A DNA stretch of 64,000 nt from Glutamicibacter sp. JC586. GTDB taxonomy: Bacteria > Actinomycetota > Actinomycetes > Actinomycetales > Micrococcaceae. Shown one piece after another: positions 1 to 64,000 of this stretch. The translations under genes and the position numbers were made by a program. Within the stretch, counting starts at the first letter, position 1, and every line of letters starts with the position of its first letter. The DNA lies in NCBI RefSeq assembly GCF_009805585.1, contig NZ_VHIN01000017.1, forward strand, positions 124,001 through 188,000, in the 5' to 3' direction. The notes below the pieces were generated by a model. The model made no database searches, was not told the origin of the DNA, and saw only the letters and a program-made list of their open reading frames with translations.

Positions 1-2351
1 CCCGGTTGGATCGACTGGAACGTCAGGCAATGACCGGTGGCCCGCTGCCGGCACTTGAAGAATCTGATGCCTCCGGTGCTTCATCTTCGGTCAGTGCACC
101 GGTTAATCCCGTGGCAGCGCGTCAAGGTGCCGCCGCAGTTCGTGAAGCGTTGGCTGCGGCTAAGGCTCGTCGCGAAGGTGCTCCGATGCCGGTTGCCGCC
201 GAAACCCCCGCTGAGCCTGAAGAGCAGCAACCTGTTCAAGCGCCAGCTCAGCAGCAGCCTCCCGTTCAGCAACCAGTTCAGCAGCAACCCGCTCAGCCAG
301 CCGAGCAGGAGCCTGCAGAAGCTCAGGCACCAGCTGTCGAGAATGAAGATCCCAATGCGCCGCTGGACCCAGGGGCCAATTCGTCTCTGAATACCGGCGA
401 AGCCGCTGACTGGGGAGCAACTTGGGGTCCGAAGGACGATAGCCGCTCGGTCACCACCGAAGTTCAGCCTGGCCCTAGCGTTCCTGCAGCACGTCCAGAA
501 GGGGTGGCGCCATTTAGTTTGGTTCCTGACCCATCTAGTGGTGAAGACCTGTCGTTTGGCACGGGAGTTTCCATTGATGACGTCAAGCAGAACCCTGCGA
601 TGGCAGAATTTGCTCGACGAACCGCTGCTACTCGAAGCCAGCAACCAGCAGCACCAGCAGCAGCACCCGCAGCACCCGCAGCACAGCAAGCCTCACAGGC
701 TCCGGAGCCTGAACAGGTCCAGGCCCCGACGCAACCTGTCGCATCCGCGCCAGCACAACAGCAGCCTTCACAGGCTCAAATTGATGCACAGCGCCAGGCA
801 GCTCAGCAGGAGCAGGCACAACGTGAACAAGCTGCGCGAGCGCAGGCCGAACGTGAGGCTCAAGAATCTGCCGCTCGTGAGCAAGCCCAGCGCCAGCAAG
901 CCGAACGAGAAGCTGCTGAGCGTGCTGCTCGCGAGCAAGCACAGCAACAACAACAGGCTCAACCAGCAGCTGCGCAAGCTCAAGTTCAGAACGCAAGTTC
1001 TGGCGTGCAGAAGTTCCAGCAGGCTTGGCCAATGATCTTGGAGCAGCTCCAGGGTAGCTCGCGAGTTCTGCATTCGATGGTCGCCACTTATGGTTCGGTG
1101 GCCGGTTTTGATGGCCGTACGCTCACTTTGGGCTTCAGCAATACCGGCCCCATTGTGAACCTGCGTAACCGACCAGATTTGATGAACATCTTGACCGGTG
1201 TGCTGTCCCAAGTCGCTGGGGCGCCGATTGAGATTGTCTTGACCGAAGGCGGTTCCAACCCGGCTGGCGGTGGTTCCCCAAAAGGTGAGCGCCGGCCACT
1301 ACCGGCGCCAATCCCAGCACCAACTAAGTTCAACAAGCCTGTAACTTCTGCTGGGGTTGCTGCTCGTGCTGCTGCGCGCGCCCAAGCCGCAGCTCCTGCG
1401 CCAACGGCTCAATCGCCGGTTGCCCCGCAGCCCGCTGCGCCAGTGGCACCACAACCTGTTGCGCCTCGTTCAGGTTCAACCGATGGCTATGTCAGTTCCT
1501 ACGACGACGTTCCACCGCCGCTGGATGAACCGTACATGGACGAGCCGCCGTACCCAGACGATCCTTATTACTCTGCGGCACCCGTCGCTCAAGCGCCAGC
1601 GACAGCTGAGCCAACCCGACCGGTTGAAGTTCGACGCCCTACCTCCACTGCCGAGCCAGAAACGAGCACTCAGCCCAGCGAGCCGCGCAGTTTTGGCGGT
1701 CCACCAGTGGCGCCTAAGCCACGCATGACTGCTGGCATGAGCGCGCGTCAGGCCGAGGAGGGAACCGCCAATATTCCGCGCCCGGTTTCTTCCACGCCCT
1801 TGCATCCGCAGAGCACTACCGAGTCTTTCCAGAACTTGGCTGCGCGCGAGCAAGAACCCGCCACTAACCAGGAACCAGAGGTTTCGGCTCCCGCACCTAC
1901 AGCGCAACCCGTTGTAGCACCGGTCGAACAGCGACAGCCAGTTCCCGAGCAGCAGGCGCCTGCCCAGGTAGCACCTGTTGCCTCCCCCGCGCCAGAAGCG
2001 GCACCTAGTTGGGGTGCACCTGCGCGACAGGCTGCCGAGCCTGAAGAAGCTGTTGCTCCGTCGGCCGGCCAACGTATGAGCCGGTATCAGCAGCTGATGA
2101 ATCAGGCCAAGGATTCACCAGCCGCCCCACCGCCGGCACAGTCCGCCGGTGGTTGGGGAGGCCCAGCCGCCGGCGGTGGCCGGGCACCGATAGTAGCCGA
2201 ACCCGAGGAATTCGTCCCGAGCGATGACGACATTCAAGTCGAAGATTCGGCGCTGATCGGTGTTCCTGCCGTTGAACGTTTGCTTGGCGGAATGGTTATT
2301 GAGCAGCGCGATGTCAACGGCAATGTCGTAGAAATCAAACGCAGCTTGTAG
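1..2351 (+). CDS. dnaX: DNA polymerase III subunit gamma/tau, C-terminal part (5' end outside window)
   Basis: This is the clamp-loader subunit of the replicative DNA polymerase; only its C-terminal ~783 codons lie in the window, in frame from base 3, so the ATPase domain is not visible. What is seen is a long low-complexity linker rich in Gln, Pro and Ala, then a compact segment (about visible residues 335-420, from FQQAWPMILEQL to VAGAPIEIVL) typical of the tau domain that contacts other replisome subunits. A second Pro/Ala/Ser-rich linker follows, then a conserved acidic tail ending in ERLLGGMVIEQ. recR follows 92 bases downstream, the usual dnaX-recR order. The call rests on the tau domain, the tail and this neighbour. 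The strong Gln/Ala bias makes long open frames appear on other frames here. Confidence 0.9.
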   Translation, partial: RLDRLERQAMTGGPLPALEESDASGASSSVSAPVNPVAARQGAAAVREALAAAKARREGAPMPVAAETPAEPEEQQPVQAPAQQQPPVQQPVQQQPAQPAEQEPAEAQAPAVENEDPNAPLDPGANSSLNTGEAADWGATWGPKDDSRSVTTEVQPGPSVPAARPEGVAPFSLVPDPSSGEDLSFGTGVSIDDVKQNPAMAEFARRTAATRSQQPAAPAAAPAAPAAQQASQAPEPEQVQAPTQPVASAPAQQQPSQAQIDAQRQAAQQEQAQREQAARAQAEREAQESAAREQAQRQQAEREAAERAAREQAQQQQQAQPAAAQAQVQNASSGVQKFQQAWPMILEQLQGSSRVLHSMVATYGSVAGFDGRTLTLGFSNTGPIVNLRNRPDLMNILTGVLSQVAGAPIEIVLTEGGSNPAGGGSPKGERRPLPAPIPAPTKFNKPVTSAGVAARAAARAQAAAPAPTAQSPVAPQPAAPVAPQPVAPRSGSTDGYVSSYDDVPPPLDEPYMDEPPYPDDPYYSAAPVAQAPATAEPTRPVEVRRPTSTAEPETSTQPSEPRSFGGPPVAPKPRMTAGMSARQAEEGTANIPRPVSSTPLHPQSTTESFQNLAAREQEPATNQEPEVSAPAPTAQPVVAPVEQRQPVPEQQAPAQVAPVASPAPEAAPSWGAPARQAAEPEEAVAPSAGQRMSRYQQLMNQAKDSPAAPPPAQSAGGWGGPAAGGGRAPIVAEPEEFVPSDDDIQVEDSALIGVPAVERLLGGMVIEQRDVNGNVVEIKRSL

Positions 2352-2443
2352 CCCACACCACGGCGAACTGTCGGGGTGAGACACTAGGGTGTAACACGGA
2401 AGATTTCCACTAGATCTACGCAGGAAAAAGAAAGTAGGCGCAC

Positions 2444-3244
2444 GTGTACGAAGGTGCTGTACAGGAACTGATCGACGAGCTCGGTCGCTTACCTGGCATC
2501 GGCCCAAAGTCGGCTCAGCGCATTGCTTTCCACATTCTTGATGCCGATTCTGAGGATATGACCCGGTTGGCCGCTTCGATCCAGCTGGTCAAAGAAAAAG
2601 TTAAGTTCTGCGAGATCTGCTTCAACATCTCGGAGCAGGAGATCTGTGCGATCTGCCGCGATGAACGTCGTGACGGGACCAAGATCTGCATCGTTGAAGA
2701 ATCCAAGGATGTCATGGCCATCGAGCGCACCCGCGCCTTTGGCGGCAAATACCATGTGCTTGGCGGTTCGATTAATCCTTTGGCAGGTATCGGCCCGGAG
2801 CAGTTGCATATCCGTGAGCTGGTCACCCGTCTGGCCGATGAGTCCATCACCGAACTAATTTTGGCGACCGATCCGAACCTTGAGGGTGAGGCCACTGCCG
2901 TGTACTTGGTCCGAGCCCTAGCCCCGTTGGGAATTCGGATCACCCGTTTGGCTTCAGGTCTTCCTGTAGGTGGCGACTTGGAGTACGCCGACGAGGTCAC
3001 CTTGGCTCGCGCTTTTGAAGGCCGCCGTACCGCTGGCTCCAATTCAGCCGCTGCGACCCGTCGCAACGAGTCTTCGGCCCCAGAACTTGCCAAGGATCAA
3101 GATGCGCCAGCTGCTACCCCGACAAGCAAGGATGCGGGGCCGCGGCTGTTCCGCGCGATTGATCCACAGCAGGCTCCCACTATTTCCACATCTGGCCCAT
3201 CGCACCCGGTTGTTCCCGAAATGGACAATCACCGCAACCGGTAA
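2444..3244 (+). CDS. recR: Recombination protein RecR with an extra C-terminal tail
   Basis: RecR acts with RecF and RecO in loading RecA at gapped DNA. Visible in order: helix-hairpin-helix [11 protein letters not shown] (residues 16-26), a four-cysteine zinc finger (C56, C59, C68, C71), and a Toprim domain starting near [10 protein letters not shown] (residue 81). The GTG start at 2444 is preceded by an AGGAAAAAG ribosome-binding sequence. The family normally ends near residue 199, at the [12 protein letters not shown] segment; here the frame runs on for about 67 residues of Ala/Ser/Pro/Thr-rich sequence with no recognisable domain. The core identification is secure. The tail could be a lineage-specific disordered extension or the result of a lost stop codon. 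Confidence 0.93.
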
Positions 3245-3265
3245 CCAGCCGAAGTTTTCACCACG

Positions 3266-3309
3266 AACCTCGCATTTCCCGACATCCTCGGGAGGTGCGA
3301 GGTTTTTGT
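3266..3309 (+). terminator. Rho-independent terminator after recR
   Basis: The arms AACCTCGCA and TGCGAGGTT close a hairpin followed directly by a T run; it lies 22 bases after the recR stop. Confidence 0.85.
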
Positions 3310-3351
3310 TATGAACCAGCCAATGCATAGTTGTGCGATGGAACACGCATA

Positions 3352-3398
3352 GTTGATAAACATCAACCATCAGCGTATGGTTGATATAAATCAACCAT
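3352..3398 (+). promoter_or_regulatory. Promoter with two palindromic operators, upstream of the efflux gene
   Basis: A perfect palindrome, ATGGTTGAT-ATAA-ATCAACCAT (3377-3398), and a shorter related one, GTTGAT-AAAC-ATCAAC (3352-3367), lie with centres 28 bases apart. A plausible promoter runs through them: -35 TTGATA (3353-3358), 17-base spacer, -10 TATGGT (3376-3381). Each operator would therefore cover one promoter element. The TTGAT/ATCAA half-sites suit a MarR-family repressor, and the MarR gene is the second gene of this operon, so autoregulation is inferred. Confidence 0.75.
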
Positions 3399-3435
3399 TC
3401 GGCGATCTTTGTCGACCCTTTTCTTTGGAGCTTTA

Positions 3436-5133
3436 ATGACCGACACCGCACCGGTCGTCAAGGTGAAGATGACACACCGAGAAATCCTCACAGCCCTCAC
3501 CGGCATTCTCATGGGTATGTTCGTCTCCATCCTGGCCAACACCGTCGTATCCAGTTCGCTACCCGTGATCGTTTCCGATCTGCACGGTAGTCAGACCTCG
3601 TACACCTGGGTAGTCACCGCCACCTTGTTGGCCACTACCATTTCCACCCCCATTTGGGGCAAGCTTGCCGACCTCGGCAACCGCAAACTGCTGCTGCAGA
3701 TCTCCTTGGCGATCTTCGTACTCGCCTCGGCAGCAGCTGGTTTCTCGCAGACCACCAGCTTCCTCATCGCCATGCGCGTCATCCAGGGTCTAGCCGGTGG
3801 TGGAGTTGGTGCCCTGGCTCAAATTGTCATGGCCGACTTCCTCTCTCCACGCGAACGCGGTAAGTACATGGGCCTATTTGGTGCCGTCATGGCCATTGGT
3901 ACCGTGGGCGGTCCATTGATCGGTGGTTTTGTCACCGACACCATCAACTGGCGCTGGAACTTCTTCATTGCACTGCCTTTTGCTATCGCAGCGGTGGCAC
4001 TAATCCAACGCACCTTGCACCTGCCAGCTATCGCTAAGCGCAAGGTCAAGATCGACTACTGGGGTATCGTCTTGCTCTCCGGTGGCGTGTCCTTGCTGTT
4101 GATCTGGATGTCCTTGGGCGGATCTGAATTCGAATGGGCTTCGACCACCAGCTTGCTGATGGTTATTGGCGCAGTGGTACTGATCGCCACATTCATCGTG
4201 GTTGAGATCAAATCTTCCGAGCCGCTGCTGAACATGTCGCTGTTCAAGAACCGCACCTTCACCTTCGCAGTGATCGCATCGCTGGCTGTTGGTGTGTCCA
4301 TGTTCGGCACCTCAGTCTTCCTGAGTCAGTACATGATCATGGCTCGTGGCGCATCGGCCACCATGGCCGGTCTGATGACCTTCCCACTCATGGGTGGTCT
4401 GCTGGTCATCTCCACCATCGGTGGTGCGATCATCTCGCGCACCGGTAAGTGGAAGGCCCTAGTAGTTACCGGCTCGGTGCTGATCGTCATTGGCCTGTTC
4501 CTGCTGGGAACAATCCACTACGACACCAACTACGCTGTGGTCGCTTCCTTCATGTTCATCCTGGGTGCTGGCATGGGCTTGGTCATGCAGAACATGGTGC
4601 TTGTTGTACAGAACTCCGTGGACATCAAGGAACTAGGAGTTGCCTCATCTTCGGTCAACTTCTTCCGCACCTTGGGCGGTACCGCAGGTACCGCGGGTCT
4701 GGGAGCCATCTTGGCCGCCACTATCCCCGATATGATTGCTGACCGTCAGGCTGATTTGATGCAAGCCATTGGATCGCTGGGCGAAAAGGGACAGGCCATT
4801 GCGCAGATGCTCTCTTCGGGGAATCTGCCAACCGTCTCCACCCTGCCAGAACCAGTGCGAGTAATCTTTGAATCCATCTACGGTGATGCGGTACCTTCAC
4901 TGTTCGCTTTCGCCGCTCCTTTGTCGCTGCTAGTGGTAATCGCCGTGTGCCTGATCCCTAACCAGTCATTGACCACGCAGAACGCCTCTGAACGTCTGCA
5001 GGAAGTTGAAGCCGAAACTACCTTGAACAGCGCTGGCGTCACCGCTGATGCAAAGAGTATCGAAACTGAGCCTATGAAGGTCGAGGCAAATAGCACCGCG
5101 TCCCCCACAGCTCAAAAGTCGGCAGATAACTAG
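3436..5133 (+). CDS. MFS drug-efflux transporter, DHA2 (EmrB/QacA) family
   Basis: A predicted 14-helix proton-driven exporter of the inner membrane, 565 residues. The N-terminal half carries DHA2-type features: the IVVSDLHGS-type loop after helix 1 (here VSDLHGSQTSYTWV), the loop GKLADLGNRK after helix 2, and a motif-C-like stretch GAVMAIGTVGGPLIGG in helix 5. The C-terminal ~60 residues are hydrophilic and Glu/Thr/Ala-rich. The ATG at 3436 is chosen over an upstream TTG because TTGGAG sits just before it. The MarR-family gene follows 10 bases downstream, and paired operators precede the gene, so this is probably a ligand-inducible efflux module. The substrate cannot be told from sequence. 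Confidence 0.9.
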   Translation: MTDTAPVVKVKMTHREILTALTGILMGMFVSILANTVVSSSLPVIVSDLHGSQTSYTWVVTATLLATTISTPIWGKLADLGNRKLLLQISLAIFVLASAAAGFSQTTSFLIAMRVIQGLAGGGVGALAQIVMADFLSPRERGKYMGLFGAVMAIGTVGGPLIGGFVTDTINWRWNFFIALPFAIAAVALIQRTLHLPAIAKRKVKIDYWGIVLLSGGVSLLLIWMSLGGSEFEWASTTSLLMVIGAVVLIATFIVVEIKSSEPLLNMSLFKNRTFTFAVIASLAVGVSMFGTSVFLSQYMIMARGASATMAGLMTFPLMGGLLVISTIGGAIISRTGKWKALVVTGSVLIVIGLFLLGTIHYDTNYAVVASFMFILGAGMGLVMQNMVLVVQNSVDIKELGVASSSVNFFRTLGGTAGTAGLGAILAATIPDMIADRQADLMQAIGSLGEKGQAIAQMLSSGNLPTVSTLPEPVRVIFESIYGDAVPSLFAFAAPLSLLVVIAVCLIPNQSLTTQNASERLQEVEAETTLNSAGVTADAKSIETEPMKVEANSTASPTAQKSADN

Positions 5134-5143
5134 GAGCATTCCA

Positions 5144-5620
5144 GTGGATGTCATCAATTCGGAGGCGGATTCGTGCGGCCAGGAACGCGCTGACCGCTAT
5201 TCCATGGCCGAGCAAGAGCTGTTCTCTCTGCTCGCAGTAACCTCGCGATTCAAACGAGAATTGGCAGTGCGCCTTGACGGGCAGCTCACGCCGGGATATT
5301 TGCCGGTGCTCGGACTCATCTTGCGCCACGGACGAATAACTCAATCCGAGATCTGCGACAGGATCTTGATCGATAAGGCGACACTCTCACGCATGATTTC
5401 TAAACTTGGACAGTTGAATCTAATTGTCCGAGAGGTGAACACCGAGGATCGCAGGGCATTCGATCTGCTTCCTACCGAATTGGCCAGGGAACGTTGGCAC
5501 AGTGGGTTTGAACAGTGGCGAGGGGAACTTCGCTCTCGCATGACCAACTGGGAAGATCAGGACTTGGATACATTGGTGCATCTTCTAGGTAGGTTGAACC
5601 TAGAAATCCAAGCGATCTAA
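5144..5620 (+). CDS. MarR-family transcriptional regulator
   Basis: A 158-residue winged-helix regulator, probably the repressor of the efflux gene just upstream. The recognition-helix region reads SEICDRILIDKATLSRMISKL, followed by the wing with DRRAFDLLPTE, both standard for MarR proteins. The GTG start at 5144 has AGGAG upstream (overlapping the efflux gene's stop region); an ATG about 20 codons in is an alternative. The two genes form a bicistronic unit ending at the hairpin at 5666. Binding to the palindromes at 3352-3398 is inferred from context, not shown. Confidence 0.88.
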   Translation: MDVINSEADSCGQERADRYSMAEQELFSLLAVTSRFKRELAVRLDGQLTPGYLPVLGLILRHGRITQSEICDRILIDKATLSRMISKLGQLNLIVREVNTEDRRAFDLLPTELARERWHSGFEQWRGELRSRMTNWEDQDLDTLVHLLGRLNLEIQAI

Positions 5621-5665
5621 CCGGCCAAGAATCGGCCGCCGAATCAGTGAATAAGCACGGTGCGA

Positions 5666-5708
5666 AAGCTCGGGTGCCACGGATATTCCGCGGCACCCGA
5701 GCTTTTTG
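5666..5708 (+). terminator. Rho-independent terminator after the MarR gene
   Basis: The arms AGCTCGGGTGCC and GGCACCCGAGCT are followed by TTTTTG. The strong GC stem and T run make this a confident terminator. Confidence 0.88.
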
Positions 5709-5752
5709 TCCTGATTCCTGCCGATTCCTGCCAACATGCCTAAACTTCAATT

Positions 5753-6304
5753 ATGGGAATCAAGAGCAGCAATACCGGCGCCATCGCCAACGCCACCGGA
5801 ATTACATGGGACCGATGGAGTACGACCCTAAAGGACGCCAAAGCCAGCGAGATGACACATAAGCAAATCGCCGATCTCGCCTTCTCTCACATGCCTGACT
5901 CATTGCAGAACCCGGGCTGGTGGGCGCAGTCTGTAGCCGTTGCCTTTGAACAAGAAATCGGACGACGGCTTCCCGGTCAAGCTCAGGATGGAACCTTTCA
6001 AGGTTCGGTCAGTACCACCACAAACGATGACTTAGACGCAGCCCTAGCCAAGTGGATAGCCTGCGTCGAAAACCTTGAATCATTCAATGGGCAACGCTTG
6101 GATGCTCCAGCACGAACCAGCGGTTCTGAACGGTGGAGATACTGGCGAGCTAGCTTTAACGACGAAACCAAGACCCAAGTAGACATTGGGCTTAAGGGGG
6201 ACAAATCGTCGGTTGCCATTAACGTTACTAAGGCTAAGACTCCTGATCAGCTGTCTGATTGGAAGAGCTTTTGGCGACAAATGTTGGCCGAATTCAAGAA
6301 ATAG
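5753..6304 (+). CDS. Hypothetical protein with an NPGWWAQ motif
   Basis: A soluble 183-residue protein with no signal peptide or membrane segment. It has the pattern of a family common in actinobacteria: an N-terminal TWDRW segment, an HKQIADLAFSHM stretch, then NPGWWAQSVAVAFEQEIGRR (about residues 50-69), PGQAQDGTFQGSVS, and a C-terminal half with WRYWRASF and DKSSVAINVTKAK resembling part of a START/SRPBCC-like fold. I recognise the pattern but not a function. It stands alone between two terminator-bounded units. The ATG at 5753 lacks an obvious strong ribosome-binding site. Confidence 0.7.
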   Translation: MGIKSSNTGAIANATGITWDRWSTTLKDAKASEMTHKQIADLAFSHMPDSLQNPGWWAQSVAVAFEQEIGRRLPGQAQDGTFQGSVSTTTNDDLDAALAKWIACVENLESFNGQRLDAPARTSGSERWRYWRASFNDETKTQVDIGLKGDKSSVAINVTKAKTPDQLSDWKSFWRQMLAEFKK

Positions 6305-6436
6305 CCAGCGATTTTCAACAGCTGCCGTGAAAGTTTCTAGGCAATATGACCAATGTTTACCGTCACAAGTAGGAGAAGTTGGCCTGTAGCTGTCACAATA
6401 TTTATTTGGTAGATGTCTTGCGTTGTGCCATCAAGG

Positions 6437-6454
6437 AGAAACCGATCGGTTTCT
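6437..6454. promoter_or_regulatory. 18-bp perfect palindrome upstream of lysC
   Basis: The half-sites AGAAACCGA and TCGGTTTCT join without a spacer 56 bases before the lysC start. This could be an operator for a dimeric regulator or an RNA hairpin in the lysC leader. The sequence alone does not decide. Confidence 0.5.
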
Positions 6455-6509
6455 GTCCGTGATGACCGCAACGTCAGGCACAGCTTTCAAACAGGTGGAG
6501 TGAGTGCCC

Positions 6510-7796
6510 ATGGGCCTAATTGTTCAAAAATTTGGCGGTTCGTCAGTATCGGATGCCGAAGGCATCAAACGTGTGGCGCGTCGAATTATTGACACCAAGT
6601 CCCAGGGCCACGATGTCGTAGTTGTCGTCTCAGCAATGGGCGACACCACTGATGACCTGCTGGATCTAGCTGGTCAGCTCACCGACGATGCTCCAGCCCG
6701 CGAAATGGATATGCTGCTCTCCGCTGGCGAACGCATCTCTATGTCTCTGCTCGCGATGGCCATCAACCAGTTTGGTGAACAGGCCGCTTCGTTCACCGGC
6801 TCCCAGGCTGGACTGATCACCGACTCAAGCCACGGCAAAGCCCGCATTATGGAGGTTTCACCTCAGCGCGTGCGCAAGGCCATCGATCGTGGATTCATCG
6901 CTATCGTTGCCGGCTTCCAAGGCATGAGCAAGGAATCCAACAACATCACCACCATGGGTCGCGGTGGCTCTGATACCACCGCAGTGGCACTGGCCGCCGC
7001 ATTGGGTGCAGATGTCTGCGAAATCTACACCGACGTTGACGGTATTTACACCGCTGACCCACGCGTGGTCGCTTCGGCCAAGAAGATCGAGAAAATCACC
7101 AGCGAAGAAATGCTGGAAATGGCCGCTAGCGGCTCGAAGATCCTGCACCTGCGTTGTGTAGAGTACGCTCGCCGCTTTGGTGTGCCACTGCATGTTCGCT
7201 CTTCATTCAGCACTCACGAGGGCACTTGGGTGCTCCCGAACCCCGACGACAAAATCAAAATTCAAGAGGGAGAACCCTTGGAACAGCCAATCATCTCAGG
7301 TGTCGCCCACGACCACTCCGAAGCCAAGGTCACCGTTATTGGTGTGCCGGATATCCCCGGCAAGGCAGCCCAGATCTTCGGCGTCATCGCCGCAGCCCAG
7401 GCCAATATCGACATGATCGTCCAGAACATCTCTACCCGAGGTTCCGGTAAGACCGACATTTCCTTCACCTTGCCAATGACCGAAACTAAAAATGTTCTCG
7501 GCGCGTTGACCACGGCACAGGGTGAGATCGGCTTTGAGGACATTGAGCACAATGACGAGGTCGGTAAGCTTTCGCTGATCGGCGCCGGCATGCGCTCGAA
7601 CCCAGGCGTTTCTTTCACGTTCTTCGAAGCTCTACACAGCGCTGGAGTGAACGTGGATATGATCTCCACTTCCGAAATTCGCATCTCGGTGGTCACCGAC
7701 GCCGACAGGCTCAACGACGCGGTTCGTGCCATCCACACCGCATTCGATCTGGACACCGATGTGGAAGCCACCGTGTACGGCGGCACCGGCCGCTAG
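6510..7796 (+). CDS. lysC: Aspartate kinase
   Basis: Phosphorylates L-aspartate, the first step to lysine, threonine, methionine and diaminopimelate. The N-terminal kinase domain begins with VQKFGGSSV (K7) and includes GRGGSDTTAVALAAAL; two C-terminal ACT regulatory domains lie at roughly residues 270-425 (VTVIGVPDIPGKAAQIF and LSLIGAGMRSNPG). Length 428 residues is normal. The ATG at 6510 is chosen over the GTG at 6504 because GGTGGAG is 9 bases upstream. As in Corynebacterium, a second start inside the gene probably yields a regulatory beta subunit: TTG at 7278, preceded by AGAGGGAG, begins MEQPIISGVA. asd, often next to lysC in actinobacteria, is not adjacent here; an island follows instead. 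Confidence 0.95.
   Translation: MGLIVQKFGGSSVSDAEGIKRVARRIIDTKSQGHDVVVVVSAMGDTTDDLLDLAGQLTDDAPAREMDMLLSAGERISMSLLAMAINQFGEQAASFTGSQAGLITDSSHGKARIMEVSPQRVRKAIDRGFIAIVAGFQGMSKESNNITTMGRGGSDTTAVALAAALGADVCEIYTDVDGIYTADPRVVASAKKIEKITSEEMLEMAASGSKILHLRCVEYARRFGVPLHVRSSFSTHEGTWVLPNPDDKIKIQEGEPLEQPIISGVAHDHSEAKVTVIGVPDIPGKAAQIFGVIAAAQANIDMIVQNISTRGSGKTDISFTLPMTETKNVLGALTTAQGEIGFEDIEHNDEVGKLSLIGAGMRSNPGVSFTFFEALHSAGVNVDMISTSEIRISVVTDADRLNDAVRAIHTAFDLDTDVEATVYGGTGR
7278..7796 (+). other. Probable internal translation unit for the LysC beta subunit
   Basis: TTG at 7278 (codon 257) is in frame with lysC and has AGAGGGAGA 5-8 bases upstream. The peptide would start MEQPIISGVAHDHSEAKVTV, aligning with where the Corynebacterium beta subunit begins. 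It covers both ACT domains. It is inferred from the ribosome-binding site and family precedent. Confidence 0.5.
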
Positions 7797-7809
7797 GCGC
7801 ACAGCCCCG

Positions 7810-7833
7810 CTAAAGCTCATGCCTGCGGCACTG
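7810..7833 (+). repeat. Left 24-bp direct repeat bordering the accessory island
   Basis: Matches 10102-10125 at 23 of 24 positions (one C/A difference at the seventh base). The sequence is one arm of the terminator hairpin found intact at 10104-10156. This copy has lost its partner arm, as if DNA had been inserted into or next to the lysC terminator. Confidence 0.8.
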
Positions 7834-7865
7834 ACGTTTCTAACCGTCGTTGCAGTGGTAGTAGG

Positions 7866-8300
7866 CTAGCATTCGCATGTTAGATCTTGCATACGCCCGA
7901 CTGGAATCATCCAGTCGGGCGATTTGCGTACGCTCCCACAGAACATTACAGATTCCTGCTCCACCTTCTCCGAGCCATGCGTGCTCAAATCAGGACTCTC
8001 CAGAAAATAACAATGCAACAAACCCACTGGTGTCTTCAATAGGTACACAATGCCAAGGACTAAGCGCCTTGCTGGACCACAACATCCATTTTCGTCGCAA
8101 CGTTAATCGACATATGCAACACCAGCTGAACATCTGGTTCCCAGGACAGAGAACCATGCAATGTATCAGGCAACATCGCCATCCTCGAGATTAGCTCTTC
8201 ACTTTCGGTCTCTGCGGTGCGTCCCCGCGCGGCTACACCAGCATCATGCACTTGATGGCACGCTGCACGAGGGTGCTAGTTGCCCGCTGGCCCGGTCCGG
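7866..8300 (-). mobile_element. Decayed IS30-family transposase (C-terminal part)
   Basis: Read right to left in several frames, this stretch keeps the order of IS30 transposase landmarks: STLVQRAIKCMMLV then PRGDA (consensus TLVERxTRxxxLxxLPxGH), then LPDTLHGSLSWEPD (consensus LPxxLRxSLTWDQG), INVATKMDV, SPWHCVPIEDTSGF (consensus SPWQRGTNENTNGL), SPDLSTHGSEKVE (consensus TDLSxHSxExL), and SPDWMIPVGRMQDL (consensus TLxWxTPAExLxxLL). At least one stop codon and several frameshifts interrupt it, and the N-terminal half and ends are missing, so it cannot be active. The alignment is to the family consensus as I remember it. Confidence 0.75.
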
Positions 8301-8428
8301 TGCCTGTTGTTGACAGTTCCTAAAAGACAATCTTAGAGACTGTGGGCCAACCACCCTCGGCATGGTTCCTTGCCCTGTCTAGCCAATGATGGGAGTGGCA
8401 TGATCATAAATTCAGGGAGCGATAAATA

Positions 8429-8464
8429 GATCAGTGCCCACCGCCCATGTGGTGGGTACTGATC
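8429..8464 (-). terminator. Probable terminator of the bacteriocin-like operon
   Basis: The arms GATCAGTACCCACC and GGTGGGCACTGATC (minus strand, one G-T pair) close a 14-bp stem 71 bases past the last gene of the operon. The following sequence is only moderately T-rich, so efficiency is uncertain. Confidence 0.55.
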
Positions 8465-8534
8465 TACAAACATGCGTCCGCTCAGTTTTTGTTTCGTTAC
8501 TACGTTGAGCCGAATAGAGACACAGGGAGAATTG

Positions 8535-8726
8535 TTAGGTTAAAGCGTTAACCAGAAGTAGGGATACGCCTAGAATTCCCACTACGATTGCGACCCCTAT
8601 GCGCACACGGAAATTTCGCATGTCATGATCTTCTTGTGGTGATGCGCGAAGACTTTGACTAGCTGTGAAAGCCAATATACTAAATGTTGCCATACAGATT
8701 ATTGCTAGAGCTGAAACAAGAGACAT
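8535..8726 (-). CDS. Small two-helix membrane protein of the bacteriocin-like operon
   Basis: A 63-residue protein with two hydrophobic segments (about residues 3-22 and 43-62) joined by a charged loop, SPQEDHDMRNFRVR. Its ATG directly follows the TAG of the preceding gene (TAGATG), so translation is almost certainly coupled. I do not recognise a family. Position as third gene after a secreted hydrophobic peptide suggests an immunity or export role, which is inference only. Existence as a gene is supported by the tight spacing and coherent two-helix pattern. Confidence 0.65.
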   Translation of the reverse strand: MSLVSALAIICMATFSILAFTASQSLRASPQEDHDMRNFRVRIGVAIVVGILGVSLLLVNALT

Positions 8727-8960
8727 CTACGCTACCTCCAACACTTTTTCGCCGAAGCCTATAGTTTTGGACAGTGCAACTTCGTTCATTGAGGTCAGGT
8801 GGGCTGCATAGAATCCGAATGCGCCAGGCACAAGCATGTTTGCTAGACTCAGCAACTGGCATTCGAGTGTTTCGGGGATACCAAAAATTCCCCAAAGAAT
8901 AAGCATTCCTGCAGAGCCTACCGTTGCCCCGGATAGTGTGAATCTGACGTAGGTCGTCAT
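8727..8960 (-). CDS. Small membrane protein of the bacteriocin-like operon
   Basis: A 77-residue protein with hydrophobic stretches at about residues 8-27 (LSGATVGSAGMLILWGIFGI) and 38-54 (LANMLVPGAFGFYAAHL), and a polar C-terminal tail. Its ATG is preceded by AGGAGT, which overlaps the stop region of the secreted precursor gene; the intergenic distance is 8 bases. No family is recognised. As a membrane protein produced together with a secreted, very hydrophobic peptide it is a candidate immunity protein (inference). Confidence 0.7.
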   Translation of the reverse strand: MTTYVRFTLSGATVGSAGMLILWGIFGIPETLECQLLSLANMLVPGAFGFYAAHLTSMNEVALSKTIGFGEKVLEVA

Positions 8961-8968
8961 CTCAACTC

Positions 8969-9466
8969 CTAACAGAACTTAGAATCGAAGTAAGTTTGAA
9001 GAGCAGAATACGATCCCGCTAGAGCAGCGAGTGCGCCGAGCTGCGAAGCACTAAAAGAGGCCCCTGCAATTAATATGGTTCCCCCACTGGCCATCGTCGC
9101 GGCAGCCGCTAGTGCTGCTAGGCCAACAGCACCGATTCCCGAAATGATTGCAGCCCAAGTATTCGCGCACATTGAAGCAGCCGGCTTTGCAATCGTCGAC
9201 TTTTCTGCAACTTGGAAGTTTTTTCCGTTCTTAGTGATGTTGAATTCATGCCCATCTGGTGACATATAGACGTATGTCTGCCCATCACCCAAATTAGCGA
9301 GATCTTGAGTTAAATCGTCAACATCTTTCAGTTCGGAGGCTGATGAAAAAGTCGAAACCGACACAGGGGGAACTACGGGCTGAGCAGCAGTTGCTGAGAA
9401 GCTAACGGTCGACACGAAAGCAACAGCCACAACTACCGCTAATGAACGTTTCAAAAAGTTGTTCAT
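8969..9466 (-). CDS. Secreted precursor with a hydrophobic, two-cysteine C-terminal peptide (bacteriocin-like)
   Basis: A 165-residue precursor in three parts. Residues 1-28 form a Sec signal peptide (KRSLAVVVAVAFVSTV, cleavage near ATA-A). Residues ~29-98 are a polar propeptide-like region. Residues 100-165 are a 66-residue segment running from Cys100 to Cys165, rich in Gly, Ala and Ser and with no charged residue until Asp161 and Lys163. A secreted precursor ending in a hydrophobic peptide bounded by cysteines recalls closticin 574 and halocin-type bacteriocins, as I remember them; this is resemblance of layout, not proven homology. ATG at 9466 is chosen over the preceding TTG because AAGGA lies 9 bases upstream. 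It is the first gene of a three-gene operon. Alternatives are a pore-forming toxin or a secreted surface peptide. Confidence 0.75.
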   Translation of the reverse strand: MNNFLKRSLAVVVAVAFVSTVSFSATAAQPVVPPVSVSTFSSASELKDVDDLTQDLANLGDGQTYVYMSPDGHEFNITKNGKNFQVAEKSTIAKPAASMCANTWAAIISGIGAVGLAALAAAATMASGGTILIAGASFSASQLGALAALAGSYSALQTYFDSKFC

Positions 9467-9540
9467 CAATAAGCGTCCTTACAACATAATATTTAGGTTA
9501 ACCATCGTTAACGAACCTACAGCCCATAGCGAATTATGTA
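9467..9540 (-). promoter_or_regulatory. Promoter region of the bacteriocin-like operon
   Basis: On the minus strand, GTTAAC-GATG-GTTAAC (two identical palindromic hexamers) lies upstream of an AT-rich segment containing TATTAT, a possible -10, followed by AAGGACG and the start codon. The repeated GTTAAC may be an operator or simply AT-rich promoter DNA. Confidence 0.4.
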
Positions 9541-9679
9541 CATCATACTTTTGTAGGATCCTAGACGGACTGGCTCGTGCACCTTGTGTGTCGCTTAGTG
9601 CACCGCCTGCGCTGAGATGCCTTGAGCTTCGCCAATCGTGCGAATTCAGCGACTTTGTCCACGTAGATCGTGGATCATG

Positions 9680-9870
9680 TCATGACAGTCCTGACGATCT
9701 TGCAAAGAAAATTGCCAACTCTTTCATGATGCCATTGGCTTCTTCAAGGTCATTGTCCTTAGCTTGCGTGCTTTATTTTAGGCGAGTTCTTCACCACGCG
9801 GTCCGGAACGTTCACCCGCATCAGCTTGGGTTTAGCGGTCCTGCCGGCGCAGGGTTTCTTTGCAGACGTT
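9680..9870 (-). mobile_element. Decayed IS3-family transposase OrfA fragment
   Basis: On the minus strand, VCKETLRRQDR, stop, TQADAGERSGPRGEELA, stop, then after a frameshift DNDLEEANGIMKELAIFFAR can be read. This matches the C-terminal half of IS3-type OrfA (ETLRxWVRQ-xDAGxRxG-EEx-LxRxNxIL-ASAFFA) in the right order. Two stops and one frameshift make it a relic. No intact OrfB or terminal repeats are visible next to it. The match is from memory of the family consensus. Confidence 0.75.
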
Positions 9871-10101
9871 CAGTTTTATTGGCAGGACCGCGCACGCGGG
9901 TGGATCGACTTTTTCGGGCTAGGCGCTCTAAGACATAGTTCCCTGCTCGGGCGTCGACTACTGGGATACAGCTTGGGAATGCTATCCATTCTTTCAACAA
10001 GAAACGGCACAAAACCCGGCATGATTCGCACACTCCGAATCCATCTGAGCAAATTTCCCGCGCCAGTTTCATACCGTATTTCAAAGTTTCGAAGACCCCC
10101 A
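9871..10101. other. Non-coding right part of the island
   Basis: No convincing gene was found. An 11-bp perfect inverted repeat (GCGGTCCTGCC at 9835-9845 and its complement at 9881-9891) straddles the left edge. The sequence may be further IS debris, too decayed to assign. The neighbouring stretch 9541-9679 is likewise without a supported gene. Confidence 0.5.
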
Positions 10102-10125
10102 CTAAAGATCATGCCTGCGGCACTG
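10102..10125 (+). repeat. Right 24-bp direct repeat bordering the accessory island
   Basis: Partner of 7810-7833 with one mismatch. Here the repeat is still joined to its inverted arm and forms the terminator at 10104-10156. Confidence 0.8.
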
Positions 10126-10156
10126 GATTTTCCAGCGCCGCAGGCATGAGCTTTTT
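10104..10156. terminator. Terminator hairpin at the phoD end
   Basis: The arms TCATGCCTGCGGCACTGG and CCAGCGCCGCAGGCATGA form a long stem with flanking A and T runs (AAAGA...GCTTTTT), so it can work in both directions. It ends phoD transcription on the minus strand and was probably shared with lysC before the island arrived. Confidence 0.85.
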
Positions 10157-10170
10157 CTTCCGGCTTCCGG

Positions 10171-11781
10171 CTATTTCACCGGCTCCAAAGTCTTGGAGTA
10201 GACCGTCTCGCCCAGCCCATTGCGCAGGCTGACGGTGAACATATCCTGTTCATCCAGATCAACATGTCCGAAGAACTGGCTCTTGCCATCACGCGGCGAC
10301 TGGTTGGAGACCGTACCGGCCAAAGCGAACTCCACCTTGGGTCCGAAGGTCCCATCCATCTGGTTTGGACCAAAGGATCCGGCATTGACCGGGCCTGCCA
10401 CGAATTCCCAGAACTCGTTGAAGTCGCTGAAAGCGGCTCGTTCCGGTGAGTAGTGGTGGGCGGCGCAGTAGTGCACATCAGCGGTCAAGAAAACGACGTT
10501 CTTGATTCCCTTGTCCTTAATGGCTTTGAGCAGTCGCGCCAGTTCCAATTCGCGGCCAAGTGGTGCACCGTGATCGGCATTGGCGATGGATTCCTGCGCC
10601 TTGCCATCGGGCACGATAATGCCCAAAGGCAGATCGTTCAGAATCACTTTCCAGGTGGCCTTGGATTTGGACAGCTCGTCAACCAACCAGTTCAGTTGCT
10701 CTTCGCCGAGGATCGCAGTTTCCTTGCTTTCCTTGCCATCGGTGTTTTCCGACTTGAATGTACGCATATCCAACGCAAAAAGATCCAAGGCTGGACCGCG
10801 GGAGATCTTGCGGTAGATTCGAGCCGCCTCGAACCCGGTACCACCACTCATGGCCCGAGGGTTAGCAATCGGTTGGTATTCCTGCCAGGCCTGGCGCCCA
10901 CGAGCTGCGAGGGTATTGATGTCACGTACGGTGTAGCGCTCATCGGTGATGGCCTCACCCGGCCACCAGTTGTTGTGGGTTTCATGGTCGTCCCATTGGG
11001 CAATGACTGGAACTTCGGCGTACATCGCTCGAACATTCGCGTCCATCATGTTGTAGCGATGGCGACCACGGTACTCGTCCAGGGTTTCGGCGACCTTGGA
11101 GACTTCCTCGGTCACCAGGTTGCGCCAGATCTGGCCGTCCGCTTCCTCAACCTCGGCAAGGATCGGACCGTCGGCGTAGATCGTGTCGCCGCTGTGAACA
11201 AAGAAGTCGGGCTTGGTGGCGTGCATCGCGACGTAGGCGCGCATGCCACCGATCTCCTCATTAATGCCCCAGCCCTGGCCGGCGGTATCCCCAGACCACA
11301 CGAAGCTTTGGGCGCGGGATGCGTCATGGTTGCGACGGCCGGTTTCTGCAGGCGCCGTGGCGAAGGAGCCAGTAGTGGTTTCGCCGATAGTTCCGTTCTC
11401 ATCTTCAAAGCCAATGCTGACCGAGAAACGAGTACCAGCCGGCAGCTGAGCGGCATTAATCTTTGCGGTGAAGTCCGTCGCCTCCGAGGCATGAGCCCCG
11501 CGCAGGGTGCGGACGAAGGATCCTCGCCCGCGAATAATCTGACCGGCTTCATCCACGGCACGCAACTGGGCACGCAAACGTCCTTCACCAGAACTGCGGG
11601 CCCAGAGCACCGCGCTATTGGTGGATACATCTCCCATGGAGAATCCGCTGGTCAGTCCCAAGCGGGAGCGGACCAGGCGTGGGCTGCCGGAGGCCAACGC
11701 GGCACCGGTAGGGCCGACAAGGCCGAGCGCTCCGGCACTCAAGGCTCCGGTGAGCAGGTTTCGACGCGAAATATTAGTCAT
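10171..11781 (-). CDS. phoD: Alkaline phosphatase D, Tat-exported
   Basis: A secreted PhoD-type phosphodiesterase/phosphomonoesterase, 536 residues, releasing phosphate from organic esters outside the cell. A twin-arginine signal (ISRRNLLTGALSAGALGLVG) opens the protein. A PhoD N-terminal fibronectin-like domain follows (GDVSTNSAVLWARSSGEGRL). The metallophosphatase domain carries HSGDTIYADGP, QWDDHETHNNWWPGE and FLTADVHYCAAHHY, which supply the metal ligands. The start ATG at 11781 is chosen because it places the Tat motif at the N-terminus; upstream in-frame codons give an implausible leader. No Pho box was identified. It stands alone and convergent with lysC across the island. Confidence 0.92.
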   Translation of the reverse strand: MTNISRRNLLTGALSAGALGLVGPTGAALASGSPRLVRSRLGLTSGFSMGDVSTNSAVLWARSSGEGRLRAQLRAVDEAGQIIRGRGSFVRTLRGAHASEATDFTAKINAAQLPAGTRFSVSIGFEDENGTIGETTTGSFATAPAETGRRNHDASRAQSFVWSGDTAGQGWGINEEIGGMRAYVAMHATKPDFFVHSGDTIYADGPILAEVEEADGQIWRNLVTEEVSKVAETLDEYRGRHRYNMMDANVRAMYAEVPVIAQWDDHETHNNWWPGEAITDERYTVRDINTLAARGRQAWQEYQPIANPRAMSGGTGFEAARIYRKISRGPALDLFALDMRTFKSENTDGKESKETAILGEEQLNWLVDELSKSKATWKVILNDLPLGIIVPDGKAQESIANADHGAPLGRELELARLLKAIKDKGIKNVVFLTADVHYCAAHHYSPERAAFSDFNEFWEFVAGPVNAGSFGPNQMDGTFGPKVEFALAGTVSNQSPRDGKSQFFGHVDLDEQDMFTVSLRNGLGETVYSKTLEPVK

Positions 11782-11896
11782 GTCTTCCACTGTGGTGCCC
11801 GTGCTTAGCCAGCTTATGGCACCGAGATGAACATGAAGAAAAACCTCGCGGACTCGGTTGCCCAGCATCCCGTCTAGCTGCTGGCATACTGGTTCA

Positions 11897-12652
11897 ATGA
11901 GCGATGAACGAGTCAACTCCGGCCCGCCTCCCGCCGACTTCCCGATCCCGGAAGCGGTGCGCTTAGCGGCCGGCACCGAAGCCATCGAGGGCGTGTGGCT
12001 CAACGCCCTGGGCGGGGCGACGTTCCGCATCGGACAAGGAGCCGATACCCGCTACGCCAAATGGTCGCCGGGCCCGATAATCCACCCGGAGATCGATCTT
12101 CGATCCGAGGCCCAACGCCTGCGGTGGGCCGGAAGCTACATACTCGTCCCCGAGGTGTTGTCCTTCCAGGAGTACTCCGAAGGCCAGTTGCTGCTCACCG
12201 CGGCATTGCCGGGATCCAGCGCTGTGAGCGATCGGAGCAAGAACGACCCGGAGCGTTCAGCTTATGCCGTCGGCCAGGGACTGAGGCAGCTGCATGATTC
12301 GCTGCCGGCAGGGTCGTGCCCGTTCAGCTGGGACCTCTCCTCCCGCATCGCTTCCCTTCCCAACGGCCAGCAATCCGCATTGCTCGCCGATGCCCCGCCG
12401 ATAGATGCTGTGGTGTGCCACGGCGATGCTTGCCTGCCCAATACGCAACTGGATGCGAACGGCGACTTCTTCGCCCACGTTGACCTGGGCAAGTTGGGGG
12501 TCGCGGACCGGTGGGCTGATCTTGCCATCGCCGCCTGGAGCACCGAATGGAACTATGGTCCCGGCTATGAGCAATGCGTATATGCCGGTTACGGAATGGA
12601 TCCTGACGAGGAAAAGATCGCCTTCTACCGGCGCATCTGGGATGCCACCTGA
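11897..12652 (+). CDS. Aminoglycoside phosphotransferase (APH(3')-like kinase)
   Basis: A 251-residue small-molecule kinase of the protein-kinase-like APH fold. Visible: a probable ATP-binding lysine in YAKW (K55), the catalytic loop HGDACLPN (H175, D177, N182), and the metal-binding HVDLG (D196), followed by the ADLAIAAWSTEWNYG segment typical of APH(3') enzymes. The start at ATG 11897 gives the usual length, but no strong ribosome-binding site is evident. Chromosomal copies in soil actinobacteria may be intrinsic and need not confer resistance. No mobile element adjoins it. The substrate is unproven. Confidence 0.8.
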   Translation: MSDERVNSGPPPADFPIPEAVRLAAGTEAIEGVWLNALGGATFRIGQGADTRYAKWSPGPIIHPEIDLRSEAQRLRWAGSYILVPEVLSFQEYSEGQLLLTAALPGSSAVSDRSKNDPERSAYAVGQGLRQLHDSLPAGSCPFSWDLSSRIASLPNGQQSALLADAPPIDAVVCHGDACLPNTQLDANGDFFAHVDLGKLGVADRWADLAIAAWSTEWNYGPGYEQCVYAGYGMDPDEEKIAFYRRIWDAT

Positions 12653-12661
12653 CAGGGGTTT

Positions 12662-13333
12662 CTAGCGTGCCACGTAGCGGTGCTCCGGGCGTCCCCGGGT
12701 GCCATAGCCCAACTGGAGTTCCAAGGAATCGTTGGCCACCAGCGCCGCCAGATAGCGCTGTGCCGTTGCCCGGGCGACACCCACGGCTTCTGCCACCTCG
12801 GCCACGCTCATCGGCTCCGAGGCTTCCTTCACGCAGCTGAGCACTGCCTGCTCGGTAGGAGCGGCACCAACCGCCGGGGCGGCTTCCTCGCCACCTTGCA
12901 GAGCCCGGAAGAGCCGGTCGACTCCCTGCTGGTTGAACTCCGTCACCCCGGTCAGCTGCCGCCGATACCGGGCCCAGCCCTTGAGCTTGGCACTGAGCGT
13001 TTTGGCGTCAAAAGGCTTGATGATAAATGCCAGCGCCCCATGGCGGATGGCATTGGCGATATTCTTCGGCTCGGTGGCCGCCGAGATCATAATGGCGTCC
13101 ACATCCAATTCACGCAGCAGCTCAATGCCGCTGACATGCGGCAAATACAGGTCCAGGAGCAGCAGGTCGGGCTTGAGCGTGCTCACGAGCTTGGGCACCA
13201 TGCGAGGATCCTGGACTGGTTCCAAAGCCTGGAACCCCGGGATGGAATTGACCATCTCTGCGTGGAGGGCGCCAACACGAAAGTCATCGTCGACGATCAT
13301 GACCTGGTAGTTTCCGGTAGCGGTCTCGCTCAC
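12662..13333 (-). CDS. Response regulator, CitB/DcuR family
   Basis: The output half of the two-component system encoded with the overlapping kinase gene. The receiver domain has the acidic pocket VDDD (15-17), phospho-acceptor D61 in LLLDLYLP, and K106 in IIKPF. The C-terminal part (about 150-223) is a winged helix-turn-helix with VAEAVGVARATAQRYLAAL. GTG at 13333 overlaps the kinase TGA by four bases, so the two are translationally coupled. The likely target is the citM-type gene divergent from the kinase. Length 223 fits the CitB/DcuR class. Confidence 0.9.
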   Translation of the reverse strand: MSETATGNYQVMIVDDDFRVGALHAEMVNSIPGFQALEPVQDPRMVPKLVSTLKPDLLLLDLYLPHVSGIELLRELDVDAIMISAATEPKNIANAIRHGALAFIIKPFDAKTLSAKLKGWARYRRQLTGVTEFNQQGVDRLFRALQGGEEAAPAVGAAPTEQAVLSCVKEASEPMSVAEVAEAVGVARATAQRYLAALVANDSLELQLGYGTRGRPEHRYVAR

Positions 13334-15024
13334 GGCTTTGCTCCTTCGATCTCGTTGTTCTCGGGTGCGGTTGGTTCAACCAGCACCGCTGGCAGCCGGG
13401 CGGCAAAAACTGCGCCATCGCCGCCGCTGCCCGGATCAGCAATCCAGACATCTCCGCTGCGTGCCTGCGCCAGCCGCTTGATCAGCGGCAATCCCACTCC
13501 CCGGCCGTGTTCATTGCCCAGATGGGAACCAGTACTGACATCACGCGCGAAAATATCTTCGCTGGTGGTGATGCCCGGGCCGGAATCCGCCACCGCAAGG
13601 TGCAAAGTGGTCGCTTCGGAGAGCAAGTCTATTTCCACCCAGGGTTTGCCTTCGCCCCTCAGGGCGGCGGTGAAGGCGTTATCCAGAAGATTGCCCAGCA
13701 CCGCGGTGGCGTCTTGGGCGTCGTGTGCGGAGGCAATCTGACCGAACAGCATCGACTGGCTCGACACTCGAAGCTCAATGCCCTGTTCATGAGCACGCAC
13801 GGCCTTAGCTGAGATGAACGCCGAAAGATAAGCATCCTGGATAGCTTCCAGCCCAGGCACCTGCGCAATCTTCGGCCCGGTCTCCATGACCTCACGCAAA
13901 TAGGCTTCAGCCTGCTCGATCTTGCCCAGATCAATCAACCCAAGTACCGCGTGCATGCGGTTAGCAAATTCGTGGCGTTGGGCGCGCAGGGCATCAGCCA
14001 TGTCCTGCACCGCATCCAATTTGGTGCCCAAAGCTTCAATGGTCGTGACGTCGTTGAGTAGAACGACCTGCCCTAAATACATCCCGTCACGGTTCACTTC
14101 ATTCACTCGAGCAATCAAAGAATTGCCATTGGCTTCCAGACGCACAGGAGCGGGATCTCGTTCCTTGATGGCCTTAACCAGCCGCGAGTCCAGCCCCGCC
14201 GACTCGAAGTGACGGCCCACCACATCTTGTATTTCGGTGCGATGCGGCAGACCTAAGAGCTGGCGGGCGGCCTTATTGCGCACGGTAATCCGTCGATCCG
14301 GACCAATACCCATCACACCTTCGGTGACACCGTAGAGCACTGCCTGCTGATCTCGCACCAACTGCGCAATTTCCGTGGGCTCTAATCCCAAGGTTTGGCG
14401 CTTGAGCCTACGCACGGTGATCTGCCCGGCAACCACTGCCAATCCCCCGGCCAACAAGGCCAGCAGCACGATCCAGCTAAAAGATTCTAAGAGGGCGCCG
14501 GTCAGCGACTGGGTGGGCACACCCACGGAAACTTCCCCGATCACTTGGCCGGTGGCATTTCGAACCGGGACCTTGGCACGTACCGATTCACCCAGGGTTC
14601 CGTGTTCCCTGGATACTGCTTCGATACCGTCCAATCCCACCGGGTCGGTGGACACCATCTTACCGATTTCCTCCGGATTCGGATGGCTCAAGCGCAGTCC
14701 ACGATCCTCGGTAATGACCACAAAAGATGCTTGCTTCTGTGCCACTACGGCGTTGGCCAGCTTTTGCAGCCTCCCCTTGGCCAGCTCGTTTTCATCGAGG
14801 TTCTCGATAGCCGCATACCGAGTGACATCCTCAACAACCTCCGGGAGCACCGCAATAGACCTAGCAATAGTCAACGAGGTGTCTTCGGCCCGCGAATACA
14901 CGCGGTCATAACTGGCATAAAGCGTTCCCGCGGTGACCAGGACGATGAGAACGCCAACGACGAGGAACTGCAAACGCATGATGCGCGATGCGAAGTGCCT
15001 CGAGCGCGGGCCAGAACGGAACAT
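13330..15024 (-). CDS. Sensor histidine kinase, CitA/DcuS family
   Basis: A 564-residue membrane kinase expected to sense citrate or a C4-dicarboxylate outside the cell. Order: first membrane helix (about 17-38), extracellular PAS-like domain (40-180), second helix (SFSWIVLLALLAGGLAVVAG), cytoplasmic PAS domain (about 225-320), a dimerisation helix with the phospho-accepting histidine in QRHEFANRMHAVLGL, and the ATPase domain with GNLLDNAF, DSGPGI and GRGVGLPLIKRL. The RHEFANxxH box is diagnostic for this kinase family. It is divergent from the citrate transporter with a 186-base shared promoter region, and followed by the overlapping regulator gene. Confidence 0.92.
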   Translation of the reverse strand: MFRSGPRSRHFASRIMRLQFLVVGVLIVLVTAGTLYASYDRVYSRAEDTSLTIARSIAVLPEVVEDVTRYAAIENLDENELAKGRLQKLANAVVAQKQASFVVITEDRGLRLSHPNPEEIGKMVSTDPVGLDGIEAVSREHGTLGESVRAKVPVRNATGQVIGEVSVGVPTQSLTGALLESFSWIVLLALLAGGLAVVAGQITVRRLKRQTLGLEPTEIAQLVRDQQAVLYGVTEGVMGIGPDRRITVRNKAARQLLGLPHRTEIQDVVGRHFESAGLDSRLVKAIKERDPAPVRLEANGNSLIARVNEVNRDGMYLGQVVLLNDVTTIEALGTKLDAVQDMADALRAQRHEFANRMHAVLGLIDLGKIEQAEAYLREVMETGPKIAQVPGLEAIQDAYLSAFISAKAVRAHEQGIELRVSSQSMLFGQIASAHDAQDATAVLGNLLDNAFTAALRGEGKPWVEIDLLSEATTLHLAVADSGPGITTSEDIFARDVSTGSHLGNEHGRGVGLPLIKRLAQARSGDVWIADPGSGGDGAVFAARLPAVLVEPTAPENNEIEGAKP

Positions 15025-15210
15025 GCCACCCAGCTTAGACGCACTGCAAGCTCAACGCGATTTTAATGAGCAAAAAGATGGTTATGAACAGAAGCGTTCA
15101 ATAAACAGCACAAGGCGCGCAACGTGAGCCAAGCCACGTACCTTGAATGGGTGCCCTGAAGACTTTGGGTGCCACAACGACGTACACTCACCGAAATGGA
15201 GGTCGGGGCA

Positions 15211-16635
15211 ATGCTAGTTGCACTCGGATTCCTCATGGTCGCTACCTTTATGGCGCTGATCATGACCAAACGCATGACGCCACTTCTGGCATTGATTCTC
15301 GTCCCCACCATCTTCGGCCTATTCACCGGCGCTGGTTTCGGTCTGGGCGACATGATCATGGACTCCATCAAGGACATGTCCGGCACCGCAGCACTGCTGA
15401 TGTTTGCCATCATGTACTTCGGCATCATGATCGATGTTGGACTCTTCGACCGCCTGGTCGCTGGCATTCAAAAGCTGGTTGGCAATGACCCAGCCAAGGT
15501 TGTTCTGGGCACCGCCCTACTCACCTCCGTCATTTCACTGGATGGCGATGGCTCCACGACCTTCATCGTGGTCACCGCAGCCTTACTGCCGATCTACCAG
15601 CGTCTGGGTCTGAGCCCCGTGGTGCTGACCTGTGTGGCCGGTTTGACCAACGGTACGCTGAACATCGTTCCTTGGGGCGGCCCAACCGCTCGAGCGGCTG
15701 CCGCTCTGAAGGTTGAAGCAGCGGACGTCTTCGTCCCAATGCTCCCTTCTTTGGGTGTCGCACTGGTAGTTATTGCCCTGTTCGCATGGCAGATGGGCGT
15801 GGCCGAACGTCGCCGCCTACAGCGTGAACGCCCTGAACTGTGGGGCACCGAATTCGGTGGCGGCAACATCACCTCCCCATCGGGCAGCTCTTCACCAGAA
15901 GGCACCTCCCCTGCTGGTGGCCACCTCGCCGTACTTGAAGCTGTAGGTCGCAAGGGCGACGGCACAGAAGCTGCCACCATGAACGGCACCGTACTAGACC
16001 CGAACCGCGACACCCTGCGCCCGAAGACTTTCTACTTCAACTTGGTGCTCACGGTAGCCATCATGGTGCTGCTGGTAGTTGACGTACTGCCACTGTCCTA
16101 CCTGTTCATGGTGGGTACAGCGATCGCTCTGGTCGTGAACTTCCCTAAGGTTTCCGACCAGGTGAAAATGATCGCCGGACATTCCAGTGAAATCATCGCT
16201 GTGGTCTCCATGGTGCTCGGTGCTGCAGTACTGACCGGTGTGCTCTCGGGCACCGGCATGGTTGATGCCATGAGCCAGTGGTTGGTCGACATCATCCCTG
16301 ACTCCATGGGCCCATACATGGCAGTGATCACCGGCTTGATCTCCATCCCGGCCACCTTCTTGATGAGCAACGACGCCTTCTACTTCGGCATCCTGCCAGT
16401 GCTCACCGAAGCTGGTGCACACTTCGGAGTTCCAGCAGTTGATATGGCTCGCGCTTCGATCACTGGCCAGCCAGTACACATGCAGTCCCCACTGGTTCCA
16501 GCAATCTTGCTGCTGGTCTCGCTGGCCCGCGTGGACCTGGGTGATCACCACAAGAAGGTTCTGTGGCGTGCCTTGGTGGTATCACTGGTCATGCTCGCAA
16601 CTGGCGTAGTGTTCGGAGCTATCTCCATGGGCTAA
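15211..16635 (+). CDS. Citrate transporter, CitMHS family
   Basis: An inner-membrane secondary transporter of about twelve helices, 474 residues, taking up citrate (often as a metal complex) with protons. Conserved features include ITSVISLDGDGSTTFIV-like sequence (here LLTSVISLDGDGSTTFIVVT), GLTNGTLNIVPWGGPTARAA, and in the second half FLMSNDAFYFGILPVL and GQPVHMQSPLVPA. The ATG at 15211 is chosen because GGAGG lies 8 bases upstream. A long hydrophilic loop near the middle (about residues 210-275) separates the two halves. The divergent CitA/CitB-type system very probably induces it in response to citrate. Confidence 0.92.
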   Translation: MLVALGFLMVATFMALIMTKRMTPLLALILVPTIFGLFTGAGFGLGDMIMDSIKDMSGTAALLMFAIMYFGIMIDVGLFDRLVAGIQKLVGNDPAKVVLGTALLTSVISLDGDGSTTFIVVTAALLPIYQRLGLSPVVLTCVAGLTNGTLNIVPWGGPTARAAAALKVEAADVFVPMLPSLGVALVVIALFAWQMGVAERRRLQRERPELWGTEFGGGNITSPSGSSSPEGTSPAGGHLAVLEAVGRKGDGTEAATMNGTVLDPNRDTLRPKTFYFNLVLTVAIMVLLVVDVLPLSYLFMVGTAIALVVNFPKVSDQVKMIAGHSSEIIAVVSMVLGAAVLTGVLSGTGMVDAMSQWLVDIIPDSMGPYMAVITGLISIPATFLMSNDAFYFGILPVLTEAGAHFGVPAVDMARASITGQPVHMQSPLVPAILLLVSLARVDLGDHHKKVLWRALVVSLVMLATGVVFGAISMG

Positions 16636-16669
16636 AGCCCGCAAAACATTTTTAGTGCAGGTACGTTGA

Positions 16670-16707
16670 TGCCCCGTGACTCTCAAATCCTTGAGAGTCA
16701 CGGGGCA
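16670..16707. terminator. Bidirectional terminator between the citrate transporter and DinB-like genes
   Basis: The 17-base arms TGCCCCGTGACTCTCAA and its complement are separated by ATCC. It serves the two convergent genes. Confidence 0.8.
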
Positions 16708-16714
16708 TTGCACT

Positions 16715-17272
16715 TTAAGCAGTGAACCATGATGGAAGATAGTCCCACGGTGGGTCTTCACCCACACGTGAGTCGATCGCTTCACGCAGCAAATCCGCAT
16801 GACCGGTGTGCCGACCGTATTCTTCGATGAGATCACAAATGATGCGGCGCACCGACGACACCTGGCCATTAAATTCCAACCCTGATACCGTATCAAGAGT
16901 GTCCGATTCAAGGCATCTATCTTGGATGATTCGACTAGCTGCCACGGTTTGGTCATACCGTTGATACAGCTGATCAGCGCCCTGCTTAGCATCAACAGCA
17001 AAAGGATCTTGGCCATTTTCGGTCAGCGCCAGGAGCACTTCGGGACGTTGGCCAGCAATGAGGTAGGTGAACTTTTCATCTTCTACTGCGCTCAGGTGCT
17101 GCAGTAGTCCTCCCAGACTCAACCCACTTGTTGGTATTCGCGCAGCGAGCTGCTCAATATTCAAGCCATCGCACTTGTATCGAAAGGTCACTCGAAGTCG
17201 ATCCAGCATTGCGAATAGGTGTGCTTGCTCGCTTCCGAATAGGGGTGGTTCCCAACGTGGGAAGTCATCCAT
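16715..17272 (-). CDS. DinB-superfamily protein (DUF664)
   Basis: A 185-residue four-helix-bundle protein. Signature segments are the N-terminal LFAMLDRLRVTFRYKCDGL, the LGGLLQHLSAVEDEKFTYLI helix with the first metal-ligand-type histidine, and the C-terminal IICDLIEEYGRHTGHADLLREAIDSRVGE typical of actinobacterial DUF664. Such proteins are thought to be thiol-dependent transferases, some using mycothiol; the substrate here is unknown. It is a single gene, convergent with the citrate transporter and divergent from the glycosylase gene. Confidence 0.85.
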   Translation of the reverse strand: MDDFPRWEPPLFGSEQAHLFAMLDRLRVTFRYKCDGLNIEQLAARIPTSGLSLGGLLQHLSAVEDEKFTYLIAGQRPEVLLALTENGQDPFAVDAKQGADQLYQRYDQTVAASRIIQDRCLESDTLDTVSGLEFNGQVSSVRRIICDLIEEYGRHTGHADLLREAIDSRVGEDPPWDYLPSWFTA

Positions 17273-17342
17273 GGCTGTCTCCTAGCCTGAGTTGATGTGA
17301 GTTGAGGTACCAAAGTGGTCTCACAGAGCGATGAATTGAATA

Positions 17343-18251
17343 ATGAGAAGTATGCCCCTTACCGCTACCGTCTTGGAAGCTTCCCAGTGGACGCCTTTGG
17401 CCGCCCACCATGAGGCTCGCGCGCGTGCCTTTGGTGAACCTTTCGTCGAGAGAAGGATGAAGGGCAAGAAGCATCCGATTGAGGATTTCCTTTTCACCTA
17501 TTACACGCAAAAGCCTGGCCAGCTCTACCGGTGGCATCCTGGGATCGGTAAGGTGCTCATTGGTGAACAGGCCGGGGAACGCAGCGACTGGAAATTCTAC
17601 CGTTCAGTTCAAACGCCCCATGGCCTCGGATACGAATTTGATGCCCACTCCTTTGTCCAGGCCCGTGCTCGCGCCATTGAGTTTGCCCGGATCATTTTGG
17701 CCGGCACCTCCGAACGTGCCGGAAATTTTGCGTGCTTCGGATTGCATGAGTGGGCGATGGCCTACAAATCTGAAGTTAATGGCATCCGCCATGAGTACTT
17801 GCCACTGCGCCTCGGTGCAACCGGCACCGACCAGGTGGTAGAAAGCGAAAAGATTCGCTGCACACACTTTGATGCGTTCCGCTTTTACACACCGCAAGCT
17901 GTGGAACTGAACGAACTGCAGCCCACCCGCGAAACCCAACGCGATCTCGAACAGCCCGCCTGTCTGCACGCCAATATGGACCTTTATAAGTGGGCCTATA
18001 AGCTCTCCCCCGCAGTGCCTAGTGAATTGGTGATGGATTGTTTTGAGCTCGCATGGGACATTCGCACCATGGACATGCAGGCTTCCCCCTATGACCTCGG
18101 CGACTGGGGGCATGAGCCGATTCGCATTGAGACACCTGCAGGTAAGGCAGAGTACGTGAGACTTCAAAAAGAGTTCGCGAACCGGGCCGACGTGTTGCGT
18201 TTGAAGTTGTTGGAAGTCGCTAATGAGCTGCCTTTAGCGCCAAATGACTAG
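17343..18251 (+). CDS. Putative 3-methyladenine DNA glycosylase (actinobacterial family)
   Basis: A 302-residue soluble protein of a family named 3-methyladenine DNA glycosylase in actinobacterial genomes, although the fold is not the classical AlkA or MPG one and I see no helix-hairpin-helix. Visible landmarks: ARARAFGEPFVERRMKGKKHPIEDFLFTYY, KPGQLYRWHPGIGKVL, CFGLHEWAMAYK, LPLRLG, HFDAFRFYTPQA, PACLHANMDLYKWAYKLSP and MDMQASPYDL. These match the actinobacterial family as I remember it. The biochemical function is therefore a name-based guess. It is followed 33 bases on by the SSI-like gene. Confidence 0.65.
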   Translation: MRSMPLTATVLEASQWTPLAAHHEARARAFGEPFVERRMKGKKHPIEDFLFTYYTQKPGQLYRWHPGIGKVLIGEQAGERSDWKFYRSVQTPHGLGYEFDAHSFVQARARAIEFARIILAGTSERAGNFACFGLHEWAMAYKSEVNGIRHEYLPLRLGATGTDQVVESEKIRCTHFDAFRFYTPQAVELNELQPTRETQRDLEQPACLHANMDLYKWAYKLSPAVPSELVMDCFELAWDIRTMDMQASPYDLGDWGHEPIRIETPAGKAEYVRLQKEFANRADVLRLKLLEVANELPLAPND

Positions 18252-18284
18252 TATTTGGCAGCGTCGCAACCCACAATAAGAAAT

Positions 18285-18704
18285 ATGAGGGTCCAACGTA
18301 AGGCACTGATCAAGAGCCCCGCACTGTTACTGGTGGCTCTGATCGTTTCCTGCGCCGCGCCATCGTCACAATCGCCAGAGACTCACCTACTAATCTCCTT
18401 CAAACCTGACGGCGCGAACATTGCTTCCGAATACATTTTGGATTGTTCGGGCGACCTCGTACTCGACACCAGCACTTTGCCGGCAGACGCTGACGTCTGC
18501 TCGCAACTCAATGAACAGGCAGCGGCCTTCACTGCGTCCCTGAATCCCGCCACACCATGTACTGAAATCTACGGTGGTCCGCAACGAGTTCAGATCACTG
18601 GAACGTTCAAACGACAGCCATTTGACAGTGAATTTTCGCGCACTAATGGTTGCTTGATAAACCAGTGGGAGAGAGTCTCTTTCCTCCTGGATTCTGGCTT
18701 CTAA
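18285..18704 (+). CDS. Lipoprotein with a subtilisin-inhibitor-like (SSI) domain
   Basis: A 139-residue exported lipoprotein: N-terminal charged stretch, hydrophobic helix ALLLVALIVSC with lipobox cysteine, then a domain with the four-cysteine spacing of the Streptomyces subtilisin inhibitor family: ILDCSGD, ADVCSQL, PCTEIYGGPQ and TNGCLINQW, ending in a VSFLL strand like the family's VFAF end. SSI proteins block serine proteases through a loop just after the third cysteine; here that loop reads CTEIYGGP. The ATG at 18285 gives a normal signal peptide. Inhibitory activity is an inference from the cysteine pattern. Confidence 0.6.
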   Translation: MRVQRKALIKSPALLLVALIVSCAAPSSQSPETHLLISFKPDGANIASEYILDCSGDLVLDTSTLPADADVCSQLNEQAAAFTASLNPATPCTEIYGGPQRVQITGTFKRQPFDSEFSRTNGCLINQWERVSFLLDSGF

Positions 18705-18754
18705 GAGACGTAATCCACAATTTAGTTGCACAAAGCGACTACTATTAGAAGACT

Positions 18755-20332
18755 ATGGATTTCTTCCTTCTGGTCATCGGATTATTGTTCGCCACTATTC
18801 TGATTGTCGGTGTCGGAGAACGGATTAAGTTGCCTTATCCGATCCTGATGCTGATTTTCGCGTCGTTAGCGGGCTTCCTCCCGTTCATGCCCGAGATGCA
18901 TATTGAACCAGAACTAATCCTGCCGATCTTCCTGCCGCCGTTGCTTTTCGCCACCGCACAACGAAGCAGTTGGTCAGTCTTCCGCCTGCGCTGGAAAGCT
19001 TTGATACGGCTGGCGGTCGTTCTCATTGTGGTCACCGCCGGTACGGTTGCTACCACGGCGATGGCCTTCTCCCCGATCGCCTCCATACCTCTCGCTCTCG
19101 CGCTTGGCGCGATTGTCGCTCCACCTGACCCGGTGGCTGTAGATGCCATTGCCACCAAGGTGAAAATGCCACGGCGCCTGACCTCTTTGTTGGAAACCGA
19201 AGGTCTCTTCAACGACGCCATGGCCATTGTGATCTTCCAGCTGGCCGTTCAAGCCACCGTTGATAACTCCAGTGTTGGCCTTGAACTCATTCCACAGTTC
19301 CTCATCGGTGCTGCTGGAGCCGTAGTGCTCGGTCTTGGCATGGGTTGGGTCATTGGTGCGTTGAACCGCTTTGTTCCAAACCTCGCAGCGCGTAGTGCCG
19401 CCACCCTCGTGGCCCCCTATGCGGTCTACATGATCGCTGAAGAAGTTCATGTGTCGGGCGTGATCGCAGTGGTGGTCACCGCCTTGGAGATGGTCCGTCG
19501 TGACCGCCCGCAGGACTCGGCCGAACGACTGACTCGTCAAGCGTTCTGGGAAGTACTGGAATTACTCGCCACCGGTCTGGCTTTTGGCCTGATGGGGATC
19601 GAGATGAACCAGGTGATTCAGCAGGAAGGTAGCAACCTCATCAGCTACATTCCTGGCATCGCCGCGATCTGCTTCGTGGTGATCGCAGTGCGCGCTTTGT
19701 GGATGCTGGTTACGTACTACTTCCCTCACCGCAATAAAACCAAGATTCCAGCACGCAAGGATTCGCTGGTGCTCACCTGGTGTGGCATGCGTGGTCTAGC
19801 AACCCTGGCTCTAGCTTTGGCGTTGCCTCATGTCACGGCAGACGGGGCGATTATCGAAGAACGCAACTTTGTTGTGGTGACCGCCTGCGCCGTGCTGCTG
19901 TGCACTTTGGTGGTGCCGGGTCTGACTCTGCCAGCCTTGATGCGTGTGTTGAAGCTTCAGAATAATGAGCAGGACACCAAGCGTGCCCGTCGCGCCTTGG
20001 CCCGTCGTGCCGAAGCGGTGGCTATGTCGACCCTACGCAAGAACGTTGATTTGCAGGAACTACCGGAGAACTATCAGCAGGCCGTTCGCCGCCGTATGAA
20101 CTCCTTGCATTCGATCTTGTCCAAGGACCCAGATCCCCACGACGCAATCTCTGATGAAAAGTACACGCAGATTCGCGCCGTCATTGCTAAGGCAGATTCG
20201 ATTCAGGCCATCGCATTGGATGCGGCTCGCGACGAGTTGCTCAAGGCACGTCGCGAACCGAATATTGATCCGCACCTGGTGGACGAGATAGTAGTTCGCT
20301 TGGACCGGCGTACCGCCACCTTGGACCGCTAG
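18755..20332 (+). CDS. Na+/H+ antiporter, CPA1 (NhaP) family
   Basis: A cation/proton exchanger of the cytoplasmic membrane, 525 residues. The first ~400 residues form about twelve helices and include the family motifs LPPLLFATAQRSSW, LGAIVAPPDPVAVDAIA and LLETEGLFNDAMAIVIF, which hold the conserved acidic ion-binding site, then LTWCGMRGLATLALALALP. The last ~120 residues are a cytoplasmic, charged helical domain as in bacterial NhaP proteins. The stop overlaps that of rlmC on the other strand by four bases. A role in pH and sodium balance is expected. Confidence 0.9.
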   Translation: MDFFLLVIGLLFATILIVGVGERIKLPYPILMLIFASLAGFLPFMPEMHIEPELILPIFLPPLLFATAQRSSWSVFRLRWKALIRLAVVLIVVTAGTVATTAMAFSPIASIPLALALGAIVAPPDPVAVDAIATKVKMPRRLTSLLETEGLFNDAMAIVIFQLAVQATVDNSSVGLELIPQFLIGAAGAVVLGLGMGWVIGALNRFVPNLAARSAATLVAPYAVYMIAEEVHVSGVIAVVVTALEMVRRDRPQDSAERLTRQAFWEVLELLATGLAFGLMGIEMNQVIQQEGSNLISYIPGIAAICFVVIAVRALWMLVTYYFPHRNKTKIPARKDSLVLTWCGMRGLATLALALALPHVTADGAIIEERNFVVVTACAVLLCTLVVPGLTLPALMRVLKLQNNEQDTKRARRALARRAEAVAMSTLRKNVDLQELPENYQQAVRRRMNSLHSILSKDPDPHDAISDEKYTQIRAVIAKADSIQAIALDAARDELLKARREPNIDPHLVDEIVVRLDRRTATLDR

Positions 20333-21459
20333 GAGTTCTTTCGCTCCAACTTGACCATGACCTCATAGTGGTCAGTTTGCGGGAACATATCCATTACTCG
20401 GGCAACCTGAGGCGTGTAATTTTCTAAACGTTTCAGGTCCCGGGCCAAGGACTTGGCATTGCAGCTTGAGTAGATCAGGTGCTGCACATCTGACTCATTT
20501 AGCCACTGGGAAAGTTCGGCGGAAATCCCGCGACGCGGAGGATTCACAATAACTGCGTCCGGTGCCCAGCCGGCGTTCACCGCAAATTCGGTGGCATCCG
20601 AAGCAACAAAGTGAGCGTCGTTCAGACCCATAGATTTTGCGCTGATATTGGCAGCGGTTACGGCCTCTGGGCTGGTTTCAATTCCGTAGACGGTCCGCCC
20701 CTCGCCAGCGGCGTGCAAGGCAAATCCACCGACGCCGCTGTACAAGTCCCACACGCTTTCAGGGTCCACATCATCAATCCACTGTCGTGCCTGGCGATAG
20801 AGTGCGGCTGCGATTTCGGTGTTGGTCTGGAAGAACCCCTGGGGGCGTAGGTGCATTGGCACACCATTAAGCCCAAATTCCAAGGTGGTGCGACGGGTAA
20901 GGATAATTTCTTCCTCACCTTCCAGTACGGCCTTGTGTTCGGGCAGGAAATTGACCGAAACCACGCTGTGATGCGGGAGCTGTTCGAGGAACTGCGGCAA
21001 CGAATCGCGCAAAGCTACAAAGTGTTTTTTGGTTCTTAAAACCCAACGCACCATCACCGCACCGGTGTCCGAGAGTGTGAGAATGACGTGCTTGAGTTCG
21101 CCCTTGCGCTTAGGCACGTCATAAGGGATGAGTTTGAGTTCTTTGATGAAACGCTCAATCACCGGCAGGAGCGCACGCAAAGTTGGGGCAATTACACCGC
21201 AGTTGCGCAGGTCCACTCCATGGCCTTCGGTATCAAGGATTCCGATAGTAGGCGCATCGGTAGTTCCAGAGATCACCATCTTGGCTTTGTTTCGGAAGCC
21301 CTGCTCATTGCTGGGTTGGGCAGGCAGGAACTTCAATGTGTCGAATTCACCCAGCAAGTGTTGGCAGTCCTCAACTTTTGCTTGCAGCTGCTGGGCGTAG
21401 GGAACCGTCATTTGCGTGCAGGAGCGGCAACGGGAGGCAGAGAAGTAGAGGCATTCCAT
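20329..21459 (-). CDS. rlmC: 23S rRNA (uracil-C5)-methyltransferase RlmC
   Basis: SAM-dependent RNA m5U methyltransferase of the RumA/RumB family, 376 residues. It lacks the N-terminal TRAM domain, which together with length points to RlmC (U747) rather than RlmD. The N-terminus carries cysteines of a [4Fe-4S] cluster (C3, C11, C14 in MECLYFSASRCRSC). The Rossmann methylase shows SVWDLYSGVGGFALHAA, the VIVNPPRRGI motif, and the catalytic cysteine in YSSCNAKSLARDL. No strong ribosome-binding site precedes the ATG. The gene overlaps the antiporter gene tail to tail. Confidence 0.9.
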   Translation of the reverse strand: MECLYFSASRCRSCTQMTVPYAQQLQAKVEDCQHLLGEFDTLKFLPAQPSNEQGFRNKAKMVISGTTDAPTIGILDTEGHGVDLRNCGVIAPTLRALLPVIERFIKELKLIPYDVPKRKGELKHVILTLSDTGAVMVRWVLRTKKHFVALRDSLPQFLEQLPHHSVVSVNFLPEHKAVLEGEEEIILTRRTTLEFGLNGVPMHLRPQGFFQTNTEIAAALYRQARQWIDDVDPESVWDLYSGVGGFALHAAGEGRTVYGIETSPEAVTAANISAKSMGLNDAHFVASDATEFAVNAGWAPDAVIVNPPRRGISAELSQWLNESDVQHLIYSSCNAKSLARDLKRLENYTPQVARVMDMFPQTDHYEVMVKLERKNS

Positions 21460-21641
21460 GATGTCTACGATTTTAGCGAAGATCTACTACAACGAACGCC
21501 AAGAATTTTTGGCGCTGATTGACCGTAAATTTTCAGTTTCAGGCGATAAGCTCACAAAGGAATCGAAACCCTGCACCTTAAAACCGGCAACGGATTTTAT
21601 TGTTGCGGGGTGAGCACGTCAAAAGAATCGTGAAAGGAAAG

Positions 21642-22682
21642 ATGGCACTTCGAACCGGACTCTCCACACCTCGCCGTGGCATCGCGCTCATTGCGCTTCC
21701 TTTGGCCGCCTCAATTGGTGCCTTATCCGGTTGTGCTTCCTCATCACCGCAGGCTCAAGAGGCACCTTCGAGCATCCCGGCTACCAGTGGTTCACCTACC
21801 GCGACGCCATCTGAGAGTTCCGCATCAGACTCTTCGACTTCCGCCCCATCCTCGGCATCATCCTCGAACGCGGCAACACAGTCAGCAACTCAAAGTTCGG
21901 CTGCAGCTTCGTCGACTGCCAGCGCTACAGCTCCCACACTGAGCAGTGCTCCGGCCAGCACTGCTTCGGCTACCCTGACTCCCACGCCAAGTAGCGCAAG
22001 CTCACAGAGCACGCTATCTCCCTTGGCTTCCGGCGCAGCCTCTGGTCAAACCCTGCAATCAGTCGACAGTGCGCCAGCTGCGGTGCCGGCCGAATCAACG
22101 AAACTATTTGCTGCCATCAAGGCCAGCAACCTTAAAGACGTCAAAAAGATCCTAAAATCCGGAGTAAATCTCGCGGTCAAGGATAGCTCGGGGCGCACCG
22201 CGCTCATGCAGGCGGTTGTTGCTAAAAATCATCCGATCGCTAAGGCGCTTTTTGATGCCGGATCTAATCCGAACGTCAAAGATAACTATCAGGATTCGCC
22301 GTTCTTGCGTGCCAGCGCCAACGGCCAAACCGCTGCCCTTGAGATGTTCATCAAGGGTGGGGCCAACGTTCAAGAGGTCAACCGCATGGGTGGTAGCGCC
22401 TTGACCGTTGCCAGCGAAAACGGTCAGATCGGTGCGGTGCGGATTCTATTGCGCACCGATATCAACATTAATCACGTCAATGATCTGGGCTGGACTGCGT
22501 TGCATGAAACCATCGTGCTGGGCCAAGGAACCAACACCTCGGTCAAGATCGCAAAATTGCTCGTGTCCAATGGAGCCGATCCGACGTTGAAGGATCGCAC
22601 CGGCTCCGATGCATTCAAGATGGCTCGCGAACGCCAGCAAGCTCAAATGCTTGCCATGCTGCAATCCACCAGTCGACGCTAA
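21642..22682 (+). CDS. Ankyrin-repeat lipoprotein
   Basis: A 346-residue exported lipoprotein: signal peptide with lipobox ALSGC, then about 120 residues almost entirely Ser, Thr, Ala and Pro (a flexible, possibly glycosylated stalk), then four to five ankyrin repeats (residues ~150-340) with landmarks SGRTALMQAVVAKN, DAGSNPNVKDNYQDSPFLRASANGQ, GGSALTVASENGQ and LGWTALHETIVLG. Ankyrin repeats bind proteins; the partner is unknown. ATG at 21642 has AAAGGAAAG upstream. An ankyrin domain held outside the membrane by a stalk is an unusual layout. In some bacteria periplasmic ankyrin proteins accompany catalase; katG here is 33 kb away. Confidence 0.85.
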   Translation: MALRTGLSTPRRGIALIALPLAASIGALSGCASSSPQAQEAPSSIPATSGSPTATPSESSASDSSTSAPSSASSSNAATQSATQSSAAASSTASATAPTLSSAPASTASATLTPTPSSASSQSTLSPLASGAASGQTLQSVDSAPAAVPAESTKLFAAIKASNLKDVKKILKSGVNLAVKDSSGRTALMQAVVAKNHPIAKALFDAGSNPNVKDNYQDSPFLRASANGQTAALEMFIKGGANVQEVNRMGGSALTVASENGQIGAVRILLRTDININHVNDLGWTALHETIVLGQGTNTSVKIAKLLVSNGADPTLKDRTGSDAFKMARERQQAQMLAMLQSTSRR

Positions 22683-22700
22683 TTTTTACGGCTCTCGAAT

Positions 22701-23138
22701 TCACAGCGCGTCAACGTAAAACCACGCACCATTTTCGCGAACAAAAGTACTCACCTCATGTTGCTGTGCGTGCTGCATTCCTTCGAGGTAATGCGCCGAA
22801 AATTCCACGACTCCTCGGCTAGCAGTGGCTCCGCCTGCACGACTGGAAAGGATTTCAAGGCCTTCCCAGCGCATCTGCGGATCCAATTTCAGCTCTTTAG
22901 GGCGCGTGCTTTCATGCCAGGTCGCCAGCAGGTAGTCCGTCAATCCCAATACAAAAGCGCTGTAGCGCGAACGCATGAGCTGCTGTGCGGTCTCTGGCAG
23001 TAACGATGCGCTGGTACGTCCGTCATGAAACGGTTGGCAGCACTGGTGATAGCTGAGCTTCACAGTATCCAGTACGCGGCACGGACACAGTGTTTGACTA
23101 GAGTTTTTCACGCTTTCAGAATACGCTCCTGTCAGCAT
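22701..23138 (-). CDS. YchJ-family (UPF0225) protein with SEC-C-type cysteines
   Basis: A 145-residue protein. The N-terminal CPCRVLDTVKLSYHQCCQPFHDG resembles the zinc-binding SEC-C motif (C-x-C...CC), followed by the YchJ core QQLMRSRYSAFVLGLTDYLLATWHESTRP and a beta-rich NTF2-like end, VEFSAHYLE...ENGAWFYVDA. ATG at 23138 is chosen because GGGAGG lies just upstream; the longer frame has no such support. Function is unknown. It is divergent from purSQL. Confidence 0.85.
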   Translation of the reverse strand: MLTGAYSESVKNSSQTLCPCRVLDTVKLSYHQCCQPFHDGRTSASLLPETAQQLMRSRYSAFVLGLTDYLLATWHESTRPKELKLDPQMRWEGLEILSSRAGGATASRGVVEFSAHYLEGMQHAQQHEVSTFVRENGAWFYVDAL

Positions 23139-23331
23139 CTTGCCTCCCGTGAGCCAAAGATCACATGACTTATATCTAGGGATATCCCCGCGATCACGCA
23201 TAGGGTCGTTTTCCCCATCACATTCACGGGTAGACTGTTAGGGCAAGCTCGCGGAGCGCCAAATCCCCCTGGTGTGAGACGGCATCTCCGTGTGGCATTT
23301 AACTTAACCTCGCCAACAGGAGATATGCCGG

Positions 23332-23583
23332 ATGCCCCGCATCGTTGTAGATGTCATGCTCAAGCCAGAAATCCTTGACCCTCAGGGCAAGGCCATCGCG
23401 GGAGCACTTCCCCGCTTAGGCTTCACCTCCTTCGAAGCTGTCCGTCAGGGCAAGCGCTTTGAACTCACCGTGGACGGCGAGGTGACCGAAGAAATCCTTG
23501 CTCAGGCTCGCGAGGCAGCAGAAACCCTGCTTTCCAACCCGGTGATCGAAGATGTCGTCAACGTTGAGGTAGTCGAAGACTAA
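23332..23583 (+). CDS. purS: Phosphoribosylformylglycinamidine synthase subunit PurS
   Basis: The 83-residue dimeric bridging subunit of the three-part FGAM synthase of purine biosynthesis. It starts [27 protein letters not shown] and ends with the strand VVNVEVVED, as is typical. The start at 23332 has AGGAG 9 bases upstream. Its TAA overlaps the ATG of purQ (TAATG), so the operon purS-purQ-purL is translationally coupled. Confidence 0.96.
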
Positions 23584-24335
23584 TGAGCACCGAACTCCCC
23601 CTGATTGGCGACTACAGCGCGCCATCGAATGAACTTTCAGGAGCGCGCATCGGCGTGGTGACCTTCCCGGGCACCCTTGATGACCGTGACGCCGCTCGTG
23701 CCGTGCGTGCTGCCGGTGCCGAAGCTGTGTCCCTGTGGCATGCCGATACCGACCTGCAGGACGTTGACGCAGTAGTAATCCCTGGCGGATTCTCCTACGG
23801 TGACTATCTTCGTGCCGGCGCGATTTCGCGCTTTGCTCCGATGATGGCCAAGATCGCCGACGCTGCGAACTCCGATGCCAAGCTGCCTGTATTGGGTATT
23901 TGCAACGGTTTCCAGATCCTTACCGAGTCGCACCTTTTGCCCGGTTCGATGATCAAAAATGACCACCTGAAGTTCATCTGCCGCGACCAGCTGTTGCGCG
24001 TGGAGAACAACCAGACCGCTTGGACCAATGGTTTTGAGGCTGGTCAGGAAATCACCATCGTGCTCAAGAACCAGGACGGCCAGTACGTGGCTGACGAGAA
24101 GACCCTCGATGAGCTCGAAGCTGAGAACCGCATTGCGTTCTCCTACGTGGGCTGGAACCCCAACGGTTCACGCCGTTCGATTGCTGGCGTGAGCAACAAG
24201 GCTGGCAACGTGGTGGGCCTTATGCCTCACCCGGAGCATGCCATTGAGGTTGGTTTTGGCCCGGATGCTCGTGGCACCGATGGCCTCACCTTCTTCACCA
24301 GCGTTCTGACCCACCTTGTTGGAGGAAAAAAGTGA
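23583..24335 (+). CDS. purQ: Phosphoribosylformylglycinamidine synthase subunit PurQ
   Basis: The class-I glutamine amidotransferase subunit that supplies ammonia to PurL in FGAM synthesis. The catalytic triad is visible: the nucleophile C107 in LGICNGFQ, and H216 and E218 in MPHPEH. The N-terminus has [18 protein letters not shown] and [14 protein letters not shown], standard for PurQ. Length 250 residues is slightly above the norm because of a short leader before the first strand. It overlaps both neighbours by 1 and 4 bases. Confidence 0.96.
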
Positions 24336-26647
24336 GCCAGGAAGTCACCAAAGAATTCAACATCGACACCGTCGAGAATGCTGCGGCCACCCCAGATGTA
24401 GAACTGCCATGGGCAGAGCTGGGTCTGAAGGACAACGAGTTCGCTGAGATCGTAAAGATCTTGGGCCGTCGTCCCACCGCTGCAGAATTGGCGATGTACT
24501 CGGTGATGTGGTCCGAGCACTGCTCGTACAAGTCCACCAAGAATCACCTGCGTCAGTTCGGTGCGAAGGTCACCGAAGAGATGAAGAAGGACCTGATGGT
24601 CGGCATGGGCGAAAACGCCGGTGTCACCGATTTGGGCGACGGCTGGGCCGTCACCTTCAAGATCGAGTCGCACAACTCGCCTTCCTACGTCGAGCCATAC
24701 CAGGGTGCCGCGACCGGCATCGGTGGCATCGTGCGCGACATCATCTCCATGGGTGCCCGTCCGATCGCCGTGATGGATCCACTGCGTTTTGGCGCGATCG
24801 ACCACGAAGACTCGCAGCGCGTGGTGCACGGCGTGGTCTCGGGCATCGGTGGCTACGGCAACTCGCTAGGCCTGCCAAATATCGGCGGCGAAACCGTGTT
24901 TGATCCGATCTACCAGGGCAACCCACTGGTTAACGCACTGGCTGTTGGCGCGCTGCGCCACGAAGATTTGCGCCTGGCTAACGCCTCAGGCGTGGGCAAC
25001 AAGGTTGTGCTCTTCGGTGCACGCACCGGTGGCGATGGCATCGGCGGCGCTTCGGTGCTGGCTTCCGAGTCCTTCGATGACACCAAGCCTTCCAAGCGCC
25101 CTGCCGTACAGGTCGGTGACCCATTCGCTGAGAAGGTACTGATCGAGTGCTGCCTGGAACTGTTCAAGGCTTCGCTGGTTGAAGGTATTCAGGACTTGGG
25201 TGCCGCAGGTATTTCCTGTGCAACCTCCGAGTTGGCTTCCAACGGTGAAGGCGGCATGCAGGTTGAACTGACCGACGTGTTGCTGCGCGACTCCACCCTG
25301 ACCCCGGGCGAAATCCTGATGTCGGAGTCCCAAGAACGCATGATGGCCGTAGTGACCCCTGAAAACGTTGAGGCGTTTGAAGCGGTCATGGCTAAGTGGA
25401 ACGTTGAATACTCCTGGCTGGGCGAGGTGACCGACACCGACCGTTTGATCATCACCTGGAAGGGTGAGGTCATCGTCGACGTTGATCCTAAGACCGTGGC
25501 CCACGACGGCCCGGTGTACGATCGCCCGTACGCACGTCCTGAATGGCAGGATGCCCTGCAGGCAGATACGTTCAAGTCCTCGTCGGCTGGCCAGAACCTG
25601 CCAGCTACCGGCGATGATCTGAAGGCTGCCGTGCTGGAACTGATCGCTAGCCCGAATATGTGCGATAAGTCCTGGATCACCAACCAGTATGACCGCTACG
25701 TTGGCGGCAACACCGCGCTGGCCGCCCCGGATGATTCCGGTGTGGTCCGCATCGACGAGTCCACCGGCTTGGGTGTGGCCATCGCTACCGATGCCAACGG
25801 TCGCTACACCTTCCTGGACCCATACGCCGGCGCCCAGCTGGCACTGGCTGAGTCCTACCGTAACGTTGCTACCTCCGGTGCGATCCCTGCGGCTGTCTCG
25901 GACTGCTTGAACTACGGTTCCCCAGAGGATCCAGCCGTCATGTGGCAGCTGGCCGAGGGTATCCGCGGCTTGTCGGATGCTTGCATGGTTCTGGGTGTTC
26001 CAGTGACCGGCGGTAACGTCTCGCTGTACAACCAGACCGGCGACAAGCCGATCCACCCAACTCCTGTGGTTGCTACCCTGGGTAAGTTTGATGACGTCGC
26101 TCGCCGCACCCCATCGGGCTGGCGCGAAGAGGCCGACGGTCAGGCAATTTACCTGATTGGTACCACCAAGGATGAGCTGGATGGTTCGGAATTCGCAAAC
26201 CTGCGCGGTCACCTCGGTGGCGTGCCACCGGTAGTTGATCTGGAAGCAGAGAAGGAACTGGGCGCGATCCTGATCAACGCTAGCCGCGATGGCATGATCG
26301 ATGCTGCGCACGACCTTTCCGAAGGCGGCCTGGCAGCTGCTTTGACCGAGATGGTTCTGCGCTTCGGCGTGGGTGCTCGTGTGGCTCTGGACGAGATCAA
26401 GGAGCGTGACGGCATTGATTCCTTCACCGCACTGTTCTCTGAGTCCCAGGCTCGTGCCTTGGTTGCCGTTCCACGTAGCGAAGAAGTTCGCTTCAAGGAC
26501 ATGACCAGCGCACGCGGTGTGACCGTGGCTCGCCTGGGCATCGTTGATGCGCAGTCCGGTTCCTTGGAAATTCAGGGCGAGTTCACCGCATCGGTGGATG
26601 AGCTTCGCGAAGCTAACGAAGGCACCATGAAGAAGTACTTCGGCTAA
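24332..26647 (+). CDS. purL: Phosphoribosylformylglycinamidine synthase subunit PurL
   Basis: The ATP-dependent synthetase subunit (771 residues, the small form that needs PurS and PurQ). Motifs: [19 protein letters not shown] near residue 60, [28 protein letters not shown], and [16 protein letters not shown] in the second AIRS-like half. The GTG start overlaps the purQ stop by four bases and has GGAGG upstream. A strong hairpin follows the gene. This completes a purS-purQ-purL operon. Confidence 0.96.
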
Positions 26648-26668
26648 GCCTTAGTCTCTAACTCGTTT

Positions 26669-26701
26669 GCGGCCCGTCTCCCTTTCGGGGAGGCGGGCCG
26701 C
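26669..26701 (+). terminator. Hairpin after purL
   Basis: GCGGCCCG and CGGGCCGC arms with an inner CTCCC/GGGAG stem; the following ATGTGTTTG is only partly T-rich. Confidence 0.65.
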
Positions 26702-26801
26702 ATGTGTTTGACCGCCGACGCTGATCTATCCATCCCCAAATGCGTCGGCGCCTATACTTGGTGGAGTCCATTCTCCTTTTGAACTTCGTGAACGGAATAA
26801 C

Positions 26802-27278
26802 TTGAGCAATAGTATGAATACAGCCTCACGCGTGATGAAGTTTCTCGGTGTTGGCGGTTTCTGTTTCGTAGTGACGCTTGCGGTGAACTACCTGCTTAAG
26901 TACCTGTTTCTGGCCGACCATCCAACGACAGCATTCCTCATTGCCAATTGTGTGGCCACCGTGGTTTCGTACGTGCTCACCCGCCAGGTCACTTTTAATG
27001 ATCGCAACACCACCTTCCGCAAAAGAGTTCAGATCGCCGGGTTCACCGTGGTTTCGGCCATCGGCATCGTGATCAACTCAGCTCCGCTGTACGCCTCGCG
27101 TTGGATTTTTGGTTTTCACGCTCCTCAGGTGACCTTCTTGGAACAAGAGATCGCTGACTTCATTTCGGGCCCGATCATCGGGACCCTACTGGCCATGGCT
27201 TTCCGCTGGTGGGCACTGCATAAGTTCGTTTTTCCTTCCGATGAGAAAGAACCACTCAAAGTGAAGCAGCCGGCCTAA
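26802..27278 (+). CDS. GtrA-family membrane protein
   Basis: A 158-residue four-helix membrane protein. The GtrA family takes part in moving polyprenyl-linked sugars for cell-wall or surface glycosylation. Landmarks: FLGVGGFCFVVTLAVNYLL (helix 1), IANCVATVVSYVLTRQVTFN (helix 2 with the family's conserved ending), and the C-terminal ALHKFVF. TTG at 26802 is chosen because CGGAA precedes it; ATG at 26814 is an alternative. A good -10, TATACT, lies upstream. No glycosyltransferase gene adjoins it. Confidence 0.85.
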   Translation: MSNSMNTASRVMKFLGVGGFCFVVTLAVNYLLKYLFLADHPTTAFLIANCVATVVSYVLTRQVTFNDRNTTFRKRVQIAGFTVVSAIGIVINSAPLYASRWIFGFHAPQVTFLEQEIADFISGPIIGTLLAMAFRWWALHKFVFPSDEKEPLKVKQPA

Positions 27279-27331
27279 AGACGACGTAAACCATCCAGTT
27301 GGTCCACCCGGTCACACTTGAACAAATATAG

Positions 27332-27371
27332 TTGACACGTCAATAAACTCGAGTCATGATTGACGTATCAA
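27332..27371 (+). promoter_or_regulatory. Promoter with two TTGAC-type palindromes
   Basis: -35 TTGACA (27332-27337), 17-base spacer, -10 CATGAT (27355-27360). The -35 lies in the palindrome TTGAC-AC-GTCAA; a second palindrome, TTGA-CGTA-TCAA, starts at 27360. Centres are 28 bases apart, the same geometry as the promoter at 3352-3398. A repressor of MarR type is the likely ligand, but no regulator gene adjoins it. Confidence 0.65.
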
Positions 27372-27395
27372 CCTACTTAGTGAGAGGTCATGGTC

Positions 27396-28457
27396 ATGAG
27401 CAACAGCGAAACCATCGAGTTTGGCATCGACACCTTCGGTGACATCCCTAGCGGCGCCAACGGAGAACTACTCTCTGCAGCCCAAGGTATCCGCGCCACC
27501 GTGCAGGAAGCTGTTGTGGCTGATCAAGCCGGGGTGGACGTCATTGCCGTCGGTGAACACCATCGCCCTGAATATGCCATCTCCAGCCCAGAAACAGTAC
27601 TGGCAGGCATCGCCACCGCAACCGAAAACATTCGTCTAAGTTCCGGTGTCACCGTACTGTCCTCGGATGATCCAGTCCGCGTATATCAGCGCTTCGCCAC
27701 GGTGGACGCACTGTCCAATGGTCGCGCTGAAGTCATGCTCGGCCGTGGTTCTTTCACCGAGTCCTTCCCACTCTTCGGCCACGACATGGCCGACTACGAA
27801 GTCCTCTTTGACGAAAAAATCGACCTCTTCCATAAGCTTCTCGACGAGAAGCCGGTCACCTGGCAGGGCACCAAGCGTGCACCGCTTACGGACATGGACG
27901 TCTTCCCAAAAACTGAATCCGGACGCCTCAACACCTGGGTAGGTGTTGGCGGTTCGCCACAATCAGTGATCCGTACCGCGCATTATGGGTTCCGTATGAT
28001 GCTCGCCGTGATTGGTGGTTCGCCAGAGCGCTTCGCACCGTACATTGATCTCTACCGTCAGGCCAATGAACAGTTTGGACACCAGAGCACCCCTGTCGGC
28101 CTACACTCCCCCGGATTTGTGGCAGACACCGATGAGCTCGCCCGCGAATACATGTTTGACGCCTACAAGGAACAGCGCGACCGGATCGGTGCCACCCGTG
28201 GATGGCCAGCCATGAGCCGCGAAGAATTTGAACACGAGGTCAGTGACGGGTCCTTGTACGTCGGCTCCCCAGAAACCGTGGCCCGCAAAATCGCCAACAC
28301 CATCAACACCCTCGATATCGGCCGTTTTGACCTGATCTATTCCGGCGGTGCCGTAGATGCCGGGGCACGCCTGCACGCCGTAGAGCTGTACGGCCAGAAG
28401 GTTATCCCGCTGGTGCGCGAAATGCTGGCCGAAAAGCCAGTTGCAGCCAGCCGCTAG
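27396..28457 (+). CDS. Luciferase-like (LLM class) flavin-dependent monooxygenase
   Basis: A 353-residue TIM-barrel flavoprotein of the bacterial luciferase family. Landmarks: FGIDTFGDIP at the N-terminus, DQAGVDVIAVGEHHRPEYAISSPETVLAGIA, SSGVTVLSSDDPVRVYQRFATVDALSNGRAEVMLGRGSF, and WVGVGGSPQSVIRTA, all typical of this class. The ATG at 27396 has GAGAGG at suitable distance. It forms an operon with the NADP-binding reductase 21 bases downstream. The substrate is unknown. Confidence 0.88.
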   Translation: MSNSETIEFGIDTFGDIPSGANGELLSAAQGIRATVQEAVVADQAGVDVIAVGEHHRPEYAISSPETVLAGIATATENIRLSSGVTVLSSDDPVRVYQRFATVDALSNGRAEVMLGRGSFTESFPLFGHDMADYEVLFDEKIDLFHKLLDEKPVTWQGTKRAPLTDMDVFPKTESGRLNTWVGVGGSPQSVIRTAHYGFRMMLAVIGGSPERFAPYIDLYRQANEQFGHQSTPVGLHSPGFVADTDELAREYMFDAYKEQRDRIGATRGWPAMSREEFEHEVSDGSLYVGSPETVARKIANTINTLDIGRFDLIYSGGAVDAGARLHAVELYGQKVIPLVREMLAEKPVAASR

Positions 28458-28478
28458 TAGAACCCGAGGAGGAAAATC

Positions 28479-29132
28479 ATGACAAAGAAAACTATTGGCA
28501 TTCTTGGTGCCGGCAAGATCGGTACAGCACTGGCTCGACTTGCCGTGCGCGCAGGTCATAAGGTTCTCATTTCCGGTTCTGGTGATCCGGCTCCAATTGC
28601 CTTGACCATTGAGATCCTTACCCCGGGTGCTATTGCCGTTGACCCTGTCACCGCCACCCGTGATGCAGAAATTATTTTCCTTGCCCTGCCCCTAGGAAAG
28701 TACCAAAGCATTCCGACCGAACATCTAGGCGGCAAGCTGGTGATTGACGCCATGAACTACTGGTGGGAAACCGACGGGATCCGCGAGGACCTCAACGGCC
28801 CAGAAGTCTCCACCAGCGAACTGATCCAAGACTTCCTGCCTAGTGCGCGCGTGGTCAAAGCCTTCAATCACATGGGCTACCACGATCTTGAAGATGAATC
28901 ACGACTCGAAAGCGAGAGCGAACGCAAGGCAATTGCCGTGGCTGCAAATGACTCAGCAGATCTCGACGAGGTGGCAGGCCTGGTAGATTCGTTCGGTTTC
29001 GACCCGCTACCCATTGGTGCGTTGGCTGAAGGCAAGAGACTTCAGCCAGGACAGCCGGCCTTTGGCGCTAATCAGCCGAAGACAAAGCTGGCTGAACTCA
29101 TTGCGTCAGCCAGCGTGAACGCTTCCGCCTAG
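28479..29132 (+). CDS. NADP-binding oxidoreductase, F420-dependent NADP reductase-like
   Basis: A 217-residue Rossmann protein related to F420H2:NADP oxidoreductase. [23 protein letters not shown] gives the dinucleotide fold; [13 protein letters not shown] and [25 protein letters not shown] resemble the family's C-terminal domain. GAGGAGG lies before the ATG. With the LLM gene it may form a two-component redox pair in which this protein handles a reduced cofactor; that is inferred from adjacency. Confidence 0.82.
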
Positions 29133-29145
29133 TTCGAGGCCATAC

Positions 29146-29179
29146 GATGAGCAAGTGTCATGCCTCCGGCTTGCTCATC
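29146..29179. terminator. Hairpin between convergent genes
   Basis: GATGAGCAAG and CTTGCTCATC arms; no clear T run follows, so termination is only possible. Confidence 0.4.
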
Positions 29180-29190
29180 CGGGACTCGTC

Positions 29191-30573
29191 CTAGCGCACT
29201 TCGCCGAGTACCTCATTTATAGCTTCGGTCGAGGACGGGTGCGTGAAGATCTGATCCCGCAATTGGCTTGCCGTCATTGACTGTCGCATCGCGAGGGCCA
29301 CCAGATTGATCACTTCTTGAGAATCTACGTGCATCAGCGCAGCACCCAAGATTTGATCATTTTTCGCATCAACGACGAACTTGATGATTCCCCGCGGGTC
29401 ACCAACGATTTTTGGTCTAGGCATTGCAGCTACGGCGGCCACCTTCTTCACGGCGGTCTTGATGTCCGCCCCTTGGCCCTTTGCCTGATCTTCGCTCAGT
29501 CCCACCCGCGAGAGCGGTGGCGTGCAGAAGATGGTGTACGGCACAGCCACCCGGTCTTTGGTAGTCCGGCTTCCATCGCCCAGCAAGTGATTGGCCAATA
29601 CCCGATAATCATCAAGAGACACGTACGTGAATTGTGGCCCACCCGTGACATCGCCGAGGGCATACACGCCCTCGGCGCTGGTAGCCAGAAACTCGTCCAC
29701 CACTATTTCACCGCGCTCACCAACCTGTACTCCGGCGGCCTCAAGATTCAACGTCCGGGTCGCTGGAACTCTGCCGAGAGCGATGAGCACCGCGTCAGCA
29801 GAAACCTGCTGTTCATTTCCTGCGACGTCATAGCTGACTGTTGCTGATGTCGAGTCCTGCGCTATTTTCGTGACCTGAGCTTGACTGACGATGGCCACGC
29901 CGGCGTCGTGAAGGCAGGAGAGTACTTCGCTGGCCACGTCGGCATCTTCTTTGGACAACGCACGCTGCCCACGGTCAAGCACGGTGACCTTACTGCCGAA
30001 CTGACCAAACATTGAGGCAAATTCGATACCTACGTAACCGCCACCGACAACTATCAGCGACTTCGGCAAGGGCGCATGTTGAATACTTGTGGAGTCGTGC
30101 ACTCGCCCACCGGTTTCAGCACCCTCGATGTTCGGGACAGCTGGTTGCGCCCCGGTATTGATAACGATGCGTCGGGCGCTGAGCACAAGTTCTTCATCCC
30201 CGCAGCGCACCTTGATAGTTTTAGGTCCGCTGAAGCTTGCGTGGCCAGTGAGGACCAGCACGGAGTCCAAGTCGTTGAGCATCGAGTAATTCTTGGCACG
30301 CAACTTCGTGGTGAGTTCGTCGCGACGTTGCACGGCCGCCTCAAAATATTTGGCATCCGGGATGTTGCTGCCGTGCTGCTGCGCATCGTGAATCAGCGTC
30401 TTGGTCGGAACACAGCCGATATTGATACATGTACCGCCGTACATTTGGTCCGATTGCTCAATGATGGCTACTTTCTCACCGGATCGGGCTAGGGCTCCGG
30501 CCAGCGTTTTACCACCCTTGCCCCAACCGATAACGATGGTATCGAGCTGATCAGCTAATTTTTCGGTACCCAC
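29191..30573 (-). CDS. rclA: RclA-like FAD-dependent pyridine nucleotide-disulfide oxidoreductase
   Basis: A flavoprotein of the glutathione-reductase fold, 460 residues, closely following the layout of RclA, the flavin reductase linked to hypochlorous-acid and copper stress in E. coli. Landmarks: GWGKGGKTLAGALARSGEKV, the redox-active pair in GGTCINIGCVPTKTLIHDAQQ, VVGGGYVGIEFASMFGQFG, ALGDVTGGPQFTYVSLDDYR, and the dimer-interface IFTHPSSTEAINEVL. The GTG at 30573 is chosen because AAAGGGGA precedes it by 5 bases; an ATG nine codons upstream is possible. Mycothione reductase is less likely, because the cysteine motif and tail fit RclA better. Confidence 0.8.
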   Translation of the reverse strand: MGTEKLADQLDTIVIGWGKGGKTLAGALARSGEKVAIIEQSDQMYGGTCINIGCVPTKTLIHDAQQHGSNIPDAKYFEAAVQRRDELTTKLRAKNYSMLNDLDSVLVLTGHASFSGPKTIKVRCGDEELVLSARRIVINTGAQPAVPNIEGAETGGRVHDSTSIQHAPLPKSLIVVGGGYVGIEFASMFGQFGSKVTVLDRGQRALSKEDADVASEVLSCLHDAGVAIVSQAQVTKIAQDSTSATVSYDVAGNEQQVSADAVLIALGRVPATRTLNLEAAGVQVGERGEIVVDEFLATSAEGVYALGDVTGGPQFTYVSLDDYRVLANHLLGDGSRTTKDRVAVPYTIFCTPPLSRVGLSEDQAKGQGADIKTAVKKVAAVAAMPRPKIVGDPRGIIKFVVDAKNDQILGAALMHVDSQEVINLVALAMRQSMTASQLRDQIFTHPSSTEAINEVLGEVR

Positions 30574-30648
30574 ATTCGTCCCCTTTGCCCATGCTTCCAT
30601 CTCTCAACTTGAGTCTGGTCGCAGACCGATAGCCGAGTCAACAGCAAA

Positions 30649-30678
30649 GCAGCCCGTCTCTATAGGGAAACGGGCTGC
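30649..30678 (-). terminator. Terminator after the yjdM pseudogene
   Basis: The arms GCAGCCCGT and ACGGGCTGC, followed on the minus strand by TTTGCTG. Confidence 0.7.
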
Positions 30679-30699
30679 CTGCAGTAAGTAATGAGGGTG

Positions 30700-31047
30700 C
30701 TAGATCTTCTTCACGATGGAAGACTTCAGTTCCATCTGACCGAAGCCATCAACCTTAGCGAAGATGTCGTGGTCACCAGTGCCCTGAACCAAGCGAATAT
30801 TGCGCACCTTGGATCCGGCCTTCAGCGCGCTCTGGGCACCCTTGACCTTCATAGTCTTGGTAATGCTGACGGTATCCCCGTCATGCAAGACGTTACCTAC
30901 GGCGTCCTTGATGACGGTTTCGGTTGGTGCCGATTCCTCAGTTTCGGCGTTCCACTCATGCGCGCATTCAGGGCAAACCAGCAACGCATCAAGTTCTTAG
31001 GTGTACTCGCTGGAGCACTTTGGGCACGGAGGCAAAGAATCAGACAT
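30700..31047 (-). pseudogene. yjdM: yjdM (PhnA-like zinc-ribbon protein) interrupted by a stop codon
   Basis: Reading from ATG at 31047 gives MSDSLPPCPKCSSEYT, then TAA (30997-30999), then ELDALLVCPECAHEWN and a full YjdM/PhnA domain to the stop at 30700. Intact homologues have a tyrosine codon where TAA stands (SEYTYE). The stop separates the two halves of the zinc ribbon (CPKC and CPEC). The rest (VIKDAVGNVLHDGDTVSITK, VKGAQSALKAGSKVRNIRLV) is undamaged, so the change is recent or a sequencing error. Reinitiation at TTG 30984 could yield a 94-residue product lacking the first cysteine pair. Confidence 0.85.
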
Positions 31048-31254
31048 GGGGCTAATTCTAGTTACTCAGAACTGGCATTTTCGAATGGATCGAATATCGA
31101 ACAGCCCTAGTCCAAGGCCGTACATCAAGCTATTAAAAACTTCTTGGGCTAAGAGCTGCCTTCGGCTTTATAACCACTTGTTTTGCACACCATCTTGCGC
31201 TCATACTCACACATAGGAGCTGATTCTTGCGATAGCTAAGCTAAGGGGCACAAC

Positions 31255-32424
31255 ATGTCTAAGCACTACAAGCACCGCGGCTACTCGGCCTCGTTCTCTG
31301 TCTCCCCCAAAGAGGGATTGACGCTAGAAATTCTAGCCCTAGCTGAGAAAGCTGGAGCTAAAGCCGGCTACGCCGTGGCCAAAGAAGAACTGTATCGAAA
31401 TATCTCCTCGAACCAGTTCCTCACCGAGCAAGAAACTGATGAACTCCTTGCAGCAGCCCACCGCGCCGGGGCAGCTGCTGCGTTACTGGCAGCACGCAAG
31501 GTGCTAGAGAAAACTCTCCGCACTTCGTTCAGTCATCAGCATCGGTCGACAGCCCCTGACCTACTGGGATCCACGGACCTAGAAACTTCGGCCGCCACCC
31601 ACGAAGAACCACTGGCGAAATACTCGCCACCTTTGGGTTTACTTGATACCCCACGAGCCACGGTCGATCAGCATGTTTTGACGATTACCCGCGTGGAACG
31701 TCTGAATAATCAGCTAGTCCGACTCATCGCCGGCGCTCCTAATCTCGATGGATATCGTTCCAATTCTGCGCTGGATGAGTACGTCAAGGTTTTTGTCGCC
31801 GACCCATCCCTGGGCCTTACTCCTCCCTATGATGTGCGCGCTCTGCGCCATCGACTGCCTCGTGAACAGGTACCTCGTTCCAAGTCATACACTGTACGTT
31901 GGGTCGACCCGCTACTGAACGAGTTGGCCATAGATTTTGTGGTGCATGGTGAGCCTGGAACGGTCGGCTATTGGGCCAGCTTGGCACAGCCGGGCGATCC
32001 CTTAGTCATCTCGTCGGCTCGAAGCAAGGCCTCGCTATCGCTGACCGCCGACTACTACGTACTCGCCGCTGATGAAGCGGGCCTACCTGCCATATCCAAA
32101 GTATTAGAGGCGCTTCCATCCGATGCGGAAGGGACTGCGCTATTGGAGGTAGCCGATGACCATGCGACGTTTGACGTGAAACATCCAGAAGGCTTTGTTA
32201 TACGCTGGCTGTCTAGAGATGCAGTACCCGCAGGCAAAAGCAACGTTCTGCCCTTAGCACTCCAATCGCTGCCCCTTCCCGCTGGGCAAGTGGGCGTCAT
32301 TGCGCACGCCGAACGGTCCACGATCAAGGCCATTAACCGAATTACCGAGTACTGGCATCTGAACAAGCGTTCGTCCCACATTTCCTCGTATTGGACGCTG
32401 CGCGAAGGCCGGTTGCGTCGGTAG
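31255..32424 (+). CDS. Siderophore-interacting FAD-binding protein with an N-terminal extension
   Basis: A ferric-siderophore-reductase-type flavoprotein, 389 residues. The SIP core starts near residue 140 (LTITRVERLNNQLVRLIAG), with the FAD-binding SKSYTVRWVD, the FVVHGEPGTVGYWASLAQPGD segment, and the C-terminal LAADEAGLPAISKVLEAL and ITEYWHLNKR. The first ~130 residues are extra: a charged start (MSKHYKHRGYS) and two Ala/Glu-rich helices with repeated AGAxAxxAxAK patterns; I know no family for this part. ATG at 31255 is preceded by AAGGGG. Upstream, TAGCTAAGCTAA weakly resembles a DtxR/IdeR site. No siderophore genes are nearby. Confidence 0.85.
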   Translation: MSKHYKHRGYSASFSVSPKEGLTLEILALAEKAGAKAGYAVAKEELYRNISSNQFLTEQETDELLAAAHRAGAAAALLAARKVLEKTLRTSFSHQHRSTAPDLLGSTDLETSAATHEEPLAKYSPPLGLLDTPRATVDQHVLTITRVERLNNQLVRLIAGAPNLDGYRSNSALDEYVKVFVADPSLGLTPPYDVRALRHRLPREQVPRSKSYTVRWVDPLLNELAIDFVVHGEPGTVGYWASLAQPGDPLVISSARSKASLSLTADYYVLAADEAGLPAISKVLEALPSDAEGTALLEVADDHATFDVKHPEGFVIRWLSRDAVPAGKSNVLPLALQSLPLPAGQVGVIAHAERSTIKAINRITEYWHLNKRSSHISSYWTLREGRLRR

Positions 32425-32587
32425 CATCCGAGGGCAACCACCTATTCGAACCAGTCTTTAGCTTAGAAGCGCTGGACTGAAGACTGTGAGCAGTGCTGAT
32501 GCAAAATTCTGCGCCAGCGCCTCAAGGGCCGACGCTCGTCTTCGCAAAGGGTGCCGTCGGTTCCCTGATAGTGCCGTCAACGCAGCA

Positions 32588-33190
32588 CTAGTCGTAGAGC
32601 GCCAGTTCAAAGATCCCACGCGTCTGGGGCGAAGGTTGATGGCTAACCGTCAATTCACTTCCCCGAGGTGCCTTAACTTCGAAGCTGGTCTCGTGAGCAG
32701 GAATGCCGCAATGGACCGATCCCTGAACCACCTCCTTACCGTTCAGTGAAATTTGAACTAAGACTTCGCCCATTCCTTGGCAGGCATATTTGACGAGATT
32801 TTTTGTTCCGTACTCAACACGTGAAGTCAAAATCTCCACCGGCACCCCTGCTTGAGCACCAAATTGGAAGGTATTGGCCGTGCTGACCGCGGATTCGTAG
32901 CCATGGGCTTCGAAAATGTCTTGCCCGATTTCGTCGGTAGTACTTAGGAGCAGATCCATCTGGCGGATCGATTCTCCAAAGCTGATCATGATGGGCAGGA
33001 TAGGTTCGCCGAATTCAGGCGGGTCGTTCTCGTCGCCTGTCCCTTGGAATGTTTCAACTTGACCGCCACCATCAGTGTTGCTCTGAAGCGACGGCTCCTG
33101 CGGACGTTTGAGTTGCGAGACAGGAGTAGTGCAGGCGGTCATGCCCAAGAGTAAGGCAAGGCAGAGGGGCGATAGGACTGCGTGCTTCAT
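32588..33190 (-). CDS. Hypothetical lipoprotein
   Basis: A 200-residue exported lipoprotein: hydrophobic signal PLCLALLLGMTAC with lipobox cysteine, a polar Gly/Asp/Glu-rich linker, then a compact domain with two cysteines (YACQGMG and SVHCGIP) that could pair, and beta-strand-like segments at the end (ELTVSHQP, GIFELALYD). GGAGG precedes the ATG. I recognise no family. It is divergent from the HNH nuclease gene. Confidence 0.7.
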   Translation of the reverse strand: MKHAVLSPLCLALLLGMTACTTPVSQLKRPQEPSLQSNTDGGGQVETFQGTGDENDPPEFGEPILPIMISFGESIRQMDLLLSTTDEIGQDIFEAHGYESAVSTANTFQFGAQAGVPVEILTSRVEYGTKNLVKYACQGMGEVLVQISLNGKEVVQGSVHCGIPAHETSFEVKAPRGSELTVSHQPSPQTRGIFELALYD

Positions 33191-33405
33191 GGCACCTCCA
33201 GATGACCCACTACATTGTTTCCACCGAGCTTATGTCAACAGTTCTGGACAAACAATGCCTATCAATACTCATCTCACCAGCGTTTTCATATCGATCTCAC
33301 ACTTGAACACGGCGAAAAGCCAACCAAATAGTCCGGCGCACTTCATATAGTTTCTTACGGGACACTTTCCGCCCTAACCACCAACCCCAGGAGTCGTACC
33401 ACCGC

Positions 33406-34116
33406 ATGCGTTTGCTGCGTCGCACCCTTGCCCTTGCTTTTGTTGTTCTATCGCTGACCCTGAGTAGTTGTGCCAGCTTAGATTCACTGGAACTATCCCG
33501 TGTACCCGATGCCAACGCGGCTCCGTCCACTAATACCGCCGCACAACGAGCGGACTATTCAAAAGCCCTAGACCTACTGGCCGATATCGACATCAAGGGA
33601 CGCGCACCAAAGACGGGGTATGAACGGGAGAAATTCAGCAAAGGCTGGAAAGATCCGGACCACAACGGTTGCGATGCGCGCAACGACATTCTTGGACGCG
33701 ATCTAGTTGACGTGAAGTACAAGTCAAAAGCTAAACAGTGCGTTGTGCTCAGCGGTATTTTCCATGATCCGTATACCGGTACAACTATCAATTTTGTTCG
33801 CGGGCAGAACACCAGCACTGCGGTTCAGATTGATCACGTGGTTGCATTGTCTGACGCGTGGCAAAAGGGCGCACAAAAGTGGAGCAAGGAAGAGCGGTTC
33901 GAATTTGCTAATGACCCTCTGAACCTCATGGCCTCGGATGGACCGACCAATAGTTCAAAGAGCGACAAGGACGCTGCATCCTGGTTGCCACCGAACAAGA
34001 GTTTTAGATGCGAGTATGTTTCGCGTCAGACTCAAGTCAAGGCGAAGTATGGAGCATGGATGACCAAGGCCGAGCATGACACCATCGAACGGCTACTCAC
34101 CTCTTGCACAAAATAA
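33406..34116 (+). CDS. Exported HNH-family nuclease (DUF1524-like)
   Basis: A 236-residue secreted protein with a lipobox-like signal (LTLSSC). The domain shows GYEREKFSKGWKDPDHNGCDARNDIL, then GIFHDPYTG, the catalytic QIDHVVALSDAWQKGA (H of DH as general base), FANDPLNLMASDGPTNSSKSDKDAASWLPPN, and FRCEYVSRQTQVKAKYGAWMT. This is the layout of actinobacterial secreted HNH/DUF1524 nucleases, which degrade extracellular nucleic acid. Four cysteines outside the signal may form disulfides. It stands alone. Confidence 0.88.
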   Translation: MRLLRRTLALAFVVLSLTLSSCASLDSLELSRVPDANAAPSTNTAAQRADYSKALDLLADIDIKGRAPKTGYEREKFSKGWKDPDHNGCDARNDILGRDLVDVKYKSKAKQCVVLSGIFHDPYTGTTINFVRGQNTSTAVQIDHVVALSDAWQKGAQKWSKEERFEFANDPLNLMASDGPTNSSKSDKDAASWLPPNKSFRCEYVSRQTQVKAKYGAWMTKAEHDTIERLLTSCTK

Positions 34117-34283
34117 ACTTCGGCGTACCCCATCGACGCAATGAAGCTCAACGAAAGTGGAGATAAATCCTCCTAAAGGACTATAGTCAAATCGATGGAG
34201 CTCTGGCAGTATTGATGTTATTCAAAGCAATGGCCATTATGTGCTTTGACCATTAGCAAAATTCTCTGCTGTGAAGGCGATCA

Positions 34284-34493
34284 ATGAAGACGAAGATTTT
34301 CAGTGCTCTTCTGTTGCTGACCAGCGCATGTCTTTTTGCTTTTGCTCTAAGCACTTCGCATCGCGAAGCAGCTATGGCCTGCTGGGTGGTTTCGACGATT
34401 TTCTTCATTGCGGCGGCCATGCTCATTCTTGGAGCGATTGTGGGAGCCTCATCGGCGACCTGCCCTGAAGCACGTAAGAAACGTCGAAGCTAA
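34284..34493 (+). CDS. Small two-helix membrane protein
   Basis: A 69-residue protein with two hydrophobic helices (about 5-22 and 31-55) and a basic end, ARKKRRS. GAAGG lies a short way before the ATG and a good terminator follows, which supports a real gene. No family is recognised. Confidence 0.55.
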   Translation: MKTKIFSALLLLTSACLFAFALSTSHREAAMACWVVSTIFFIAAAMLILGAIVGASSATCPEARKKRRS

Positions 34494-34506
34494 CTGAGCA
34501 ATTTTT

Positions 34507-34545
34507 CCAAGCAATGCGCCATCACGGACCTGGTGCATTGCTTGG
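34507..34545 (+). terminator. Terminator after the small membrane protein gene
   Basis: The arms CCAAGCAATGC and GCATTGCTTGG, followed by ATTATTT. Confidence 0.7.
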
Positions 34546-34663
34546 ATTATTTAACCACGAGAACCTGTCGGCCTTCACCGCAATTTAACATCGAGGCATC
34601 GACAGGTTCACATAGATGCGATAGATATGTAACTTGTCACTCTCGTCACTCTTAGGAGCATCT

Positions 34664-37105
34664 ATGTCTGCATTCAGGCAGATACGAAAACTCAGCCTTA
34701 CATCCTTGGCTGCACTATCACTCGTCACCGCCGGCACCACTGGTGCTCAAGCGGCTCCGATTGAAGAACCAACCGCTAGTCCCGGCAGCACAGTCACGAC
34801 AACGGCAACCGCAACTGCAACACCGGCAGAAACGGCAACCACCTCGACTGCCACTCCTACTGCGAGTGCCAGCAGCACAGGCTCTGACTCTTCGGCTACC
34901 TCAACTGAAGACACCGCCAAAGCGGCTGCAGCCGATCCGCTAACTCTGGACTTCGTAGGCATTAACGATTTCCACGGACGCATTGCGGCAGACCGAGATT
35001 CAGCGGGGGCCGCCGTTCTAGCCGGTGCCGTCACCCAGTTACGTTCCAAAAACCCCAACACCTTGTTCCTCTCTGCTGGCGACAACATCGGAGCATCGAC
35101 CTTCGCTTCCGCTTCCCAGCAGGATGAGCCAACCATCGAAGCGCTGGGCGCCGCTGGCCTGGACGTCTCAGTCGTGGGCAACCACGAATTCGATAAGGGC
35201 TTTGACGACCTCGCCGGGCGCGTCACCGACAGCTACGCCAAGGCAACCGGTGAAGCCGGTGGCGACTTCACCCTCGGCGCCAACGTCTACAAAGCCGGCA
35301 CCAAAACTCCAGCCCTCAAGGAGTACGCAATCCGTGAAGTCGACGGACTCTCGGTCGGATTCATCGGTACTGTCACCGAAGATGTCCCATCCCTAGTCTC
35401 CCCTAGCGGAATTTCAGGCTTGGATTTTGGCGACGAAGTTGAAGCTGCCAACCGCGTTGCTGACCAGCTCACCGATGGCGATGCGTCCAACGGCGAAGCA
35501 GACGTCATTGTTTTGTTGACTCACAATGGCTCAGCCAACGCAAACTGCGAAAGCGTTGCCAAGGAAGACACTGCCTACGGAGAGCTCATCCGCAAGGCCA
35601 GCGGCAAGATTGACGCAATCTTCTCCGGACACACTCACAACTCCTATGACTGCCCTATTGCAGGGCCAGCCGGCGAGCGCCCAGTAATCCAGTCCCACCA
35701 GTACGGCACCACCTTGGGCAAGGTCAGCCTCGAAGTGGATCCGGCAACCGGTGACGTTTTAAGCTCAAGCGCTGAACGACTGGAACTGACCACCAAGGGT
35801 GCTGACGGTTCCTACACCCCTAACTACACTGCTGATCCAACCGTTGCCCAGATTGTTGAGACCGCTCAGGCTGAAGCCGAAGTAGTCGGCAGCAAGAAGA
35901 TTGGTGAAATCTCCGAAGATATCCTGCGCGGCGGTGAAGTACCAGGCTCTGACCGAGGTGTTGAATCCACTCTGGGCAATACGGTGGCAGATATTCACCT
36001 ATGGGCTACATCCAATGATGACTTTGCTGGAGAGCCGGCCCAGATTGCGTTCATGAACGCCGGTGGACTTCGTGCTGATTTGCTCTACGGAGAAGATGGC
36101 ACCGTCACCTACCAGAACGCTGCAGAAGTACAGCCTTTCGCCAATACGCTGATCACCTTCAACCTCAAGGGTTCACAGATCCGTCAGGCCTTGGAACAGC
36201 AGTGGCAGCCAGACGGTTCAGAGCGTAGCAAGCTACAGCTTGGCATCTCTGAAGGCCTGTCCTACACCTATGTTGACGACGCTCCAGCTGGTGAACACAT
36301 CAAGGAGATCACTTTCAACGGTGAACCACTGGATGAATCAGCAACCTTCCGGGTAGCTGCCAACGCATTCTTGGCTACCGGAGGAGATAACTTCACCGCA
36401 TTCGCCGAAGGAACCGGCCATGCTGATTCGGGGCAAGTTGATCTTGATGCAACAGTGAACTTCTTCAAGGCTCATGATGTTGTCTCCCCTTCACCGCTGG
36501 GTCGCGCAGTAGTTGCTGGCACCGACTGGGCCAAGGTTTCAGTTGAGCCAACTGAGGTAACCGCTGGCGAATCGGCCACGGTGACCGTTACCGGTTTGGT
36601 TGAAGGCGCGCAGATTTCGGCGTCAGCTTTCAACGGCGATGTTGAGGTTGAGGATATTCCGGTGGCAGATGCTTCCGGAACCACCACGTTCAACCTTCCG
36701 GTCGATTCCGCTGTTGAAGCAGGCGATTACCAGCTAGTGATCTCCCAGGTACAGCGCGAAGATATTTCGACCGGATTCACCGTGGTTGCTGTTCCAGCCG
36801 AACCTACACCATCGGCTTCAGTTTCCCCATCCGAGGATGACACTGAATCCCCTGAGCCATCCGAGACCGAAGATTCGACCTCTCCTTCAACGGACGAAAC
36901 GGAATCTTCGGAACCTACCGACAGCTCCACGCCTCCTTCTGAGGATGACTCCCAGGACAATTCCGAGGATGACTCTCAGCAGCAAGACAATGAAGATCTG
37001 GCCAACACCGGTTTCACCGCAGGCTGGATTGGCATCGTTGCAGGAATCGTCGTTTTGGCAGGTATCATCCTGCTTTTGATTCGTCGCTTCGGTAGCAAAG
37101 CCTAA
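34664..37105 (+). CDS. Cell-wall-anchored UshA-type 5'-nucleotidase / UDP-sugar hydrolase
   Basis: An 813-residue exported metallophosphoesterase that hydrolyses extracellular nucleotides to nucleosides and phosphate. Order: Sec signal peptide; Thr/Ala/Ser stalk; metallophosphatase domain with FVGINDFHGR, LSAGDNIGAS, VVGNHEFDKG and IFSGHTHNSYDC; the 5'-nucleotidase C-terminal substrate domain (AFMNAGGLRADL, NAFLATGGDNF); an Ig-like domain; an acidic Ser/Glu/Asp tail; and LANTG (779-783) followed by a membrane helix and RRFGSKA. The last part is a class-E-type sortase signal, so it is probably linked to peptidoglycan. ATG at 34664 is chosen because AGGAG precedes it. Confidence 0.9.
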   Translation: MSAFRQIRKLSLTSLAALSLVTAGTTGAQAAPIEEPTASPGSTVTTTATATATPAETATTSTATPTASASSTGSDSSATSTEDTAKAAAADPLTLDFVGINDFHGRIAADRDSAGAAVLAGAVTQLRSKNPNTLFLSAGDNIGASTFASASQQDEPTIEALGAAGLDVSVVGNHEFDKGFDDLAGRVTDSYAKATGEAGGDFTLGANVYKAGTKTPALKEYAIREVDGLSVGFIGTVTEDVPSLVSPSGISGLDFGDEVEAANRVADQLTDGDASNGEADVIVLLTHNGSANANCESVAKEDTAYGELIRKASGKIDAIFSGHTHNSYDCPIAGPAGERPVIQSHQYGTTLGKVSLEVDPATGDVLSSSAERLELTTKGADGSYTPNYTADPTVAQIVETAQAEAEVVGSKKIGEISEDILRGGEVPGSDRGVESTLGNTVADIHLWATSNDDFAGEPAQIAFMNAGGLRADLLYGEDGTVTYQNAAEVQPFANTLITFNLKGSQIRQALEQQWQPDGSERSKLQLGISEGLSYTYVDDAPAGEHIKEITFNGEPLDESATFRVAANAFLATGGDNFTAFAEGTGHADSGQVDLDATVNFFKAHDVVSPSPLGRAVVAGTDWAKVSVEPTEVTAGESATVTVTGLVEGAQISASAFNGDVEVEDIPVADASGTTTFNLPVDSAVEAGDYQLVISQVQREDISTGFTVVAVPAEPTPSASVSPSEDDTESPEPSETEDSTSPSTDETESSEPTDSSTPPSEDDSQDNSEDDSQQQDNEDLANTGFTAGWIGIVAGIVVLAGIILLLIRRFGSKA

Positions 37106-37130
37106 CGCTAAAGCCACCAGACGTAAGACA

Positions 37131-37170
37131 GGGGGTGTGCCCACGAGTTCAAACTCGTGGGCACACCCCC
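37131..37170. terminator. Bidirectional terminator
   Basis: Nineteen-base perfect arms, GGGGGTGTGCCCACGAGTT and its complement, around CA. It serves the nucleotidase gene and the convergent operon. Confidence 0.85.
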
Positions 37171-37186
37171 TTCTATTTGCTGATAA

Positions 37187-37510
37187 TTAGTCGATGACCA
37201 ATTCGCCCATTGGTTCCCAATCTTGGCCGTCAACCTTACGCGACACAATCTTAGGGGTGGACACCAACAGCGGACGCATAGACTCGATGCCAGCTGCGAA
37301 GTGTGCGGAATTGACGTGGGCAGCAGCTGCCTCGTCATCACGGAAGGCTTCAACAAGAACAAACTCGTTAGGGTCTTCCACGCTCACAGACCAATCGAAC
37401 CAGAGGTTACCTTCTTCGGCGCGGGTGGCCTGGGTGAACTCTGCAACGTGATCCATGAAGTTCTCGGTGTTTTCAGGCTTTACTTGATATTTAACAACGA
37501 TGAAGTACAT
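37187..37510 (-). CDS. Antibiotic biosynthesis monooxygenase (ABM) domain protein
   Basis: A 107-residue dimeric ferredoxin-like-fold protein. MYFIVVKYQVKPENTENFMDHV, GNLWFDWSVSVEDPNEFVLVEAFRDDEAAAAHVNSAHF are typical of the YgiN/quinol-monooxygenase-like group. Its substrate is not deducible; many are involved in quinone turnover. It lies 4 bases after the YjbR-like gene and probably ends a three-gene unit with it and the CoA-binding gene. Confidence 0.85.
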   Translation of the reverse strand: MYFIVVKYQVKPENTENFMDHVAEFTQATRAEEGNLWFDWSVSVEDPNEFVLVEAFRDDEAAAAHVNSAHFAAGIESMRPLLVSTPKIVSRKVDGQDWEPMGELVID

Positions 37511-37514
37511 GTCT

Positions 37515-37934
37515 CTAGTCTATAGCTCCGTTCTTAATGGTGTCTTGTATTCGAATGTATTCTTTGTCCCGTCGTGGCATGCCATCGACCACAAGATCGT
37601 AGGAATCCTCGATAAGTTCGCGCACCAATTCAACATCTAGACCTGCGCGAATTGAATTCCAATGCTTCTTGTTCATGTGATAGCCCGCGGTGATTTCCGG
37701 GTGCTCGCTACGCTGCTGGTCTGCCAGCGCAGGTTCACATTTCAAGTTGAGGACGAGTTCACCGCGAACGTCCGTTACTAGGCCAAACATCTTGGCCTTC
37801 TCTTTGTCCCGGCCCGCGACTTTAAAGACTTTGTACTCCGGTCCAAATGGATAATCGACAAATGAGCAGGGCAGGCTCAGGCATAATTGTGCCCATTGCG
37901 CTTCGAGTGCTTCATGTTCTTCGTTTTTATTCAT
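37515..37934 (-). CDS. MmcQ/YjbR-family protein
   Basis: A 139-residue protein of the MmcQ/YjbR (DUF419) family, a small DNA-binding-like fold of unknown role. Landmarks: LCLSLPCSFVDYPFGPEYKVFKVAGR, MFGLVTDVRGELVLNLKCEPALADQQR, ITAGYHMNKKHWNSI, ELIEDSYDLVVDGMP. ATG at 37934 has GAGGTGA upstream. It is 11 bases downstream of the CoA-binding gene. Confidence 0.88.
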   Translation of the reverse strand: MNKNEEHEALEAQWAQLCLSLPCSFVDYPFGPEYKVFKVAGRDKEKAKMFGLVTDVRGELVLNLKCEPALADQQRSEHPEITAGYHMNKKHWNSIRAGLDVELVRELIEDSYDLVVDGMPRRDKEYIRIQDTIKNGAID

Positions 37935-37945
37935 GCTCACCTCGG

Positions 37946-38362
37946 CTACCGAAATGGGTATTCAATTTTGGGACAGGTATCCATCACTACCTCTAAGCCC
38001 GCGTCCTTGGCACGTTGGGCTGCCGCATGGTCGATCACTCCCAGTTGCATCCAGATGGCTTTCGCGCCGACGCTGATTGCTTGATCAACGATGTCGCCAA
38101 CCTTTGAAGAATTCACAAAACAGTCCACCACATCGATGGGTCCAGGGATATCGGCTAGGCGTGCATACCCTTGCTCCCCCAGCACATTTTGGGCATCTAA
38201 CGACACCGGAATGATCCGCATGGATAACTCATCACGCAGAAATCGTGCAATGGAAGGTGCCACCCGCGAAGGATTGTTGGTCAGCCCGACAACAGCCCAC
38301 CGCCCCGACGTGCTCAACAGGCGGCGTATCACTGCAGGATCGTTTACATGGCTGTGCTCCAT
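37946..38362 (-). CDS. CoA-binding domain protein (YccU type)
   Basis: A 138-residue Rossmann-like protein. WAVVGLTNNPSRVAPSIARFLRDELSMRIIPV, GEQGYARLADIPGPIDVVDCFVNSS, and AKAIWMQLGVIDHAAAQRAKDAGLEVVMDTCPKIEYPF match the YccU family. The metabolite role is unknown. Several starts are possible; ATG at 38362 has AAGG 9 bases upstream. A paralogous gene begins at 63779 behind metY. Confidence 0.87.
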   Translation of the reverse strand: MEHSHVNDPAVIRRLLSTSGRWAVVGLTNNPSRVAPSIARFLRDELSMRIIPVSLDAQNVLGEQGYARLADIPGPIDVVDCFVNSSKVGDIVDQAISVGAKAIWMQLGVIDHAAAQRAKDAGLEVVMDTCPKIEYPFR

Positions 38363-38417
38363 GCACATCACCTTACTCGGGAATGAGCGCGGATGCCGCC
38401 GTGAGATAAACCCGTCA

Positions 38418-38450
38418 GGGACGGTGAAGATAGTTAGTCTTCACCGTCCC
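38418..38450. terminator. Terminator of the metNIQ-monooxygenase operon
   Basis: The arms GGGACGGTGAAGA and TCTTCACCGTCCC around seven bases lie 16 bases after the last stop of the operon on the minus strand. Confidence 0.7.
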
Positions 38451-38466
38451 GATCGGATTCATTCCC

Positions 38467-39885
38467 TTAGCCCTGAAGCTGGTTTGCTGCCTCGGTCTGG
38501 GCCGCGCTCAGCTCCGAAAAAGCGCCGCGGAACTGGGCCGCTGGATGGTTTTCCGGCAGGTAATCACCGCGGCCGAAGACCTTCTGACGCAAACTTCCCT
38601 GATGATATTCGCTCTGCGCCAACCCGCGGCGACGCAGCTCAGGCAGGACGCCTTCAATGAAGTTGTCATAGGACCCCGGAAGCACGTGGTTCATGATGTT
38701 CAGGCCATCAATCCCTGCATCCTGCCAGCGTTCCAGCTCATCAACGATGCTCTCTGGCGTGCCAACAATCTGCTGGGCCTTCGCCCGGTAGTGGGCCAGA
38801 TCCTTCAAGGTCGGGTTGCCGCCTGGCACCGATGCCTTGACTGCTTCCAGCACTCCTTGGGCTCCCTGGGTCTGGATGTCTCCCAGCGGAGTATCCAGAT
38901 CCATTCCGCCAAGATCCACCCCGAGACCGCCACCGATATGCGCAACAATCGCATCCAGGTCCAGGTACTCATCGTATTCGGCTTCCAGCGCTTTGGCTTC
39001 AGCTTCGGTGGAACCAACCACAAAGGACAAGCCGGCGAACACCTTAATGTCTTCACGCGTGCGTCCGGCTGTCCTGAGGTTCTCGATCAGCTGCGCGTTC
39101 TTCTTGGCCACATACTGCGCGTGCGGGGCAAAGAGGAAAGTCGCTTCAGCGTGGGTTGCTGCGAACTGCGAACCACGGGCAGAGGAACCAGCTTGGAAAA
39201 GGAACGGTGTGCGTTGTGCACTGGGCAGGGCTAGATGCGGGCCGTCGATCGAATAGAAATCGCCCCGATGGTTGATCTTGTTGACCTTGCTCGGCTCAGC
39301 GTAAAGGCCAGCTTCCTTATCGGCGATCAGTGCATCGTCTTCCCACGACCCTTCCCACAGTTTGTAAGCGGCTTCCACATATTCTTCGGCCCAACCGTAA
39401 CGGTCGTCGTGGGCGACCAGATCCTTGCCACCAAAATTTCGGTGAGCGTTCTCCAGCACGCTGGTCACGATATTCCAAGCGACGCGGCCCTGAGACAGAT
39501 GATCCAAAGTGGAAATCTGGCGCGCAAACTGGAACGGGTGGCTTTGAATCACCGAACTAGTCATCGCCAAACCAATGTCCTTGGTTCCAGCAGCCAGCGC
39601 GGAGAGCAGCACCAACGGGTCATGGCTAGGAACCTGCAATCCCTTGCGCACATGCGAGGCCCAACCACCTTCGTGGTCACCGTAGAGGCCCACCACGTCG
39701 GCGAAGAACAGCGCATCAAATTTGGCGTCTTCCAATTTCTTGGCAAGATCCACCCACAAGTTCAATTCGTTAAATCGGTGTTGCTGAGCTTCTGGGTGTC
39801 GCCACATTCCGCCGAGGATATGGCTGGAGGTGTTCATCAGGAATGCTGAGAGCAGCAAGCGCGGACGTTCTTGGAAAGTTGCCAT
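38467..39885 (-). CDS. FMN-dependent monooxygenase, NtaA/SnaA/DszA/DmoA family (copy 1)
   Basis: A 472-residue flavin-using monooxygenase of the luciferase superfamily that, with reduced FMN from a separate reductase, cleaves C-S or C-N bonds. Landmarks: LLLSAFLMNTSSHILGGMWRHPEAQ, KFDALFFADVVGLYG, AFARQ-type FQFARQISTLDHLSQGRVAWNIVTS, NFGGKDLVAHDDRYGWAEEYVE, TPFLFQAGSSARGSQFAA. Its ATG follows the upstream acyl-CoA-dehydrogenase-like stop by 2 bases, and the whole operon is under an S-box riboswitch, so an organosulfur substrate is likely. It is paralogous to 47106-48506. Confidence 0.88.
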   Translation of the reverse strand: MATFQERPRLLLSAFLMNTSSHILGGMWRHPEAQQHRFNELNLWVDLAKKLEDAKFDALFFADVVGLYGDHEGGWASHVRKGLQVPSHDPLVLLSALAAGTKDIGLAMTSSVIQSHPFQFARQISTLDHLSQGRVAWNIVTSVLENAHRNFGGKDLVAHDDRYGWAEEYVEAAYKLWEGSWEDDALIADKEAGLYAEPSKVNKINHRGDFYSIDGPHLALPSAQRTPFLFQAGSSARGSQFAATHAEATFLFAPHAQYVAKKNAQLIENLRTAGRTREDIKVFAGLSFVVGSTEAEAKALEAEYDEYLDLDAIVAHIGGGLGVDLGGMDLDTPLGDIQTQGAQGVLEAVKASVPGGNPTLKDLAHYRAKAQQIVGTPESIVDELERWQDAGIDGLNIMNHVLPGSYDNFIEGVLPELRRRGLAQSEYHQGSLRQKVFGRGDYLPENHPAAQFRGAFSELSAAQTEAANQLQG

Positions 39886-39887
39886 GA

Positions 39888-41105
39888 TTAGTTGCCTGCC
39901 TTAGCTTCTCCGATGGAGTTCAGCCCGGTGGGTACCGTGCCATTAATGAAGTAGTCCCCTACTGAGCGTGCTTTGAATGCCACCGGATTGTGGGTCGCTA
40001 CCGTGCGCGCATTGCGCCAGAAACGATCTAGCGACTTGGAAGTGGACACCGCTGAGGCGCCGGTGACGTCAAAGAGTTCGCTGGTGGCGTCCAAAATCAG
40101 CTTGGGCGTTGCCACGTGGGCCTGCTGAACTGCCAATTCTGCGCGAAGATACGCAGCGTCTGGATCCAAAGCCAGATCAGGATCGAGAGCTGCATCCAGT
40201 TCCCGGGCCGCAGTGACGACAATGGACTCCGCGGCGAACACATTGGCCGCCAAGCGACCTACGAGTTCTTGAATCTGCGGATCGTCCTTGAATAATGCGC
40301 CGGACCCGGTGTTAAAGGTACGGGTTCTGGTGGACACGATATTGGCTGCCTCATTGCGCGCGCCCTTGCCGATGCCGACGAGCACCGAAAGCAGGCACAG
40401 CTGGAAAAACGCCGGTTCCAGCGTGGACGCCACCTTACGCTGAATAATGTTGTGCGGATCCACCAGAACATCGCTAAAGATCGCGGTGCCCGTTCCGGTC
40501 AGTGGCTGACCAAAGCCGTCCCAGTCATCGAGGATCTGAACGCCCTGAGCCTGACGATCAACGATGGCGTACTGGCGCCCTTCCACGCCTTCGGTGGTCG
40601 CCATGACCACAACCCAATCCGCGAAAATCGACCCGGTGGTGTAGTACTTTTCTCCGCGCAACAACCATCCGTCAGCCGTCTGAACCAGCTTGGTATTGGT
40701 GGTGCCCAGCGCGTTGCCACCACGTTCGGTCGCTGCATTGCCGAAGATTTGTCCCTGCAACACCTTGGGGAACCAACGGGCCTGGAAATCTGCTGGCTGC
40801 AGGGAGATGGTTTCGACGAACGAGAAATGGCTGCGCAACAAATGCGCAATGTTGGAGTCCGCGGCTGCCAGCTCGATCAGCAAACGGAAGAGGTGTTCGT
40901 GGCTGATCGGAGATCCACCATGGCTTTTAGGAACACGTAAGGTGGTGAATCCGGAATCCTTGAGCCACTTGACCTGTTCGAAGGGCAAGATACGGTTTTG
41001 TTCGCGTTCGCGGCTGCCTTCGGCGATTTTGGCAAAGACAGGGCTGAAGCGATCCAGCAGCTGCTGATAACGAGATTCGGTGGCTGCTGTGGCGATAATC
41101 GTCAT
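39888..41105 (-). CDS. Acyl-CoA-dehydrogenase-fold flavoprotein, SfnB/DszC-like (copy 1)
   Basis: A 405-residue enzyme of the acyl-CoA dehydrogenase fold, closest in layout to sulfur-acquisition oxidoreductases (SfnB) and the DBT monooxygenase DszC rather than fatty-acid enzymes. Visible: FTTLRVPKSHGGSPISHEHLFRLLIELAAADSNIAHLLRSHFSFVE, GQIFGNAATERGGNALGTTNTKLVQT, GEKYYTTGSIFADWV, LDDWDGFGQPLTGTGTAIFSDV, and the C-terminal LFDVTGASAVSTSKSLDRFWRNARTVATHNP. It is separated from metQ by 93 bases containing a hairpin. Paired with the adjacent monooxygenase it probably desulfurises a small organosulfur compound (inference). Confidence 0.85.
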   Translation of the reverse strand: MTIIATAATESRYQQLLDRFSPVFAKIAEGSREREQNRILPFEQVKWLKDSGFTTLRVPKSHGGSPISHEHLFRLLIELAAADSNIAHLLRSHFSFVETISLQPADFQARWFPKVLQGQIFGNAATERGGNALGTTNTKLVQTADGWLLRGEKYYTTGSIFADWVVVMATTEGVEGRQYAIVDRQAQGVQILDDWDGFGQPLTGTGTAIFSDVLVDPHNIIQRKVASTLEPAFFQLCLLSVLVGIGKGARNEAANIVSTRTRTFNTGSGALFKDDPQIQELVGRLAANVFAAESIVVTAARELDAALDPDLALDPDAAYLRAELAVQQAHVATPKLILDATSELFDVTGASAVSTSKSLDRFWRNARTVATHNPVAFKARSVGDYFINGTVPTGLNSIGEAKAGN

Positions 41106-41157
41106 TGGTTCTCCCTGCAGAACGTGGATGATTCGGGTAAAAGATCAAAAATGCGGT

Positions 41158-41192
41158 GTCCCCACGACGTCGCTATGCACCATCGCGGGGAC
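41158..41192 (-). terminator. Possible attenuator between metQ and the monooxygenase genes
   Basis: On the minus strand GTCCCC...GGGGAC (extended by a CGA/TCG pair) is followed six bases later by TTTTTG. It could lower transcription from the transporter genes into the oxygenase genes. Confidence 0.45.
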
Positions 41193-41198
41193 GATTCC

Positions 41199-42071
41199 CT
41201 ACTTGTTCCAGGTAGCGAAGTCAGCTTCCAGATCGCGATCCCATGGAGTGCCCAGGGCGCCGTCGAGGTAGTTTGCATACCAGTCGCGCACCTCGTTCGA
41301 GTGGTAGGCCTCTTCCAAAGCCTTACCCTTTTCGGTGTCTGTGAATCCTGGTTTGGCGCCGATGATGTTGATGTACGGTAGGGCGTCTTCTTCTTCTTCA
41401 AAGAGCAGAGCATCCTTCGGAGTCAGACCGATTTCCGCGCCGAGACGAGCAAAGAGGAATCCTGCGTCAACATCTGGAAGGGTCTTAGACAGCGACTGCT
41501 GATCCACCTCAACGAACTTAAAGTTCTTGGGGTTCTCTAGAATATCGTTCTGCGACAAGTGGATGACGCTCTTACCTTCGGTGACCTTCAGGAGCCCGGC
41601 TTTATCCAGTAGGGCCAGCGCGCGGCCATTGTTGGCGGTGTCCACCGGCAGTGCGATGGTCGCGCCATTAGGCAGGTCCTTGATGTCGTCATACTTCTTG
41701 GAGTACACGCCAGCCGGCGAGCTGTACATGTAGAAGGCCGGCTCGACATCGACGTTCTGGTCCTTTTTGAACTGCTCAAGGTAGGCCCCGTGCTGGAAGA
41801 AATTGGCGTCGTATTCGCCGTTGGAGACCACGTGGTTCGGCTGCACGATGTCGGTGACATAGGTAGCTTCGAGGGTCCAGCCCTTCTCAGCCAAAAGCTT
41901 CTGGGCAATTTTGGTTGGTTCCTGAGATGGCGCCGATTCGGTGACGATGATCTTGATGGTCTTATCGCCTGACCCGGCAGCCTGCCCGCCTGCCAAGCCA
42001 CAGGATGTCAGTGCGAGCAGAGCGGCGGAACCTGCGGTGAAGGTCAAAAAGGTGCGACGGGATAATGCCAT
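41199..42071 (-). CDS. metQ: Methionine ABC transporter substrate-binding lipoprotein
   Basis: A 290-residue NlpA/MetQ-type binding protein. The signal has a twin arginine (SRRTFLTFTAGSAALLALTSC) and a lipobox cysteine at residue 24. The NlpA domain shows IKIIVTESAPSQEP, GEYDANFFQHGAYLEQF, LPNGATIALPVDTANNGRALALLDKAGLLKV, and VDAGFLFARLG, standard for the family. It is third in the operon metN-metI-metQ behind an S-box riboswitch. Ligand may be methionine or a related sulfur compound. Confidence 0.92.
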   Translation of the reverse strand: MALSRRTFLTFTAGSAALLALTSCGLAGGQAAGSGDKTIKIIVTESAPSQEPTKIAQKLLAEKGWTLEATYVTDIVQPNHVVSNGEYDANFFQHGAYLEQFKKDQNVDVEPAFYMYSSPAGVYSKKYDDIKDLPNGATIALPVDTANNGRALALLDKAGLLKVTEGKSVIHLSQNDILENPKNFKFVEVDQQSLSKTLPDVDAGFLFARLGAEIGLTPKDALLFEEEEDALPYINIIGAKPGFTDTEKGKALEEAYHSNEVRDWYANYLDGALGTPWDRDLEADFATWNK

Positions 42072-42113
42072 GATGTTGTCCTTTGACGAAGTGCGAGTTG
42101 GATCGGTTAAGAG

Positions 42114-42830
42114 TTAGCGTTTGTCGGCGGCACGAGAGAGCCGAGTTCCTATGAATTGAACTGCGTGAACCAGCAGAATCATCAGAACGATGGCCAGCAG
42201 CATGACCCCAGTTTCATAGCGGTAGTAGCCGTAGCGGATGGCGAAGTCACCGATGCCTCCGCCTCCGACCAGGCCCGCCATAGCCGAGTAGGAGATGAAG
42301 CTGACGGTCATGATGGTGATGGAGGACAGCAATGCCGGCTTGGCCTCGACCAGCAGCACTTCGCGGATAATCTGCCCGCGGGTAGCGCCCATGGCTTGGG
42401 CGGCTTCAACCACGCCGTTGCCCAGCTGGCTGATGTTCTGTTCCACGAAGCGGGCGAAGTACGGGATCGCGTTGATGGTCAGTGGCACGATGACCGCCGC
42501 GGTGCCGATGGTTGTTCCCACGACAAATCGCGTGAACGGAATGATGGCGATCAGCAGGATCAGGAATGGGAAGGAACGGATGGTATTAACCAGTCCGTCA
42601 ACCACCCGGTGCAGCTTGGGACGCGGACGCAATCCATTGGGCGACATTGAATAGAGCCAGATGCCCAGCGGGGTTCCTAGGAGGATGGCGATGGGGATGG
42701 CCACCAGCAGCATCGCAAAGGTTTGTGCCATGGCGACCCAGATTTCCGGGGCCAATTCGATGATCCGGTCCAAGCTGAAAGCTGCTGCACTGCCGTTGCT
42801 CGTGGCTAGCACTACTGAAGTGAAGTTCAT
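42114..42830 (-). CDS. metI: Methionine ABC transporter permease
   Basis: A 238-residue membrane permease with five predicted helices. The cytoplasmic EAA loop reads EAAQAMGATRGQIIREVLLVEAKP, and FPFLILLIAIIPFTRFVVGTTIG and GLVGGGGIGDFAIRYGYYRYET are conserved MetI segments. It lies 16 bases after metN and 42 bases before metQ. Confidence 0.93.
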   Translation of the reverse strand: MNFTSVVLATSNGSAAAFSLDRIIELAPEIWVAMAQTFAMLLVAIPIAILLGTPLGIWLYSMSPNGLRPRPKLHRVVDGLVNTIRSFPFLILLIAIIPFTRFVVGTTIGTAAVIVPLTINAIPYFARFVEQNISQLGNGVVEAAQAMGATRGQIIREVLLVEAKPALLSSITIMTVSFISYSAMAGLVGGGGIGDFAIRYGYYRYETGVMLLAIVLMILLVHAVQFIGTRLSRAADKR

Positions 42831-42846
42831 TGGTAATCCAGGTTCT

Positions 42847-43650
42847 CTATACGCGGGCTACGTTGGCGGCGAGGTTGTTCGCCTGCTTAGGCTGGCGGTT
42901 TAGCGTAATGTCATCGCTGATCAAGTAGCGACCAATAGGCGTTATTGGTTCAAAGCTTGGATCTTGCAGCGAGGTCAGCGCGAATTCTTCAACGACTGCA
43001 CCGTCTTCCATGACAGAGACTTTGTCGGCGATGGCCTTGATGACGTTCATTTCGTGGGTCACGATCACCGTGGTGATACCGAGGCTGGCGTTGATGTCGC
43101 TGAGGTATTGGAGCACCGAGGTCGTGGTTCGCGGGTCCACTGCGCTAGTTGGCTCATCACACAACAGAACTTTGGGCTCGGTCACCAGCGCGCGAGCGAT
43201 GGAGATACGCTGTTTCTGTCCGCCAGAAAGCTGGCCTGGATAGGCGCTGGCCTTATCGGCAAGGTCCACGATGGACAGTGCTTCTAGGGCGCGTTCTCGA
43301 CGTTCCTTCTTGGGCACCCCGGCAAACTTCAGGTTCAGTTCGACGTTCTGCTGCGCAGTGCGGTTATTGAGCAAATTAAAGTGCTGGAAGATCATTCCGA
43401 TGTCATGACGCTGTTTGCGCAGATCGCCTTCGCTCAGGCCAGTGAGCTCTACACCGTCAACAAATACCTGGCCCGAGGTTGGACGCTGCAGCAAATTGAT
43501 ATTGCGCAAAAGTGTTGATTTCCCGGCACCAGAAAATCCGATAATGCCGTGAATGCTTCCAGCCTGGATATCGAGAGTGACATCCTTAACGGCGGTGAAT
43601 AGCTCTTGGCCTTTGCCGAAGGTTGTAGTTACGTTCTCAAGACGAATCAT
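42847..43650 (-). CDS. metN: Methionine ABC transporter ATP-binding protein
   Basis: A 267-residue ABC ATPase. Walker A is GFSGAGKST, the signature LSGGQKQR, Walker B VLLCDEPTSAVDP, and the H-loop VTHEM. Full-length MetN proteins carry an additional ~80-residue C-terminal NIL domain that senses methionine; here the protein ends shortly after the ATPase core, so direct feedback inhibition may be absent and control may rest on the riboswitch. ATG at 43650 is chosen because AAAGGAG is at correct spacing. First gene of a five-gene operon with metI, metQ and two oxygenase genes. Confidence 0.92.
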   Translation of the reverse strand: MIRLENVTTTFGKGQELFTAVKDVTLDIQAGSIHGIIGFSGAGKSTLLRNINLLQRPTSGQVFVDGVELTGLSEGDLRKQRHDIGMIFQHFNLLNNRTAQQNVELNLKFAGVPKKERRERALEALSIVDLADKASAYPGQLSGGQKQRISIARALVTEPKVLLCDEPTSAVDPRTTTSVLQYLSDINASLGITTVIVTHEMNVIKAIADKVSVMEDGAVVEEFALTSLQDPSFEPITPIGRYLISDDITLNRQPKQANNLAANVARV

Positions 43651-43739
43651 CATCGCTCCTTTACTGCTTGTCATGCGGAGCGTCCAACGCAAAGAAGAGC
43701 CATATTAAACAGACTCTTCTGTCACGAAGTGAAAGTACT

Positions 43740-43824
43740 CCATCGGTCCTGGCTGTAGCACCGCTCCCTATCGGGTGGTTGCTGCGACGTCGTTGAGCCA
43801 GATCTCTCAGTCGCTCTGGATGGT
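43740..43824 (-). promoter_or_regulatory. SAM-I (S-box) riboswitch upstream of metN
   Basis: On the minus strand P1 pairs CCATC with GATGG. Between them stand GAGAGATCTGG, the core GCAGCAACC, and GGTGCTACAGCCAGGACC, the landmarks of the S-box aptamer. A weak hairpin (AGAAGAG...CTCTTCT, then TT) follows before metN and could be the expression platform. It is expected to shut the operon when SAM is abundant. Confidence 0.88.
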
Positions 43825-44110
43825 GTGTGTTCGGTTGAACCTTCCGAACAGTTCTAAGTCTGTCTTTCCTGGCTTTCGCAGACCAAGAGTTACGTAAGAC
43901 AAAGTCATCAAGTCGCCGTTCTCAATTGTCGATATCTCAAAGAACCGAAAAGTTCGTAGTAAAACTTAACTCTTGAAAGAACATGTCGCTTCAAGACGGC
44001 AACTCTTGACGTATCGACTTTCTCTGTCCCTTGATTTCGAACTGCGCACCATGGGAATTGAAATACGCTAACTGCGGTTGTACTGAATTGCAGACCTACG
44101 AGAGGGAACT

Positions 44111-44974
44111 ATGAAGATTGCAATTACCGGCGCCACCGGTCAGCTGGGAGAACTTGTTATTAATTCGCTCATCGAGCGTGGTGCAGATCCTGCGCAGCTT
44201 GTAGCGCTAGGACGTTCCGAGCAGAAGCTCGCTGCCCTGGCCGGCAAGGGCGTTGAAACGCGCGTTGCTGATTACAACGTAGAGGCCAGCCTTGTCTCAG
44301 CCCTTGAAGGTGTCGACAAGTTGCTACTGATTTCAGGTAGTGAAGTTGGCCAGCGCATTGCTCAACATGAAAACGTCATCACCGCCGCGCAACGAGTCAA
44401 TGTCTCTTTGATTGCCTACACCTCCGTGGCTAACGCCTTGACTGGCAACATGAAGCTCGCAGCGGAGCATATTGCCACCGAGCAGTTGCTCGCTGGCTCA
44501 GGCATTGACTACGTTTTGCTTCGCAATGGTTGGTACACCGAAAACTACACGGACCAGCTCATGGGCTACCTGAACAGTGGCGTCGTCCTCGGTGCAGCTG
44601 GCGATGGCAAAATCAGCGCCGCACCGCGTGCCGATTATGCTGAAGCGGCCGCTGCAGTACTGCTCTCAGAAGACAATGAAGCCGGCAAGATTTATGAGCT
44701 GGGTGGCGATAAGGCCTTCACGTTGGCCCAGCTCGCTGGTGCGGTTGGAGCGGCAGCAGGCCAAGAGGTCAGCTATCAGGATATTGAACCGGAAAAGTTG
44801 GTAGAGATTTACACCGAATCTGGCGTACCTGCAGTGTTTGCCGACATCCTAGTTGATACCGACGTTCGTGTTCGCGCGGGTGCTTTGGAAGTGAATTCGG
44901 CAGATCTTTCAACGCTTATTGGCCGCCCAACCGGTTCGCTGGGTAAGTCGATCAAGGATGCTCTCGCCAAATAA
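44111..44974 (+). CDS. NAD(P)-dependent oxidoreductase, NmrA/QorB-like
   Basis: A 287-residue atypical SDR. The N-terminus KIAITGATGQLGELVINSLIERGADP is the dinucleotide-binding motif; ADYNVEASLVSALEGVDKLLLISGSEVGQRIAQHENVITAA and LLRNGWYTENYTD follow the pattern of QorB-type quinone reductases and NmrA proteins. GAGAGGG precedes the ATG. It is a single gene ended by a strong terminator. Substrate unknown; quinone reduction is the likely activity. Confidence 0.87.
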   Translation: MKIAITGATGQLGELVINSLIERGADPAQLVALGRSEQKLAALAGKGVETRVADYNVEASLVSALEGVDKLLLISGSEVGQRIAQHENVITAAQRVNVSLIAYTSVANALTGNMKLAAEHIATEQLLAGSGIDYVLLRNGWYTENYTDQLMGYLNSGVVLGAAGDGKISAAPRADYAEAAAAVLLSEDNEAGKIYELGGDKAFTLAQLAGAVGAAAGQEVSYQDIEPEKLVEIYTESGVPAVFADILVDTDVRVRAGALEVNSADLSTLIGRPTGSLGKSIKDALAK

Positions 44975-44997
44975 ATTCAGCAGCTAATCATTGTTCA

Positions 44998-45047
44998 ATG
45001 GGTCGTTATCGCAGTGCCATCGTACTGCGATAACGACCCATCGTTTT
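44998..45047 (+). terminator. Terminator after the NmrA/QorB-like gene
   Basis: The arms ATGGGTCGTTATCGCAGT and its complement are followed by CGTTTTT. Confidence 0.88.
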
Positions 45048-45190
45048 TGGTCATTTGTGAAAAAACTTGCGGTCACTTGGGCGGAATTACAACCCAGTTG
45101 ACAAGCCAACGCGTGTCACAGGCCACAAGAGCGAGTTGCTTCGCGTAAATTGACGCATACTTCATCCGCACCTTTTCAGGAGATTAGAGT

Positions 45191-47014
45191 ATGCAAAGAA
45201 CAGGTCTGCGCGCCTTGGCTGGCGCAACAATTCTCTCTCTAGGATTGGGCGCTTTCACCGCCCTCCCGGCGAGCGCCGATCCAAGGCACACCGAGAAGAC
45301 TCCGACGGCTTCCGGTACGGGAGGCGCCGTCGCTTCAGTGGATCCCGAGGCTTCAGCCGCGGGTCTAGAAATATTGCGTCAAGGAGGCAATGCGGTGGAC
45401 GCAGCCGTAGCCACCGCCGCTGCGCTGGGTGTCACCGAGCCATACAGCGCAGGTGTTGGTGGTGGCGGCTACTTCATGTACTACGACGCTTCCACCGGCA
45501 AGGTCAGCACCATTGACGGCCGCGAAACTGCCCCTGCAACCACCCCGCATGATGCGTTCATTGATCCGGCCACCGGCAAGCCATACAACTTCACTCCCGA
45601 ACTAGTCACCAGCGGTGCGGCCGTTGGCGTTCCAGGAACCGTCGCAACGTGGGACAAAGCATTAAAGAACTGGGGTTCCCAAAGCTTCAAGCAGGTTCTG
45701 AAACCAGCAACGCAAGTCGCTTCGCGCGGATTTGTTGTTGATGAAACCTTCCACGAACAGACTCAAGATAATAAGGAACGCTTCGCGGCGTTCAGCTCGA
45801 CCCGTGAGCTTTTCCTTCCTGACGGAGATGCGCCGCAGGTCGGAACCATCTTCAAGAATCCCGAACTGGCCGACACCTACCGCCTGCTGGCCAAAGAAGG
45901 CCCCAAGGCTTTCTATCAAGGTGATCTAGCCTCCGAAATTTCCCAGACTGTCCAAGCTCCGCCCAAGGTAGAAGATACCGACCTACCAGTACCCGCGGGC
46001 TTTGTGACCACAGATGATCTGGTCGCTTATGAAGTCGCCGAGCAGAAGCCAACCACGGTGAATTACCGCGGCTTGGATGTTTACGGCATGGCACCATCCT
46101 CCAGCGGCGGAACCACCATTGGTGAATCGCTGAACATTCTGAGCCAATTCGACCTTGCCGGCATGGAACCGACCGATGCCCTGCACCATTACTTTGAAGC
46201 TACCGCTCTGGCTTATGCAGACCGCGGCAAATACGTTGGTGATCCGGCCTTCGTCGACGTGCCAACCACGACGCTGACTAACAAGCTCTTTGGTGCTGAA
46301 CGTGCCTGTGAAATTGATCCGCAGAAGGCCTCGGCCAAGCCGGTCGCTCCCGGCGATGTGGCTAACTTCGACGGGAAATGCCCGGCGAGCACAGCTCAGC
46401 CTGCTGAAGAACAGGACACCGAGAACATCTCCACCACCCATCTTTCAGTCGTAGACCGTTGGGGCAACGCAGTGTCCTACACACTAACCATTGAACAGAC
46501 CGGTGGTTCCGGCATGGTGGTCCCGGGCCGTGGTTTCCTGCTGAATAATGAACTCACCGATTTCTCCACGGTCTATGACCCAGCGGATCCGAACCGTATT
46601 GAGCCGGGTAAACGCCCGCGTTCTTCCATGTCCCCCACCATCGTGCTGCAGGACGGAAAACCAGTGTTGGCCGTTGGCTCTCCAGGCGGTTCCACAATTA
46701 TCACCACGGTGCTCCAGACGCTATTGAACCGCTACGACTTGGGGATGAGCATCAGCGAAGCAATTGCTGCTCCGCGTGCTTCGCAGCGCAATACCGCAGC
46801 TGTGACCGCGGAGCCTGAATTCATCACCAAGTACGGCTCAGCGTTGGAAGCCTTTGGCCATAAGCTCACCCCGGCCGGCGATTCCTTCACCCCGCAGGCA
46901 GAGATCGGTGCGGTGGAAGCCGTGGAGATCCATGCCGATGGAACGCTGACCGCAGCGGCCGAACCTGTACGCCGTGGCGGTGGCTCCGCCATGGTGCTCA
47001 AACCAAACAAATAG
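45191..47014 (+). CDS. ggt: Gamma-glutamyltransferase, exported
   Basis: A secreted, self-cleaving Ntn-hydrolase, 607 residues, that removes or transfers gamma-glutamyl groups from glutathione and related peptides, freeing cysteinyl-glycine. Signal peptide 1-29 (LPASA-D). The large subunit has ILRQGGNAVDAAVATAAALGVTEPYSAGVGGGGY; the autocleavage site is before T415 in NISTTHLSVVDRWGNAVS; SGMVVPGRGFLLNNELTDF and SMSPTIVL and SPGGSTIITTVLQ follow in the small subunit. It sits between two S-box-controlled operons but has no riboswitch of its own that I can see. A sulfur-scavenging role fits the neighbourhood. Confidence 0.93.
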   Translation: MQRTGLRALAGATILSLGLGAFTALPASADPRHTEKTPTASGTGGAVASVDPEASAAGLEILRQGGNAVDAAVATAAALGVTEPYSAGVGGGGYFMYYDASTGKVSTIDGRETAPATTPHDAFIDPATGKPYNFTPELVTSGAAVGVPGTVATWDKALKNWGSQSFKQVLKPATQVASRGFVVDETFHEQTQDNKERFAAFSSTRELFLPDGDAPQVGTIFKNPELADTYRLLAKEGPKAFYQGDLASEISQTVQAPPKVEDTDLPVPAGFVTTDDLVAYEVAEQKPTTVNYRGLDVYGMAPSSSGGTTIGESLNILSQFDLAGMEPTDALHHYFEATALAYADRGKYVGDPAFVDVPTTTLTNKLFGAERACEIDPQKASAKPVAPGDVANFDGKCPASTAQPAEEQDTENISTTHLSVVDRWGNAVSYTLTIEQTGGSGMVVPGRGFLLNNELTDFSTVYDPADPNRIEPGKRPRSSMSPTIVLQDGKPVLAVGSPGGSTIITTVLQTLLNRYDLGMSISEAIAAPRASQRNTAAVTAEPEFITKYGSALEAFGHKLTPAGDSFTPQAEIGAVEAVEIHADGTLTAAAEPVRRGGGSAMVLKPNK

Positions 47015-47024
47015 TTCCAGCAGA

Positions 47025-47082
47025 CAAAAGCCCAGAGGCCTCGGGCACCCTCAGAAAGGTGCTCGATGCCTCTGGGCTTTTG
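47025..47082. terminator. Bidirectional terminator
   Basis: The arms CAAAAGCCCAGAGGC and GCCTCTGGGCTTTTG with an inner GAGCACC-type stem; it serves ggt and the convergent monooxygenase gene. Confidence 0.88.
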
Positions 47083-47105
47083 TGGCGTGCTAACTTCTCT
47101 TCGTC

Positions 47106-48506
47106 TTAGCTTTGGGCAGCCAAGCGGTTGCCAATCTTGTACTTAGCTGCGCGGTGAGTTTCCTTCACGCGGTCGCCGGCTGCAAAGAGCTTATTGCGCA
47201 GTGAGCCGTCTGCGTACTCAGTCTTGTAAGCACCACGAGCCTGTAGCTCAGGAACGACGTACTCAACGACGTCTTCGAAGGTTGCTGGGGTGACAGCGTA
47301 GGCCAGGTTGAAGCCGTCCACGTCGGTGTAGTCCACCCAGTCGATGAGCTTCTCGGCTACCTCGGCGCCGGAGCCAACGGTGATTGGACCGAATCCGCCC
47401 ACGCCAACCCATTCAGCAAGCTGACGGATAGTCCATGGGTTGCCGTCATCGCCGCTGGCCTTCTGGAAGGTCTCCACGGAAGACTGGATGGCGTTGGACT
47501 TCACGTTTGATCCCAACGGCTCATCAGGATCCAATTCGGAAAGGTCCACACCCATCCAGCCGGAGATCAACACCTGAGCACCTTCAACATCCGCATAGGA
47601 CTTGTAGTCCTCGTACTTGGCCTGAGCCTTCTCGGATGTTTCATCTGTGATGATGGTCTGCATGGCGAAAATCTTCACGTCATAACGGTCACGTCCCGTA
47701 GCCTCGACAGCGTCACGAATCTTGGCGACGGTGGCCTTGAGAATTTCGCGGGTAGGGCTGGTAACAAAAACAGCCTCAGCGTTTTCCGAGGCAAACTTGA
47801 TGCCACGCGACGAGGCACCGGCCTGGTAAATTACCGGGGTGCGCTGAGTAGAAGGCTCGGTGATGGCAATGCCGGGCACCTTAAAGTACTTGCCCTCATG
47901 CTCAATGTTGTGCACCTTGGCCGGGTCAGAGTAGATCCCGGTTTCTTTGTTATTCTGCACCGCATCGTCTTCCCACGAGCCTTCGAGCAGCTTGTAGACC
48001 ACTTCGAGGTATTCGTCGGCATGATTGTAACGCTCGTCGTGTTCCATCTGGTCTTCTTGGCCCATATTTCGGGCGGCCGAAGGCAGGTAACCAGTGACAA
48101 CATTCCAGCCCACACGACCTTCGGTCAGGTGATCAAGGGTGGCTAGGCGACGCGCGAAGGCGTAAGGGTGCTCGTAGGCGGTGCCGGCGGTGACACCAAA
48201 ACCAAGGTTCTCGGTCACCGCTGCCATGGCGGAAACCAACATCATCGGGTCGTTCACTGGAGCCTGAGCGCCCGAGCGTAATGGCGATTCGTTGGTTCCG
48301 TTGAAGACGTCGTAGGTGCCTAGCACGTCGGCAATAAACAGGCCGTCGAACTTACCTTTTTCTAGCACCTTCGCTAGGTGTGTCCAGTAACCGATGGTGT
48401 TGTAGGTCGAGGCCTTATCATCGGGGTGACGCCACAGACCTGGCGACTGGTGCACCACGCAGTTCATGTCGAATGCGTTAAAAAGAATTTCGCGATTCTT
48501 GCTCAT
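47106..48506 (-). CDS. FMN-dependent monooxygenase, NtaA/SnaA/DszA/DmoA family (copy 2)
   Basis: A 466-residue reduced-FMN-dependent monooxygenase, paralogue of the 38467-39885 gene. Landmarks: ILFNAFDMNCVVHQSPGLWRHPDD, KFDGLFIADVLGTYDVF, FARRLATLDHLTEGRVGWNVVTGYLPSAARNMG, DERYNHADEYLEVVYKLLEGSWEDDAV, TPVIYQAGASSRGIKFAS. ATG at 48506 has AAGGAGAA at good spacing. It is 52 bases after the acyl-CoA-dehydrogenase-like gene and under the riboswitch at 49919-50003. Dimethyl-sulfide-type or sulfone substrates are possible; none is provable here. No flavin reductase gene is adjacent. Confidence 0.87.
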   Translation of the reverse strand: MSKNREILFNAFDMNCVVHQSPGLWRHPDDKASTYNTIGYWTHLAKVLEKGKFDGLFIADVLGTYDVFNGTNESPLRSGAQAPVNDPMMLVSAMAAVTENLGFGVTAGTAYEHPYAFARRLATLDHLTEGRVGWNVVTGYLPSAARNMGQEDQMEHDERYNHADEYLEVVYKLLEGSWEDDAVQNNKETGIYSDPAKVHNIEHEGKYFKVPGIAITEPSTQRTPVIYQAGASSRGIKFASENAEAVFVTSPTREILKATVAKIRDAVEATGRDRYDVKIFAMQTIITDETSEKAQAKYEDYKSYADVEGAQVLISGWMGVDLSELDPDEPLGSNVKSNAIQSSVETFQKASGDDGNPWTIRQLAEWVGVGGFGPITVGSGAEVAEKLIDWVDYTDVDGFNLAYAVTPATFEDVVEYVVPELQARGAYKTEYADGSLRNKLFAAGDRVKETHRAAKYKIGNRLAAQS

Positions 48507-48558
48507 GGGTGTTCTCCTTGCCGTGAATCTGTAAATTGTGGGTAAAAATATTTGGCGC

Positions 48559-49899
48559 TTAGGCGCCGTAGCCTTGGTGGTTGCTGTCCTCGCCGGTAAC
48601 CAAAAGTCGTTGCGGCTGAACCGCGTTGATTTCGTAGTCCCCCACAATTCGTGCCTTATATATGGCCGGGTTGTGGGTGGCGATGGTGCGGGCATTACGC
48701 CAGTGCCGATCCAGATTGCACACGACGCTGGTCGAGGAAGCGCCCAAACCATCAAAGATCTTGCTGGTTGCTCCGAGCACCAGCGGCTGGACGACGGTCT
48801 GCGCACGGTTGGCGGACAATTCACAGACCGCGTAGCGTTCTTCATCGTTAAGCCCTGGATCGACCAACGCAGCTTCAACTTCAAGCACCGCGCCGATAAC
48901 CACCGAATCCACGGCGAAGGATTCTGCGGATACTTCACCAACCAACTGCAGAACCTGCGGTTCGCGGTAGGCCGGAACCCCGGTGCCGGTGGTGAAGATG
49001 CGGGTGCGATTCTGCACCGAAACACGGAGGTCGTTGAGTGCGGCGCGGGCAATGCCTGCCTGAACTGCCGTGAGCACCAGTTGATAGATTGCTGCCTCGG
49101 AGTCGTTGGAGGTTTGCGGGATGAAACAGTCCACCGGCACCTGATGGAATTCGGTAGTTCCGGTCCCGGTCAGTCCTTGGCCAAAGCCGTCCCAGTCGTC
49201 AAGGATCTTTACGCCACTACGCTGGGTGGAGACTACGGCGATTTGGCGTCCTGGCTTCTCTGGATGGGCCACAGCCACAGCGGTCCAGTCGGCGAAAATA
49301 GTTCCGGTGCAGTAGTACTTTTCGCCGTCAACAATCCAACGGCCCTCTGACTCAGTGACCTTGGTGTTCAGCGTGCCCAGTGCATTGCCGCCGCGCTCGG
49401 TGTAGGCGTTACCTACGATCTGTCCCGCAGCGATACGAGTGACCCACTTACTGCGCAGTTCTTGGTCCTCAAGGATCAAGACGCTCTCGACAAAGGCGAT
49501 ATGCGCACGCCACAGTTGGCCGACGTGAGAGTCCGCCTCGGAAAGTTCTATGAGCAGGCGGAACACATCCACTAGACGCGCGCCGTAACCGCCTTCTGCC
49601 ACTGGAATGCGCAACGCACCAAAACGATCACGGTTCAACAGGCCCACTTGCTCGAATGGAAGCACGCGGTTGCGGTCCCGGTCCCTAGCAGTGGAAGCGA
49701 TTTGAGCGAAGATCGGGCGGAAGATTTCGGCCAAACGGTCATACTGTTCGTCCGCGCCCGAGCCGGGAGTGACCTTGAGTAGTTGCCGGGTAGGCAACTG
49801 CTCTTCGAAGTCGTCTAGTCCCATGGCGCTAGTCTGCGAAGGATCGCTGAGCTGGTTGAAGTCCAAACCGGAAGAGTTCGGCGACTCGCCAAATGACAT
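48559..49899 (-). CDS. Acyl-CoA-dehydrogenase-fold flavoprotein, SfnB/DszC-like (copy 2)
   Basis: A 446-residue paralogue of the 39888-41105 protein with a ~50-residue N-terminal extension. Conserved with copy 1: VFRLLIELSEADSHVGQLWRAHIAFVE, VGNAYTERGGNALGTLNTKV, GEKYYCTGTIFADW, LDDWDGFGQGLTGTGTTEF, FDGLGASSTSVVCNLDRHWRNARTIATHNP. ATG at 49899 is chosen because GAGGAC precedes it. The S-box aptamer ends only about 20 bases before the start, so control of translation initiation is plausible. Confidence 0.84.
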   Translation of the reverse strand: MSFGESPNSSGLDFNQLSDPSQTSAMGLDDFEEQLPTRQLLKVTPGSGADEQYDRLAEIFRPIFAQIASTARDRDRNRVLPFEQVGLLNRDRFGALRIPVAEGGYGARLVDVFRLLIELSEADSHVGQLWRAHIAFVESVLILEDQELRSKWVTRIAAGQIVGNAYTERGGNALGTLNTKVTESEGRWIVDGEKYYCTGTIFADWTAVAVAHPEKPGRQIAVVSTQRSGVKILDDWDGFGQGLTGTGTTEFHQVPVDCFIPQTSNDSEAAIYQLVLTAVQAGIARAALNDLRVSVQNRTRIFTTGTGVPAYREPQVLQLVGEVSAESFAVDSVVIGAVLEVEAALVDPGLNDEERYAVCELSANRAQTVVQPLVLGATSKIFDGLGASSTSVVCNLDRHWRNARTIATHNPAIYKARIVGDYEINAVQPQRLLVTGEDSNHQGYGA

Positions 49900-49918
49900 T
49901 GAAGTCCTCAATTCTTTC

Positions 49919-50003
49919 CATCGGTCCTGGCGGTAGCACCGTCCCGCGTTTCGGGTGGTTGCTGCGGCGTCGTCGAGCCAGATCTCTCAGCCGCTCTGGA
50001 TGG
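49919..50003 (-). promoter_or_regulatory. SAM-I (S-box) riboswitch upstream of the copy-2 monooxygenase operon
   Basis: Minus strand: P1 CCATC/GATGG, GAGAGATCTGGCTC, GCAGCAACCACC, GGTGCTACCGCCAGGACC. It is nearly identical in sequence to the aptamer at 43740-43824. Confidence 0.9.
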
Positions 50004-50276
50004 GGTGTCATTCATTTGTAGCCGTAACAATGCAATCTTTCCAAGCCACGAAGTCACATTTCTCAGCCGAGACTGGCTGGCTTGACATAGGCGTTGCACG
50101 GTCAATGACGCTTCATGTCGAAGATGACTTGCCCAGAGTACTCAACTATCGATTAAACAGCCTTGCAATGAAATAAATAACGAAATAACCCGCGCATGTG
50201 ACGTAGTTATCGAAGATTTTTCATGTTACGCAAGATTTGCGTTCTATTCATTCGAATGCCTGTAATGGAAGCGTAA

Positions 50277-50371
50277 CCATCCCGAGCGGCCGAGAGATCT
50301 GGCTCTTAGACGCCGCAGCAACCACCTATGGATCACAGTCTTTAGGCCGGTGCTACCGCCAGGACCGATGG
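50277..50371 (+). promoter_or_regulatory. SAM-I (S-box) riboswitch upstream of the ABC-ATPase stub and acs
   Basis: Plus strand: P1 CCATC/GATGG, GAGAGATCTGGCTC, GCAGCAACCACC, then a longer P3 loop, and GGTGCTACCGCCAGGACC. The 3' side of P1 runs into GGAG (50370-50373), the ribosome-binding site of the following small frame, so aptamer folding could hide it. Confidence 0.9.
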
Positions 50372-50379
50372 AGATGATC

Positions 50380-50502
50380 ATGGCTCTTAGCCTTGCACTG
50401 CCTCAAACACATACCTCGACGGCATTAGATGTTGAATTCAGCAACGTTTCGCGTACGTTCACTTCTGCGATTGTCATTCACCTGCGACTTCATTCCCCGT
50501 AG
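50380..50502 (+). pseudogene. 40-codon frame resembling the N-terminus of a MetN-type ABC ATPase
   Basis: ATG at 50380 has GGAG six bases upstream and starts a 40-residue frame containing ALDVEFSNVSRTFTS, which resembles the first strand of ABC ATPases (IxFxNVSKTF, as in MetN). After that the similarity ends and TAG follows. It sits where metN would be expected behind an S-box riboswitch. The likely reading is a metN gene cut short by deletion; a genuine short peptide is the alternative. Confidence 0.4.
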
Positions 50503-50581
50503 GGCTTCGCGTATTTATTCCCAGACGGAACCACAGTAAAAATCGTTTTTGCCACCAAAGCACACCAAGGAATTTTCTCTC

Positions 50582-52543
50582 ATGACCATCGAATCGGCAT
50601 CCACCTCAGCCTTGCCCTCAGAGGAAGCACGCCATGCATTCTGGGACGAAGCAGCAAACCTCCTGGACTGGGAGAACCGCTGGCACACCACCAGCCGTAT
50701 CGTCCCTGCCGATGCAGCTGCCAAGCGCGGCCCCGAAATCTCTTGGTACCTCGGAGGTACGCTCAACGCTGCGGTGAACTGCGCCGACCGGCATGTTGCT
50801 GCTGGCCGGGGCGAGAAGGTCGCCCTCTATTTTGAAGGCGAGCCTGGGGATCGGGTCACCGTCACCTACAAGGACCTGCAAGATCGAGTTAGCCAAGCTG
50901 CCAACGCATTGGAATCGCTGGGTGTTGTTAAGGGCGATCGTGTAGTCATCTACCTACCGGTGCTCATCGAAACTATCGTCATCACCCTGGCCTGCGCCCG
51001 CATTGGTGCGATTCATTCGCTGGTCTTCGGTGGTTTCTCGGCCGAGGCGCTCAAATTCCGGGTGGAAGATACCAAGGCCAAGGTGCTGGTTACTACCGAT
51101 GGCCAGTTCCGTCGCGGTACCTCGGTACCGGTGAAAGACAATGCTGATCAGGCAGTCTCCGGTGAGAACCATATCGAAAAGGTTCTGGTTATCCGCCGTA
51201 CCGGCGATCAAATTCCCTGGACTGATGGTCGGGACGTGTGGTGGCATGAGGTAGTTGAGACTCAGTCCACCAACCATCGCCCGCAGTTCTTTGATTCAGA
51301 AACCCCACTGTTCATCATGTACACCTCGGGCACTACCGGGCAGCCTAAGGGTCTGGTCCACACCACCGGTGGCTATTTGACTCAGGCAGCTGCCAGCTAC
51401 AACCTGCTTTTTGCCAATCCCGATGAGAATCAGCGGGAGAATGACGTGCACTGGTGCACCGCGGACTTGGCCTGGGTTACCGCGCATACCTATGAGATCT
51501 ACGGCCCATTGGCTAACGGTGTCACCCAGGTGATCTATGAAGGTGTCCCCAACGCACCACACCCAGGCCGCCATTTCGAAGTCATTGAACGTTACAAGGT
51601 CACCAGTTATTACACGGCTCCTACCTTGGTCCGTTCGCTGATGGGTTGGTTCCCCGAAGGCATTCCAGCCACTTATGATCTATCCTCCATCAACATTGGT
51701 GGCACTGTCGGCGAAGCAGTTAACCCCGAGGCGTGGAAGTGGTTCCGCGAGCAGCTCGGCCGCGATACTCCCATAGGCCTGCCCATGGTGGACACCTGGT
51801 GGCAGTCCGAATCCGGCGCAACGATCCTCTCACCGCTACCCACCGATGACTACTTCAAGCCCGGTTGTGCCGCTCGATCGTTGCCCGGAGTTTCAGTGGA
51901 CATCGTTGATGCTCAGGGCCATAGCGTAGAACCGCATACTCAGGGAAATATCGTGATCACCCAAACCGGGCCGTCGATGGCTCGTACCGTGTGGGGCAAC
52001 CCTGAACGCTACTACACCAGCTATTGGGAACAATACGTTCAGCAGGGCTGGTTCCTGGCTGGTGACGGGGCACGCTTTGATGAGGATGGCGATATTTTCA
52101 TTCTTGGCCGTACCGATGATGTGATCAATATTTCTGGCCACCGACTTTCCACCATCGAGATTGAATCAGCTCTGGTCACCAATCCTGGGGTTGTCGAGGC
52201 CGGGGTGTGCCCGACGAGCGACGCGAAGACAGGACACGCTGCCACGGCGTTTGTGGTGCCATTGGATAAGAGCTTAATCGCGCAGTTCCCCGATGAAGCT
52301 CTAGCTGCTCGGCAGGCAGAATTCATTGCTCAGTTACGTTCCACGGTGACAACCCAGATCGGGCCGATCGCTAAGCCACGCGATGTTGTTCTGGTTCCCG
52401 ACGTTCCTAAGACCCGCTCGGGGAAAATCATGCGGCGGTTACTCACCCAGCTCTTTGAAGGAAGCACTCTGGGCGATACCACTAGCTTGCAAAATGAACC
52501 ATGCATTCCGGAAATCAACGCAATTTGCCGAGCACGTCAGTGA
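50582..52543 (+). CDS. acs: Acetyl-CoA synthetase (AMP-forming)
   Basis: Converts acetate, ATP and CoA to acetyl-CoA through acetyl-AMP; 653 residues. Landmarks: the N-terminal WYLGGTLNAAVNCADRHV, GAIHSLVFGGFSAEAL, the P-loop-like YTSGTTGQPKGLVHTTGGY, DTWWQSESGATILSPLP with the paired tryptophans that restrict the pocket to acetate, and the catalytic lysine in KTRSGKIMRR (about K615), which in other bacteria is acetylated to switch the enzyme off. ATG at 50582 has AAGGA 10 bases upstream. It follows an S-box riboswitch and an apparent metN remnant, an unusual setting; it may have its own promoter in the 80 bases between. Confidence 0.92.
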   Translation: MTIESASTSALPSEEARHAFWDEAANLLDWENRWHTTSRIVPADAAAKRGPEISWYLGGTLNAAVNCADRHVAAGRGEKVALYFEGEPGDRVTVTYKDLQDRVSQAANALESLGVVKGDRVVIYLPVLIETIVITLACARIGAIHSLVFGGFSAEALKFRVEDTKAKVLVTTDGQFRRGTSVPVKDNADQAVSGENHIEKVLVIRRTGDQIPWTDGRDVWWHEVVETQSTNHRPQFFDSETPLFIMYTSGTTGQPKGLVHTTGGYLTQAAASYNLLFANPDENQRENDVHWCTADLAWVTAHTYEIYGPLANGVTQVIYEGVPNAPHPGRHFEVIERYKVTSYYTAPTLVRSLMGWFPEGIPATYDLSSINIGGTVGEAVNPEAWKWFREQLGRDTPIGLPMVDTWWQSESGATILSPLPTDDYFKPGCAARSLPGVSVDIVDAQGHSVEPHTQGNIVITQTGPSMARTVWGNPERYYTSYWEQYVQQGWFLAGDGARFDEDGDIFILGRTDDVINISGHRLSTIEIESALVTNPGVVEAGVCPTSDAKTGHAATAFVVPLDKSLIAQFPDEALAARQAEFIAQLRSTVTTQIGPIAKPRDVVLVPDVPKTRSGKIMRRLLTQLFEGSTLGDTTSLQNEPCIPEINAICRARQ

Positions 52544-52569
52544 GAGTTCGGCAGCAATTCCCCGCTTAA

Positions 52570-52614
52570 CCTCGTGAAGCCTCGTCCCTGTGGGACGAGG
52601 CTTCACGAGGTTTT
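52570..52614. terminator. Bidirectional terminator
   Basis: Nineteen-base perfect arms CCTCGTGAAGCCTCGTCCC and complement around TGT, followed by TTTT; it serves acs and the convergent BCCT gene. Confidence 0.9.
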
Positions 52615-52630
52615 CAGCTAGTAGTTCTAG

Positions 52631-54478
52631 CTAGGAGTCCTTGGACTGAGCTGATGGATTCTCATCGGCTTCAGTGACAAACACTTGAGTTGATTCACCG
52701 GCTTCACCCTCTGGCTTGTTAGCCGGGGTAACAATAGGAATCTCGGTGGTCATCAGGCTGAACTGGCTACCTTCGTGCAGGTCAACACCTTGGGTTACCG
52801 ATTGCTCCAGCACGGTCCGTGCCACCTTGCCGCGCAGGATCAGCGGATCCTTACTGAGGTCCTTCCACAGCGCAACGCACAGTAGCAACATCACAATCAC
52901 GAACGGCAGTGCCGAAACGATGGTGATGTTCTTCAGACCGTTGAGCGCTTCTGAAGGATGATCGCCACCAGCCAGCAACATCACTGCTGCCACAGCACCG
53001 GTAGCTACACCCCAGAAAATCACCGACTTCTTAGTTGGCTCCTCAGCGCCTCGTTCGGACAGCGCACCCATCACGATGGATGCCGAGTCAGCACCGGTGA
53101 CAAAGAAGATCGCGATCAGCAAGACAGTCACAACCATCAGCACCGTGGCGACCCAACCGGACACTGGCAATTTATCGAGCAGGTCAAAGAGGATCAAGTC
53201 GAAGTTGATGTCCGGAGCGCCGTCCACCATTTTGGCCAATGCCTCGCCGGTATTACCGGCACGTTCAGCGCGTTCCTGCATGCCGATGGCACCGCCACCG
53301 AAGATCGAGAACCAAATCAGCGTTACTGCCGATGGAACCAAAAGTACGCCGGTCACAAACTGGCGGATGGTGCGGCCACGGGAAATACGGGCGATGAACA
53401 GACCAACGAATGGGCTCCAGGAGATCCACCATGCCCAGTAGAAGATGGTCCACGAGGACAACCAGCTAGACATGGTGCCATCACCGGAGGCCGCAGTTCG
53501 CGATGCCATCTGTGGCAGGTCACCGATGAAGGAGCCGACAGCGTTCGGGATGACGTTCAGGATGAACAGGGTTGGTCCACCGATGAAAACGATCAGTGCC
53601 AAAATCACTGCCAGAACCATATTGATGTTCGACAGCCACTGAATGCCGCGCTCAATGCCGGAAACGGCCGAGGCAACAAACAATGCGGTGAGAATCGCGA
53701 TAATGACGACCAGTACGCCGGAGCCGATCTTCTCCATGATTCCTGCGGACTGGATACCGCCACCAATCTGCAGTGCGCCCAAGCCCAATGAACAGGCCGA
53801 GCCAAACAGGGTGGCAATAATTGCCAGAATGTTGATGACGCGTCCGCCCCAGCCATGGATGATGCGCTCTCCGAAGATGGAGGAGAACATCGCCGAGAAT
53901 AGCTGTGGGCGTCCCAAACGGAAGCTACCGTAAGCCATGCCCAAACCGACGATTGCGTACATGGCCCAAGGGAATAACGTCCAGTGGAATAGCGTGGTAC
54001 CCATGGCGGTGCTTAGGGCCGCATCAGTGGATCCCTCTACGGTTCCTGGCGGAGGCGACATGTAGAAGAACAACGGTTCGCCCACACCGTAGAACACCAG
54101 ACCGATGCCCATACCGGTTGCGAACATCATAGAGATCCACGAAACCGTACTGAACTGTGGCTTTTCATCGTCCTTGCCCAGTGGGATACGCCCGAAGTTC
54201 TTCGCGGCGACGACGATGACAAAAAGTGTAAAGACCGAGGCTGCGATGACAAACAGCCAACCGGTGTTGGTGATAACCCAGTCAAGGGCTACATCCGAGG
54301 CCTTACCTAGGCCCTCTGGGGTAGCGAAACCCCAGATAATAAATGCCAGCGCAATGGCGCCGGCGATACCAAATACCCAGTAGTCGGTACCTGTTGCAGC
54401 ATATTTTTTAGGACGTCGTTTTCGAGCTGTGTGCAACTCTCCGACGAGGTCCTCTAAAGATTGATCCGTCTGCTTCAT
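52631..54478 (-). CDS. BCCT-family transporter
   Basis: A 615-residue, twelve-helix symporter for glycine betaine, choline, carnitine or related quaternary compounds. Landmarks: SWISMMFATGMGIGLVFYGVGEPLFF (the GMGIG motif of Na+-coupled members), FYWAWWISWSPFVGLFIARISRGRTIRQF (the signature helix with stacked tryptophans), and a long charged C-terminal tail (about 540-615) of the kind that senses osmotic stress in BetP. GGAAG precedes the ATG. Dimethylsulfoniopropionate is also a known substrate of this family, which would suit the sulfur genes nearby, but nothing in the sequence proves it. Confidence 0.9.
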   Translation of the reverse strand: MKQTDQSLEDLVGELHTARKRRPKKYAATGTDYWVFGIAGAIALAFIIWGFATPEGLGKASDVALDWVITNTGWLFVIAASVFTLFVIVVAAKNFGRIPLGKDDEKPQFSTVSWISMMFATGMGIGLVFYGVGEPLFFYMSPPPGTVEGSTDAALSTAMGTTLFHWTLFPWAMYAIVGLGMAYGSFRLGRPQLFSAMFSSIFGERIIHGWGGRVINILAIIATLFGSACSLGLGALQIGGGIQSAGIMEKIGSGVLVVIIAILTALFVASAVSGIERGIQWLSNINMVLAVILALIVFIGGPTLFILNVIPNAVGSFIGDLPQMASRTAASGDGTMSSWLSSWTIFYWAWWISWSPFVGLFIARISRGRTIRQFVTGVLLVPSAVTLIWFSIFGGGAIGMQERAERAGNTGEALAKMVDGAPDINFDLILFDLLDKLPVSGWVATVLMVVTVLLIAIFFVTGADSASIVMGALSERGAEEPTKKSVIFWGVATGAVAAVMLLAGGDHPSEALNGLKNITIVSALPFVIVMLLLCVALWKDLSKDPLILRGKVARTVLEQSVTQGVDLHEGSQFSLMTTEIPIVTPANKPEGEAGESTQVFVTEADENPSAQSKDS

Positions 54479-55100
54479 TGCTTTCTTCCTTCACTGGTAA
54501 GACTCCGCGGATAAGATCCGGTGGGAATCCAACGAGTAATCGTTCTCATGAGATGCGATTGCCATGCAGTGTGCTTGATTGCGAATTGCTTATCGGTGCC
54601 GATTCATTGAATCCTAATCTAGCGTTCGCGAGAGCTGATTGATACAGCAATCGCATTGGAATGACCGGGCAATTTCTCCGGTGACCCGACGCTATTTCTT
54701 CTCGGATCGTCACAATAAATCGTAAATAGTCCTTTTCAAGCATGGTCGAACGACTCTCATTGGTCAAACTCAAGGCTTGATTTTTCGCGGTTTTTGATCC
54801 TCTCTTGCCTCTGTTGCGCATAGCAGACAAGGCCGATATCAGCGCTGTGAGTTCAATCCCAAGGGCTAAATCATGGTGTAAATCAGACGAAGAACCGGTG
54901 ACCACGTCGATTGAATTCCGCACATCATTTTCACCTAAATTTGCGATTCTCCGGAGAATTGGGCGCACTTCCACCGACCCCGATGAGTGCTTACGTCCAA
55001 CAAGCTAATATTCCCCATGCGGAATACTCACTACCCAGCAAGTAAGAACGCTTGTCGTCTTCCGATCATCGTGACGTAACCTGAAATACATTGAGACTTA
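54479..55100. other. 620-base region without a supported gene
   Basis: It must contain the BCCT promoter on its left and regulatory DNA for furA on its right. A 142-codon open frame on the minus strand (54546-54974) is present, but has no recognisable family, no clear ribosome-binding site and unremarkable codon use. No tRNA, repeat or IS remnant was found. Confidence 0.5.
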
Positions 55101-55131
55101 TCTTGACTCATTCAAAATAAGCAGGCATGCT
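55101..55131 (+). promoter_or_regulatory. furA promoter/operator, probably giving a leaderless mRNA
   Basis: TCTTGACTCATTCAAAATAA contains -35 TTGACT; 17 bases on is -10 CATGCT (55126-55131). Transcription would start at or within a base or two of the furA ATG at 55138. The TTGACTNATTC block resembles the FurA operator described for mycobacterial and streptomycete furA-katG genes, as I remember it. Confidence 0.65.
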
Positions 55132-55137
55132 GAGGAT

Positions 55138-55572
55138 ATGACTTCTACAGACGGGCTTGAGCAAGTGCTCAAGGCAGCATCAATGCGGGTGACGCAACCT
55201 CGCGTTGCAGTGCTCGCTGCAGTTGCAGCAAACCCGCACGGTGACACCGAAACAATTATTTCGGCGGTACGCCGCGATCACCCCGCGGTATCGCACCAAG
55301 CGGTCTACGATTCACTCAAGCTTTTCGCCAGCTTGGGCGTTATTCGTCAAATTCAGCCACAAGGTCATATCGCACGCTACGAAACTCGCGTCGGAGACAA
55401 CCACCACCATGTGGTGTGTCGCAACTGCGGAAAACTAGCGGACGTCGACTGTGCCGTCGGCGGCGCGCCTTGTTTGCACGCGTCAGATGATCACGGTTTC
55501 AAGATTGATGAAGCCGAGGTTATCTACTGGGGCACCTGTCCCGAATGCCAGGCTGAACTGCGCGACGAGTAA
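55138..55572 (+). CDS. furA: Fur-family redox regulator of katG (FurA)
   Basis: A 144-residue Fur-family repressor. The winged helix (residues 16-75) includes RVTQPRVAVLAAV and HQAVYDSLKLFASLGVIRQI. Metal-binding residues are seen in GDNHHHVVCRNCGKLADVDC and TCPECQ, giving two CxxC pairs. katG follows 90 bases downstream on the same strand, the standard furA-katG arrangement, in which FurA releases the promoter under peroxide stress. The ATG has only a weak GAGG at short spacing, in keeping with leaderless initiation. Confidence 0.92.
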   Translation: MTSTDGLEQVLKAASMRVTQPRVAVLAAVAANPHGDTETIISAVRRDHPAVSHQAVYDSLKLFASLGVIRQIQPQGHIARYETRVGDNHHHVVCRNCGKLADVDCAVGGAPCLHASDDHGFKIDEAEVIYWGTCPECQAELRDE

Positions 55573-55662
55573 CCACAACCACAAAAACTTTGTCATCAAG
55601 CGGTACTCTCCGTGCGGTGAACATTGAAACCTAATCCCCAAAAAATCCGTAAGGAAGAGCAT

Positions 55663-57843
55663 ATGTCTGAGACAACAGCAGGTCAGTGCCCGGTTGTAGG
55701 CAACACTGGTCGTGTACACCCGACCCAGGGCAACGCCAACACCGAATGGTGGCCAAATAAGCTGAATCTGAAGATTCTTGCAAAGAATCAGGAGGCTACC
55801 AACCCTCTGGATGCAGACTTCGACTACATCAAGGCTTTCGAAGCACTGGATCTAGCCGCCGTCAAGGCTGATCTAGCTGAGGTTATGACCAAGTCCTACG
55901 ACTGGTGGCCAGCAGACTTCGGTCACTACGGTCCCTTCCTGATTCGTATGGCTTGGCACTCGGCGGGTACCTACCGCTCACACGACGGCCGTGGTGGCGG
56001 TGGCGCCGGACAGCAGCGCTTCGCTCCACTGAACTCCTGGCCAGATAACGTGAACCTGGATAAGGCTCGCCGCCTGCTGTGGCCTGTAAAGAAGAAGTAC
56101 GGCCAGTCCATCTCCTGGGCTGACCTTATGATTCTGGCCGGCAACGTCGCGCTAGAAGATATGGGCTTCAAAACCTTCGGTTTCGCCGGCGGCCGCAAGG
56201 ACGTCTGGGAAGCTGACGACGATGTTTACTGGGGCCCTGAAAAGGTATGGCTAGAAAGCGAACGCTACACCGGCGCCCGCAACCTCGATGCCCCACTGGC
56301 AGCCGTTCAGATGGGTCTAATCTACGTCAACCCTGAGGGTCCAGATGGCGTTGCTGATCCGCTAGCTTCAGCAGCCGATATCCGCGAAACCTTCCGCCGC
56401 ATGGGCATGGATGACGAAGAGACAGTCGCCCTGATCGCCGGTGGCCACACCTTCGGTAAGACCCACGGTGCTAGCGCTGAATCCCACAAGAGTGGCGATC
56501 CAGAAGCTGCACCACTGGAAATGCAGGGTCTGGGCTGGAAGTCTGACTTCGGCACCGGTCACGGCGACGACACCATCGGTTCCGGTCTAGAAGTAACTTG
56601 GACCTACCACCCAACCCGTTGGGACAACGAGTTCTTCCACATTCTCTTCGCCTACGAGTGGGAGCTGTTCCACTCTGAAGCTGGTGCACAGCAGTGGCGT
56701 CCAAAGGACAACGGCGGCGCCGACATGGTTCCAATGGCGCACAACGCATCGGTACGCCGCGAACCACGCATGCTCACCAGTGACCTGGCTCTGCGCGTTG
56801 ATCCTTCCTACGAGAAGATCTCCCGCGAGTTCAAGGACAACCAGGAAAAGTTCGCGGACGCCTTCGCCCGCGCTTGGTTCAAGCTGACCCACCGCGACAT
56901 GGGTCCAAAGTCCCGCTACTTCGGCCCAGAAGTTCCAGCAGAAGATCTACTGTGGCAGGATCCACTGCCAGCCGCACCAGAGACCACCCTAGGCGCTGCA
57001 GAGATTTCCGAACTCAAGGAACTGATCAAGAACTCCGGCCTGTCGGTTCAGCAGCTGGTCTCCACCGCATGGAAGGCAGCGGCAACCTTCCGCTCCTCGG
57101 ACAAGCGCGGCGGTGCCAACGGCGGCCGTATCCGTCTGGAACCACAGATTTCCTGGAGCGTGAACCAGCCAGAGCAGCTCAAGCCAGTTATCGCAAAGCT
57201 GGAAGAAATCGTTGATACCTTCAACGCAACTTCAGGTATCAAGGCTTCCTTCGCCGATGTTGTGGTTCTTGCCGGCAATGTAGGCGTTGAGCTGGGCGCT
57301 GCAGCAGGTGGAACTCAGGTTGAGGTTCCATTCACCCCAGGTCGCGTTGACGCAACCCAGGAACAGACCGACGTCGAGCAGTTCGCATGGCTGGAGCCAG
57401 TAGCTGACGGTTTCCGCAACTACGACTCGGGCTTCTTGAACCTGCCTTCCGAGTACCTGCTGCTGGACCGCGCTAACTTGCTGGGCTTGACCGCACCAGA
57501 AACCACCGTACTGCTTGGTGGTCTGCGCGTACTGGGCAACAACTGGGATGGTTCGAACACCGGTGTGTTCACCGAAACCCCAGGTGCGTTGACCAATGAC
57601 TTCTTCGCAAACCTACTGGAACTGGGCCTTGAATGGACCCCAGATGCAGAAGAGAAGACCTACGCAACCACCGACGGCCGCTGGGTTGGCAGCCGCGTAG
57701 ACCTGGTCTTCGGCTCTAACTCCGAGCTGCGCGCGCTGGCCGAGGTTTACGCTTCGGATGATGCCAAGGAGAAGTTCGTCAAGGACTTCGCTGCAGCATG
57801 GGCCAAGCTCATGGATGCTGACCGCTTCGAGCTACGCAAGTAA
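55663..57843 (+). CDS. katG: Catalase-peroxidase
   Basis: A bifunctional heme enzyme, 726 residues, that removes hydrogen peroxide by catalase and peroxidase action. Distal side: R95, W98 and H99 in [11 protein letters not shown]. The covalent adduct residues are W98, Y221 ([10 protein letters not shown]) and M247 (RETFRRMG). Proximal heme ligand: H262 in [11 protein letters not shown]. The second, heme-less half is complete to [29 protein letters not shown] at 55663 follows AAGGAAGAG. It is the second gene of the furA-katG unit and is closed by a strong terminator. Confidence 0.96.
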
Positions 57844-57860
57844 GCAGCCCTAAGCGCAAA

Positions 57861-57915
57861 ACGGTGGCCGTCACCTTTCCGAAATTTTCGGAAGGTGGCG
57901 GCCACCGTCGTTTTT
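57861..57915. terminator. Terminator after katG
   Basis: The arms ACGGTGGCCG-TCACCTT and its near-complement form a ~22-bp stem, followed by CGTTTTT. Confidence 0.87.
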
Positions 57916-57937
57916 GAGAGCTGTCGTTGCGCTACCC

Positions 57938-59275
57938 CTAAGGAACCGGGTTGCCTAGTTCGCGCAGATCAGTCTTGCTTGTTTCGCGAGCCCATACTGC
58001 GCCAATCACAGCGAGGATCGAAGAGGCAGCCACAATCCATGCTGCAGGACCCCAGTTGGCAGTCACATCTCCCACGAGGGCGGTGGCAAGCATCGGGGTG
58101 AACCCGGCGCAGAGGATGCCGATCTGCAGGCCGATGGCCATGCCCGAATAGCGCACCTTCACGTTGAACAGCTCAGAGAACCAGGCCGGGTAGACCGAGT
58201 TCGACGCGGCGTATGTTCCGGCTGTGATCAGCATGCTGGAAACAAAAATCATGGCCAGGTTTCCGGTGGAAATCGTCAAGAAGTACACAAAGATCATTAC
58301 ACCGGAACCCATGACGCCGGCGATAAAGACCTTCTTGCGCCCGAAGATGTCAGAGAGCCGTGCGAAGAATGGCTGGCTGATAATGGCAATGATGTTGCCT
58401 GCGATACTCACCCACAGCATGGTGGCCGCAGAAACCCCAACAGACACCGCATAGGCCAGTCCAAAGGACTGCATGAACGTGTTGGTAACGACCTGGAATG
58501 ACATCAGCGCCACCTGGATAAATTGTGCCGGGTGGGTGGTGATCATCTTGGTGAACGGCAGCTTAACCGTAGCGTCCGCTTCCTGCTTCTCCTCGAAAAC
58601 CTCAGGCTCCTCCAACGAGCGGCGCACGAGGTAAGCAGCGACGAGAACCAGCAATGAGAGCCAGAACGGAATCCTCCAGCCCCAGGCCAACCGCGCCGAT
58701 TCTTCCATCGTGGCCACCGGGAGGAAAGCGAGCGAGGCGAGGACGATACCGAAGGAAATGCCGCTCATGGCAAAGCTAGCGAAGAAGCCACGGCGGCCTT
58801 CGGGCGCTTCCTCGGTGGACAGCGCCGAAGCGCCAGCCGTTTCCGCTCCCGCGGACAATCCCTGCAGCAGGCGCAAGATCACCAGAAGTGCCGGTGCCCA
58901 GTATCCGGAGGTCGAGAAGTCTGGAAGTACCCCGATGAGGAAGGTTGCCGAGCCCATGAGCACCAGGGTCATCACCAGAGTTGTCTTGCGTCCCAGCCTG
59001 TCACCGAGATGTCCAAAGAAGACTGCGCCGAAGGGTCGAGCTATGTACGCGACACCGAAGGTGGCAAACGAGGCCAGCAGTGCGATGGTTGCATCCCCAG
59101 CCGGGAAGAAAATCTTGGAGAAGATCAAAGAAGCCGCGGTCGCGTAGATAAAGAAGTCATAGTACTCCAGCGCGCCGCCGAGGAATCCCGCGAGCGCTGC
59201 TTTCTTGGCTCGCTTGAGCTTGCGCTGTTGCTCCTCATCGAGGCTCGCGCTCGTATGGGTGGTGGTCTTGCTCAT
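57938..59275 (-). CDS. MFS transporter, metabolite:H+ symporter (MHS/ShiA-like) family
   Basis: A 445-residue, twelve-helix importer. Landmarks: GFLGGALEYYDFFIYATAASLIF, ARPFGAVFFGHLGDRLGRKTTLVMTLVLMG, LRLLQGLSAGAETAGASALSTEEAPEGRRGFFAS, all typical of the MHS group, which carries shikimate, citrate, alpha-ketoglutarate or proline betaine. ATG at 59275 follows AAGGA. It is divergent from an AroE-family gene with 180 bases between, so shikimate or quinate is the favoured substrate by context. Confidence 0.88.
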   Translation of the reverse strand: MSKTTTHTSASLDEEQQRKLKRAKKAALAGFLGGALEYYDFFIYATAASLIFSKIFFPAGDATIALLASFATFGVAYIARPFGAVFFGHLGDRLGRKTTLVMTLVLMGSATFLIGVLPDFSTSGYWAPALLVILRLLQGLSAGAETAGASALSTEEAPEGRRGFFASFAMSGISFGIVLASLAFLPVATMEESARLAWGWRIPFWLSLLVLVAAYLVRRSLEEPEVFEEKQEADATVKLPFTKMITTHPAQFIQVALMSFQVVTNTFMQSFGLAYAVSVGVSAATMLWVSIAGNIIAIISQPFFARLSDIFGRKKVFIAGVMGSGVMIFVYFLTISTGNLAMIFVSSMLITAGTYAASNSVYPAWFSELFNVKVRYSGMAIGLQIGILCAGFTPMLATALVGDVTANWGPAAWIVAASSILAVIGAVWARETSKTDLRELGNPVP

Positions 59276-59455
59276 GGGGTGTCCTTCCACAGCAGCGGGG
59301 ATGTTTCACGTCCTGCACTCATGTTAGTTGTACGCAATGCGCACATCTGTGCGATATGCGACAATGAATAAAGTACAGCAAAGGTGAGGCGTGTCACAAG
59401 ATGTTAATTAGCCTGCGTCATCAACACTGAACCAGTTCGTCTCGGAAGGACAACA

Positions 59456-60292
59456 ATGAGTTACGAGGACAACGCAACACAACTATTCATCATCGGATCC
59501 CACGCCTCCCACACCATGTCGCCCGATCTCTGGAATCCGGTATTCGAAAAGCTAGGCAACCACTGGACCTACCAGCCCTGGGACGTACCCGCGCAAGGCG
59601 AAATGCAGGAAGTCCACAATGGATTGCTCGCTGCGGATGTCGTTGGCGCCAACGTGACCATGCCCCACAAGCAGTGGGCCGCGGCCATCGCAGACGAACG
59701 CTCGGAACAGGTCAGCCTCAGCGGCGCAGCAAACCTGTTGATTCGGCAGGACGATCAGCTCCACGCCTACAACACTGATCTGATTGCCGTAGAAAACAGG
59801 CTTGCCGCGAAATCCCATGATCACGTTTTGCTGCTCGGCGCAGGTGGCGCCGCTCGGGCCGCGCTGGTTGCGCTCAAGGGGCGCATCGGCACCGTCACCA
59901 TCACGGACCGAAACCAGGATGTCGCCGAAGAGCTACTGTCCCTGGCCAATGGCATGGGAACCCGGGGCAGGACCGTGGATTTCTCGCACGTTGCCGAAGC
60001 AGCCACGCAAGCCTCGCTGATCATCAACGCCACACCCATCGGCAAGTATCCAGAAGACCCGGCGCCTTGGGGCAAAACCCGGCTCACGCCTGGAACCTTT
60101 GTCTATGACTTCGTGTACGGCGAGCACGTCACGGGAACAATCCAGTCGGCCATAGACCAGGGCCTGGAATATTCCGACGGCTGGGAGCACCTGCTGCTTC
60201 AAGCCGAAGCGATGATTCCGCTGCTGGGCTTGGGAGAACAGACCGCTGCCCAGCTGCAGCTCTCCCTGAAGCGCATCCGCGAAAACAATTGA
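59456..60292 (+). CDS. Shikimate dehydrogenase family protein
   Basis: A 278-residue AroE-fold NAD(P)-dependent dehydrogenase. Substrate-domain motifs: SHTMSPDLWNPVF (equivalent of SHSLSP), GANVTMPHKQ with the catalytic lysine (NVTxPxK), and YNTDL with the catalytic aspartate; cofactor loop LLGAGGAARAALVAL; C-terminal LLLQAEAMIPLL with the conserved Gln. The substitution of AANLLIR for the usual GAVNTL suggests a branch other than biosynthetic AroE, such as quinate/shikimate catabolic or YdiB-like enzymes. AAGGA precedes the ATG. The divergent MHS transporter supports a catabolic role. Confidence 0.85.
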   Translation: MSYEDNATQLFIIGSHASHTMSPDLWNPVFEKLGNHWTYQPWDVPAQGEMQEVHNGLLAADVVGANVTMPHKQWAAAIADERSEQVSLSGAANLLIRQDDQLHAYNTDLIAVENRLAAKSHDHVLLLGAGGAARAALVALKGRIGTVTITDRNQDVAEELLSLANGMGTRGRTVDFSHVAEAATQASLIINATPIGKYPEDPAPWGKTRLTPGTFVYDFVYGEHVTGTIQSAIDQGLEYSDGWEHLLLQAEAMIPLLGLGEQTAAQLQLSLKRIRENN

Positions 60293-60300
60293 GCCGGGCT

Positions 60301-60930
60301 CTAGAACAGCGTGCCCGGCGCACCGCCGAAGTCCGGATTTTCCAGCTTCAGCAATTCTGTTTTCGCTTCCAGTCCGCCCAGGTATCCGCCTAATGACCCA
60401 TCAGTGCGCAGCACCCGGTGGCACGGCAGGACGATGGGGATCGGATTGGTCGCGCAGGCTGACCCGACGGCGCGTACGGCCTTCGGGTTGCCGATGCGCT
60501 CGGCCATGTGCGAGTAGCTCCAGGTATGCCCGTAGCCGATCTCGCCCAGCTCCAGCTGCACCTGGCGGCGGAAGGCAGTGGAGAGCTTGAGGTCCAAGGG
60601 CACGTCGAAATTGTGCCGGGTTCCGGCAAAGTACTCGTCCAGCTGCCTGGCCACGGCATCCAGGCGCGAAGGATCCTTGAGGATTCGCGGGCTGAGTTTT
60701 TGAGCGAGCAGTTCAAGGATCTTGTCGTGGTCTTCGGTTTCGAAGGCCACCCGCACCAGGCCAGCCGGGGTGCTGGCCAAAAGCAGCGAGCCTACCGGGC
60801 TATCAACGATGCGGTAGGAAACGTCGAGCAGTTCCTCGGCCTGTGCCTTGGCCCGAAGTTCGTTGCCTAGTTTTTCCAAAAGCTCGGTTTCTTCTCCGGT
60901 TGCTGTTGGGTTGATTCTTGAGTCAGTCAT
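60301..60930 (-). CDS. ogt: Methylated-DNA--protein-cysteine methyltransferase
   Basis: A suicide DNA-repair protein that takes methyl groups from O6-methylguanine, 209 residues. The acceptor cysteine is C170 in VLPCHRVLRTDGSLGGYLGG; the DNA-recognition helix region is YSHMAERIGNPKAVRAVGSACATNP. An N-terminal ~35-residue extension precedes the usual domain. ATG at 60930 overlaps the stop of the sigma-factor gene (ATGA), so the two are translationally coupled. Confidence 0.93.
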   Translation of the reverse strand: MTDSRINPTATGEETELLEKLGNELRAKAQAEELLDVSYRIVDSPVGSLLLASTPAGLVRVAFETEDHDKILELLAQKLSPRILKDPSRLDAVARQLDEYFAGTRHNFDVPLDLKLSTAFRRQVQLELGEIGYGHTWSYSHMAERIGNPKAVRAVGSACATNPIPIVLPCHRVLRTDGSLGGYLGGLEAKTELLKLENPDFGGAPGTLF

Positions 60931-61424
60931 GACTGCTCCTGCCACAGTGTGTCGTCGCCGAGTATCCGGCGAAGGTTCTTGATCCCGTCGCTGCCTGCAC
61001 GCCGAGCCGCGGCCTCAGTCCCGAAAACCAGATGGGCTATTTGCGCATAGCTCAACCCGCCGAGATACCTGTACCCGACTACCAGCCGTTGCTTCTGCGG
61101 CAATTGGGCAACCTCTCGCCAGAGCTGGAGGTTCTCCAGCTCCAGCCCAAGATCCGGTTGTCCGTCAGCGTGCTCCCATTGCTGATGATCGTCAAGGATC
61201 TCCGGCTTGTTCTTGCGCAGTTCATCGATGGCCTTGTTGCGCGCGATACGCACCAGCCAGGCGAGGACATTGGCATCATCCGCAAGCTGCGGATAGGCCT
61301 TGAGCGCAGAAAGGAAGGTCTCGGACCAGGCGTCCTGGGCGCGGTGCTCATCAAGCAGGGCACGGCAAACCCGTAATACGTTCAGCCCATAATCCTGGAC
61401 TATCCGCTCAAACGGTACTTGCAT
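60927..61424 (-). CDS. ECF-type RNA polymerase sigma factor
   Basis: A 165-residue sigma-70-family factor with region 2 (RAQDAWSETFLSALKAYPQLAD...AWLVRIARNKAIDELRK) and region 4 (LPQKQRLVVGYRYLGGLSYAQIAHLVFGTEAAARRAGSDGIKNL). No anti-sigma gene is adjacent. Instead it overlaps ogt by four bases, so it is co-produced with a DNA-alkylation repair enzyme, hinting at a role in the alkylation response (inference). It may alternatively be a sigma-like regulator with weak promoter selectivity. Confidence 0.85.
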   Translation of the reverse strand: MQVPFERIVQDYGLNVLRVCRALLDEHRAQDAWSETFLSALKAYPQLADDANVLAWLVRIARNKAIDELRKNKPEILDDHQQWEHADGQPDLGLELENLQLWREVAQLPQKQRLVVGYRYLGGLSYAQIAHLVFGTEAAARRAGSDGIKNLRRILGDDTLWQEQS

Positions 61425-61519
61425 GGCTCTCCTGAAGTTTGGCGCCTTGACGGGCTTTCACCATGTAAACGCTGCGCGCTGCAAAAGTGTGAGGTTCCGG
61501 AGAAGAAAACTTCCAGCTC

Positions 61520-62080
61520 CTAGCAGCTGACCAAATCGAGTTCTTCAGCCAGCTCGTTGAGGCGTTGGATATTGATCTGGATGATCTCGCCGTTTTCCAC
61601 GCCTCGTGGCAGCTTGGTTCCAGCCAGTGCATCGCGGATGGCGCGCATGGTTGCGCCATGGCTCACCACGGCCACCTTCTTGCCGGCATGTTCCACCGAC
61701 AGGTCTATCAAAGCGGGAATCGCCCGGCGCAGGATATCGTCGATGGGTTCGAGCTGGGACTGCAACGACGCTGATTCCTCTTCGGAGACCTCGGCCATGA
61801 TCCGGCCTTCCAACGGCCCGAATCCGCGTTCGATGAGATCCGGGACCGGCTGGCCGGTTTCTGCGTTTAATTCCTCGGCAATCAATGCGGCGGTTTCCTG
61901 GGCCCGGCCCAGAGGGGAAGCCAGGATCAAGGAGAAGCCCTGGCCTACCAATTCGCGGCCGACACCGCGGGCTTGCTCGCGTCCGGTGTCATTCAGTGGA
62001 ATGTCGGTACGCCCTTGAAGGCGGCCAGCCAGATTCCAATCGGTCAGTCCGTGTCTGATCAACACCAGCGCAGTATCCAT
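61520..62080 (-). CDS. Histidine phosphatase family protein
   Basis: A 186-residue phosphoglycerate-mutase-like phosphatase. The catalytic LIRHGLTDWN supplies the phospho-histidine (H10) and RHG arginine; SPLGRAQETA and ERGFGPLEGR hold the second conserved arginine and acid; VVSHGATMRA holds the second histidine. Substrate unknown; candidates range from adenosylcobalamin phosphate to small sugar phosphates. A single gene divergent from metY. Confidence 0.9.
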   Translation of the reverse strand: MDTALVLIRHGLTDWNLAGRLQGRTDIPLNDTGREQARGVGRELVGQGFSLILASPLGRAQETAALIAEELNAETGQPVPDLIERGFGPLEGRIMAEVSEEESASLQSQLEPIDDILRRAIPALIDLSVEHAGKKVAVVSHGATMRAIRDALAGTKLPRGVENGEIIQINIQRLNELAEELDLVSC

Positions 62081-62194
62081 GAGTCCAGCGTACCGGCGAG
62101 CATGGATATCGAAGAATCTCCGATATTACGTCCAATACGCAACGTTACGACTCATAGTTAGGTCACGAACGGTCATGTTGCGAAGATTATTACA

Positions 62195-62283
62195 CCATCC
62201 CGAGCGGCTGAGAGATCTGGTTCGATGAAGCCGCAGCAACCTGCCACATCCGGTGGTTACGGTGCTACCGCCAGAAACGATGC
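62195..62283 (+). promoter_or_regulatory. SAM-I (S-box) riboswitch upstream of metY
   Basis: Plus strand: CCGAGCGGCTGAGAGATCTGG, then GATGAAGCCGCAGCAACC, the closest of the four copies to the textbook S-box core, then GGTGCTACCGCCAG, with P1 CATC/GATG. A hairpin of GCTTTTCCTG with CAGGAAGC lies at 62287-62318 and may be part of the expression platform. Confidence 0.9.
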
Positions 62284-62405
62284 AGCCGCTTTTCCTGATT
62301 AAGCAAAAACAGGAAGCGACATTGATTCCGGGATTCCTGCCTCGATCGCACCACCGCTTGCCGGTGAATCGCGAAAACCCAATCGACAAGGAGTCGTAAG
62401 CCATC

Positions 62406-63779
62406 ATGGCAGATCATCAGTTTGGATTCCGCACCCGCGCATTGCACGCCGGTGGCACCCCCGATGCCGAGCACGGCGCCCGCGCAGTGCCCATCTATCA
62501 GAGCACCTCATTCGTCTTCAAAGATGCCGATGACGCAGCCAACCTCTTCGCATTGCAGAAGTACGGCAACATCTACTCGCGCATCGGCAACCCGACCGTC
62601 GCTGCTTTTGAGGAGCGCATGGCTTCCCTGGAAGGCGGCATCGGTGCAGTAGCCACCGGTTCCGGCATGGCCGCCGAGTTCGTCACCTTCGCCGCCCTTG
62701 CCCAGGCCGGGGACCACATCGTGGCCTCCTCCAAGCTCTACGGCGGCACCATTACCCAGCTGGACGTCTCACTGCGCCGCTTCGGCATCAACACCACCTT
62801 CATCGACTCCAATGATCCAGCCGACTTCGAGGCCGCCATCCAGGAGAACACCAAAGCCGTCTACACCGAAGTGGTAGCCAACCCTTCGGGCGATATCGCC
62901 GATCTCAAGGGCCTGGCCGAGGTGGCGCACCGCCACCTGATCCCGCTGGTCGTCGACTCCACACTCACTCCCCCATACATCCTGCGGCCAATCGAGCACG
63001 GTGCCGATATCGTGATTCATTCGGCCACTAAGTTCATCGGCGGCCACGGCACGACCCTTGGCGGCGTCGTCGTGGAGTCCGGCAAGTTCAACTGGGGCAA
63101 CGGTAAGTTCCCGGCCATGACCGAACCGGTAGCCAGCTACGGCAACGTTTCTTGGTGGGATAACTTCGGCGAGTACGGATTCTTGACCAAACTGCGTAGC
63201 GAACAACTGCGCGACTTCGGCCCGGCCCTGCCAGCCCAGTCGGCATTCCAGCTGCTCCAAGGCCTAGAGACACTGCCTCAGCGCATGGATAATCACTTGG
63301 CCAATGCCAAGCAGGTTGCCGCATGGTTGGAAGCCGACCCACGGGTCACCTACGTGAACTACGCAGGTCTGCAATCGCACCCGCAGCATGCACATGCCAA
63401 GGAACTACTGCCGATGGGTGTCGGCTCGGTCTTTAGCTTCGGCGTAAAGGGCGGCCGCGAGGCCGGCTCCAAGTTCATTGAAGCTTTGCAACTGGCCAGT
63501 CACCTGGCCAATATTGGCGATGCCCGCACCCTGGTGCTTCACCCCGCATCCACCACACACCAGCAGCTGAGCGCTGATCAGCTGGTTGCTGCCGGTGTTC
63601 CTGAAGACCTGATCCGCCTATCGGTGGGTCTGGAAGATGTCGAGGACATCCTTTGGGATCTGGATCAGGCACTAACCGCTTCGCAGGAAGCCGTTGCTGG
63701 TTCTGCCGAAGAATTCGCGGCACCAACCTATGACGGTGCAGCTTGCGCCATTCCTGCAGCACCGAAGGGAGCCAACTAA
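62406..63779 (+). CDS. metY: O-acetylhomoserine/O-acetylserine sulfhydrylase (homocysteine synthase)
   Basis: A PLP enzyme, 457 residues, that makes homocysteine from O-acetylhomoserine and sulfide. The N-terminus FGFRTRALHAGGTPDAEHGARAVPIYQSTSFVF-type segment (here starting QFGFRTRALHAGG), YSRIGNPTVAAFEERMASLEGG, and the PLP lysine K209 in HSATKFIGGHGTTLGG are diagnostic of the MetY group of the Cys/Met family. It is the assimilating end of the sulfur regulon and lies behind an S-box riboswitch. Its TAA overlaps the ATG of the next gene (TAATG), so a CoA-binding protein is co-translated. Confidence 0.95.
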   Translation: MADHQFGFRTRALHAGGTPDAEHGARAVPIYQSTSFVFKDADDAANLFALQKYGNIYSRIGNPTVAAFEERMASLEGGIGAVATGSGMAAEFVTFAALAQAGDHIVASSKLYGGTITQLDVSLRRFGINTTFIDSNDPADFEAAIQENTKAVYTEVVANPSGDIADLKGLAEVAHRHLIPLVVDSTLTPPYILRPIEHGADIVIHSATKFIGGHGTTLGGVVVESGKFNWGNGKFPAMTEPVASYGNVSWWDNFGEYGFLTKLRSEQLRDFGPALPAQSAFQLLQGLETLPQRMDNHLANAKQVAAWLEADPRVTYVNYAGLQSHPQHAHAKELLPMGVGSVFSFGVKGGREAGSKFIEALQLASHLANIGDARTLVLHPASTTHQQLSADQLVAAGVPEDLIRLSVGLEDVEDILWDLDQALTASQEAVAGSAEEFAAPTYDGAACAIPAAPKGAN

Positions 63780-64000
63780 TGAGCACCACCGAACGCACCT
63801 GGGAAGGTCCGGGCGCAGCCGAACGTCTGGGCATCCTGCGCGACACCAAGACCATTGCCATCGTGGGCGCATCGAACAAGCCCTCGCGTGCCAGCTACTT
63901 CGTCGCGACCTACCTGCTGTCCTCGTCCAAGTACAAGGTGTACTTCATCAACCCGGTACTCGATGAGATCCTGGGCCAGCCGGTCTACAAGTCCCTGGCA
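63779..64000 (+). CDS. CoA-binding domain protein, 5' part (runs off the window)
   Basis: The first 74 codons of a YccU-type protein: WEGPGAAERLGILRDTKTIAIVGASNKPSRASYFVATYLL, then YKVYFINPVLDEILGQPVYKSL, the usual first half of the CoA-binding fold. Coupled to metY by TAATG. Actinobacteria often place such a gene behind metY, perhaps marking a link to sulfur metabolism. A paralogue is at 37946-38362. Confidence 0.88.
   Translation, partial: MSTTERTWEGPGAAERLGILRDTKTIAIVGASNKPSRASYFVATYLLSSSKYKVYFINPVLDEILGQPVYKSLA

What the first reader, a model, noticed from the sequence alone, without database searches (positions are those of the whole stretch)
8535..9466. Candidate new bacteriocin-type operon: secreted two-cysteine hydrophobic peptide precursor plus two tiny membrane proteins
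Three tightly packed minus-strand genes (gaps of 8 and 0 bases) encode a 165-residue precursor with signal peptide, polar pro-region and a 66-residue, nearly uncharged, Gly/Ala-rich segment from Cys100 to the C-terminal Cys165, then 77- and 63-residue membrane proteins. The precursor layout recalls closticin 574/halocin-type bacteriocins released from the C-terminus of a larger secreted protein; the small membrane proteins are placed where immunity proteins would be. I do not recognise any of the three as a named family. The operon sits in an island with IS debris.
Basis: partly seen in the sequence, partly recalled or inferred. Interest (0 to 1): 0.8.

Follow-up and report, generated by a model that had tools for sequence, protein, structure and literature searches.

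The report
Secreted bacteriocin-like toxin operon
A small mobile set of three bacterial genes probably makes a water-shunning, roughly 66-residue antibacterial peptide that is cut from the end of a secreted protein, and the same peptide unit also turns up on a tiny plasmid and at the tip of a large RHS-repeat protein in related bacteria.

Summary
The operon is real: precursor (165 aa), gene 2 (77 aa), gene 3 (63 aa), minus strand, then a terminator-like hairpin. Pfam, NCBIfam, PHROGs and PADLOC scans gave no convincing family. In the samples searched, clear relatives appeared only in the window's family: 8 places in 7 of 390 genomes, window included. Two same-genus genomes keep the three-gene order at another chromosomal site; in a third (G051) the gene is split. 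Two Rothia copies are followed by a 35- or 40-aa one-helix protein; one is cargo of a 3,449-bp plasmid. In one genome the Cys-to-Cys module is the C-terminal tip of an RHS-repeat protein, followed by a 54-aa protein with one hydrophobic segment. Both cysteines are invariant in 5 of 5 aligned modules. The operon sits in a 2.26-kb IS-littered insertion between lysC and phoD; that site is empty in 10 of 18 genus genomes. Best reading: a pre-pro-bacteriocin whose ~6.4-kDa C-terminal peptide attacks membranes, with downstream immunity genes. Activity, cleavage, disulfide and immunity are inferred, not shown.

The parts
8972..9466 (-). precursor gene (165 aa; stop codon 8969-8971)
   Evidence: homologues
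9383..9466 (-). predicted signal peptide, residues 1-28 (basic start, hydrophobic core, ATAA end; read by eye)
   Evidence: sequence; hydrophobic segments within 4-27
9173..9382 (-). pro-region, residues 29-98; residues 48-98 alignable among relatives (GESFTY.S..G pattern) and predicted as a small alpha/beta domain
8972..9169 (-). toxin module Cys100-Cys165 (66 residues), predicted long helix, short strand hairpin, two short helices
8730..8960 (-). gene 2, 77 aa, candidate immunity protein; Cys34-Gln35 and YAAH kept in 3 of 3 aligned sequences
8538..8726 (-). gene 3, 63 aa, two hydrophobic segments, candidate second immunity or accessory protein
8427..8466 (-). terminator-like hairpin downstream of the operon (no strong T run)
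   Evidence: -27.6 kcal/mol, z -4.98
7834..10097 (.). inserted segment between lysC and phoD that carries the operon (ends uncertain by about 30 bases because of the flanking repeat); absent in relatives
7798..7840 (+). left copy of a half-terminator repeat flanking the insertion
10090..10132 (+). right copy of the repeat, part of an intact terminator-like palindrome 10104-10154
7885..8246 (.). remnant of an IS with an rve transposase (IS30-like)
8305..8390 (.). remnant of an IS110-type element end
9699..10030 (.). remnant of an IS with HTH_21/rve transposase (IS3-like)

Best explanation
The operon makes and guards against a secreted antibacterial peptide. Gene 1 encodes a Sec pre-pro-protein: the signal peptide is removed on export, the folded acidic pro-region keeps the peptide inactive, and a protease outside the cell cuts near the Ala-Ser just before Cys100, freeing a 66-68 residue, ~6.3-6.5 kDa, almost uncharged Ala/Gly-rich helical peptide whose first and last cysteines probably pair, giving a stapled loop. 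It inserts into the membrane of competing relatives and dissipates the membrane potential. Gene 2, probably with gene 3, encodes cognate immunity. The module is swappable: it occurs as a free secreted pro-peptide (chromosome and plasmid) and as the C-terminal tip of an RHS protein. Shown: gene structure, conservation, mobility, modular sharing. Inferred: export, cleavage, disulfide, membrane attack, immunity.
For: Three-gene order kept in G220 and G254 at a different chromosomal place. Cysteines invariant in 5 of 5 aligned modules, and Ala-Ser-x-Cys kept in the four secreted forms and in the RHS tip (Ala-Thr-x-Cys in the split G051 copy). A profile built from the four secreted precursors alone finds the RHS tip of G115 at E 3e-7 and a second, broken cassette at 1.3e-7 among 2,864 frames, next best 0.85; the tip (878-944) begins right after Rhs_assc_core (802-877; TIGR03696 E 4e-20) and is followed 13 bases later by a 54-aa basic protein with one hydrophobic segment. 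One Rothia copy is on a 3,449-bp plasmid with only two listed genes; the unlisted 35-aa ORF next to it matches the 40-aa ORF of the other Rothia at 54.8% over 31 residues, E 1e-3. The same Rothia strain has two more mini-plasmids each with a protein that starts like a signal peptide, one also ending in a Cys-to-Cys segment. Patchy distribution and insertion at a variable site. Hydropathy and helical prediction fit a membrane-active peptide.
Against: No known bacteriocin family matches. The operon has no transporter or maturation gene by family scan, and its neighbours are an aspartate-kinase-type protein and PhoD. The window's gene 2 is only weakly hydrophobic, and gene 3 was seen only in the window, G220 and G254. 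No orphan copy of gene 2 was found. Model confidence is modest (mean pLDDT 75 for the module alone, 3-sequence alignment) and no fold match of weight was found. The RHS ORF of G115 starts inside repeats and no signal peptide was seen, so its delivery is unproven. Only 8 places are known, one a split gene and one a broken cassette.
Confidence: 0.62

Rival explanations
1. Genes 2 and 3 are not immunity proteins but further active peptides: a multi-peptide bacteriocin in which all three products act together, with immunity elsewhere or intrinsic.
For: Gene 3 is a small hydrophobic product and gene 2 of the window lacks a strong membrane segment; both lie tight behind the toxin gene; no orphan gene 2 was seen.
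Against: Neither shows a signal peptide with a cleavage site by eye. The ORFs behind the Rothia and RHS copies are not relatives of genes 2 and 3 by eye but a different small membrane protein stands in the same place, as expected of exchangeable immunity. In G051 gene 2 is kept beside the broken toxin gene.
Confidence: 0.15
2. The precursor is a secreted surface, signalling or envelope protein of the producer whose hydrophobic end anchors it in the membrane, not a weapon.
For: A signal-peptide-like start plus a hydrophobic end is compatible; no activity shown.
Against: Patchy presence (4 of 18 in the genus), mini-plasmid carriage, reuse as RHS tip and differing partner genes are not expected for a housekeeping envelope protein.
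Confidence: 0.13
3. A self-directed peptide (cannibalism or plasmid/island addiction): the peptide mainly kills sister cells that lost the element, with genes 2 and 3 as antidote.
For: It would work like the cannibalism toxin SDP of Bacillus (passages of PMC6818787, and PMC13343845); carriage on a plasmid and in an insertion.
Against: No SdpA in the genome; nothing in the sequence tells who the target is. It differs from the main reading only in who is hit.
Confidence: 0.1

Closest known systems
SDP toxin system of Bacillus subtilis (SdpC, and its paralogue YitM)
   Same: Secretion signal, then a hydrophobic C-terminal peptide released after export; SdpC is 203 aa and SDP is C141-S182; collapses proton motive force; SdpC homologues differ in their C-terminal hydrophobic part (passages of PMC6818787; passages of PMC13343845)
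   Different: No SdpA in this genome; module is 66 residues with one Cys at each end; gene order is not sdpABC-sdpRI
Protease-activated antimicrobial peptide (PAMP) of Propionibacterium jensenii
   Same: Actinobacterial; 198-aa pre-pro-protein with 27-aa signal; a C-terminal fragment of 6,383 Da is the active form, freed outside the cell (passages of the review PMC5756557); here 6.29-6.50 kDa is predicted
   Different: The PAMP sequence was not at hand, so cysteines, sequence and downstream genes were not compared
RHS polymorphic toxins and their pore-forming tips (for example W-TIP)
   Same: In G115 the module follows Rhs_assc_core, has a small gene behind it, and a broken cassette copy stands on another contig; a hydrophobic non-enzymatic tip, W-TIP, is described (section 36 of PMC3482391)
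   Different: W-TIP has RxxR and W-TIP motifs; the window module has no Arg; the window copy has no RHS part
Circular and saposin-like bacteriocins
   Same: Hydrophobic helical peptide of similar size (size recalled), small hydrophobic immunity protein (passages of PMC6131525)
   Different: Those are joined head to tail by a peptide bond or are leaderless, without disulfides, and the circular ones come with a DUF95 protein and ABC transporter; here two end cysteines and a signal-peptide-like start
Closticin 574 and halocin C8
   Same: Layout only, recalled: bacteriocin from the C-terminus of a larger secreted protein
   Different: No NCBIfam or Pfam match (whether models for them are in these libraries was not checked); the paper search that named them with two others (at least two of four terms) listed one paper, which holds neither name

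Membership tests
SdpC/SDP family | secreted precursor with hydrophobic C-terminal toxin part | tested here: met
   layout only: (signal peptide by eye and hydropathy)
SdpC/SDP family | SdpA maturation partner in the genome | tested here: not met
   PF17418 has no match in 1 of 1 own genome; it rings in 2 of 14 control genomes, B. subtilis among them (over the cut-off in 1)
SdpC/SDP family | sequence homology to SdpC | tested here: inconclusive
   no such hit in Pfam or NCBIfam at E<=10; whether a SdpC model is in them was not checked
SdpC/SDP family | SdpB and SdpI partners | not tested
   no genome search made; the operon's genes show no such match
PAMP-type protease-activated bacteriocin | activation by protease outside the cell | not testable with these tools
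   needs culture work
PAMP-type protease-activated bacteriocin | sequence homology to pro-PAMP | not tested
   sequence not at hand; original paper not held
RHS polymorphic toxin | RHS core joined to the module | tested here: not met
   not in the window protein; met in G115
RHS polymorphic toxin | small gene directly downstream of the toxin end | tested here: met
   absent behind the broken G115 cassette
Circular bacteriocin | DUF95 protein and ABC transporter beside the precursor | tested here: not met
   three-gene operon between an aspartate-kinase-type gene and PhoD
Saposin-like fold bacteriocins | saposin-like helical bundle | tested here: inconclusive
   modest-confidence model, no fold match of weight
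Bacteriocins in general | antibacterial activity with producer immunity | not testable with these tools
   needs experiment

The most novel reading that the evidence does not exclude
A new class of end-stapled (one cysteine at each end) membrane-active peptide toxin in Micrococcaceae that is used interchangeably as a diffusible, protease-released bacteriocin on mini-plasmids and islands and as the tip of RHS proteins, with a different small membrane immunity protein in each setting. It would be one module bridging diffusible bacteriocins and polymorphic toxins, and another mini-plasmid of the same Rothia strain suggests further, sequence-unrelated end-cysteine toxins of the same design.
Probability: 0.45. 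Interest if true: 0.75.

Novelty: new variant of a known kind. Interest (0 to 1): 0.6.

Why it matters
If true it gives a new bacteriocin family for Micrococcaceae (including animal-associated Rothia), recognisable by a short profile, and a direct link between freely secreted pro-bacteriocins and RHS-tip toxins. It also offers compact toxin-immunity pairs (35-80 residue partners) to study how small membrane proteins block a membrane-active peptide.

Tried and rejected
Known-family routes gave nothing: NCBIfam, Pfam, PADLOC and PHROGs on the three proteins (only weak rows, E 0.01 or worse), the PDB by sequence (two rows of one repeat protein, BURRH, at E about 1e-10 for the whole chain, but no single stretch passes and only positions 33-62 align, which I take as composition, not kinship; the other rows are at 0.6 or worse), Foldseek and VIA-align (no match of weight, which does not show a new fold). 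Viral contigs and phages gave no relative, nor did the first scan of genome contigs; the second, with an alignment, gave two. Plasmids gave one record and none with the window precursor, the RHS tip or gene 2. Order and phylum searches with the module profile (396 genomes each) gave the window plus 1 row (8e-4) and 2 rows (1.6e-4, 3e-4), partial matches that I did not read and count as noise.

Considered and dropped: pro-domain shared with other cargo. No clear pro-domain-only relative in 35 Rothia genomes (2 true and 2 weak rows) or in the 18 genus genomes with the full-length profile (apart from the split gene of G051). Orphan copies of gene 2: 4 of 295 genomes have it, in each beside a toxin gene or its remnant; 8 further rows at E 1.9e-4 or worse were taken as noise unread. 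So the orphan-immunity argument is not available for gene 2.

Rows dropped before counts: 17 of 390 genomes had a row at E<=0.01; I kept 8 places in 7 genomes (E<=7.3e-22) and dropped 10 rows in 10 genomes (E>=2.1e-4, partial) on the score gap without reading them. In one search, 13 of 395 had a row at E<=0.01; I kept 7 genomes and dropped 6 (G181, G139, G184, G353, G356, G387) on score and, for the five whose frames I read, because the frames are long unrelated proteins or lie out of any precursor-like frame; the G353 frame was not read.

Full report
The observation. Each start is preceded by a plausible Shine-Dalgarno stretch (read by eye), and a hairpin of -27.6 kcal/mol (z -4.98 against 200 shuffles) follows the last gene, though without a strong T run. 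The precursor has a signal-peptide-like start, a pro-region with net charge -4 and a C-terminal segment Cys100-Cys165 with GRAVY 1.05, 19 Ala, 8 Gly, 1 Lys and 1 Asp. All three genes look coding when compared with G220: differences at codon positions 1/2/3 are 70/51/120 over 160 codons, 27/28/49 over 67 and 39/28/50 over 63.

Known families. NCBIfam, Pfam, PADLOC and PHROGs show nothing convincing for the three proteins.

Relatives. tblastn of the precursor in 395 family genomes gave 13 genomes with a row at E<=0.01, 7 of which I accept, the window's included. A profile of the C-terminal module (A1) in 390 family genomes gave 8 clear places in the same 7 genomes, the weakest at 7.3e-22 and the next row at 2.1e-4; five of these places are rows of the profile itself or near-copies of one, so the independent test is below. 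In the genus 4 of 18 genomes have it. Wider samples of 396 genomes of the order and 396 of the phylum gave no further clear case.

Anatomy across relatives. G220 and G254 (nearly identical copies, 2 codon differences in the precursor) have the same order: 167-aa precursor, gene 2 of 75 aa (81 from an upstream TTG), 67-aa gene 3. Gene 2 keeps Cys34-Gln35 and YAAH in the window, G220 and G051; gene 3 is 24% identical between window and G220. In G051 the precursor is split: its C-terminal part, with both cysteines and with gene 2 behind it, lies about 38 kb from its N-terminal part and beside transposase-like ORFs. The two Rothia copies have a 170- and a 174-aa precursor followed by a 35- and a 40-aa single-helix protein sharing the stretch GYFQQ[KR]RNIKCG. 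One of them is on plasmid pSD9660c of Rothia sp. SD9660Na, 3,449 bp, whose table (which may be incomplete) lists two genes, both 'hypothetical protein': this precursor and a protein with weak winged-helix matches that may be the replication protein.

The RHS link. In G115 the module is the end (878-944) of a 944-aa ORF with RHS repeats (Pfam E 2.2e-43) and an Rhs_assc_core at 802-877. To avoid circularity I built a profile from the four secreted precursors only: it finds this tip at E 3e-7 and a second copy in G115 at 1.3e-7 among 2,864 frames, with the next best frame at 0.85. The RHS gene is followed after 13 bases by a 54-aa protein with one hydrophobic segment and net charge +9. The second copy is a cassette fragment that includes the DPSGL junction, is 94.6% identical in DNA, has lost the frame near its end (so its last Cys) and has no such gene behind it. 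This resembles the standalone toxin cassettes of polymorphic toxin loci (start of the abstract of PMC3482391). The RHS ORF starts within repeats and no signal peptide was seen upstream, so whether it is intact is open.

Conservation of the module. Cysteines at both ends are invariant in 5 of 5 aligned modules. The residues before the first Cys are Ala-Ser-x in the four secreted forms and in the RHS tip, Ala-Thr-x in the split G051 copy: a likely place for cleavage. AlphaFold2, from an alignment of only three sequences, gives a long helix, a short strand hairpin and two short helices for the module, mean pLDDT 75.3 alone and 64.6 for the whole precursor, and an alpha/beta pro-domain. The distance between the two cysteines was not measured. 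No structural match of weight came up.

Genomic setting. Against 18 genus genomes (window's included), the DNA of lysC and phoD (names by my reading; Pfam gives amino acid kinase with ACT domains, and PhoD) aligns but the 2.26 kb between them (about 7834-10097) mostly does not. In 10 of 18 genomes the two flanks lie side by side (overlap of 27-33 bases in G254, G142, G220; gap of 66-91 bases in G169, G191, G112, G075, G095, G230, G181); in 3 (G210, G246, G157) something else lies between; in 4 (G127, G023, G051, G238) the call does not tell; the window is the last. The flanks carry a 43-bp imperfect repeat whose left copy is the left half of the terminator-like palindrome found whole in G254. 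G220 and G254 have this site empty and carry the operon elsewhere, so the operon moves. G210 has an insertion that shares the window's left end (7834-8175, mostly IS30-like remnant) and right end (10031-10097) but has different cargo: a 317-aa protein with a signal-peptide-like start and a 137-aa lipoprotein-like protein; G246 shows only a relative of the latter. The site looks like a place where secreted-protein cassettes are exchanged.

Other plasmids. The same Rothia strain holds pSD9660a (4,389 bp; 27% of pSD9660c aligns at 73.1%) and pSD9660b (3,459 bp; only 2% aligns, at 84.1%). They encode a 211-aa protein with a signal-peptide-like start plus an overlapping 102-aa protein, and a 220-aa protein with a signal-peptide-like start whose only two cysteines are at 147 and 218. 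These four have no Pfam or NCBIfam match of note (the fourth is a 55-aa protein of pSD9660b), and the 220-aa protein does not match the module profile; its Cys-to-Cys part carries 15 charged residues, so it is less hydrophobic (GRAVY 0.57). Three mini-plasmids of one strain each carrying a secreted-looking protein fit a bacteriocin role.

Mechanism. The best reading is a Sec-exported pre-pro-bacteriocin whose C-terminal peptide is freed outside the cell and attacks membranes, with downstream immunity. Precedents for such release are SDP of B. subtilis (SdpC 203 aa, peptide C141-S182, collapses proton motive force; passages of PMC6818787) and PAMP of Propionibacterium jensenii (198-aa precursor, 6,383-Da active fragment; passages of the review PMC5756557). 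Helical toxin tips that dissipate membrane potential, each with its own immunity protein, are known from CDI systems (abstract of PMC11630599). SdpA has no match in this genome while it rings in 2 of 14 control genomes, B. subtilis among them, so this is not filed as an SDP system.

What is known in print. Paper searches with bacteriocin, Glutamicibacter, Rothia, RHS, SdpC, closticin, PAMP and related terms listed no paper that I could recognise from title and abstract start as describing this operon or module; lists were capped at 5 to 15 rows and only open-licence papers are held. That the window's genus is Glutamicibacter is my guess; the only named genus-mate seen is Arthrobacter sp. NIO-1057.

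Verdict. Real, mobile, modular and probably a new bacteriocin family, a new variant of a known kind. The link to an RHS tip is the most interesting part. Function is inferred.

Noticed in passing
L069 (G210:C1:421500-427500), reverse complement 2456-3762: At the same lysC-phoD site another genome carries a 317-aa protein with a signal-peptide-like start and a 137-aa lipoprotein-like protein between the same island ends; no Pfam family of note. Possible second toxin-immunity cassette.
   Followed up: partly
L070 (G246:C1:391500-395200), reverse complement 1893-2306: A relative of the 137-aa lipoprotein-like gene stands there without the 317-aa gene, as an orphan immunity gene might.
   Followed up: no
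L071 (G157:C1:2321500-2324200) 1168-1387: The DNA between lysC and phoD in G157 holds a stretch that matches window 12281-12500 at 67%, so gene order around phoD also varies.
   Followed up: no
L096 (NZ_CP125944.1, pSD9660b) 1996-2658: 220-aa protein with a signal-peptide-like start and only two cysteines bounding 72 residues, the last one 2 residues from the end: similar design to the finding but no sequence match.
   Followed up: partly
L095 (NZ_CP125943.1, pSD9660a) 2562-3502: 211-aa protein with a signal-peptide-like start and an overlapping 102-aa downstream gene; looks like another toxin-immunity pair.
   Followed up: partly
L032 (G115:C37) 2948-3185: Broken orphan copy of the RHS tip cassette without an immunity-like gene behind it.
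   Followed up: partly
window 12662-15024: Response regulator and sCache-domain sensor kinase pair near phoD.
   Followed up: no
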